Of a stretch of 32,001 nucleotides of DNA, positions 1 to 32,001 are shown piece by piece (the first letter of the stretch is position 1; every line of letters begins with the position of its first letter). The DNA is from Saprospiraceae bacterium (lineage in GTDB: Bacteria > Bacteroidota > Bacteroidia > Chitinophagales > Saprospiraceae). The notes beneath the pieces were generated by a model, which was not told the origin of the DNA, did no database searches, and saw only the letters and a program-made list of their open reading frames with translations. Location of the stretch: NCBI GenBank assembly GCA_027488135.1, contig JAIYCH010000045.1, positions 1 through 32,001 of the forward strand, given 5' to 3'. The translations under genes and the position numbers were made by a program.

Positions 1-548
1 ATGATCGTCGGAACAGCCGGTGTTTCGTTTCCCTCAGTTTCTAAACTTGTTTTTTTTTCCTCACCATCAGTGGCTTCTTCTTTCGAAGCCGTTACCTGAA
101 ATGAAAAGTTAGCTTCTCCCGGAGGAAGGCATCGCTCCTTATCGCAGGCCAAGAATTCTACATACCCGGTGATTGGTTTTGTTGGATCGGTTACTCTTAT
201 TTTTTGTTTGAAAATGATTTTACCAGATAACTTTATTACGTTCATTCCGAAAAATTCATCGAAACCCTTATATATGTTTCCTTCCTCTAGTGCTTTACCT
301 ACTAAAGTGTAATGAGAACCTTTGTCCCAGATGATGCTCGTGCGTATTGGACCGTCGTCATTCTCCAGATATTGGGAATAAATGTTCCACCCTTCATCTA
401 TCTGTGCGATAAATTGAAGCTCATACTCATTTTTAGCTATGTTTTTCCATTGGTAATTCCAACTTACTGGATCAAATATCTGGCCGTGTAAGTTAACGAT
501 CAAGCCTAAAAAAAAAGCTAAGGATATAGATAGTTTCATTGAACGCAT
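1..548 (-). CDS. DsbD-type N-terminal domain protein, partial (3' end beyond the window)
   Basis: The reading frame is open from an ATG at 548 to the window edge, so only about 182 N-terminal residues are visible. A second in-frame ATG lies at 539. The protein begins with a signal peptide ending near 'VNLHGQ'. The following stretch fits the periplasmic N-terminal domain of DsbD-like thiol:disulfide reductases: it has the pattern 'W.....E.....A.ID.GWNIYS', and near its end 'FLACDKERCLPP', with the cysteine pair and CLPP that mark this family. In Bacteroidota this domain usually precedes a CcdA-like membrane domain and a C-terminal thioredoxin domain, which carry electrons across the inner membrane to periplasmic partners. 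Those parts would lie beyond position 1. Residues after about 155 are rich in E, K and T and look like a linker. A stand-alone DsbD_N protein cannot be excluded. Confidence 0.75.
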   Translation of the reverse strand, partial: MRSMKLSISLAFFLGLIVNLHGQIFDPVSWNYQWKNIAKNEYELQFIAQIDEGWNIYSQYLENDDGPIRTSIIWDKGSHYTLVGKALEEGNIYKGFDEFFGMNVIKLSGKIIFKQKIRVTDPTKPITGYVEFLACDKERCLPPGEANFSFQVTASKEEATDGEEKKTSLETEGNETPAVPTI

Positions 549-667
549 AAATTTTAAAATGAATGATTAGTAAGTTTCATAACGTAAAATTACAAAACAA
601 ATTATTAGCCTAAAGTAACCTCGGTTACATACATTAAAATGAAACAAATGTTTTCAAAACCTAAAAA

Positions 668-1375
668 TTATGAAAATATCTTGGAACTCGTTAGCAATGA
701 TTCAAATAACTTAAGCCCGTCTGTATTACCAACCATTTCATTTGCTGCTCGTTCAGGGTGTGGCATCATGCCAAATACGTTTCGTTTGAGATTACATATT
801 CCTGCTATATTATCAATAGATCCATTTGGATTGGAGGGTGCATCTACATTTCCTGAAGCATCGCAGTAGCGGAATAAAATCTGGTCGTTTTGTTTCAAAC
901 CTGCTAAGGTTACTTCATCAGCAAAATAGCGCCCCTCTGCATGGGCAATAGGAATTTTTAATGCCACATTAGGCGTCAGTTGGGCCGTTATAACACTTTG
1001 ATTGCTTGAAGGTACAATGTGAACATTCTTACAAATAAATTGCTGATTTTCATTTCTAAGCAAGGCGCCAGGCAATAAACCGGCCTCACATAATATTTGA
1101 AAACCATTACATATACCCCAAACTAATCCTCCTTTTTCCGCAAACGTAATAATTGACCTCATTATAGGTGAGAATCGGGCAATGGCGCCAGATCTTAAAT
1201 AATCTCCATAGGAAAATCCTCCAGGTAATATAATACAATCTCCCGGTTCAAGTCCTTTTAAATCTTCATCCTTATGCCATAATTTGATGGTTTCCATACC
1301 CAGATAGCTGGAAAAAACTTCAAAAACGTCCTCGTCACAATTGGATCCAGGAAAAACTACAACGCCAAATTTCAT
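668..1375 (-). CDS. purQ: phosphoribosylformylglycinamidine synthase, glutaminase subunit PurQ
   Basis: This is the 235-residue class I glutamine amidotransferase that supplies ammonia to PurL for the fourth step of purine synthesis (FGAR to FGAM, ATP-dependent). The N-terminus '[16 protein letters not shown]' is the family signature. The nucleophile is Cys89 in '[11 protein letters not shown]', and the other triad members are His206 and Glu208 in '[11 protein letters not shown]'. The length matches the small PurQ type, which works with a separate PurL and usually PurS; neither partner is in this window. The ATG at 1375 is well placed. The gene lies 17 bp behind the upstream membrane-protein gene on the same strand, so the two are probably co-transcribed. 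Confidence 0.97.
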
Positions 1376-1392
1376 ACAGATAAGTGTTGATT

Positions 1393-2376
1393 TTATAAAA
1401 ATAATCCTACATAATGGCTAACTAATAACCCCAGAATGAATACGAAATGAAAAATTTCAGCCAGTTTAGGCTTCATAGAAATAAATCCTAAAGAGGTTAA
1501 TAATCCTAATGGTAAGGAAAGTAAGAGATAAACATCATTTCCTTGCTTCGGTAAAACAAATAGTACCATAAAGGTAATACCTAAAATCCAATACATTATG
1601 TTTATTCGTTTCCTCGATTGTATTATTTTCCGATAGGCAATCTTGTTGTAAGAAAAAATTAAAAATAGAACAAGACAAATAAAAATAAAGTAAAGCAACA
1701 GATTTATATACTCAAAAGGTGTTACCGTAAAGGTGGGTTTATTGAAAATACCAGTAAACTGAAGTTTATAGAATGAGTCAAAGCTGTTTTGCCAGTAATA
1801 ATAGATGCCAGCAAAAAATGGAGGCACTATAAAACCGCATAATACCATAATCCTTTCCTTGATATTGTAAGTCCTTAAAATGCTTAATGCAATGAATATG
1901 AATAAAATAAGGTAGATTGAAGGTGGAAAAAATAAAAAGGAAATACCCGCAAGTAGCCCTGCATTGAAAATATGATCAGCAGATTTAGGTTGATTGTAAG
2001 TGCCAAGTAAAATATAAAGAATAAGTATTGTTAAAGTATTAACAAAATGAAAAGTGGATAAAAATAAAAAATAGGGGGAATAACAACTGAGTAAAATGAT
2101 AAATAAGCCGGGGAATACGGTGGATGCCTCAGCTAATCTATATTTATTTATTATCTGATTTCCCAGCGCAACCTGTATAGCCAGCAACAATAATACAGTA
2201 ATTCTTGCCACAATGCCTGAGTGACCGATTAGATGGCTTATTTCGTTCATTAGAATGCCACTCTGGCTAGGTTCCCAAAGGGGAACACGTATATATACAC
2301 TGGAATGCCAAATAAATGCAAAGGAAAATCCTAAGACGCTTGCTAATATTTGGTTGGTTCTAAAAAGTTGCAGCAC
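1393..2376 (-). CDS. polytopic membrane protein, DUF6427-like
   Basis: This is a 327-residue hydrophobic protein with roughly 9 to 10 predicted membrane segments and no catalytic motif that I recognise. The N-terminus (LFRTNQ, then a hydrophobic helix), a short W-containing loop and the run of evenly spaced helices resemble the uncharacterised DUF6427 family of Bacteroidota; this family call is from memory of its style and is moderate. The start is GTG at 2376; no in-frame ATG was found in the short stretch read just upstream. It sits between the HD-domain gene (79 bp upstream) and purQ (17 bp downstream) on the same strand, so a shared transcript is likely. A polymerase or transporter role cannot be told from the sequence. 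Confidence 0.65.
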
Positions 2377-2455
2377 TGCAAATGTTTTAAGTTGTTTTAA
2401 GTTCGCGAAATATAAGAAATTAATAGCTCATTGGCCTAAAAACATCGCCGTTTTC

Positions 2456-3688
2456 CTATGAAAGCGTCTTTTCTTTTAGGTTACTTGCATAGCAAAGGTA
2501 ATATTTTTCAATGCCTCCAGGCGGTAAAGGATAATCAACACAGTCTGACATTGGCTTGACAATACCCTCTTTAGTCAGAATTTTAATTTCTTCCTGGGCA
2601 TAAGAATACGCCCGATTACTCTCCTTGCCACTAAATAGTAAAAAGGATATTTCTTCGTCATCACCCTTCCACCAGCTTTTTATGTTTGATTCTTCCACCA
2701 ATAATTTTTCGCTTGAGATAGGCACGTCAGAAAATTTTAATTTGAATAATTCTCTGTTCAAAAGGGCTTTACATATAAAAGCAAGCAAACGGTCTTCCTC
2801 ATTTTGCCATTCTTTGATGGCAGAAAAAATATCAAAGTCGTCTAGTGCAGCAAATTTATCTAATAAAAATAAAGCATTTTCCGATAAATGATCTTCCGTT
2901 ATGTCATTGTCCATAAAATATTTTAAAGAAGACGGTATATACTGTAACTGATTTCTTTTATGCAATATCCGAGCTCTTTCAATGATTTTTATTAACATAT
3001 TTTCGGCAGCTAATACGGTCTTATGCAAATAAACCTGCCAATACATTAATCTTCTGGCAATAAGGAATTTTTCTACACTATAAATGCCTTTTTCCTCAAC
3101 AACTAACGCTCCATCTGAAACAGATAGCATTTTTATAATTCTGCTATATCCAACAACCCCTTCCGTAACCCCTGTAAAGAAGCTATCTCTGCTTAAATAA
3201 TCCAGTCTATCTACATCGAATTGTCCGGAAACAAGTTGTGAAAGAAAATATTTTGGATGGGTACGGCGGAATATCGAAATAGCTTCCGTTAACTTTCCCT
3301 CAAAGGTTATATTCAAAGCTTCCATAAAGGCAATAGACAGCTTTTCATGGGAAACTTTAATTAAGGTGTTTTCTAAAGTATGTGAAAACGGACCATGTCC
3401 AATGTCATGTAATAAAATGGCAATGCAAGCTGACGTTTGCTCGTGAGGGGAAATTTCTACCCCCTTCGATGTTAATATAGACAGCGCTTCCTGCATTAAA
3501 TGCAAAGCACCCAGGGCATGGTGAAATCGGGTGTGATGAGCGCCAGGATAAACATAATGAGCCAGGCTTACCTGCTTTATTCTGGATAGCCTTTGAAAAT
3601 AGGGATGGTTTATCAAATCAAGTAGAATTCCCTCAGGTATTTGGATGAACCCGTAAACAGGATCATTGATTATTTTTGACTTTTGCAT
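2456..3688 (-). CDS. HD-domain phosphohydrolase, dNTPase/SAMHD1-like
   Basis: This 410-residue protein has an HD domain in its N-terminal half. Metal ligands are visible as His52/His56/His57 in 'HHTRFHHALG', His94-Asp95 in 'LLHDIGHGPFSH' and Asp162 in 'FDVDRLDYLSRDS'. That arrangement, including 'RL.RI.Q' near residue 35 and 'GPFSHTLE' near residue 100, is typical of the HD hydrolases related to dGTP triphosphohydrolases and SAMHD1, which cleave dNTPs into nucleoside and triphosphate. The substrate cannot be read from sequence. The C-terminal half is helical and ends in a short basic tail. The ATG at 3688 is the only sensible start. The gene is divergent from porX; the 116-bp gap between them must hold both promoters. 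Confidence 0.88.
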   Translation of the reverse strand: MQKSKIINDPVYGFIQIPEGILLDLINHPYFQRLSRIKQVSLAHYVYPGAHHTRFHHALGALHLMQEALSILTSKGVEISPHEQTSACIAILLHDIGHGPFSHTLENTLIKVSHEKLSIAFMEALNITFEGKLTEAISIFRRTHPKYFLSQLVSGQFDVDRLDYLSRDSFFTGVTEGVVGYSRIIKMLSVSDGALVVEEKGIYSVEKFLIARRLMYWQVYLHKTVLAAENMLIKIIERARILHKRNQLQYIPSSLKYFMDNDITEDHLSENALFLLDKFAALDDFDIFSAIKEWQNEEDRLLAFICKALLNRELFKLKFSDVPISSEKLLVEESNIKSWWKGDDEEISFLLFSGKESNRAYSYAQEEIKILTKEGIVKPMSDCVDYPLPPGGIEKYYLCYASNLKEKTLS

Positions 3689-3804
3689 AAGTCGACGAAA
3701 TTTTTTAAAGCAATATTTAATCGCCCATGGCCGTTTTAATCCGTATTTTAACGGGAAATTACTTATAATTGTTTCATTCTTATTATTTACTTACTTTAGC
3801 TATT

Positions 3805-5364
3805 ATGGATAAAATTAGAATTCTTTGGGCAGACGATGAAATTGATTTGTTGAAACCTCAGGTTATGTTTCTTGAATCAAAAGGTTATGAGGTAATTATG
3901 GTCACAAATGGCCATGATGCCGTCGATGAATGTGCCACAGGAAATGAGTTTGATGTGGTCTTTCTGGACGAAAGTATGCCGGGAATCAATGGGCTCGAAA
4001 CCCTCGCCCGCATTAAACAGATTAATCCTAATCTGCCGATAGTTATGATTACTAAAAATGAGGCGGAAACCGTTATGGAGGAGGCTCTGGGTTCACAAAT
4101 TACCGATTATTTGATTAAACCAGTTAACCCAAATCAAATTTGGTTGACCCTGAAGAAAATTTTAGATAATAAACGCTTGGTTAGGGAAAAAACATCTTCT
4201 GATTACCAACAGGAGTTCAGACAAATTTTTATGCAACTCCAAAGTGGCATGGATTATATTGAATGGGCTGAAATTTATCAAAAAATTATTTCCTGGGAAC
4301 TCAAAATTGATCAGTCTAATTCTAACGAAATGGCTGATATTTTGTCTCAACAGAAAAAAGAGGCAAACGCGGCATTTTGTAAATATATATCAGGTATTTA
4401 CCCGCATTGGATGAAAAATCCTTCGGAGGGTCCCGTAAAATCATTTAATCTTCTCAGGGAAAAGGTTTTTTCACACATTCAACCAGATTGTCCAACAATT
4501 TTACTTGTCCTGGATAATCTTAGATTTGATCAATGGAAAGTTATCGAACCTATTTTATTGGAAAGATTCAAATTGCAAAATGAGGATTATTTCTTTAGTA
4601 TTTTGCCAACCGCCACGCAGTATAGTAGAAATGCTATTTTCGCCGGTATGATGCCCGCAGATATTGAAAAGCAATTTCCCCAGTATTGGGTCGGGGATAT
4701 TGAAGAAGGGGGTAAAAATAATTTTGAAGCCGAATTACTGGCCGCTCAAATAAAAAAGGTGTTCAGACGGGACATTAAACATGAGTATTTTAAAATTACG
4801 CAAGTTCAGGCCGCCAGACAACTACAGGACAATATCTTTAATTGTTTGAATAATGATCTTACCGTTATTGTATATAATTTTATTGATATGCTCTCCCATG
4901 CAAGGACTGAAATGGAGGTTTTAAAAGAATTGGCAGGTGATGAAAAGGCTTATCGGTCTCTTACCAGATCGTGGTTTGCTAATTCTCCTCTCTGGGCTGC
5001 TTTAGAAAGGGTATCTGAAAAAGATGTGAAGCTCATTATAACCACTGACCATGGAACCATTCGTGTAAATACGCCTGTCAAAGTGGTGGGTGACAGAGAA
5101 ACTACCAGTAATCTGAGATATAAAGTTGGTAAGAATCTTCAATATGATAAAAAGAATGTACTGGAACTAAAGGATCCCGGGCAAGCTGGTTTGCCTCGCC
5201 CTAACGTTAGTTCTACCTATATATTTGCTAAGGAAGACGGCTTCTTTTTATACCCAAATAATTATAATCACTATTTGAATTATTATAAAAACACGTTTCA
5301 ACACGGTGGAGTTTCTCTGGAGGAAATGATTTGTCCCATTATGCACCTTCGATCTAAGGCTTAA
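3805..5364 (+). CDS. porX: PorX: response regulator with PglZ domain, controls type IX secretion
   Basis: The protein has 519 residues when started at the ATG at 3805 ('MDKIRILWADDE'); an in-frame upstream Met at 3769 would add 12 residues that do not fit a receiver domain. The receiver domain (1-120) shows the acidic pair Asp10-Asp11, phospho-acceptor Asp55, Thr83 and Lys105. After a helical linker (about 125-225), the PglZ/alkaline-phosphatase-like domain carries metal ligands Asp237 and Asp242, a Thr nucleophile in 'TATQYSRNA' (Thr271), Asp361-His365, Asp415-His416 and His500. PorX is known from Porphyromonas and Flavobacterium as the regulator of T9SS, acting with the kinase PorY and sigma factor SigP; its PglZ domain is reported to cleave oligonucleotides. 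PorY is not in this window. Several T9SS cargo genes lie within 10 kb. The stop codon overlaps that of the convergent gene by 4 bp. Confidence 0.93.
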   Translation: MDKIRILWADDEIDLLKPQVMFLESKGYEVIMVTNGHDAVDECATGNEFDVVFLDESMPGINGLETLARIKQINPNLPIVMITKNEAETVMEEALGSQITDYLIKPVNPNQIWLTLKKILDNKRLVREKTSSDYQQEFRQIFMQLQSGMDYIEWAEIYQKIISWELKIDQSNSNEMADILSQQKKEANAAFCKYISGIYPHWMKNPSEGPVKSFNLLREKVFSHIQPDCPTILLVLDNLRFDQWKVIEPILLERFKLQNEDYFFSILPTATQYSRNAIFAGMMPADIEKQFPQYWVGDIEEGGKNNFEAELLAAQIKKVFRRDIKHEYFKITQVQAARQLQDNIFNCLNNDLTVIVYNFIDMLSHARTEMEVLKELAGDEKAYRSLTRSWFANSPLWAALERVSEKDVKLIITTDHGTIRVNTPVKVVGDRETTSNLRYKVGKNLQYDKKNVLELKDPGQAGLPRPNVSSTYIFAKEDGFFLYPNNYNHYLNYYKNTFQHGGVSLEEMICPIMHLRSKA

Positions 5365-5798
5365 GGTTTTAGCCATTCCGGATAGGCTACGTGTAATTGA
5401 TTAATGACTTTCTTCTTTCCTAAAAAAAGAATTTTTTGGCCAAATATTCCCTTGGCATGAAGATGAAAAATGCCAAGGGACAGACCAAACCATCGGCGCC
5501 ATTCCAGGGAGGATATGGCGTCGATGGGATATCTGGCTGTCTTGAAATAATTGGTAATATATAGCGAATCAGTAGTCATTTCAACTCTTCTCAAACGCAG
5601 AAAAGTAAAATAAATAACGGCTAAACCGGTTAGGTAGAAAAATAACGTGGCCCACCTGAAGGAGGTGTAGGGTAAAAATCCAAAATAAATTTCATCGGCT
5701 AAAAAGACACCTAATGTGAATGCTCCAAAAAATACACTCCAGAAAACAGGAAGGAATATGTTTAGAAACAAGGTGGCATTTGATGATAATCTTTCCAT
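5361..5798 (-). CDS. small membrane protein, PH-like
   Basis: The protein has 145 residues from the ATG at 5798; the longer open frame to 5939 overlaps tatC in another frame and has a Cys- and Arg-rich translation typical of non-coding sequence. Two hydrophobic segments (about residues 10-31 and 45-65) are followed by a soluble part with the pattern 'RRVEMTTDSLYITNYFKTA', 'YPIDAISSLEW' and 'KILFLGKKK'. This resembles bacterial PH domains that follow two membrane helices, but the match is weak. It starts 11 bp after the tatC stop, so it is the second gene of a tatC transcript. Its function is unknown; membrane anchoring and an intracellular small beta domain are what the sequence suggests. Confidence 0.75.
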   Translation of the reverse strand: MERLSSNATLFLNIFLPVFWSVFFGAFTLGVFLADEIYFGFLPYTSFRWATLFFYLTGLAVIYFTFLRLRRVEMTTDSLYITNYFKTARYPIDAISSLEWRRWFGLSLGIFHLHAKGIFGQKILFLGKKKVINQLHVAYPEWLKP

Positions 5799-5809
5799 GA
5801 ATAAGCAGA

Positions 5810-6634
5810 TTATGAGTTCATTTCTTGACGGTCGGCTTCTTCTTCCTCTAATTCTTTCTTTTCCCTTCTTGCCGTTACCCGTGCAGCAACTATTATGCTG
5901 ACTTCGTACAGACCATACAAGGGAATGGCAATGAGGCACTGACTTACCGCGTCAGGTGGAGTAATAACAGCCGCAACAATGAGTACAACAACAATCGCAT
6001 GTCGTCGAAAATCACGCATTGATTGTGGTCCCAATATACCCAAATGAGCTAAAAAATAAGCCACAACAGGTAACTCAAAGACCAGTCCTGTGGGTAAAGT
6101 GAACATAATGATATAGTTCAGATAGGAATCGAGGGTGGGTGTGTTTTCAACCCCGGGTATAGTGAATCCAGTTAGGAAATTAACAGCAAATGGCGCGATA
6201 ATAAAATAGCCAAAACTTACACCTAATAAAAATAGAAAAGAGCAAATAAAAACAACGCCCCGCGCCGCATTCTTTTCATGCTTGTACAAACCGGGACTGA
6301 TAAATCGCCAGAATTCCCAAAAAACGTAAGGAAAGGCTACGATAAAGCCAGCAATAAATGATACGGATATACTTGTTGTAAATGCTTCGGCAAATCCTAT
6401 AGCCTGCTTTTTAATGTAAGGGGGGGAAAAACAAATGCTATCTGCCAATCCAATCGCATTACCAAAATCGCAAAACCACCGGTAAGATATAAACGAGGGT
6501 TTTGTAGGTCCAAATAAAACAACATCAAAAAACCAGGCATTATTGATAAATAAAACAATTCCAATGGTTAATATGACTACTAAAGACCTGATAATATGCC
6601 ACCTTAACTCTTCAAGATGGTCGAAAAAAGACAT
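5810..6634 (-). CDS. tatC: twin-arginine translocase subunit TatC
   Basis: TatC is the six-helix receptor of the Tat system, which exports folded proteins with twin-arginine signals. The N-terminus 'MSFFDHLEELRWHI' carries the conserved H-L-x-E-L-R motif that binds the signal peptide. Further signatures are 'FVAFPYVFWEFWRFISPGL' around the first periplasmic loop and 'ITPPDAVSQ' with 'IPLYGLYE' at the last helices. I place the start at the ATG at 6634 (274 aa). A TTG at 6682 would add a basic 16-residue stretch, but a TAGATTTG box at 6686-6693 would put the transcript start on top of that codon. The charged C-terminal tail is rich in R, E and K. No tatA or tatB is in the window, as is common in Bacteroidota, where they are often unlinked. 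Confidence 0.95.
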   Translation of the reverse strand: MSFFDHLEELRWHIIRSLVVILTIGIVLFINNAWFFDVVLFGPTKPSFISYRWFCDFGNAIGLADSICFSPPYIKKQAIGFAEAFTTSISVSFIAGFIVAFPYVFWEFWRFISPGLYKHEKNAARGVVFICSFLFLLGVSFGYFIIAPFAVNFLTGFTIPGVENTPTLDSYLNYIIMFTLPTGLVFELPVVAYFLAHLGILGPQSMRDFRRHAIVVVLIVAAVITPPDAVSQCLIAIPLYGLYEVSIIVAARVTARREKKELEEEEADRQEMNS

Positions 6635-6685
6635 GTCTTTCTCTTCTTGTTTTTTTTTCACTGTGGTATTTTTGTTTCTCAATCA

Positions 6686-6693
6686 CAAATCTA
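6686..6693 (-). promoter_or_regulatory. Bacteroidota -7 box upstream of tatC
   Basis: On the minus strand this reads TAGATTTG, matching TAnnTTTG. Transcription would start near 6680, leaving a leader of about 45 nt to the tatC ATG at 6634. No convincing -33 TTG was found, so confidence is moderate. Confidence 0.45.
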
Positions 6694-6843
6694 TTAAAAT
6701 TTGCCCTAAAGTTTCACATTAATTATGTTGATTACATTAAAATTGAAATAACTTCGTTAAACATTTATGCAGTAGAAGCTTAAAATGGTTGAAGCTTGAC
6801 TTTAATTACTGTACATTGTGGTTATTATAAAATAAAACAAATT

Positions 6844-7149
6844 ATGTCAAAGCTAATATTCGATGAGATGATGGAGGTTCAGCAGTCTGTACTTGAAAAT
6901 TTAAGTAACATTGCGATCGTAGCCATCTCCGACAATCAAATGATTGAAGTATCCGCCGATGGAAATAGAAATATAACAAACATTCACATCAATGAGGAAA
7001 TGATGAAGAAGGTGCCACTATCTGAACTCGAAAGCCTCTTAACCCTGACGGTAAATAAGGCACTCGAAATGTCTATGGAGGCGGAGGAAAGAGAAACCAC
7101 CCGAATGATGGATGCTTTCTCGCCAGCCATATTTGATTCCCTAAAATAA
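6844..7149 (+). CDS. YbaB/EbfC family nucleoid-associated protein
   Basis: The protein has 101 residues from the ATG at 6844 ('MSKLIFDEMMEV'); the frame is open back to 6796, but the extra residues do not fit the family. The central strand pattern 'VSADGNRNITNIHINEEM', followed by an acidic helix with 'LESLLTLTVNKALE', matches YbaB/EbfC, small dimeric DNA-binding proteins of about 100 residues that coat or bend DNA and are often linked to recombination genes (dnaX, recR). Here neither is nearby. The divergent tatC lies upstream, and a secreted LamG protein begins 25 bp downstream, so read-through transcription into that gene is likely. Confidence 0.82.
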   Translation: MSKLIFDEMMEVQQSVLENLSNIAIVAISDNQMIEVSADGNRNITNIHINEEMMKKVPLSELESLLTLTVNKALEMSMEAEERETTRMMDAFSPAIFDSLK

Positions 7150-7174
7150 TTGTTAATCCGTAACGATTTCCTCT

Positions 7175-8398
7175 ATGCGTCTTTTTATAAGCTTGCTTGT
7201 GCTATGCTTTTCTATCAATATCTCAGCCCAAACGAGAGCTGGTCTCGTTGCTTATTACCCTTTTAACAAAAACTTGAAAGATGATACTGGTAATCTTTCT
7301 AATGATGCTATTGGAAATAATGGCGTCGATTATGTCTGCGGTCCACTCAATGAGGCGATTCGCTTTTCGGGAAATGCCAGCCTCGTAAATATTATTGGAG
7401 CGGTAAATGCTGAATTCGATACCGAAGATTTTACCGTTAGTTTTTATTTTAAAGTGGGGAATGATAAGGGTATTCAATATCTCTTGTCAAAAAAACGCAG
7501 CGACTGTCTGGTGGATAATTCTCTGGTGGTTCGATTTAGACCGCTTACCGGAAATCTTAATGTCGCCCTCACTGAAGGAATCAATAAACAGGTGAATATC
7601 ATTTATGAATTACCTAAAGGTCAATGCTGGCATCATATCACTATTGCCAGAAATGCTTCAAAAATAAGACTCTATTATAATGGCGGTCTGGTATCAGAAC
7701 AAACCTCTGCCTCTCGGGTGAATGTCCTGAATAATGGTAATTTAGTCGTAGGCGGAAGTACTTGTTACGGTGCTAATGAAATTGGTTTCAATGGTCTTAT
7801 GGATGATTTACGCTTCTATAACCGCGCGCTGCTGGAATCTGAAATCGGAAAATTATATCAACCCGTTGATAATATTATTAATGATAATGAAATTGTCTAT
7901 GTGGGGGACGAGGTGGTCACTAAGTTGTCACCAACCTGTGCCACTAATTTTACCTGGTCTCCCAGTTTCTGGGTGAGTGACCCCTCCATAAAAGAACCTT
8001 TCATTTCGCCCCTTGCATCAGGGAATTATACCTACAAACTGGAACTTAAAGATGCCTCAACGCCTTGTATTGCCACCGACTCTTTTAGAATAGTGGTCAT
8101 CGATCCCAATGATTTGAAATGCGATGAAGCATTTTTACCCAAAGCTTTTACCCCCAACGGGGATGGATTGAATGATTCCTTTGGGTTAAGTAATCCTAGA
8201 ATCATAACGTCTCTGATTTCTTTTGAAATTTGGGATAGATGGGGGAATAAAATATTTACCACCACCAAATCAAGTGAAAAATGGGACGGTACCTATAACG
8301 GGCAGACTGTTCAGGCCGGAGTATATCGTGTGCTGGTGCTCCATCAGTGCAAAGGGGACACAATAACCAAATCAACCACGGTGCTGGTCATGAACTAA
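7175..8398 (+). CDS. secreted LamG-domain protein with T9SS type B (CHU_C) C-terminus
   Basis: The protein has 407 residues. An N-terminal signal peptide ends near 'INISAQ'. Residues about 22-215 form a LamG/concanavalin A-like fold, recognised by 'LVAYYPFNKNLKDDTGN', 'DFTVSFYFKVG', 'WHHITIARN..KIRLYYNG' and 'GLMDDLRFYNRAL..SEI'. This fold often binds sugars or adheres to surfaces. Residues about 235-310 look like an Ig/PKD-like spacer with a 'FTWSPS' motif. The last 95 residues are the gliding-motility-associated C-terminal (CHU_C) domain: 'FLPKAFTPNGDGLNDSF', 'FEIWDRWGNKIF' and 'W.GTYNGQTVQAGVY', the type B signal for outer-membrane export by T9SS. It starts 25 bp behind the YbaB-like gene. 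The ligand is unknown. Confidence 0.9.
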   Translation: MRLFISLLVLCFSINISAQTRAGLVAYYPFNKNLKDDTGNLSNDAIGNNGVDYVCGPLNEAIRFSGNASLVNIIGAVNAEFDTEDFTVSFYFKVGNDKGIQYLLSKKRSDCLVDNSLVVRFRPLTGNLNVALTEGINKQVNIIYELPKGQCWHHITIARNASKIRLYYNGGLVSEQTSASRVNVLNNGNLVVGGSTCYGANEIGFNGLMDDLRFYNRALLESEIGKLYQPVDNIINDNEIVYVGDEVVTKLSPTCATNFTWSPSFWVSDPSIKEPFISPLASGNYTYKLELKDASTPCIATDSFRIVVIDPNDLKCDEAFLPKAFTPNGDGLNDSFGLSNPRIITSLISFEIWDRWGNKIFTTTKSSEKWDGTYNGQTVQAGVYRVLVLHQCKGDTITKSTTVLVMN

Positions 8399-8755
8399 CT
8401 TAGACTTTTAATTCCTAACCGGATGGCCATGCCTTAGGTACTTTCGAAGATTAATTTTCATAAAATTAATCGTTGGAATGCTTGACTACCTTCAATACTG
8501 TTTTTAGTAAAAGGGATGTTTCTGTGAGATTGGGGTTAATATATGATATATTCAAATTTTCTTCCTGCTTGAAATTCCTGCTCAAAGCAAGTTTCATTGG
8601 ACATTTAGCGCTATTTCATGGCTCACAATCCATTTGGATACATTTAATAAGTTCATAAACCTGAAACTTTCATAAAAGCAAAATGGAGCGTTGGAACACA
8701 TTTATCGTCCCAACGCTCCATTCTATTTGTTCATTCGTGGAATAATACCAGTATA
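8399..8755. other. 357-bp gap between convergent genes
   Basis: This gap separates the LamG gene from the convergent adhesin gene. It holds an AT-rich inverted repeat (8449-8471: 10-bp arms, loop CAT) and a strong hairpin at 8682-8722. The open frame at 8473-8658 lacks family features and a ribosome or promoter context, so I do not call it a gene. Nothing else was recognised. Confidence 0.7.
8682..8722 (-). terminator. bidirectional intrinsic terminator between convergent genes
   Basis: The arms AATGGAGCGTTGG (8682-8694) and CCAACGCTCCATT (8710-8722) pair perfectly over 13 bp around a 15-nt loop. On the minus strand the hairpin is followed by TTTTGCTTTTATG, on the plus strand by CTATTTG. It lies 34 bp past the adhesin stop, so it mainly serves that gene; it would also stop transcripts from the LamG gene. 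Confidence 0.8.
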
Positions 8756-11700
8756 TTATTTTATGATAACAAAATCGCCGGAATAAGGGCGCCTGTAGCC
8801 GTCAAGAAATAATACTTCGAAGGTGTAAACATAACTACCCACATTGGCTGCTCTCGTTGTATAACTTCCGTCCCATAGTATAGTACCTCCGTCACAATCA
8901 ATGGGCACCGTATTTAACGACTTTATCAGGTTCCCCCAACGGTCAAATATCCTGAAATTGGTTACTTCTTTGACGCCTAAACAAGAATGTATTCTCAGTT
9001 CATCATTGATACCATCCCCATTCGGTGAAAAAACATTGGGTATGAACACAGAATAATTTCGATCTACCAATACCTGAATGTTACCATTGCTCTTACAACC
9101 ATTTATATCAGTAACTTCCAGATTAAATTTTTGATCCCCGTATAAGTTCCGAATGGTAGGATTTGCTATGCTGGCGGAAGATAATCCCGCACTTGGCGTC
9201 CATTTATAGGTTCTTATGGGGTTAGACGTTTGAATGGCAGGCTTTAGCTGGGTTGAGGTATCACCTAGCGGAATGTTTAAACTCCCTGGGTTAAATTCCA
9301 CAAGTAAGGGTAGGGGTGAGCTTACATCAATGGTTTCCGTATAGGCACATCCAAGGTAGTCCTCCACTTGTATAATAGTCCTTCCGGCAAAAATTTGTAT
9401 GTTTTGGCTCACAGGAAAGCTAATACCACTGTTGTTTACACTAAATACGTAATCCGATAATTTTAATCCGTTTCCACCACTAACGCTTTTTACCGATAGC
9501 GTGGTTGTGGTACCATGGCATAAAGGAGGATTCACAGGATTAAAAAAAGCGATGATCGGATCGGGTGTAGTAAATATATGTTGGGTTTGATCTTGACAGC
9601 CTTTACTGTCCGTCACCGTAATACGATAGGTTCCAGCAGGCAATTTATCCTTACTGTTACTGGAACTCGCTACTCCTGCGTCGGTTGACCATTGGTAAGG
9701 GGTGGCTCCTAATGGATTAATTCCTGTTTCATTAGTTAACTTAAACACTAAAACGCCATCTGATAAGCCAGGGCAACTGACGTTTTTGGTTTTGGCCGCA
9801 TCTAAAGCCAATAATAATTGAGCGGGTTCAGTTATGGTTACCTTTTCCTGTAGGGTACATTTATTTCCGTCAGTAATGGTTACCGTATAATCACCTTTTT
9901 TCATATTGTTAGTGGATGATGAAGTAGATCCCGTATTCCACACAAAAGTAAATGTACCTCTTCCTCCCGCTGGGGCTAAATCAACGGAACCATCACCTAA
10001 TCCAAAACATGTTACTGGTTTAACGGTCGCATTAGCAACGATAACTGGAGGTAAAGGAATATTTACGCTTTCAATTTTTGTACACAAATTGTTATCTGTT
10101 ACCGTTAAGGTATTAAGATTTGATCTTAATTTTATAGCAGTGGCGCTGGTTGAAGCCGCCTGACTTTCCCCGCTGCTCCATTCGAAATTGAAGGTGCCGA
10201 CTTTCCCGTCGCTGTACCTCGCAGTAGCTGTTGCTTTTCCGTCTTGCGTTCCTGTGTAACAACTGACTTCCGTCAAACTGCTCATAGTAATGAGTATCTC
10301 AGGAGCATCGACTAATACAATATTTTGACTAAACGTAGAACAATTATTGGCATCTACGAGATTAAATCGGTAAGTTCCCTTTCCTATGTTAATAAGCGAA
10401 GTACCCGTTTGAGTGCTATTTTCCCATGTTATTTTGTAAGGTGCTGTTCCGCCAGCAGGCGTTATGACAATGCGGCCGTCTGCCTTACCTACACAGGTTG
10501 GTTCAAATGTTTTAGTGTCTGATAGCTTGAATGGGTCAGGATTTAAAACCTGAACAGAACTATCCACAGAACATCCGTCACTACCCGTTACGGTAACTTT
10601 ATAAGATCCAACAGACAATGCATTAAGAAATTGACCACTCACGCCATTACTCCAGGTATAAGTGCTTATGGGTGAATCGCCAGCTGTGGCTTTTATCGAT
10701 AATTTCCCATCCGTATTTCCAATACAACTGACAAAAGCAGGATTCAGTTCAGTGATTTTAGGCGGTGTGCGGGAAGTTATGGCAAAGGCAAAAGGAACTT
10801 GACATCCCGCACCGTCTTTTACGGTGACGGTATATGTTCCCTTTGTCAGATTCACAACGGCGGAACTATCCGATAAATTACTGGTCGTCGCACTCGCCCA
10901 ATTATAGGCATAAGGACTTACGCCACCCTTTGCAGCTACTTTTATTTTTCCGTCCTTACCGCCCCCCGCAGTACAGGATTCTTGTGTATAAGTTATCGTA
11001 TCTATTTTCAATACATCGGGATCGTTGATAACCACCGTTTTTTCAAAAGAACATTGTTTCCCCGCTTCAGCACTCAACATGGTGACGTTATAACTGCCTG
11101 AACATAAGCCAGAAAATTGATAGTTAATGCCGCTACCAGTTGGAACACTTAAACCTGAACTAATATTAAATGAAGGAATACCTGTAGCAGACGAAGCGAC
11201 CACAATAATAGCCTTTCCATCGCATTTTCCTAAGCAACTGGCATCCACACCAGTGATATCAAAGTCTAGTTTTTTAACCGCATCAATGATTACAGGGGCT
11301 GATTTTTGACACCCCCTGGCATCCTTCATAGATATGACATACGTACCAGGCAACAAGTTAGGTCTTAACGCAGAGGTTCCTTGAAAGAAGGAAGCTTGAT
11401 CTGCCCATTTTAAAGTGTATCCTGTTGCAGGTCTGATACCTCCACCCACTGTGATTACAGCTTCTCCGTCTGCAACACCAGAACAAGTAGCTTTGGTAAG
11501 TGATGAAGTGGTAATAGTCAATCTGGTTGGATTAGTTAGATTTTCGGAAGCTTGCGCTACACATCCAAAATTATCCTTAACAGTAATAGTATAAGCGCTG
11601 AATGACGCGGCTAAATCCTTTTGAAAATTAGTTTTTACTGTAGGATCGTTACTCCAGGTAAAATCAAAATTAGTTAAATCATTTTCCTCTTGAGCATCAA

Positions 11701-13417
11701 TCAGTACCGTTGCTTTGAGCTCCCCATTGCTGTCATTATTACAAATAATGTCTTTGATAATATCCAACCGGACAACAAAATTTCTCGAGGGTGGAATTTC
11801 TGTTTCCTTGGTTGAAGAGTTTGGCGTAGGAGCAGAATCTGTAATGGTTAAAGAATAATTACCCGCTTTTAAATCTGTAATAACAGTTTTGAAATCCAAA
11901 CCATTTATGTTGGTATTTCCTGTGGTATTGTCATCTTTATTTAGCCAGGTTACTTTGTAAGGCGCAGTACCTCCCGTTACCGTTACCTCGAACCCTCCGG
12001 TATTATTTCCCACATTCTGACAAGGAATACTATCTACTTTAACATCAACAAATAAAATCTCACTGGTAACATTTACCTGTCCGTTTGAATATTGAAAACC
12101 CATTGGCTTTCCGCAATCATCTTCCAATGGAGATGGTGCAGTGCCTAAGTTTAAAAAGGTTAATGGGCTCGATTTTCCATTCGATCCAATAACTTCAAGG
12201 CATACATTAAATAATAAGTCACCATCATTTAATGAAAATGGTGCGCCTCCCGATTTAAAATACGAAATTTTAATGTCATTGGATATTGGGCTGTAACTTA
12301 TGTCACTTGTTCCAATGCCTGTTAGTTTAGTATTATTCGTATTTAAACGCTTAAATTTTAAAACGTTGTTGTCCCAGGTAACACCTAAGGTTAAGGAAAC
12401 AGCATCCGTGACTTTTGTGGCAGTAACAGGTATGCAAATTTCGTCACCAAACTTTGCATTTTGTTTGGGTAGGATAAAGGTAGTTGATGGACAAGTAGTA
12501 ATATTTAAAGTAATATTTCCATCACAGCTATAATCATCTGTCGCAGTAATAATGTATTCTCCTGGTGTAGGAACAAATATTTCTAAGGTATCATTATGCT
12601 TATATAAATTGGTACTTATTATTTTACCCTTTATATTGGCATCGTTTTTATTAATTATTGAAATTTTAGTGTAGGAGCTACCATTAAATTCAGGTAATCC
12701 ACCCTTTACAACAATCCGGCTAACACAATTATTGATCAAACAATTTTTAGATACCTCCTCTACCACCACCTGATTAAGATAAGTAACTTCTATAGCTTCT
12801 GTTATATTTACATTTACGCAAGCACCTGCCACAGTGGAACCCGTGGCTGTCTCATACTTCTTTCCATCAAAATCGTCCAAAGTAGCCGGTGCAAACCAAT
12901 AGCTTACTGGCCTTCCTGAATTGAAAGAAGCCTGTAGTTGACCTTGATTGAAAAAAGTTAAGTCTCCGTTTATTTTTTCTTTGACCATCCAAAGTCCGGA
13001 AGTTTGCGATGTAAATGTTCCTCCAACCGCTGCTTGTGTTAATAAACATAAATCGGTTAGAATATTTGATAAGGCTATTCCAGTTGGCCCTTTAGGTAAA
13101 CATTTATACATAATATATCCAATACCAGGTAGTGTGGCGGGTTTAGGATCACCTGAAAGTCTGAAATCACCATTATGTATAATGGATACGGAGTCGTTTT
13201 TACATAGATAAATATGCTTTCTGTCCGAAGTGGCCGTGCTTTTATTGGTCGGCGCACTATTTCCTAAACGAAAGGTGCCAGCAAAATTGTCGCAGGCCAT
13301 TCGTAAACTGGAAATACTACTTTGTGATTTGTTAAATTCAACAGGAAGAAAAGTAGGCGATTGACCTAGAAGGATTATTGGCAGGGCAATCAAAAGTAAA
13401 ATGGAAGTAATGCGCAT
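8756..13417 (-). CDS. giant SprB-repeat adhesin with cohesin-like domain and T9SS type B C-terminus
   Basis: I start the gene at the ATG at 13417 (1553 aa; 'MRITSILLLIALPIILLGQ' is a signal peptide). A frame extension to 13504 overlaps the -7 box and must be upstream of transcription. After a 300-residue N-terminal part comes a region resembling a cohesin fold ('FGDEICIPVTATKVTDAVSL', later 'DGDLLFNVCLEV'). About eleven SprB-type repeats of 70-90 residues follow, each with the pattern C-x-G-x-x-DG, a 'GG..PY...W' strand and an ending 'G.Y.VTVTD..GC'. The last 100 residues are the CHU_C sorting domain ('FIPNVFSPNGDGINDEL', 'FRIFDRWGNLI'). SprB repeats are known from the Flavobacterium gliding adhesin SprB; that this protein drives gliding is only inference. 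The paired cysteines in each repeat suggest disulfides outside the cell. Confidence 0.92.
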   Translation of the reverse strand: MRITSILLLIALPIILLGQSPTFLPVEFNKSQSSISSLRMACDNFAGTFRLGNSAPTNKSTATSDRKHIYLCKNDSVSIIHNGDFRLSGDPKPATLPGIGYIMYKCLPKGPTGIALSNILTDLCLLTQAAVGGTFTSQTSGLWMVKEKINGDLTFFNQGQLQASFNSGRPVSYWFAPATLDDFDGKKYETATGSTVAGACVNVNITEAIEVTYLNQVVVEEVSKNCLINNCVSRIVVKGGLPEFNGSSYTKISIINKNDANIKGKIISTNLYKHNDTLEIFVPTPGEYIITATDDYSCDGNITLNITTCPSTTFILPKQNAKFGDEICIPVTATKVTDAVSLTLGVTWDNNVLKFKRLNTNNTKLTGIGTSDISYSPISNDIKISYFKSGGAPFSLNDGDLLFNVCLEVIGSNGKSSPLTFLNLGTAPSPLEDDCGKPMGFQYSNGQVNVTSEILFVDVKVDSIPCQNVGNNTGGFEVTVTGGTAPYKVTWLNKDDNTTGNTNINGLDFKTVITDLKAGNYSLTITDSAPTPNSSTKETEIPPSRNFVVRLDIIKDIICNNDSNGELKATVLIDAQEENDLTNFDFTWSNDPTVKTNFQKDLAASFSAYTITVKDNFGCVAQASENLTNPTRLTITTSSLTKATCSGVADGEAVITVGGGIRPATGYTLKWADQASFFQGTSALRPNLLPGTYVISMKDARGCQKSAPVIIDAVKKLDFDITGVDASCLGKCDGKAIIVVASSATGIPSFNISSGLSVPTGSGINYQFSGLCSGSYNVTMLSAEAGKQCSFEKTVVINDPDVLKIDTITYTQESCTAGGGKDGKIKVAAKGGVSPYAYNWASATTSNLSDSSAVVNLTKGTYTVTVKDGAGCQVPFAFAITSRTPPKITELNPAFVSCIGNTDGKLSIKATAGDSPISTYTWSNGVSGQFLNALSVGSYKVTVTGSDGCSVDSSVQVLNPDPFKLSDTKTFEPTCVGKADGRIVITPAGGTAPYKITWENSTQTGTSLINIGKGTYRFNLVDANNCSTFSQNIVLVDAPEILITMSSLTEVSCYTGTQDGKATATARYSDGKVGTFNFEWSSGESQAASTSATAIKLRSNLNTLTVTDNNLCTKIESVNIPLPPVIVANATVKPVTCFGLGDGSVDLAPAGGRGTFTFVWNTGSTSSSTNNMKKGDYTVTITDGNKCTLQEKVTITEPAQLLLALDAAKTKNVSCPGLSDGVLVFKLTNETGINPLGATPYQWSTDAGVASSSNSKDKLPAGTYRITVTDSKGCQDQTQHIFTTPDPIIAFFNPVNPPLCHGTTTTLSVKSVSGGNGLKLSDYVFSVNNSGISFPVSQNIQIFAGRTIIQVEDYLGCAYTETIDVSSPLPLLVEFNPGSLNIPLGDTSTQLKPAIQTSNPIRTYKWTPSAGLSSASIANPTIRNLYGDQKFNLEVTDINGCKSNGNIQVLVDRNYSVFIPNVFSPNGDGINDELRIHSCLGVKEVTNFRIFDRWGNLIKSLNTVPIDCDGGTILWDGSYTTRAANVGSYVYTFEVLFLDGYRRPYSGDFVIIK

Positions 13418-13501
13418 GGATTCAATTTTCCTGATTAAGCGTTTTAGCTTAATTTGGTTTTGTGAAATGAATGAATGTATTTGAAACGATGATTTGATGG
13501 G

Positions 13502-13509
13502 CAAAAGTA
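13502..13509 (-). promoter_or_regulatory. -7 box of the adhesin gene
   Basis: The minus strand reads TACTTTTG (TAnnTTTG), with a TTG 21 nt upstream as the -33 element. Transcription would begin near 13495 and leave a leader of about 78 nt, which supports the ATG at 13417 as the start. Confidence 0.65.
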
Positions 13510-13553
13510 CGTCATAACTTAGCTTTTTAGCAATTATGATTGTTTTTTTGACT

Positions 13554-14318
13554 TCAAAATTTTATTATCTCTCCACTGATATTTAGCATTCTCAGTTTTG
13601 GTAAGTAAGCTCTCGCTTCTTCCATAGATGAAAATTTACTAACGATAATCTGATACTGGTAAAGTCCGGTGGATATTTCTCTACTTACTACCGATACCCT
13701 TTTTTCTACTCGCCCCTGAAATTGTTGCATATATTGAAGCGCTTGGTCGTGTTGGTGGAAATATTTTATGGCTATGCCGAAATAATTGGCCTCACTATTT
13801 TCTGCTACATTGGCTTGACTGGGCAGTAACGCAGCCTTGGTTAAATGTTGTAAGCTTTGATTAGCGCTTTTGTCACTCACATTTCCCGTTTGTACCTGTT
13901 TGTTCTCTTTCAAATTCCAGGTGTTTAGTTTCGACAACAGTTTAGTGGCATTCATAGCCTCATCTATACGCTCAAGCTGGTTTCCCGATGCGTCAAATAA
14001 TATCATCGTTGGCAGCGCTTTTACATTGAAAGCTTGTTTTTCAGCATTACCTATAGATGTTTCTATATTGAGTTCAAGAAATAAGGCATTTTCGTTTAAA
14101 AACCGGGCTAAATCAGGATCAGTAAAGGTAGATGTTTTCATCCATTGACAAAGTTGTACCCAATCTGCATAGAAAAATATAAATAATAATTTTCCTTCCG
14201 AACTACTCCTCTTCTTAGCGTCGGCCACTGTTTTATCGCTGCTTATAACAGGACTTTTTACCTGCCCTGCGACAAAATAGGATGATAATAAAAAAACAAG
14301 GACAAGCAATCGACGCAT
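13554..14318 (-). CDS. exported thioredoxin-fold protein with SPOR-like C-terminus, active-site Cys lost
   Basis: The protein has 254 residues and a signal peptide ending near 'SYFVAGQ'. Residues about 25-135 form a thioredoxin fold of the DUF255/thiol-disulfide type: 'KLLFIFFYADWVQLCQWM', then 'LFLELNIET' and the cis-Pro segment 'VKALPTMILFD'. In family members the first segment reads W-C-x-x-C-K-x-M. Here position 54 is Val and only Cys57 remains, so ordinary disulfide exchange is not possible. A Q- and S-rich linker (135-170) leads to a C-terminal domain (about 172-254) with the beta-alpha-beta pattern of SPOR domains ('FGIAIKYF', 'YQYQIIVSKFSSMEEARAYL'), which bind denuded peptidoglycan. 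A structural or chaperone role in the periplasm is inference. It lies between two T9SS cargo genes. Confidence 0.78.
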   Translation of the reverse strand: MRRLLVLVFLLSSYFVAGQVKSPVISSDKTVADAKKRSSSEGKLLFIFFYADWVQLCQWMKTSTFTDPDLARFLNENALFLELNIETSIGNAEKQAFNVKALPTMILFDASGNQLERIDEAMNATKLLSKLNTWNLKENKQVQTGNVSDKSANQSLQHLTKAALLPSQANVAENSEANYFGIAIKYFHQHDQALQYMQQFQGRVEKRVSVVSREISTGLYQYQIIVSKFSSMEEARAYLPKLRMLNISGEIIKF

Positions 14319-14373
14319 ATTATTACTGGAAATATATTTAATGTTACTATGTAAACAAGAGAATACTTTAGGG

Positions 14374-15510
14374 TTAAGGTCTGATGATGATCAAAGATTG
14401 AGGTTTGAACTTATTGCCTGAAGCATCAGACAATTCATACCAGTAATAACCTCTTTTTAAGGCTGTTAAATCAATCCTGTCCATAAAATATCTATCTTTT
14501 ATTACATAAGATTTTCTAAATTGTTCTCCGCCTAATTGATTCCAAATAACAAGTTTGTAGTTTCCCGGGGGTAATGAAATAAAATCAAATCGCACCATGC
14601 CTAAAGTAGGATTTGGCGTCGGATAGGCATTGGGCTTTATTTGTCCCATGGGAAAAATATTTCTTTCGGGAGAAGGTGTTCTGAAACTTATTTTTTCAGC
14701 TTTCAGGTTGTTTTCAGAGGGGTCCATTTTAACTATAACGGCCGTTTCCCGATATTCGGGACTATGAAAATGATAGGAAATACGTTGCGAACTTTTTAAT
14801 GGGATATTCAAAATTTGCCATGATCGTCGTCCTATTTTTGTTTCAACACGCACAGGGATATACTTATCTGTTCGTTTTTCACGAAGTACATCCATTATTT
14901 CACCAGGTAGTACCATTTTGCCGTAACCATCTAAGATAGTTTGTCGTTCTATGGTGTATTTTATGCGAATGGAATCGGGCTGTAGGGTGAATAGTTTTAA
15001 AAAACTGGGATCGGCATTCATTTTTGAAAAGGTAACAAAACAGGTAGCTTCATCGTAAAAACCACTTCCATATTTTAAATTGGTCTTTTTTTCAACCAGG
15101 GGGTCTGTAAAAACCCATTGAGAAAATTTAGCATATCCTAAAAAATCAGGCCCATTCCCAGCCAGCCAGAGTAGTTCCGACTTGTCTTTAGTGAAAAATC
15201 CTTCTATATTTTCTTCTACCTGAACTTTAAGTATGGCTCCAGCTGATTGCCAGGTAACTTTTTGAGTGACAGGGGAAAGCAAAGAACTGAAATCCCATCT
15301 TTTATTGGTACCTCCCTCCCAGTTTAATAAGGTGGGTGATTTTTCAACTTCATAGTGAAAAACATCGCTTGCCTCAGGAAGTGTTCCAGGGGTACTTAAA
15401 TTACCTTGAGCTATGGCCTCCATCTGAAAGAGAACAAAAATGAATGCATAGATCTTTATGAACTTTTCAGTATCAAGCAAAGAAAAAAAAAGGTTGTTTT
15501 TAATGTTCAT
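14374..15510 (-). CDS. exported protein with T9SS type A-like C-terminus
   Basis: The protein has 378 residues from the ATG at 15510; the GTG two codons earlier (15516) is an alternative. The N-terminus has a basic stretch and then a hydrophobic helix 'IYAFIFVLFQMEAIAQG', a signal peptide. The middle (about 40-285) matches no family that I recognise. It looks like beta-sheet with 'LLNWEGGTNKRWDFSSL', which resembles the start of many uncharacterised T9SS cargo proteins. Residues about 290-378 fit a type A sorting domain: 'YPTPNPTLGMVRFDF', 'YKLVIWNQLGGEQ' and a final 'LIIIRP' strand. Type A signals are cut off during export by PorU. The gene is 12 bp downstream of the ABC exporter gene, so they may share a transcript. 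Confidence 0.75.
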   Translation of the reverse strand: MNIKNNLFFSLLDTEKFIKIYAFIFVLFQMEAIAQGNLSTPGTLPEASDVFHYEVEKSPTLLNWEGGTNKRWDFSSLLSPVTQKVTWQSAGAILKVQVEENIEGFFTKDKSELLWLAGNGPDFLGYAKFSQWVFTDPLVEKKTNLKYGSGFYDEATCFVTFSKMNADPSFLKLFTLQPDSIRIKYTIERQTILDGYGKMVLPGEIMDVLREKRTDKYIPVRVETKIGRRSWQILNIPLKSSQRISYHFHSPEYRETAVIVKMDPSENNLKAEKISFRTPSPERNIFPMGQIKPNAYPTPNPTLGMVRFDFISLPPGNYKLVIWNQLGGEQFRKSYVIKDRYFMDRIDLTALKRGYYWYELSDASGNKFKPQSLIIIRP

Positions 15511-15522
15511 AGGCACAAGTAA

Positions 15523-17340
15523 TTATCCTGTTTGAAGTTGCATCCATTTCCAAAATGCCCCCTCCTTTTTGAAAAGGGAATCTGGTGATCCTTGTTCAAT
15601 AATTTTTCCTTCTTGTATAACTAAAATTTCGTCAACGTGTTGTATTGAATTAGACCTGTGTGCAATAATTAAAAGCGTTTTGTTTTCAAGATAAGGGGAA
15701 ATGTCAGATTGAATAGCATTTTCAGCTTTGGTGTCCACCGCTGACGTTGCCTCATCCATCATGATAATGGGAGCATTTCTTAACAAAGCTCTTGCTAAGG
15801 AAATGCGCTGTCTTTGTCCTCCACTTAACATCAATCCTCGGTCTCCAATGTGCGTATTATATCCTTCCTGCGTATCCATAATAAATTCGTGCGCCTGTGC
15901 TATGCGCGCCGCTGCGATAACTTCATCTATAGGTATATCCTCCCTACCTAAAGTTATATTCCCTAAAATAGTATCGTAAAATAAGGTGGTTTCCTGGCTT
16001 ATTACGGAAAATGAAGATCGAAGATCTAATAGGGATATATTTTTTATGTCTATGCCATCAATAGTTATATTCCCTTCTGTAACGTCATAGAATCGTGCCA
16101 TTAATTCGCAAATAGTCGTTTTACCTGCACCAGACGGTCCAATTAAGGCCATTTTTTTTCCTTTAGGTAATGTAAATGAAATATTATCTAAAACCTTTTG
16201 CGTTGTACCCGGATACTGAAAACTTACCTTATTGAAGGTTATTTCTTTCTTAAAAGTGGTAAATGGAATGGGGTGAGAAGGGGCAATGACCTCTGATGTA
16301 TAATGCAGTATTTCTTCTACCCGCGACAAGGCTGCCATCCCTTTTCGTATATCAAAATAAGCACGCGAAAATGATTTTGCCGGGTCAATTACGTTGAAAA
16401 AGGCAAATAAAAAGGCAAAAAAGGTACCAGCTTCTATTTGTTTTTCAAAAACCTGCTGAGCACCTATCCATAAAAGTACCGTAATGACTGAAATACCCAA
16501 AAATTCTGCCAAAGGAGAGGAAAGATCTCTCCGTTGTAACATCCGTATGGTTTTTATTCGGTAAAAGTTGTTTTCTACGTCAAATTGTTGCTCCTTATAT
16601 CGTTCAGCGTTAAAGGATTGGATCGTTTTTATACCACCTAATGATTCCTCCCACCGAGATAAAATGATACCCAATGCCTGCTGAACCTCCTGAGAACTTT
16701 GTTTTAGTTTTTTCCCTATTCCTCCTATGACAAAGGTGGTGAAAGCAAGCATAAGTAAAACAATTCCTGTTAAAGGTGGACTAATGTAAATCATTAACCC
16801 AATACTTAGAAAAATAATGAGGGGTTCCCGGAATATTGTTTCCAATACCTGTAAAATACTGGTCTCAATTTCTTGAACATCAGTACTCACTCGTGCGATG
16901 AGGTCTCCTTTTCTTTCTCTGGTGTAAAAAGAAGGGGAGAATGATAAGGCTTTGGTAAATAGTTTATTGCGAATATCTTTTACCACGCCATTTCTTACAG
17001 GGGCCATGAAAAAAAGGGCAAAATATCTACTTACGTTTTTAAGTAAAAATACCCCCAATATGGCAAAACAGACATACTGTAAAGCCTTCATTTTGCCATT
17101 TTGGGCAATGAAATATAATAATTGTTGCTTAAACCACTTTTCTTGTTCAAGCATTGGGCTTTCTGCAAAGTGAGACGCTTGGGAAGAATCTAAAAATAAA
17201 ATGTCTAAGAAAGGGCTTATTAATGGGGCACTTAATACAGTAAAAATAGCTGTAAGTATATTAAATAAAATAGCAAGAGTTACCTCTTTTTTATAATTAA
17301 AGAGGTAACTCATTAAGCGCCAAAAAGGATTATTATTCAT
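15523..17340 (-). CDS. MsbA-like ABC exporter (fused permease and ATPase)
   Basis: This is a 605-residue half-transporter. The N-terminal six-helix membrane domain (about 1-340) is of the type I exporter fold, and the ATPase domain (about 365-605) has Walker A 'GPSGAGKTT' (401-409), the signature 'LSGGQ' from Leu505, Walker B 'IIMMDE' ending at Glu530, and the switch His561 in 'IIAHRSNS'. It works as a homodimer. Sequence style and place beside envelope genes fit lipid A/lipid flippases (MsbA group), but peptide or drug export is possible. The start at 17340 gives a good first helix. It lies 18 bp downstream of accC on the same strand. Confidence 0.93.
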   Translation of the reverse strand: MNNNPFWRLMSYLFNYKKEVTLAILFNILTAIFTVLSAPLISPFLDILFLDSSQASHFAESPMLEQEKWFKQQLLYFIAQNGKMKALQYVCFAILGVFLLKNVSRYFALFFMAPVRNGVVKDIRNKLFTKALSFSPSFYTRERKGDLIARVSTDVQEIETSILQVLETIFREPLIIFLSIGLMIYISPPLTGIVLLMLAFTTFVIGGIGKKLKQSSQEVQQALGIILSRWEESLGGIKTIQSFNAERYKEQQFDVENNFYRIKTIRMLQRRDLSSPLAEFLGISVITVLLWIGAQQVFEKQIEAGTFFAFLFAFFNVIDPAKSFSRAYFDIRKGMAALSRVEEILHYTSEVIAPSHPIPFTTFKKEITFNKVSFQYPGTTQKVLDNISFTLPKGKKMALIGPSGAGKTTICELMARFYDVTEGNITIDGIDIKNISLLDLRSSFSVISQETTLFYDTILGNITLGREDIPIDEVIAAARIAQAHEFIMDTQEGYNTHIGDRGLMLSGGQRQRISLARALLRNAPIIMMDEATSAVDTKAENAIQSDISPYLENKTLLIIAHRSNSIQHVDEILVIQEGKIIEQGSPDSLFKKEGAFWKWMQLQTG

Positions 17341-17358
17341 CCGGTATTTTTCCGGTTA

Positions 17359-18699
17359 CTATTCGGTCATCTTGAAATCATTTAGGAATCCGGTATGGAA
17401 ATTACCACTTCGGAAATCTTCATTTTTCATTAACTTTTGGTGAAAGGGAACCGTTGTTTTTACCCCTTCTATGATAAACTCATCTAAAGCTCTCTCCATT
17501 TTTAATATACATTCTTCCCGCGTATGTGCCCTGCATATTAGCTTAGCTATCATGGAATCATAATATGGAGGAATGCCATATCCAGCATAAACATGTGTGT
17601 CAACTCTAACACCATGTCCTTTTGAACTATGGAAAGAAGAAATACGACCCGGGCCAGGGCGGAAATTGTTGAAAACATCCTCCGCATTTATCCTGCATTC
17701 CATCGCGTGAGCCTGAGGATATTGGTTTTCCATGGTTAAAGGATAACCAGCAGCTACTCTAATTTGTTCTTTAATTAAGTCGTGGTCAATAACTTCTTCA
17801 GTTACAGGATGTTCTACCTGAATTCTGGTATTCATCTCCATAAAATAAAAATTACGGTATTTATCTACCAAAAATTCAATAGTACCCACTCCCTCGTAAT
17901 TTATGGCTTCTGCTGCTTTTATAGCGGCATTGCCCATAGCTTCACGAAGGGCGTCAGTCATAAAAGGGGAGGGACTTTCTTCCACTAATTTTTGGTGACG
18001 ACGTTGTATAGAACAGTCTCTTTCTGATAAATGTATAACTTTTCCAAATTGATCACCTATTATTTGAAATTCAATATGTCGGGGATCTTCAATGTATTTT
18101 TCTATGTAAATGCCGTCGTTTCCAAAAGAAGCCTTTGCCTCTTTCCTCGCCGCATCCCAAGAGGAATCAAAATCTTTTTCATCCCAGATAACCCGCATAC
18201 CCTTACCGCCGCCGCCGGCAGTGGCTTTAATAATTACAGGATAACCAATAGATGCTGAAACTAGCTTTCCTTCATCAGTATCTTGTATCAACCCTTCAGA
18301 ACCAGGAATAACAGGAACACCGGAGGCTATCATCGTCTCCTTCGCCGTTATCTTATCACCCATTTTCCTTATTTGATAAGGTTTCGGGCCGATGAATTTA
18401 ATGCCGTATTCAGCACACACTTCAGCAAAATCAGCATTTTCAGCTAAAAAACCATATCCAGGATGAATGGCATCGGCATTGGTGATTTCAACAGCCGCCA
18501 TAATTCTGGGTACACTTAAGTAGGATTCTGCAGACTGAGGTGGACCAATACATACCGCTTCATCCGCGAAACGGACATGCAAACTCTCTCTGTCTGCCGT
18601 GGAATAAACAGCTACCGTTTTGATACCCATCTCCCGACAAGTGCGTATTACCCGAAGGGCGATTTCCCCACGATTTGCTATTAATATTTTACTAAACAT
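17359..18699 (-). CDS. accC: acetyl-CoA carboxylase, biotin carboxylase subunit
   Basis: AccC (446 aa) carboxylates the biotin carried by AccB, using ATP and bicarbonate, in the first committed step of fatty acid synthesis. The N-terminus '[20 protein letters not shown]' is characteristic. The ATP-grasp domain shows the glycine-rich '[10 protein letters not shown]' loop, 'HIEFQIIGD', '[13 protein letters not shown]' and the metal-binding '[15 protein letters not shown]' segment with its catalytic Arg. The length matches the bacterial single-subunit enzyme. It starts 2 bp after the accB stop, so it is translated in the efp-accB-accC operon. The carboxyltransferase genes accA/accD are not in the window. 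Confidence 0.98.
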
Positions 18700-18701
18700 A
18701 A

Positions 18702-19220
18702 TTAACCCTTCGGATTGAGTAGAAAAAGTACCTGATCATATTCAACAGGTTGAGCATCTTCTACAAGAATTTTTTCAATGGTACCAGAAAATTCGCTTTC
18801 TATTTCATTGAAGAGTTTCATTGCTTCAACAACACAAACAACGTCGCCGGCTGAAATAGTATCGCCTACCTTTACAAATGATGGCTTGTCAGGAGATGAA
18901 GATCTGTAAAAAGTGCCAACAATAGGTGATTTAACAGCGATGAGGTGGTCAGTAGCTTTTTCTGATGTATTACCAGAAGCAGGGGCGGCTGTAGTTAAAG
19001 TTCCTACAACAGACGGTGCAACTGAAGGACTCGCAGCAACAGGTACCGCTGGAGGAGCCGGGTAAGTTTCTTGTATTACCCCCTGATAACCTTGATTTCT
19101 GCCCCTTTCGTAATTCTTTGTTCTTATAGATAGCTCAAATTCGCCATCTTTCATTTTGAACTCGGAAAGGTCCAGTCTATTAATGAGTTTTAACAACTCC
19201 TGTATTTCTTTGAAATCCAT
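18702..19220 (-). CDS. accB: biotin carboxyl carrier protein of acetyl-CoA carboxylase
   Basis: This is a 172-residue carrier. The N-terminal helical region (1-40) is followed by a flexible Pro/Ala/Ser/Thr linker (about 50-90) and the biotinyl domain (95-172). Biotin is attached to Lys135 in '[12 protein letters not shown]', the conserved MKL motif. The '[10 protein letters not shown]' strand and 'GD.V..GD.VC' pattern are typical. It shuttles carboxybiotin from AccC to the carboxyltransferase. It lies 4 bp after efp and 2 bp before accC, so all three are one transcript. Confidence 0.98.
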
Positions 19221-19224
19221 ATAG

Positions 19225-19791
19225 TTATTGTTTTACACGTTCCATGTATGCGCCAGAGGCCGTATCAATTTTTATAAAATCTCCTTCCCCAACAAATAAA
19301 GGTACTCTAACCTCAGCACCCGATTCAACGGTAGCAGGTTTCAAGGTATTCGTTGCTGTATCGCCACGCAAACCAGGTTCAGTGTAGGTGATTTGCATAA
19401 CGACATACTGCGGCATCTCCAGTGTCAAAGGAGTTTCCTTTTCAGCATGAAATAAGATATCTACTTCCATGCCTTCTTTCAATAACTTAGGGCTGGATAT
19501 TAATTTTTCTTCAATAGATACTTGATCAAAAGTATCGTTATTCATAAAGTTGTATCCAATTTCATCTGCATACAGAAATTGGAATTTTCTTCGTTCTATC
19601 CGTACTTCATTAATTTTATGACCTGAAGTAAAAGTGTATTCCAAGACCCGGCCTGTGGTCATGCTTCGAATTTTAGTTTTTACATGGGCGGCACCTCTGC
19701 CTACCTGTGCATGCTGAAATTCGATAATTTGAAAAATGTCATCATTGAACTCAATACATAGACCATTTCGTATGTCTGCAGTTGTTGCCAT
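19225..19791 (-). CDS. efp: translation elongation factor P
   Basis: EF-P rescues ribosomes stalled on polyproline stretches. I place the start at the ATG at 19791 (188 aa, '[15 protein letters not shown]'); the upstream extension to 19839 overlaps the -7 box. Domain I ends in the loop '[14 protein letters not shown]', domain II spans about 65-125, and domain III ends in '[19 protein letters not shown]', the conserved C-terminus. The loop residue that is Lys34 in Escherichia coli aligns with Arg32 here. The order fabH-efp-accB-accC is common in Bacteroidota. Confidence 0.97.
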
Positions 19792-19836
19792 ATTGGTTTT
19801 TTGGTAAAAAGTTAAATCTAAATTTGTTTTAAGCCT

Positions 19837-19844
19837 CAAATATA
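19837..19844 (-). promoter_or_regulatory. -7 box of the efp-accB-accC operon
   Basis: The minus strand reads TATATTTG, an exact TAnnTTTG. Transcription would start near 19830, about 40 nt before the efp ATG. No clear -33 TTG at the right distance was found. Confidence 0.5.
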
Positions 19845-19865
19845 ATCAAAAATTCGTACCGTGTA

Positions 19866-20864
19866 TCATGCAGGCGTGTCGTAAGACCACTTTAGATAGA
19901 GCGCACCCCAGGTAAAGCCCCCTCCAAAGGCAGTTAATATGAGATTGTCCCCTTTATGAAGCCTTTTCTCCCAGTCAAATAGACATAAAGGCAAGGTCGC
20001 AGCCGTAGTGTTCCCATATTTTTGAATGTTTACCATAACTTTTTCTAATGGAAAATCAGCCATTGACGCTACCGTTTGTATGATTCTCTTATTAGCCTGA
20101 TGGGGTACAAGCCAGGCTACACTGTCATTGGTTAATCCATTCCTTGCCATCACTTTACTTACAACATCACTCATGCCACTTACCGCCGCTTTGAATACCG
20201 GCTTGCCGTCCTGAACAATAAAGTGCTCTTTATTTGCAATGGTCTCTGCTGACGGTGGATGAAAAGATCCACCTCCTTTCATATATAAATAGTGTTGTCC
20301 TTGCCCGTCAGAATGTAATTGTTGATCCATTACACCATATTCAGTGGAAGGTTCAAGTAAAACAGCTCCAGCGCCATCTCCAAATAAAATACAAGTGGAG
20401 CGGTCTGTATAATCTACAATCGCTGACATTTTGTCCGCGCCAACGACAATGACTTTCTTATGTGTACCTGCAGCAATAAATTGTGAGGCGGTGGTTAATG
20501 CAAATAGAAATCCTGAGCAGGCAGCCGACAAGTCAAAGGTGTAGGCCTTCGTTAACCCAGTGGCAGCAGCAATTAGATTTGCAGTATCAGGAAAATGCAT
20601 GTCGGCGGTGACCGTTGCACAAATGAGTAGTTCAATGTCCTCTGGATTTGTACCCGTTTTCTCTAAAAGCCCTTTTACCGCTTCAATACCAAGTACAGAC
20701 GTTCCTTTTTCTGTGCCTTTTAATATCCTCCGCTCTTTTATTCCCGTACGAGATGTTATCCATTCGTCGGAGGTATCAACCATTTTTTCTAATTCATCAT
20801 TGGTAAGAACATAATCTGGTACGTAGCCGTGAACACCTGTTATAGCAGCAAAAGTTTTAGACAT
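19866..20864 (-). CDS. fabH: beta-ketoacyl-ACP synthase III
   Basis: FabH (332 aa) condenses acetyl-CoA or a branched acyl-CoA with malonyl-ACP to start fatty acid synthesis. The triad is visible: Cys116 in 'DLSAACSGF', His in 'VPHQANKRI' and Asn in '[10 protein letters not shown]'. The ending '[13 protein letters not shown]' is typical. The ATG at 20864 gives the usual N-terminus '[16 protein letters not shown]'. Downstream, efp has its own -7 box (19837-19844) in the 74-bp gap, so the genes need not always be co-transcribed. The link with accB/accC is functional, since those make the malonyl-CoA that this enzyme consumes. Confidence 0.97.
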
Positions 20865-20907
20865 TGTTAATAGTTTAGTATGGATAATGATTTACCATAA
20901 AGCGCCG

Positions 20908-20915
20908 CAAATGTA
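20908..20915 (-). promoter_or_regulatory. -7 box of fabH
   Basis: The minus strand reads TACATTTG (TAnnTTTG), 43 nt upstream of the fabH ATG. The nearest TTG is only about 11 nt further upstream, too close for a standard -33 box. Confidence 0.45.
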
Positions 20916-20958
20916 TAAATAAGTGCCAACTTAAATAAGAATATTTATAAATAAATGC

Positions 20959-22446
20959 TTATTGAACCACTTTATATACCCTTTCACTAGCCAAAAGTAA
21001 CCCTAAAAATGTTAGAGTGCCGTTAATGGCTAATATTAAAAAGCCAAAGGTGAAGCCTTGAAATAATTCCTTTGAATAGGTATCCAGTAGCCAGGAAATG
21101 ATGGGTGATAACACACAAATGGGAATAATCCATTGACTCTTTACCTTGAATTGTGTCAATATGCCAAAAGCAAATAATCCCAATAAAGGTCCATAAGTTA
21201 ATCCCGCCCATCTGAAAAGTTCATTGATGATTCCGTCCTTTGATATGGTATTGAAAAGTAGAATCAAGAGAAACATTAATACGCTATATCCTATGTGTAC
21301 CATAAGTCGAACTTTCTTTTTTTGATCCTCAGATGCATCCCATTTCTCAAAGTTCAAAAAGTCAATACAAAAAGAGGTGGTCATAGCGGCTAAAGCCGAA
21401 TCGGCGCTGGAATAGGCAGCTGCAATTAATCCTAGTATAAACAAAATGCCTATGAATGGAGATAAATGGTTTAATGCCAGAAATGGATAGACCTGGTCAG
21501 TCTTTTCAGGCAGTGTGATGCCAAGTTCCGATGAATATATATATAACATGGCTCCCATTGTTAAAAATAACAAATTAGCAAAAACTAAGATTATACTGAA
21601 GGTAAACATGTTTTTCTGCGCATCCTTTAACGTTCTGCAGGTCAGATTTTTTTGCATCATGTCCTGGTCAAGTCCTGTCATGGTGAGGGTGATTAACGCC
21701 CCGCTCAAGAATTGCTTGAAAAAATTATTTGGGTCGCTCCAGCCGCCTTCAAAAAAGAAAACTTTAGAATATCCACTATTATTTACCGCTCTGACCATGT
21801 CACCAAAGCCCATATTCAGATTTTGACATATTAGGATAATGGTCAGTAAAACAGCGCCTAACATGAAAAAAGTTTGAATGGTGTCCGTAACAACTATCGT
21901 TTTAATCCCTCCCTTAAATGTGTAAACCCAAATTAAGAATATCGTTAAAAAAACAGAGAATGCAAAAGATATTTGATAAGGTGCAAAAACAAATTGATGA
22001 AGAATCGTTGCCACCAAAAATAATCGTAAAGCAGATCCCGTGGTTCGACTTAATTGAAAGTATATAGCTCCCATTTTATATGCATGCCATCCAAATCTTT
22101 TTTCTAAATAAGTATAAATTGAGGTTAAATTCATTCTGTAATACAATGGGAGTAAAACCAAGGCAATAACCGAATATCCTAGCATATACCCTAAAACAAT
22201 CTGCATGTAGGAGAAAGCCTGATTCAAACCGCCACCACCGACAACACCAGGAATAGATATAAAGGTCACACCTGAAAGGGACGCGCCTATCATGCCAATG
22301 GCCACCAGATACCAGGGGGAATTCCTTCCAGCAGTAAAAAAATCCTGATTATTAGCATTCCTACTCGTAAATATAGAAACAAGAATGAGCATTAGAAAAT
22401 ACGCTAATATGATTCCTAATAATATCCCTGGAGATAATGCTTTCAT
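20959..22446 (-). CDS. sodium:solute symporter (SLC5 family)
   Basis: This 495-residue protein has about 13 hydrophobic helices. The pattern 'DFFTAGRNSPWYLVAIGMIG' followed by 'SGVTFISIPG' in the first helices is typical of SLC5/SSS transporters, and 'TGLDQDMMQKNLTCRTLKDA' and 'AAAYSSADSALAAMTTSF' match the conserved loop and Na+-site helix (Ser/Ser-Ala-Asp). It moves a solute into the cell with sodium; the solute (a sugar, a sialic acid-like acid or an organic acid) cannot be told. It is 52 bp downstream of lspA on the same strand. The start at 22446 is the only ATG before the first helix. Confidence 0.93.
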   Translation of the reverse strand: MKALSPGILLGIILAYFLMLILVSIFTSRNANNQDFFTAGRNSPWYLVAIGMIGASLSGVTFISIPGVVGGGGLNQAFSYMQIVLGYMLGYSVIALVLLPLYYRMNLTSIYTYLEKRFGWHAYKMGAIYFQLSRTTGSALRLFLVATILHQFVFAPYQISFAFSVFLTIFLIWVYTFKGGIKTIVVTDTIQTFFMLGAVLLTIILICQNLNMGFGDMVRAVNNSGYSKVFFFEGGWSDPNNFFKQFLSGALITLTMTGLDQDMMQKNLTCRTLKDAQKNMFTFSIILVFANLLFLTMGAMLYIYSSELGITLPEKTDQVYPFLALNHLSPFIGILFILGLIAAAYSSADSALAAMTTSFCIDFLNFEKWDASEDQKKKVRLMVHIGYSVLMFLLILLFNTISKDGIINELFRWAGLTYGPLLGLFAFGILTQFKVKSQWIIPICVLSPIISWLLDTYSKELFQGFTFGFLILAINGTLTFLGLLLASERVYKVVQ

Positions 22447-22498
22447 ACGTTTTATTTAAAATTTTTCCTGAATGAGTTTTTTAAAATATTACTCCTCT

Positions 22499-23080
22499 TT
22501 ATTTTTCTTTGCTTTGTTCTTCTGTCTCCTCTTCTGTCACCTCTTCTATTGCTTTTATTTCAGTATTTTCTCCTTCGAAGGGGACAGATTCCTCCTTTTT
22601 AGGAGCAGACGATTTAAATGCCATGGGTAATATAAGGAAAAGTCCCGCCATTATAGCCATATCGGCTATATTAAAAATACCAGATCGTAAATCTCCTATG
22701 CCTATATTTAAAAAATCAACTACTTTTCCCTCTAAAATCCGGTCTATGATGTTGCTTCCGCCACCTGCAATAATGAAGGCAAATGCTATTCTCTGCCAAG
22801 GTCCAACCTCATTGTTGAAAAAAAGGGTAAAGCCAAAATACCCCAAAGCCAAAATAGGTATAATAGCCAAAACCCAGAATCTAACGTTTTCGGGTAGGTC
22901 AGATCCCAAACTTAAAAATGCACCCTCGTTTTCAGCGTAAATAATACGGAAACTATCCCCCAGGTAGGATTGTGAAGGGTACCCTTTAAGGGTTTCTAGT
23001 GCCCACACTTTGGTCATCCTGTCCGATAAAACAACCAAAACCATGACAACTAGGGGTAAAACAAACTTTTTATAATTCAT
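22499..23080 (-). CDS. lspA: lipoprotein signal peptidase (signal peptidase II)
   Basis: LspA cleaves the signal peptide of prolipoproteins after lipid is attached to the Cys. From the ATG at 23080 it has 193 residues; the GTG at 23119 is a less likely start. Four membrane helices are visible. The catalytic aspartates are Asp113 in 'SNIIDRILEGKVVDF' and Asp140 in 'FNIADMAI', spaced by 27 residues as in known LspA. The N-terminal 'SDRMTKVWA' and the 'NEGAFLSLGS' loop are also conserved. Odd: the C-terminal 35 residues (159-193) form a very acidic, Glu-rich tail that is longer than in most homologues. Confidence 0.95.
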   Translation of the reverse strand: MNYKKFVLPLVVMVLVVLSDRMTKVWALETLKGYPSQSYLGDSFRIIYAENEGAFLSLGSDLPENVRFWVLAIIPILALGYFGFTLFFNNEVGPWQRIAFAFIIAGGGSNIIDRILEGKVVDFLNIGIGDLRSGIFNIADMAIMAGLFLILPMAFKSSAPKKEESVPFEGENTEIKAIEEVTEEETEEQSKEK

Positions 23081-23164
23081 AAAAATCACTTTAAATTTTC
23101 CCAATATTTGAGTTTCCACCTTGTAAGTAAGCGTTTTTTTCTATATTGAGTTGTTAAAAAAGAA

Positions 23165-23172
23165 CAAATATA
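23165..23172 (-). promoter_or_regulatory. -7 box of lspA, abutting the divergent gene start
   Basis: The minus strand reads TATATTTG, with TTG at 23193-23195 exactly 20 nt upstream, a near-perfect Bacteroidota promoter. The -33 element therefore lies inside the first codons of the divergent DUF819 gene, whose ATG is at 23173. Confidence 0.7.
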
Positions 23173-24420
23173 ATGATGCAACCTTACTTTACCAATGATG
23201 CGATCGTATTAGGACTATTATTGTCCGTACTTTCTTTCGTTTTTTTTACCTCAACGAGTAAAAACAAATGGATTCAAAAATTTTATACCATTTTTCCCCC
23301 ATTATTGTTATGCTATTTTTTACCAGCGCTCCTGCATTGGCCGTTAAATATTATTTCTGTTGAAAACTCCGTGCTTTATAAGGTGTCCTCTCAGTATTTA
23401 TTACCAGCCTCTCTCATTTTGCTATGTTTAAGCATTGATTTAAAGGGTGTTTGGAATTTAGGACCTAAAGCACTTATTATGTTTTTAACCGGCTCACTTG
23501 GTGTTATCATCGGAGGCCCTATCGCTTTATTAACCGTTAAATTTCTTTTCCCCAACTTAATACAGACAAATCCTGAAGATTTATGGAAAGGACTTTCAAC
23601 CATAGCTGGTTCCTGGATTGGGGGAGGTGCTAATCAAACAGCCATGAAAGAAATTTTTTCAGTAAATGAAAATCTTTTTGCAGTCATGATTGTCGTAGAT
23701 GTGGTTGTAGCCAATGTATGGATGGGTTTGCTCTTATATGGTGCCAGTATTACTGATAAAATAGACAAATGGTTGAAGGCCGATACTTCTGCTATCGTTG
23801 ATCTTCAAAATAAAATGTCAGCATTCCAAAAGGATGTTGAAAAAATTCCTGATACCAAATCACTACTCTATCTTCTTACCATTGCTTTTGGAGGCGTCGC
23901 TCTTTCTCATTGGGGAGCAGATATCATTACTCCATGGTTGGCAAAATATAACGATGTACTAATTGCCTGGCGCTTGACTGCGCTGAATTCTTCTTTCTTT
24001 TGGATAGCCTTCCTGGCAACAACCATTGGCTTATTTATCTCTTTTACACGCTTGCGAAACTTTGAAGGAATAGGTGCCTCTCGCTTGGGTTCCGTTTTTT
24101 TATACGTTTTAGTAGCAACCATCGGAATGCAGATGAATCTTCAAGAGGTTTTTCAAAATTTAGGCCTCTTCGCCGTTGGATTCATCTGGATGTGCATACA
24201 CTGTATTTTGTTGATTCTTGTAGCAAGATGGATTAAGGCACCTTTCTTTTTCCTGGCCGTAGGGTCACAGGCTAATATCGGTGGTGCCGCCTCAGCACCT
24301 ATTGTCGCCGCCGCTTTTAGTCCCGCTCTGGCCCCTGTTGGCGTGCTTTTGGCTGTCCTTGGCTATGCTTTGGGAACTTATGGCGGTTTGCTTTGCGCCT
24401 TTCTAATGCAATTAATTTGA
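23173..24420 (+). CDS. DUF819 family membrane protein
   Basis: This 415-residue protein has about 11 hydrophobic helices. Glycine-rich motifs 'GSLGVIIGGPIALL', 'IAGSWIGGGANQTAM' and 'VGSQANIGGAASAPIVA' mark the DUF819 family, whose fold is thought to be that of a transporter with two inverted halves; no substrate is established. The two motifs with Gly-Gly and Ala/Asn, one in each half, fit such an inverted repeat. The gene is divergent from lspA with almost no gap. A second ATG follows directly (MMQP). An AT-rich 7-bp hairpin lies about 10 bp behind the stop, without a U-run. Confidence 0.88.
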   Translation: MMQPYFTNDAIVLGLLLSVLSFVFFTSTSKNKWIQKFYTIFPPLLLCYFLPALLHWPLNIISVENSVLYKVSSQYLLPASLILLCLSIDLKGVWNLGPKALIMFLTGSLGVIIGGPIALLTVKFLFPNLIQTNPEDLWKGLSTIAGSWIGGGANQTAMKEIFSVNENLFAVMIVVDVVVANVWMGLLLYGASITDKIDKWLKADTSAIVDLQNKMSAFQKDVEKIPDTKSLLYLLTIAFGGVALSHWGADIITPWLAKYNDVLIAWRLTALNSSFFWIAFLATTIGLFISFTRLRNFEGIGASRLGSVFLYVLVATIGMQMNLQEVFQNLGLFAVGFIWMCIHCILLILVARWIKAPFFFLAVGSQANIGGAASAPIVAAAFSPALAPVGVLLAVLGYALGTYGGLLCAFLMQLI

Positions 24421-24467
24421 TGCGAAATTAAAAAATTCATAATTTTTTGGAATTATTTTTATAAATC

Positions 24468-24498
24468 TTGCATAAAAAACAAAGTATTATTATATTTG
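24468..24498 (+). promoter_or_regulatory. strong Bacteroidota promoter of the tRNA-shaped RNA
   Basis: TTG at 24468-24470 (-33) and TATATTTG at 24491-24498 (-7) are separated by 20 nt, the ideal arrangement. Transcription would start near 24505, giving a 5' leader of about 29 nt before the acceptor stem. Confidence 0.75.
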
Positions 24499-24533
24499 CA
24501 TCAACAAAAGGAAGTTTTGTTTAATCATCAAAT

Positions 24534-24690
24534 TGTGAGGTGATGAAATTGGCAGCCATGCCCTCTTGTCTCGGGGGTGAGGATTACGGGATAAACGTAG
24601 CATAGGGCCGGTATCGATCCAGGGGTTGACCACCAATCTTCTTGTGCTATAGCTAACTGCCTCTTGGGGGTTCGAATCCTTCTCTCACAG
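24534..24690 (+). ncRNA. tRNA-shaped RNA with an 88-nt insertion in place of the variable arm, GUC anticodon
   Basis: Every arm of a tRNA can be drawn by hand. The acceptor pairs TGTGAGG (24534-24540) with TCTCACA (24683-24689; 7 bp, one G-U), followed by discriminator G at 24690. T8 and G9 precede a D arm ATG/CAT (24543-24545, 24557-24559) whose 11-nt loop holds the GG needed to touch the T loop. The anticodon stem is CCCTC/GGGGG (24561-24565, 24573-24577) around the loop TTGTCTC, with triplet GTC. The T arm is GGGGG-TTCGAAT-CCTTC (24666-24682). Between anticodon and T arms lie 88 nt (24578-24665) instead of 5-24. These could close through GAGG/CCTC (24579-24582, 24660-24663) and TAGCATA/TGTGCTA (24598-24604, 24643-24649). 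CCA is not encoded. The D arm resembles tRNA-Leu; the G discriminator suits Ser or Asp. I do not recognise it as tmRNA or any catalogued RNA. Confidence 0.75.
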
Positions 24691-24701
24691 CAAAAAAAAA
24701 T

Positions 24702-24769
24702 AAGCGGATAACCCTTTCCCTGATAAATTTATTGATTCAGTGAGTGTAGAAAGGAAGGATTATCCGCTT
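24702..24769 (-). terminator. long hairpin, oriented as a terminator for the minus strand
   Basis: The arms AAGCGGATAA (24702-24711) and TTATCCGCTT (24760-24769) pair perfectly, and partial CCTTTCC/GGAAGG pairing extends the stem. On the minus strand the hairpin is followed at once by ATTTTTTTTTG, the form of an intrinsic terminator; on the plus strand no U-run follows. It starts 12 nt after the 3' end of the tRNA-shaped RNA. It may shield the RNA gene from antisense transcription, or be a 3' structure of the precursor. Confidence 0.55.
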
Positions 24770-24961
24770 CAATAGTACAGTTGTATTATTAAAACTTAGA
24801 ATAGTATCTTTTCGCTGCCTGGTCGCGCAATTTTTATTTAATTTTTTCATTCTTATGTAAGTTATTTATTTTTTAACATTCCATATCCACTCACCTATAC
24901 GATAAATATTACGCTTTTTCCAACCTTCAAAAGGTCGGGCTCACGTCAAAATTAATAGTCC

Positions 24962-26233
24962 ATGCGTAATTTTTGTTTGTCTGTCGTTCTCTTGTTTTTA
25001 TTTTACTCAAATGTAAGTGCTTTCGTTGGTTGCCTTTCTGGTAATTGTTATGAAGGTTATGGCGTTTATATTTATCCTAGTGGCGGACGTTATGAGGGTG
25101 ATTTTCAACGGGCAAACCCCAACGGAAAAGGTAAATTGCTTTTTCCAAATGGCGATTTATACATCGGGGAATGGGTAAACAGTTATAGACAAGGTGTCGG
25201 TAAAATGTTTTACCAAAATGGCGATTTATACGAAGGTGGTTTTTTTTATAGTAAGTTTCATGGGATCGGAAAATATACATTTTTTGTTGGTGGAAATTAT
25301 CAGGGTAGTTGGCAAATGGGTGCTCATCACGGCTTTGGTATTATGAACAATCCAGATGGTACTTCGTACGAAGGTTCTTTTGTCGCCGGAAAAAAAGAGG
25401 GTATCGGAAAACTTACCTTTCCCGATGGTAAAATCACCATTGGTGTGTGGGAAAATAATCAACTTAGTACCCCAGCTCCTAAAGTTGCTCCACCGACTAT
25501 TAAGGTGGAAACTATTAAAATTCCTAAAATTCGTGCCCTCATTATAGGTGTTTCCGATTATAATGAAATGAAGAAATTAGAGTTTAGCGATGATGACGCT
25601 CAACATATTTTTGATTTTTTACAATCCGAAGCTGGTGGTTCAGTACCTTTATCACAAATTATTTTATTGAAAGATCAGCAGGCTACATATAAAAATGTGA
25701 TGGGTGCCGCTAATCAGTTGTTTTCAAAAGCAAATCCTGAAGATTTAATCTTGTTCTATTTTTCAGGGCATGGTCTGCCAGGAGCCTTTCTACCAGTGGA
25801 CAGTGACGGTATCATGCATCGAATAAATCACGAGGAGGTCAAATCTATTTTGTTACATAGTCCCGCTAAACATAAATTGGTTTTTGCCGATGCTTGTCAC
25901 TCAGGAAGTTTTCGCTCCGCGGCTGAAAATGAAAGTTACTCTCATCTTCTCTATGAGTCATTAGCAGGATCTTCAGGCGGCTTAGGCCTCCTTTTATCCT
26001 CAAAAACAGAGGAGTTTTCTCACGAATTCGATGGTATTAAATCAGGGGTTTTTAGCCATTTTCTTATTCGTGGTCTAACCGGCGAAGCTGAGAAAAATAT
26101 GGATGGCCTCGTTTCCGTTAACGAATTATTTAATTTCGTGTTTGAACAGGTCCGGTGGTTTACTCAAAATAAACAATCGCCTGTTTTATATGGCGGAATA
26201 GACAAAAATATGCCGGTTTCTGTAGTTCGCTAA
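24962..26233 (+). CDS. exported MORN-repeat protein with caspase-like (C14) peptidase domain
   Basis: The protein has 423 residues. The signal peptide ends near 'YSNVSA'. A cap 'CLSGNCYEGYG' (Cys24, Cys29) opens six MORN-type repeats (about 31-165) of the form 'G.G.....G..Y.G.W', for example 'GDLYIGEWVNSYRQGVGK'. A short Pro/Lys/Thr linker (168-188) leads to a caspase-fold domain: 'RALIIGVSDY' (strand 1), catalytic His270 in 'LFYFSGHG' and Cys312 in 'VFADACHSGS'. Near the end, 'EKNMDGLVSVNE' (377-388) resembles an EF-hand loop. Bacterial caspase-like proteins cleave after basic residues in many cases; the specificity here is unknown. It is followed after 46 bp by a longer paralogue. Export would place the peptidase outside the cytoplasm, unlike most death-effector caspases. 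Confidence 0.88.
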   Translation: MRNFCLSVVLLFLFYSNVSAFVGCLSGNCYEGYGVYIYPSGGRYEGDFQRANPNGKGKLLFPNGDLYIGEWVNSYRQGVGKMFYQNGDLYEGGFFYSKFHGIGKYTFFVGGNYQGSWQMGAHHGFGIMNNPDGTSYEGSFVAGKKEGIGKLTFPDGKITIGVWENNQLSTPAPKVAPPTIKVETIKIPKIRALIIGVSDYNEMKKLEFSDDDAQHIFDFLQSEAGGSVPLSQIILLKDQQATYKNVMGAANQLFSKANPEDLILFYFSGHGLPGAFLPVDSDGIMHRINHEEVKSILLHSPAKHKLVFADACHSGSFRSAAENESYSHLLYESLAGSSGGLGLLLSSKTEEFSHEFDGIKSGVFSHFLIRGLTGEAEKNMDGLVSVNELFNFVFEQVRWFTQNKQSPVLYGGIDKNMPVSVVR

Positions 26234-26267
26234 GTATTATATGTATTATTTTATGATATAAATATTT

Positions 26268-26275
26268 TATATTTG
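26268..26275 (+). promoter_or_regulatory. -7 box directly before the second MORN-caspase gene
   Basis: The sequence reads TATATTTG, an exact TAnnTTTG, with its last base 4 nt before the ATG at 26280. Initiation from it would give a leaderless or nearly leaderless mRNA, or translation from the second Met (26289). No clear -33 TTG was found. Confidence 0.45.
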
Positions 26276-26279
26276 TTCA

Positions 26280-27977
26280 ATGAAATGGATGTTGTTTTTT
26301 TTTATTTTCCTATTGTTTAACTGGCCATTGTTCCTCTATGCACAATGTGGCTCTGGAGATTGTAAAAATGGATTTGGTGTTAAAACATTCCAGGATGGCT
26401 CCAGATATATGGGTGCATTTGTTCAAGGAAACAGACAGGGTATCGGCATTTGTTTTTGGAAGAATGGTTCTCGTTTTTTTGGTGAATGGAAACTGGATAA
26501 ACCAGAGGGTGTGGGTGTTTTTATCAATGCGCAATCCGTAAAACAGCAAGGCTTGTGGAAAAAGGGGAAGCTTTTCGAGGAAAATGCAAGTTTGGTCACA
26601 GAAAAGTTATTCTCCACTTCCAGCCGTATTCAAGGTTGCTTAGCTGGTGATTGTATTGGCGGAAATGGTACGCTAATGGTTAATGGGGATATTTATATGG
26701 GCGATTTTAAAAATAATCTTCGCCATGGGGTAGGCGGTATTTGTTACTATTTTAATGGATCTGAGTATAAAGGAGACTGGCAAGAGGATAAACAACACGG
26801 AAACGGAGTGTTAACCTATGCTGACGGCACCATTAGAAAGGGGATTTGGTCCAAAAATATTTATCAAGGTTCTTCTGACAAAGGAATAAACATACCCACA
26901 AGTAGTCCGCAACTTCCCACTCCCCCAGTAAAAGAAAAATTTGAAGGTTGCCAATCGGGCAATTGTAAAAATGGAATAGGTACGTATATATACGCAAATG
27001 GAAGTAAATATGTAGGTGATTTTCAAAATGGGAAAGCTAGCGGAACAGGAAAAATATCTTACTATGATGGAGATGTGTATGAAGGGGAAATTGAAAATGG
27101 TTACATGCATGGAAAGGGGGTGATGATTTTAGCGAATGGAAATAAAGTGCAGGGAATTTGGGAATCTGGAAAATTTATAAAAAGTATTGGGCCTGAAGTG
27201 GTCTCTAATCCAGTCACTGCCAATACGCCTTATTCTTTCTATGAAGGTGAAGTATATGTTTTACTAGTAGGCGTATCTAACTATGTAAATCATAGAGAGC
27301 CGCTTCAATATCCTGATAATGATGCATTAAATCTGTTTGCTTTCCTCAGAAGTCCGGAGGGTGGTGCCATACCATCAAAGAACATTATAAATTTGGTTGA
27401 TAAATTAGCCACACGAAGAAATATTCTCGATTCCCTGGATGCAATGTTAAGTAGAGTGACAAAAAAAGATATGGTGATATTTTATTTTTCTGGTCATGGC
27501 ATAAAAGGGGCATTTTTACCCATAGACTATGACGGTACTTTTGAAAAAGTGGTGTATCATCATGAAATATACTCAGCGCTTCAACAATCTAATGCTCAAT
27601 TTAAAATGTGTATCGCCGATGCCTGTCATGCAGGTAGTATGCAGGAGCAAAAGGGCTTTCTTGGGAGTAGTCAAACCGATTTCTATCAAAACAGCCAATC
27701 CGTCCAATCTGATTTTGCTATGCTTCTTTCGTCAACGTCCAGTGAGAATTCAGCGGAAGCCGATAGACTCCAGCAAAGCGTATTTAGCTATTATTTGATT
27801 AAAGGCCTTGAGGGTCTGGCTGATACTAATAGGGACAAAAGAATTAGTATTCAGGAATTATTTAATTACGTCGGCGAAAACGTTAGGAATTTTACAGGAA
27901 ACAGACAATCGCCAACGCTAACAGGACAATTTGATAGGGGTAAAATAATAGGAATTGTCAGATCTAAAGATAAATAA
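26280..27977 (+). CDS. exported protein with three MORN blocks and caspase-like (C14) peptidase domain
   Basis: This 565-residue protein is a paralogue of the gene before it. The signal peptide ends near 'PLFLYA'. Three blocks of MORN repeats each begin with the same cap, C-x-x-G-[DN]-C-x-x-G-x-G: 'CGSGDCKNGFG' (Cys23/28), 'CLAGDCIGGNG' (Cys120/125) and 'CQSGNCKNGIG' (Cys224/229). Linkers rich in Pro, Ser and Thr separate them. The caspase-like domain (about 322-540) has His406 in 'FYFSGHG', Cys449 in 'IADACHAGS' and strand 'YVLLVGVSNY'. Residues 515-526 ('DTNRDKRISIQE') are a textbook EF-hand loop with Asp, Asn, Asp and Glu at ligand positions 1, 3, 5 and 12. This suggests calcium control, which is inference. 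The triplicated MORN region against one block in the neighbour shows growth by internal duplication. Confidence 0.88.
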   Translation: MKWMLFFFIFLLFNWPLFLYAQCGSGDCKNGFGVKTFQDGSRYMGAFVQGNRQGIGICFWKNGSRFFGEWKLDKPEGVGVFINAQSVKQQGLWKKGKLFEENASLVTEKLFSTSSRIQGCLAGDCIGGNGTLMVNGDIYMGDFKNNLRHGVGGICYYFNGSEYKGDWQEDKQHGNGVLTYADGTIRKGIWSKNIYQGSSDKGINIPTSSPQLPTPPVKEKFEGCQSGNCKNGIGTYIYANGSKYVGDFQNGKASGTGKISYYDGDVYEGEIENGYMHGKGVMILANGNKVQGIWESGKFIKSIGPEVVSNPVTANTPYSFYEGEVYVLLVGVSNYVNHREPLQYPDNDALNLFAFLRSPEGGAIPSKNIINLVDKLATRRNILDSLDAMLSRVTKKDMVIFYFSGHGIKGAFLPIDYDGTFEKVVYHHEIYSALQQSNAQFKMCIADACHAGSMQEQKGFLGSSQTDFYQNSQSVQSDFAMLLSSTSSENSAEADRLQQSVFSYYLIKGLEGLADTNRDKRISIQELFNYVGENVRNFTGNRQSPTLTGQFDRGKIIGIVRSKDK

Positions 27978-27985
27978 CTATATAT

Positions 27986-28017
27986 TTTGTAATTATAGAA
28001 AATTTTTATTACTTTTG
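27986..28017 (+). promoter_or_regulatory. promoter of the rpsF-rpsR-rplI operon
   Basis: TTTG at 27986-27989 and TACTTTTG at 28010-28017 are 20 nt apart. Transcription would begin near 28024, leaving a leader of about 27 nt to the rpsF ATG. Confidence 0.7.
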
Positions 28018-28050
28018 CAGCCAATTTTTAACTAAAAATGTCTGATCCAG

Positions 28051-28467
28051 ATGAGAAACTTTGAAGTAACTTTCATAGTCGATCCCGTGCTGTCTAATGA
28101 TGAAATCAAGGAGACAGCTCAGACCTACGTAAAAAGTATCACCGAAATAGGTGGTAATATTGTATTCATTAATGAGATGGGCCTTAGACAATTGGCCTAT
28201 AACATTGCGAAACGTAGCAGCGGGATTTACTATTGTATCGAATTCCAGTTGGAAGATCCTTCCTTTATTGCTGTAATGGAGTTAGCGCTTACCCGTGACG
28301 AAAGAGTCTTGCGCTACCTAACTATTCAGTTGGATAAATTCGGTATAAAATACAATGATGACAAAAGAAAAGGTCTCATTGGAAAGCGTAAGAAACCAGG
28401 AACTGATGCTGTACCTCCAGCCGATGGCGTAGCGCCTAAGTCAGAAAATGTGGATTCCGCTAATTAA
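28051..28467 (+). CDS. rpsF: 30S ribosomal protein bS6
   Basis: This is a 138-residue bS6 of the small subunit platform, where it pairs with bS18 and binds the central domain of 16S rRNA. The N-terminus 'MRNFEVTFIVDPVLSNDE' and the strand 'GLRQLAYNIAKRSSGIYYCI', then 'RDERVLRYLTIQLDKF', are typical. The last 25 residues (Lys/Pro/Asp/Ser-rich) form a disordered extension. The ATG at 28051 overlaps an out-of-frame 8-codon frame starting at 28038. It is the first gene of the classical bS6-bS18-bL9 operon. Confidence 0.98.
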   Translation: MRNFEVTFIVDPVLSNDEIKETAQTYVKSITEIGGNIVFINEMGLRQLAYNIAKRSSGIYYCIEFQLEDPSFIAVMELALTRDERVLRYLTIQLDKFGIKYNDDKRKGLIGKRKKPGTDAVPPADGVAPKSENVDSAN

Positions 28468-28506
28468 TGCCCGTATATCATTTCTCAAAAAAAAATGTAG
28501 CTGATT

Positions 28507-28773
28507 ATGGCAAACAAAGATGATATTAAATTCCTCAGCAATCCTAAAATTGGCCAGAACCGCAAAAAATATTGCCGTTTTCGCCGTTTTGGTATCAAGC
28601 ATATAGATTATAAAGATGCTGATTTTTTGTTGCAGTTTATCAACGAACAAGGTAAAATTTTGCCTAGACGAATTACTGGTAATTCTTTGAAATACCAGCG
28701 TAAAGTTGCTTCTGCTATAAAAAGAGCCCGTCAGTTAGCTTTGCTACCTTACGTTGCTGACTTACTTAAATGA
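28507..28773 (+). CDS. rpsR: 30S ribosomal protein bS18
   Basis: This is an 88-residue basic protein that forms a dimer with bS6 on the 30S platform. The core '[20 protein letters not shown]' and '[12 protein letters not shown]' with '[15 protein letters not shown]' is the family signature. It is cysteine-poor: only one Cys is seen in the N-terminal part, so a zinc-ribbon form is not supported. It lies 39 bp after rpsF and 49 bp before the rplI ATG. Confidence 0.98.
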
Positions 28774-28822
28774 TTTTTATCGTTAACTCACAGTGCTCGA
28801 CACTGTTCAAATTCCAAAAGCC

Positions 28823-29269
28823 ATGCAAGTAATATTGCTCCGCGATATGGATAAACTGGGAGATCGTTTCGACATTGTAGCCGTTAAAAATGGTTATGGT
28901 CGTAATTTTTTGATTCCTCAGGGTATTGCGCAGATTGCCAACAAAATTAACCTGGCCAATCTGGAAGAAATTAAAAAAGTAGAAGAAGCTGAAGAATTAC
29001 AGCGTTTGGGAGAATATAGAGCTATTGCATCTCAATTAACCTCACAGACCCTAAAAATTGGTGCCAAAGCTGGTGCCAGTGGTAAAATATTCGGTAGCGT
29101 AACTTCTGTACAAATTGCCGCTGCAATTAAAGATCAGCTAGGTCTTGAAATTCTACGTAAAAAAATTGAGCTTCCTGTAGAAGTTAAAGAACTCGGTACT
29201 TATACCGCTATCATTAATCTACATAAAGAAGTTATAGGAAAAGTAGAATTTGAAGTTTCTGCTGAATAG
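28823..29269 (+). CDS. rplI: 50S ribosomal protein bL9
   Basis: This is a 148-residue bL9, which binds 23S rRNA near the L1 stalk and bridges stacked ribosomes. From the ATG at 28823 the N-terminus reads 'MQVILLRDMDKLGDRFD', followed by 'GYGRNFLIPQGIA' (the rRNA-binding N-domain) and a long central helix. The C-domain has the 'GKIFGSVTSVQIAAAI' segment. The frame is open back to a GTG at 28793, but the extra ten residues are not part of the family. A strong terminator follows 18 bp behind the stop. Confidence 0.97.
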   Translation: MQVILLRDMDKLGDRFDIVAVKNGYGRNFLIPQGIAQIANKINLANLEEIKKVEEAEELQRLGEYRAIASQLTSQTLKIGAKAGASGKIFGSVTSVQIAAAIKDQLGLEILRKKIELPVEVKELGTYTAIINLHKEVIGKVEFEVSAE

Positions 29270-29287
29270 TAAGAATATTCATTCTTC

Positions 29288-29327
29288 AAAGGGAGGTTAA
29301 GCTGTAGTTTAATCTCCCTTTTTTTAT
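29288..29327 (+). terminator. intrinsic terminator of the ribosomal protein operon
   Basis: Arms 29288-29300 and 29309-29321 form a 13-bp stem with one G-U pair around an 8-nt loop, followed by a T-run. The stem core is AAAGGGAG/CTCCCTTT. The remaining gap up to 29495 shows nothing that I recognise. Confidence 0.9.
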
Positions 29328-29495
29328 CAGTACTAAAAATCCTGCTTTTAGGTTTCCCCAATTCAGTATTCAAAAGAAATGGTCCCTAAAGTCTATGCGA
29401 TTATAGAATCTGATATTCAGATTTATATAAAAAAACGCCATTATTACCCCTAATATATTGAATTTGATTTTTATACCAGTGGGTAAGAATCTAGC

Positions 29496-30248
29496 CTAAA
29501 AACGACAAACATAGTTGTTTTCCTTTAGCCATTTTTCTTTTTCCTGGTAATTTGGCATGGCTGTTTCAACCAATTTCCAGAATTTATTAGAATGGTTAAA
29601 TTCGATAAGGTGTGCCAACTCGTGTATGATAACATAGTCAATCACATCGAGAGGGGCTAGAAGTAATCTTGAGGAAAGTCGGATGGTCCCTGTTGTGGAA
29701 CAACTTCCCCATCGGCTATGGGTGTGAGGAATTTTAACATCATTGTACCTTATGTTGAAATGCTGCTTGTTTAACTCCGCGACTCTTGCTGTTATCGGAG
29801 CTAAATGAACCTTAGACATAAGACCAGCAATTAATTTTCTAGCTATAACACCTACTTGTTCAACATCATAATCTTCACCTATCTTTAATTGAATAACTTG
29901 ATTTGGTAAAATAGATGCTTTTGAAATTTTTAATGAATGAGTTATAATGACTATCTTATAAATTAAACCTCTTACGACAATAAAATCTCCGTTTTTATAT
30001 CGTCGCGGAATCAAATGTTGTAAAATAGTTGGTTTGGTTTCAACTAACTTATGAACCCAACGGGTAAACCAAAGCCAGGCATTATCAAATTGAACCTTGT
30101 TAAAGGAATTTGGAATTCTTAATAATAATCCAGTTGCACCCACAGATGCACGCAAAGAACGCCTCCGTTCACTTGTTATTTTAACAGGAACGGAGGTGTT
30201 TATACTTGTTATTGTTATTGTTATTGTATCAGGAAGTACTAATCCCAT
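29496..30248 (-). CDS. YgjP/SprT-like zinc metalloprotease (DUF45)
   Basis: This is a 250-residue protein of the M48-like DUF45 family. The zinc site is His209-Glu210-x-x-His213 in 'IIHELAHLIEFNHSN', with a third ligand probably at His219. 'SRWGSCSTTGTIRLSSRLL' (178-196), just before it, is the other hallmark. The N-terminal half is beta-rich and holds a 'SERRRSLRASVG' motif typical of YgjP. Its cellular substrate is unknown; relatives act in DNA-protein crosslink repair (SprT/Wss1), but that link is distant. It begins 6 bp after the serC stop on the same strand, so it is likely co-transcribed. Confidence 0.9.
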   Translation of the reverse strand: MGLVLPDTITITITSINTSVPVKITSERRRSLRASVGATGLLLRIPNSFNKVQFDNAWLWFTRWVHKLVETKPTILQHLIPRRYKNGDFIVVRGLIYKIVIITHSLKISKASILPNQVIQLKIGEDYDVEQVGVIARKLIAGLMSKVHLAPITARVAELNKQHFNIRYNDVKIPHTHSRWGSCSTTGTIRLSSRLLLAPLDVIDYVIIHELAHLIEFNHSNKFWKLVETAMPNYQEKEKWLKENNYVCRF

Positions 30249-30254
30249 AAGGTT

Positions 30255-31328
30255 TTATCCTCTGGATTGTGCGAAATCTTTCATTACGGAAATGAGCACA
30301 TCAACGCTTTCTAAAGGAAGAGCATTATACATTGACGCACGGAAACCACCTACAGATCTATGTCCTTTTAAGCCTACAATGCCAGCTTCTTTGCATACAT
30401 CGAGGAAAGGATTTTCGTCATTTGGGTTGACGGGTAAGAAGTTAGCATTCATAAGGGAACGGTCACCAATCACGGAAACGGCACCTTTAAATAATGGATT
30501 AGCGTCAAGTTCGTTGTAAAATCTATTTCCTTTTTCTTCATTATGTTTAGCCATGCCAGCTAATCCTCCATTATTTTTAATCCATCGCATGGTTAGCATA
30601 CTCACATAAATTGGAAAAACAGGAGGTGTATTATATGATGATTCATTTTCAAAGTGAATTTGATAGTCAAGCATGGAAGGAATACCATTTGATTTTTTAC
30701 CCAATAGTTCTTTTTTGACCACTACAAGCGTTACTCCGGCAGGTCCCATGTTCTTTTGAGCCCCTGCATAAATGAGTCCAAATTTTTCAATGGGAAGAGG
30801 TCGGCTGAAGATATCAGATGACATATCACACACAATGGGAACTGGAACCTCAGGCCATTCGTGGATTTGTGTTCCATAAATGGTATTATTACTGGTAAGA
30901 TGTAAGTATTGTTCTGAAGCATCGACAGTAAAGTCCTTTGGAATATAGCTATAATTATCTTTTTTTGATGAACCTAAGACATTCACGTTGCCAAATGCCT
31001 TAGCTTCTTTAATGGCCTTTGATGCCCAACTTCCAGAATCTATGTAGGCTGCAGATTGATTGTGAGCGAGGAGATTCATGGGCACCATAAAAAACTGTGA
31101 ACTGGCTCCCCCGGAAAGAAACAATACAGCATAGGAATCATCTAAGCCAAGCAATTCAACCACTAATTGTTGTGCTTCATCCATAACAGCTATAAAAGCT
31201 TTGTCTCTATGTGAAATCTCAAGGATAGATAGACCACTGTTGTTAAAATCTGTAACAGCAAGGGCTGCCTCCGCCATTACGCTTTGAGGCAGAATAGCAG
31301 GCCCGGCATTGAAGTTATGTTTTTTCAT
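30255..31328 (-). CDS. serC: phosphoserine aminotransferase
   Basis: SerC (357 aa from the ATG at 31328; a second ATG at 31334 would add two residues) converts 3-phosphohydroxypyruvate and glutamate to phosphoserine in serine synthesis, and also serves the pyridoxal phosphate route in some bacteria. The start 'MKKHNFNAGPAILP' is the family signature. 'FLSGGASSQFFMVPMN' binds the phosphate, and the PLP lysine is Lys192 in 'IYAGAQKNMGPAG'. The ending 'GFRASMYNALP' is conserved. The partner genes serA and serB are not in the window. Confidence 0.97.
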   Translation of the reverse strand: MKKHNFNAGPAILPQSVMAEAALAVTDFNNSGLSILEISHRDKAFIAVMDEAQQLVVELLGLDDSYAVLFLSGGASSQFFMVPMNLLAHNQSAAYIDSGSWASKAIKEAKAFGNVNVLGSSKKDNYSYIPKDFTVDASEQYLHLTSNNTIYGTQIHEWPEVPVPIVCDMSSDIFSRPLPIEKFGLIYAGAQKNMGPAGVTLVVVKKELLGKKSNGIPSMLDYQIHFENESSYNTPPVFPIYVSMLTMRWIKNNGGLAGMAKHNEEKGNRFYNELDANPLFKGAVSVIGDRSLMNANFLPVNPNDENPFLDVCKEAGIVGLKGHRSVGGFRASMYNALPLESVDVLISVMKDFAQSRG

Positions 31329-31351
31329 TTGCATTATTTTGAATGTTGAAA

Positions 31352-31359
31352 CAAAAGTA
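31352..31359 (-). promoter_or_regulatory. -7 box of serC
   Basis: The minus strand reads TACTTTTG; a TTG lies 16 nt upstream, slightly short of the usual spacing. Transcription would begin near 31345, so the leader is short (about 17 nt to 31328), which favours the ATG at 31328 over that at 31334. Confidence 0.5.
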
Positions 31360-31603
31360 AGGTTTAAAATGATTACAATTTATTGAAATAGTATAATTAA
31401 ATAACCAAAAGAAAGGTTCATCATTTACCTATATATATGGTAGCAAAAATTTAAACGATATAAATTATGTAATTTGAAAAAAGACAAACTTTTTTTATAT
31501 CACATAATATTGATAATGAATTAATTATTACGCTACAAAAAGCTTTAGGATAAATTTTTAAAATAATTTAAAGAAATACTATGTAAAAGCTAAATAAGTT
31601 TTC
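31360..31603. other. AT-rich spacer between serC and the rRNA promoter region
   Basis: No gene, RNA or hairpin of note was found. A/T runs dominate; such tracts often lie upstream of rRNA promoters as UP-element-like DNA, which is inference here. Confidence 0.5.
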
Positions 31604-31827
31604 TATATTTGCACTCCCGAAGCAAAAGAGTTACGGGAAGAAGAGTAAAAGAAGAGGGGAAAAAGAAAATAAAAAAGGTTAAAAGAAGTTTGGTTTTTAG
31701 AAATTAACTTTTACCTTTGCGGCCCGGAGCGAAAGAGCTAATGGAAAGAGGCTAGTAGGAAGGGGAAAAGAAAATTTAAAAAAGGGTATAGAAAGTTTGG
31801 TTATTGGAAATTAACTTTTTATCTTTG
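31604..31827 (+). promoter_or_regulatory. three tandem rRNA-type promoters
   Basis: -7 boxes TATATTTG (31604-31611), TACCTTTG (31712-31719) and TATCTTTG (31820-31827) lie exactly 108 bp apart. The second and third have TTTG at 31689-31692 and 31796-31799 as -33 elements (19-20 nt spacing) within a shared context 'AGTTTGGTT'; the first has no clear -33. Each -7 box is followed by GC[ACG]GCCCG-like sequence or a close variant (GCACTCCCG at the first). Confidence 0.75.
31611..31826 (+). repeat. two 108-bp direct repeats carrying the promoters
   Basis: Units 31611-31718 and 31719-31826 align over their full length, with the common order 'GAAAGAG..', a purine-rich stretch, 'AAGTTTGGTT' and 'GAAATTAACTTTT'. 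They differ at many positions, so the duplication is old or has drifted. Confidence 0.75.
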
Positions 31828-32001
31828 CAGCCCGAAGGGAAATAATAAAGGGAGACACCAACGGGTGTTTTGAAATAGGTTCAGATTTGGTTGATGGTTC
31901 GAGGAGGAACATTGACATAACGATTAAGGCCAACAAAAAGTTCATTGACAGAGAGGGAAAGTAAGTAAAATAAGGTTTAGCGACATTGAATTAAAAAGGA
32001 C
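31828..32001 (+). other. probable leader of a 16S-23S-5S rRNA operon
   Basis: After the third promoter comes a small hairpin ACACC-AACG-GGTGT (31855-31868), then two copies of ATTGACA (31911-31917 and 31944-31950). The second, 'GTTCATTGACAGAGAGG', resembles the 'GTTCTTTGACA' element that often precedes 16S genes in Bacteroidota. The 16S gene itself would begin beyond the window. Confidence 0.65.

What the first reader, a model, noticed from the sequence alone, without database searches (positions are those of the whole stretch)
24534..24690. tRNA-shaped RNA with an 88-nt element replacing the variable arm
Seen directly: complementary acceptor ends, D arm with GG, a 5-bp anticodon stem with a 7-nt loop starting TT, and a T arm with TTCGAAT, all at normal spacing, behind an ideal promoter. 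The stretch between anticodon and T stems is 88 nt. Class II tRNAs have at most about 24 nt there, tRNA-Sec included. The body looks Leu-like, the triplet is GUC (Asp codons) and the discriminator is G. If charged by SerRS or LeuRS, which read a long arm, it would misread Asp codons; more likely it is a tRNA mimic with another job, for example a regulatory RNA, a sponge for processing enzymes, or an aminoacyl donor outside translation. An intron at an unusual place (position 45-47) is another option.
Basis: partly seen in the sequence, partly recalled or inferred. Interest (0 to 1): 0.85.

Follow-up and report, generated by a model that had tools for sequence, protein, structure and literature searches.

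The report
tRNA-like RNA tied to GatCAB amidotransferase
Many Bacteroidota bacteria and their phages carry an RNA shaped like a transfer RNA with a large extra domain; it looks built to be loaded with aspartate and turned into an asparagine carrier rather than to read codons.

Summary
The element at 24534-24690 belongs to a conserved RNA family that Rfam and ARAGORN do not recognise. It is in 7 of 7 genomes searched in the genus, 82 of 150 in the family, 50 of 295 in the class, often in tandem, and in 77 viral stretches. Covariation supports the fold, V-arm helices included: 99.0% of cells paired, 17 of 39 pairs changed on both sides, 16 invariant.

In 61 copies not chosen by motif, U1-A72, G2-C71, G73, G34-U35-C36, U37 and C38 are invariant, while U33 is lost in 4. 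That is an AspRS-type set plus the GatCAB determinant, on a loop unlikely to decode. GatB tracks the RNA: among 101 class genomes with GlnRS, GatB is in 26 of 26 with the RNA and 8 of 75 without; in the family, 75 of 82 against 12 of 68. An AsnC-like regulator lies upstream and divergent in 45 of 71 loci, though in 0 of 34 of the window's family.

Best reading (inferred, no biochemistry): AspRS charges it, GatCAB amidates it, and it serves as a non-decoding asparagine carrier.

The parts
24468..24498 (+). Bacteroidota-type promoter: TTG (24468-24470) and TATATTTG (24491-24498)
   Evidence: read; motif TAnnTTTG enriched upstream of cellular copies (94 of 147 against 13 of 147 random); the consensus itself is recalled
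24534..24540 (+). acceptor stem, 5' strand (U1 to G7), pairs with 24683-24689; U1-A72 and G2-C71 in 61 of 61 copies not chosen by motif
24543..24559 (+). D arm, 3 bp, G18G19-C20-A21 with no nucleotide 20a
   Evidence: GGCA in 196 of 197 copies, the other truncated
24561..24577 (+). anticodon arm: 5 bp, loop TTGTCTC, triplet GTC 24568-24570, then T37 and C38
24579..24663 (+). variable-arm domain: outer stem 24579-24582/24660-24663, second helix 24587-24589/24657-24659, internal loop 24590-24595/24653-24656, third helix 24596-24604/24643-24652
   Evidence: covariation
24622..24634 (+). conserved hairpin GGGGTTGACCACC inside the variable-arm domain (GACCA in 160 of 197 copies); missing in 36 copies over 100 nt long
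24666..24682 (+). T arm, 5 bp, loop TTCGAAT
24683..24691 (+). acceptor stem 3' strand, discriminator G73 (24690) and a conserved C (24691); full CCA not encoded
24702..24769 (+). inverted repeat with 10-nt perfect arms (24702-24711/24760-24769) just downstream, without a T-run after it; possible terminator
   Evidence: read by eye; 93 of 146 cellular relatives have a hairpin plus T-run here

Best explanation
A dedicated, non-decoding tRNA-like RNA. Shown: a conserved structure made of a tRNA-Leu-type body plus a structured variable-arm domain; promoter and terminator motifs around most cellular copies; invariant AspRS-type and GatCAB-type recognition nucleotides; strong co-occurrence with GatB; an AsnC-like regulator gene divergently upstream in most loci outside the window's family. 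Inferred: RNase P and CCA addition mature it; AspRS attaches Asp, guided by G34, U35, C36, C38 and G73; GatCAB, guided by U1-A72 and the absence of nucleotide 20a, converts Asp to Asn; the variable-arm domain and the atypical loop (U37, U33 not always kept) keep it out of decoding and may dock a partner. The Asn-RNA then supplies asparagine, either released as free Asn (RNA-dependent Asn synthesis that works with a discriminating AspRS) or handed to an unknown transferase. An AsnC-like, asparagine-sensing regulator probably adjusts its dose.
For: Identity nucleotides: 61 of 61 copies not chosen by motif have U1-A72, G2-C71, G73, G34U35C36 and C38. PMC9976931 (passages): G73 and the anticodon are major Asp determinants; U1-A72 confers amidation of Asp-tRNAAsn; G1-C72 and U20a block it. 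The RNA has U1-A72 and no 20a; tRNA-Asn has the 20a insertion in 29 of 29 genomes read and in the window's genome, where it is also G1-C72, tRNA-Gln is A1-U72 and no tRNA read (30 of 37 RF00005 loci) starts with U. GatB is in 50 of 50 RNA-positive class genomes; 24 of those lack GlnRS and would need it anyway. The informative set is GlnRS-positive genomes: GatB in 26 of 26 RNA+ and 8 of 75 RNA-, Fisher p = 2e-17 without phylogenetic correction; the 8 are one family with divergent GatB. In families f2, f3 and f41 the RNA-negative members in the sample also lack GatB. Window's family: 75 of 82 against 12 of 68, odds ratio 50, holding in three genome-size strata. AsnRS is in 79 of 80 genomes tested, so GatCAB is not required for Asn-tRNA there. 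AsnC-like gene upstream and divergent in 45 of 71 pattern-selected loci and 19 of 29 model-found loci.
Against: No charging or amidation was measured. Bacterial tRNAAsp has G1-C72, which helps AspRS, and the V domain could clash with AspRS. An AsnB-type protein (E <= 1e-60) is in 47 of 50 RNA-positive genomes, so a need for another Asn source is not shown; AsnA was not tested. tRNA-Asn carries U1-A72 in all 27 genomes read outside the window's family, with or without the RNA. Seven family members have the RNA but no GatB hit and 12 have GatB without a BLASTN hit to the RNA. The AsnC-like gene is not next to the RNA in any of 34 loci of the window's family. No consumer of Asn-RNA is identified and the phage copies are not explained.
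Confidence: 0.6

Rival explanations
1. A specialised mistranslating tRNA: charged with Asp, amidated to Asn, and inserting Asn at Asp codons (GAC/GAU) under regulation, giving adaptive proteome variation.
For: Same AspRS and GatCAB evidence; U33 in 57 of 61 copies not chosen by motif; two phage loci with it also carry a canonical tRNA-Asp (L225, L232).
Against: Position 37 is U in 61 of 61 instead of a purine, and U33 is lost in 4 copies from 3 loci; the V domain is far larger than in the decoding tRNAs described in the review passages read.
Confidence: 0.12
2. A regulatory or decoy RNA that binds AspRS or GatCAB (or a tRNA nuclease) without delivering an amino acid, for example a dose regulator of amidation or a phage counter-defence sponge.
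For: Tandem arrays, presence in phages, binding-type identity elements, non-decoding loop.
Against: The acceptor end is strictly kept: U1-A72 and G73 in 61 of 61, G73-C74 in 194 of 196, which suggests a used 3' end.
Confidence: 0.17
3. A serine or leucine tRNA-like RNA charged through its long arm by SerRS or LeuRS.
For: Leu-type D arm and V-arm junction (comparison with L262-L291 tRNA-Leu), long arm, and G73, which SerRS recognises.
Against: Does not explain the invariant GUC and C38 or the link to GatCAB, which acts on Asp and Glu. G73 is unlike the Leu discriminator (recalled; A73 in the own tRNA-Leu).
Confidence: 0.06
4. A tRNA-Asp gene interrupted by an unusual intron in the variable arm, spliced to give an ordinary tRNA.
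For: With the insert cut out, ARAGORN calls tRNA-Asp(gtc).
Against: The insert is conserved in fold and motifs; ordinary tRNA-Asp genes coexist in the window's genome and in two phage loci; U37 and lost U33 would remain after splicing; no Rfam intron match.
Confidence: 0.04

Closest known systems
tRNA-dependent asparagine synthesis (ND-AspRS, tRNA-Asn with U1-A72, GatCAB), as in Deinococcus, Thermus and Bdellovibrio
   Same: GatCAB kept beside GlnRS and AsnRS; U1-A72 on the carrier (PMC4206432 and PMC9976931, passages)
   Different: The carrier would be a separate RNA with an Asp anticodon and a large V domain, usable by a discriminating AspRS; the known systems use tRNA-Asn itself and a non-discriminating AspRS
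tRNA-Leu (class II tRNA)
   Same: D arm with AAA(n)GG, one nucleotide at position 44, 4-bp V stem followed by 2 nt before the T stem
   Different: G73, U1-A72, GUC with U37 and C38, and 88 nt between anticodon and T stems here
tRNA-Asp(GUC)
   Same: G34 U35 C36, C38, G73 (own tRNA-Asp)
   Different: U1-A72 instead of G1-C72, no 20a, U37 instead of A37, class II body with V domain
allo-tRNA and selC-star tRNA
   Same: long V arm; allo-tRNAs with non-Ser anticodons, GUC included (PMC7609411, passages)
   Different: 7/5 acceptor and T stems here, not 8/4 or 9/3; the V domain is several times larger (size of the known arms recalled)
tmRNA
   Same: tRNA-like ends plus an extra domain; also carried by two of the 15 viral loci scanned
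   Different: has an anticodon arm and no tag-coding part; tmRNA occurs separately in the same phages (L232, L245)
Staphylococcal non-translational tRNA-Gly for cell wall (recalled, not looked up)
   Same: dedicated aminoacyl donor that avoids translation
   Different: ordinary cloverleaf, different amino acid, no GatCAB step

Membership tests
canonical tRNA | detected as tRNA by ARAGORN or Rfam RF00005 | tested here: not met
   0 genes in the window; of 7 forms, the full-length and 4 natural short ones are negative, only the 2 trimmed in silico are positive; no RF00005 match to the element at gathering score in the window, L064, L203 or L225
canonical tRNA | U33 and purine 37 in the anticodon loop (rule recalled) | tested here: not met
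   U37 in 61 of 61; U33 kept in 57 of 61
AspRS substrate | G73, G34, U35, C36, C38, G2-C71 | tested here: met
   61 of 61
AspRS substrate | G1-C72 of bacterial tRNA-Asp | tested here: not met
   U1-A72 in 61 of 61; its role
AspRS substrate | aspartylated by AspRS | not testable with these tools
   needs biochemistry
GatCAB substrate | U1-A72 and no nucleotide 20a | tested here: met
   U1-A72 in 61 of 61; no 20a in 196 of 197, the other truncated
GatCAB substrate | genome encodes GatB | tested here: met
   50 of 50 class genomes; 75 of 82 family genomes
allo-tRNA / tRNA-Sec-like | 8/4 or 9/3 acceptor and T stems | tested here: not met
   7-bp acceptor and 5-bp T stem, 99.3-100% of cells paired
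self-splicing intron in a tRNA | match to a known intron family | tested here: not met
   no Rfam match at gathering score; with E up to 1 only a snoRNA hit at E 0.54, 13.1 bits against a gathering score of 40
tmRNA | tag-coding stretch, no anticodon arm | tested here: not met
   anticodon arm present and conserved; ARAGORN finds tmRNA separately in L232 and L245

The most novel reading that the evidence does not exclude
Bacteroidota and their phages use a dedicated non-decoding RNA as an amino-acid carrier of GatCAB: AspRS loads it, GatCAB makes Asn on it, and the Asn is released or passed on outside the ribosome under AsnC-like control. It would explain why GatCAB survives in genomes that have GlnRS, AsnRS and an asparagine synthetase.
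Probability: 0.45. Interest if true: 0.93.

Novelty: categorically new. Interest (0 to 1): 0.87.

Why it matters
It is a widespread structured RNA family that Rfam and ARAGORN miss, and it offers an answer to a stated puzzle: GatCAB kept beside GlnRS, AsnRS and asparagine synthetase was described as possibly vestigial in some bacteria (PMC4206432, passages). If the mechanism holds, an RNA other than tRNA-Asn is a metabolic carrier for asparagine, and phages carry their own copies, some next to tRNA sets and tmRNA. The prediction is direct and cheap to test in ordinary laboratory Bacteroidota.

Tried and rejected
Single-sequence folding gave no signal and an MFE without the proposed D arm; it was set aside for covariation. 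BLASTN of two phage copies against named phages, and of the window copy against plasmids, found nothing; a third phage copy found one uncultured 636-kb phage, which holds a full-length element (130.5 bits) amid tRNAs. Loss of asparagine synthetase as the driver was tested and not supported: AsnB-type proteins are in 47 of 50 positives. Loss of AsnRS was rejected (79 of 80 have it). Shared loss through genome reduction was tested by size strata and does not remove the association (126 of 150 genomes, the 24 not listed dropped). A dimerisation idea from palindromes holds for phage copies only (8 nt or longer in 22 of 45, shuffle mean 4.6; host 5 of 108, shuffle mean 7.5). Counts on alignment A3 are not used because 53 of its 130 rows are ordinary or weak tRNA matches. 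Eight literature searches listed no description of this RNA that I could see from titles and abstract starts; the library lacks most subscription journals and preprints.

Biases: loci L065-L261 were chosen by a pattern that contains the anticodon loop, so loop invariance is quoted from 61 unique copies fetched by BLASTN or covariance model (29 of alignment A1 and the copies in L036-L064); those loci are the best-scoring ones, 30 per search. A1 left out L002-L007, near-identical genus copies. Family-sample presence of the RNA rests on BLASTN at E < 1e-4, so divergent copies may be missed. Flanks are about 1.5 kb or less.

Full report
Observation. ARAGORN and Rfam do not recognise it, and its folding energy is no better than shuffles. 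Comparison decides the matter. A 158-base search finds one copy in each of 7 genomes of the genus at 97-100% identity. In the family, 82 of 150 genomes match at E < 1e-4, many with several copies: eleven matches in G060, and in another family three copies at 130-nt spacing in L064. On 29 family members 99.0% of cells are paired and 17 of 39 pairs change on both sides, against 47-58% paired when slid; 16 pairs never vary, and the D and anticodon stems show two-sided changes only in the larger set. The larger set of 117 distinct rows agrees (97.8%, 29 pairs), with the caution that it was fitted to the model.

Anatomy. The body is tRNA-Leu-like: 3-bp D stem, AAA(n)GG loop, one nucleotide at 44, a 4-bp V stem, two nucleotides, T stem (own tRNA-Leu). 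The stretch between anticodon and T stems is 39 to 131 nt over 194 copies. It holds a second helix of 3 bp, an internal loop (GAYAAA in 135 of 197 copies, opposite CTAA in 189 of 197), a third helix of about 8 bp, an optional variable hairpin, and a hairpin with GACCA in 160 of 197. Of 36 copies without GACCA, 35 keep CTAA and 18 keep GAYAAA exactly. Most cellular copies look like free-standing transcription units (promoter motif 94 of 147, terminator 93 of 146); phage copies do not (12 of 74 and 7 of 73; random 2 of 74 and 4 of 73).

Distribution. With covariance model R1, 50 of 295 class genomes, in 19 families, carry copies of at least 67 bits and about 107 nt or more; in the listed rows ordinary tRNAs reach 62 bits and are 76-93 nt long. 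A pattern scan of named genomes stopped at 120 stretches; the 80 listed are Bacteroidota by title, such as Chitinophaga, Dyadobacter, Spirosoma, Cyclobacterium and Saprospiraceae. The same pattern is in 77 viral stretches, each confirmed by the model at 96 bits or more. Neighbouring ORF clusters there include terminase (41 of 77), portal (26) and PhoH-like (20), each named from one representative. Of 15 viral loci scanned for tRNAs, five carry 12 to 19 of them, two carry tmRNA, one has none. The 636-kb uncultured phage LR756504.1 holds a full copy among tRNAs.

What it is built for. In 61 copies not selected by motif, positions 34-38 read GTCTC, and U1-A72, G2-C71 and G73 are present, in all; U33 is replaced in 4 copies from 3 loci. 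The anticodon and G73 are aspartate determinants, U1-A72 is the GatCAB determinant, and G1-C72 and U20a block amidation (PMC9976931, passages; C38 as a bacterial determinant is recalled). The RNA has no nucleotide 20a in 196 of 197 copies, the other truncated. In the window's genome both tRNA-Asp genes are G1-C72, tRNA-Asn is G1-C72 with U20a, tRNA-Gln is A1-U72, and none of the tRNAs read starts with U (30 of 37 loci read). In 30 further genomes tRNA-Asn was called in 29 (not in L304); all 29 have the 20a insertion; the 2 from the window's family are G1-C72 and the 27 from other families start with U, 5 of them genomes without the RNA (L306 was called with one extra base). So sole ownership of U1-A72 is seen in the window's genome only, and for tRNA-Asn in its family; elsewhere tRNA-Asn has U1-A72 but also the blocking 20a.

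Link to GatCAB. GatB is in 218 of 295 class genomes and GlnRS in 101. Cross-tabulated: RNA+ GatB+ GlnRS+ 26; RNA+ GatB+ GlnRS- 24; RNA+ without GatB 0; RNA- GatB+ GlnRS+ 8; RNA- GatB+ GlnRS- 160; RNA- GatB- GlnRS+ 67; RNA- with neither 10. Where GlnRS makes GatCAB dispensable for glutamine, GatB survives in 26 of 26 RNA-positive and 8 of 75 RNA-negative genomes. The eight belong to one family with a divergent GatB (E 1e-103 to 1e-108; the own GatB 1e-143). Families f2, f3 and f41 each contain RNA-negative genomes that also lack GatB, which suggests more than one joint loss. In the window's family 75 of 82 RNA+ and 12 of 68 RNA- have GatB; the association holds in genomes up to 4.0, 4.0-5.0 and above 5.0 Mb. 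Of 80 genomes, 79 have AsnRS and 76 an AsnB-type protein. No phylogenetic correction was made.

Link to AsnC. In 45 of 71 pattern-selected cellular loci the commonest neighbour family is an Lrp/AsnC regulator, upstream on the opposite strand in 45 of 45, 133-253 nt away. Three examples score 157-179 bits against AsnC and at most 78 against other Lrp types, all below NCBI's AsnC cut-off of 227, so 'AsnC-like' is the right word. In loci found by model it is 19 of 29; in the window's family 0 of 34.

Interpretation. The simplest account that joins these facts is an RNA charged with Asp by AspRS and amidated by GatCAB to Asn, kept out of decoding by its loop and V domain, with its dose set by copy number and an asparagine-type regulator. 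Charging, amidation and use are inferred. Whether the asparagine is released, transferred, or inserted at Asp codons is open; the loop argues against the last. Why phages carry it is conjecture. Phage copies alone are enriched in palindromes in the distal loop, which may let two copies pair.

Known or new. Review passages describe bacterial tRNA genes as uniform apart from introns, and the tRNA-Sec-like groups as the main odd bacterial forms (PMC4033280, PMC7609411). Eight literature searches listed nothing on such an RNA. The survey in PMC4206432 reported genera with AsnRS, GlnRS, GatCAB and asparagine synthetase and suggested GatCAB may be vestigial there (passages). PMC3927822 found 12 of 14 Bacteroidetes with GlnRS and no gatCAB (passages), which fits the RNA-negative set here. 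The proposed chemistry is known; the RNA family and its role as carrier are not, as far as these searches reach. I rate the RNA family as categorically new because it failed the tests for every known family considered; the chemistry proposed for it would be a variant of a known pathway.

Noticed in passing
L185-L261 (viral stretches), distal loop of the variable-arm domain: Phage copies are enriched in 8-nt or longer palindromes (22 of 45, shuffle mean 4.6), host copies are not; possible kissing dimer.
   Followed up: partly
L232, L225, L242, L206: In these phage loci the element lies just downstream of a tRNA-Ser(tga) gene or next to one.
   Followed up: no
L250 against L259: Two viral contigs share the element from the D loop onward but differ before it, as if something had integrated into the gene.
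   Followed up: no
L323 (window's genome, contig C52) 445-5380: The gatB gene is followed by a HerA-like ATPase, an unnamed ORF and a cyanophycinase gene (138.5 bits, above cut-off); cyanophycin is an Asp-Arg polymer (recalled).
   Followed up: no
window 24962-27977: Two neighbouring genes with MORN repeats and a caspase (Peptidase_C14) domain just downstream of the element.
   Followed up: no
window 3769-5364: Response regulator with a PglZ domain, resembling PorX of type IX secretion (name recalled).
   Followed up: no
L073 5003-5152 and L094 5083-5224: Copies with a rearranged V domain in which GGATAAAGC sits after an extra hairpin-like stretch.
   Followed up: no
family f13 genomes G164, G209, G246, G279, G309, G339, G365, G392: Divergent GatB together with GlnRS but no RNA; the only exceptions to the association among GlnRS-positive genomes of the class.
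   Followed up: no
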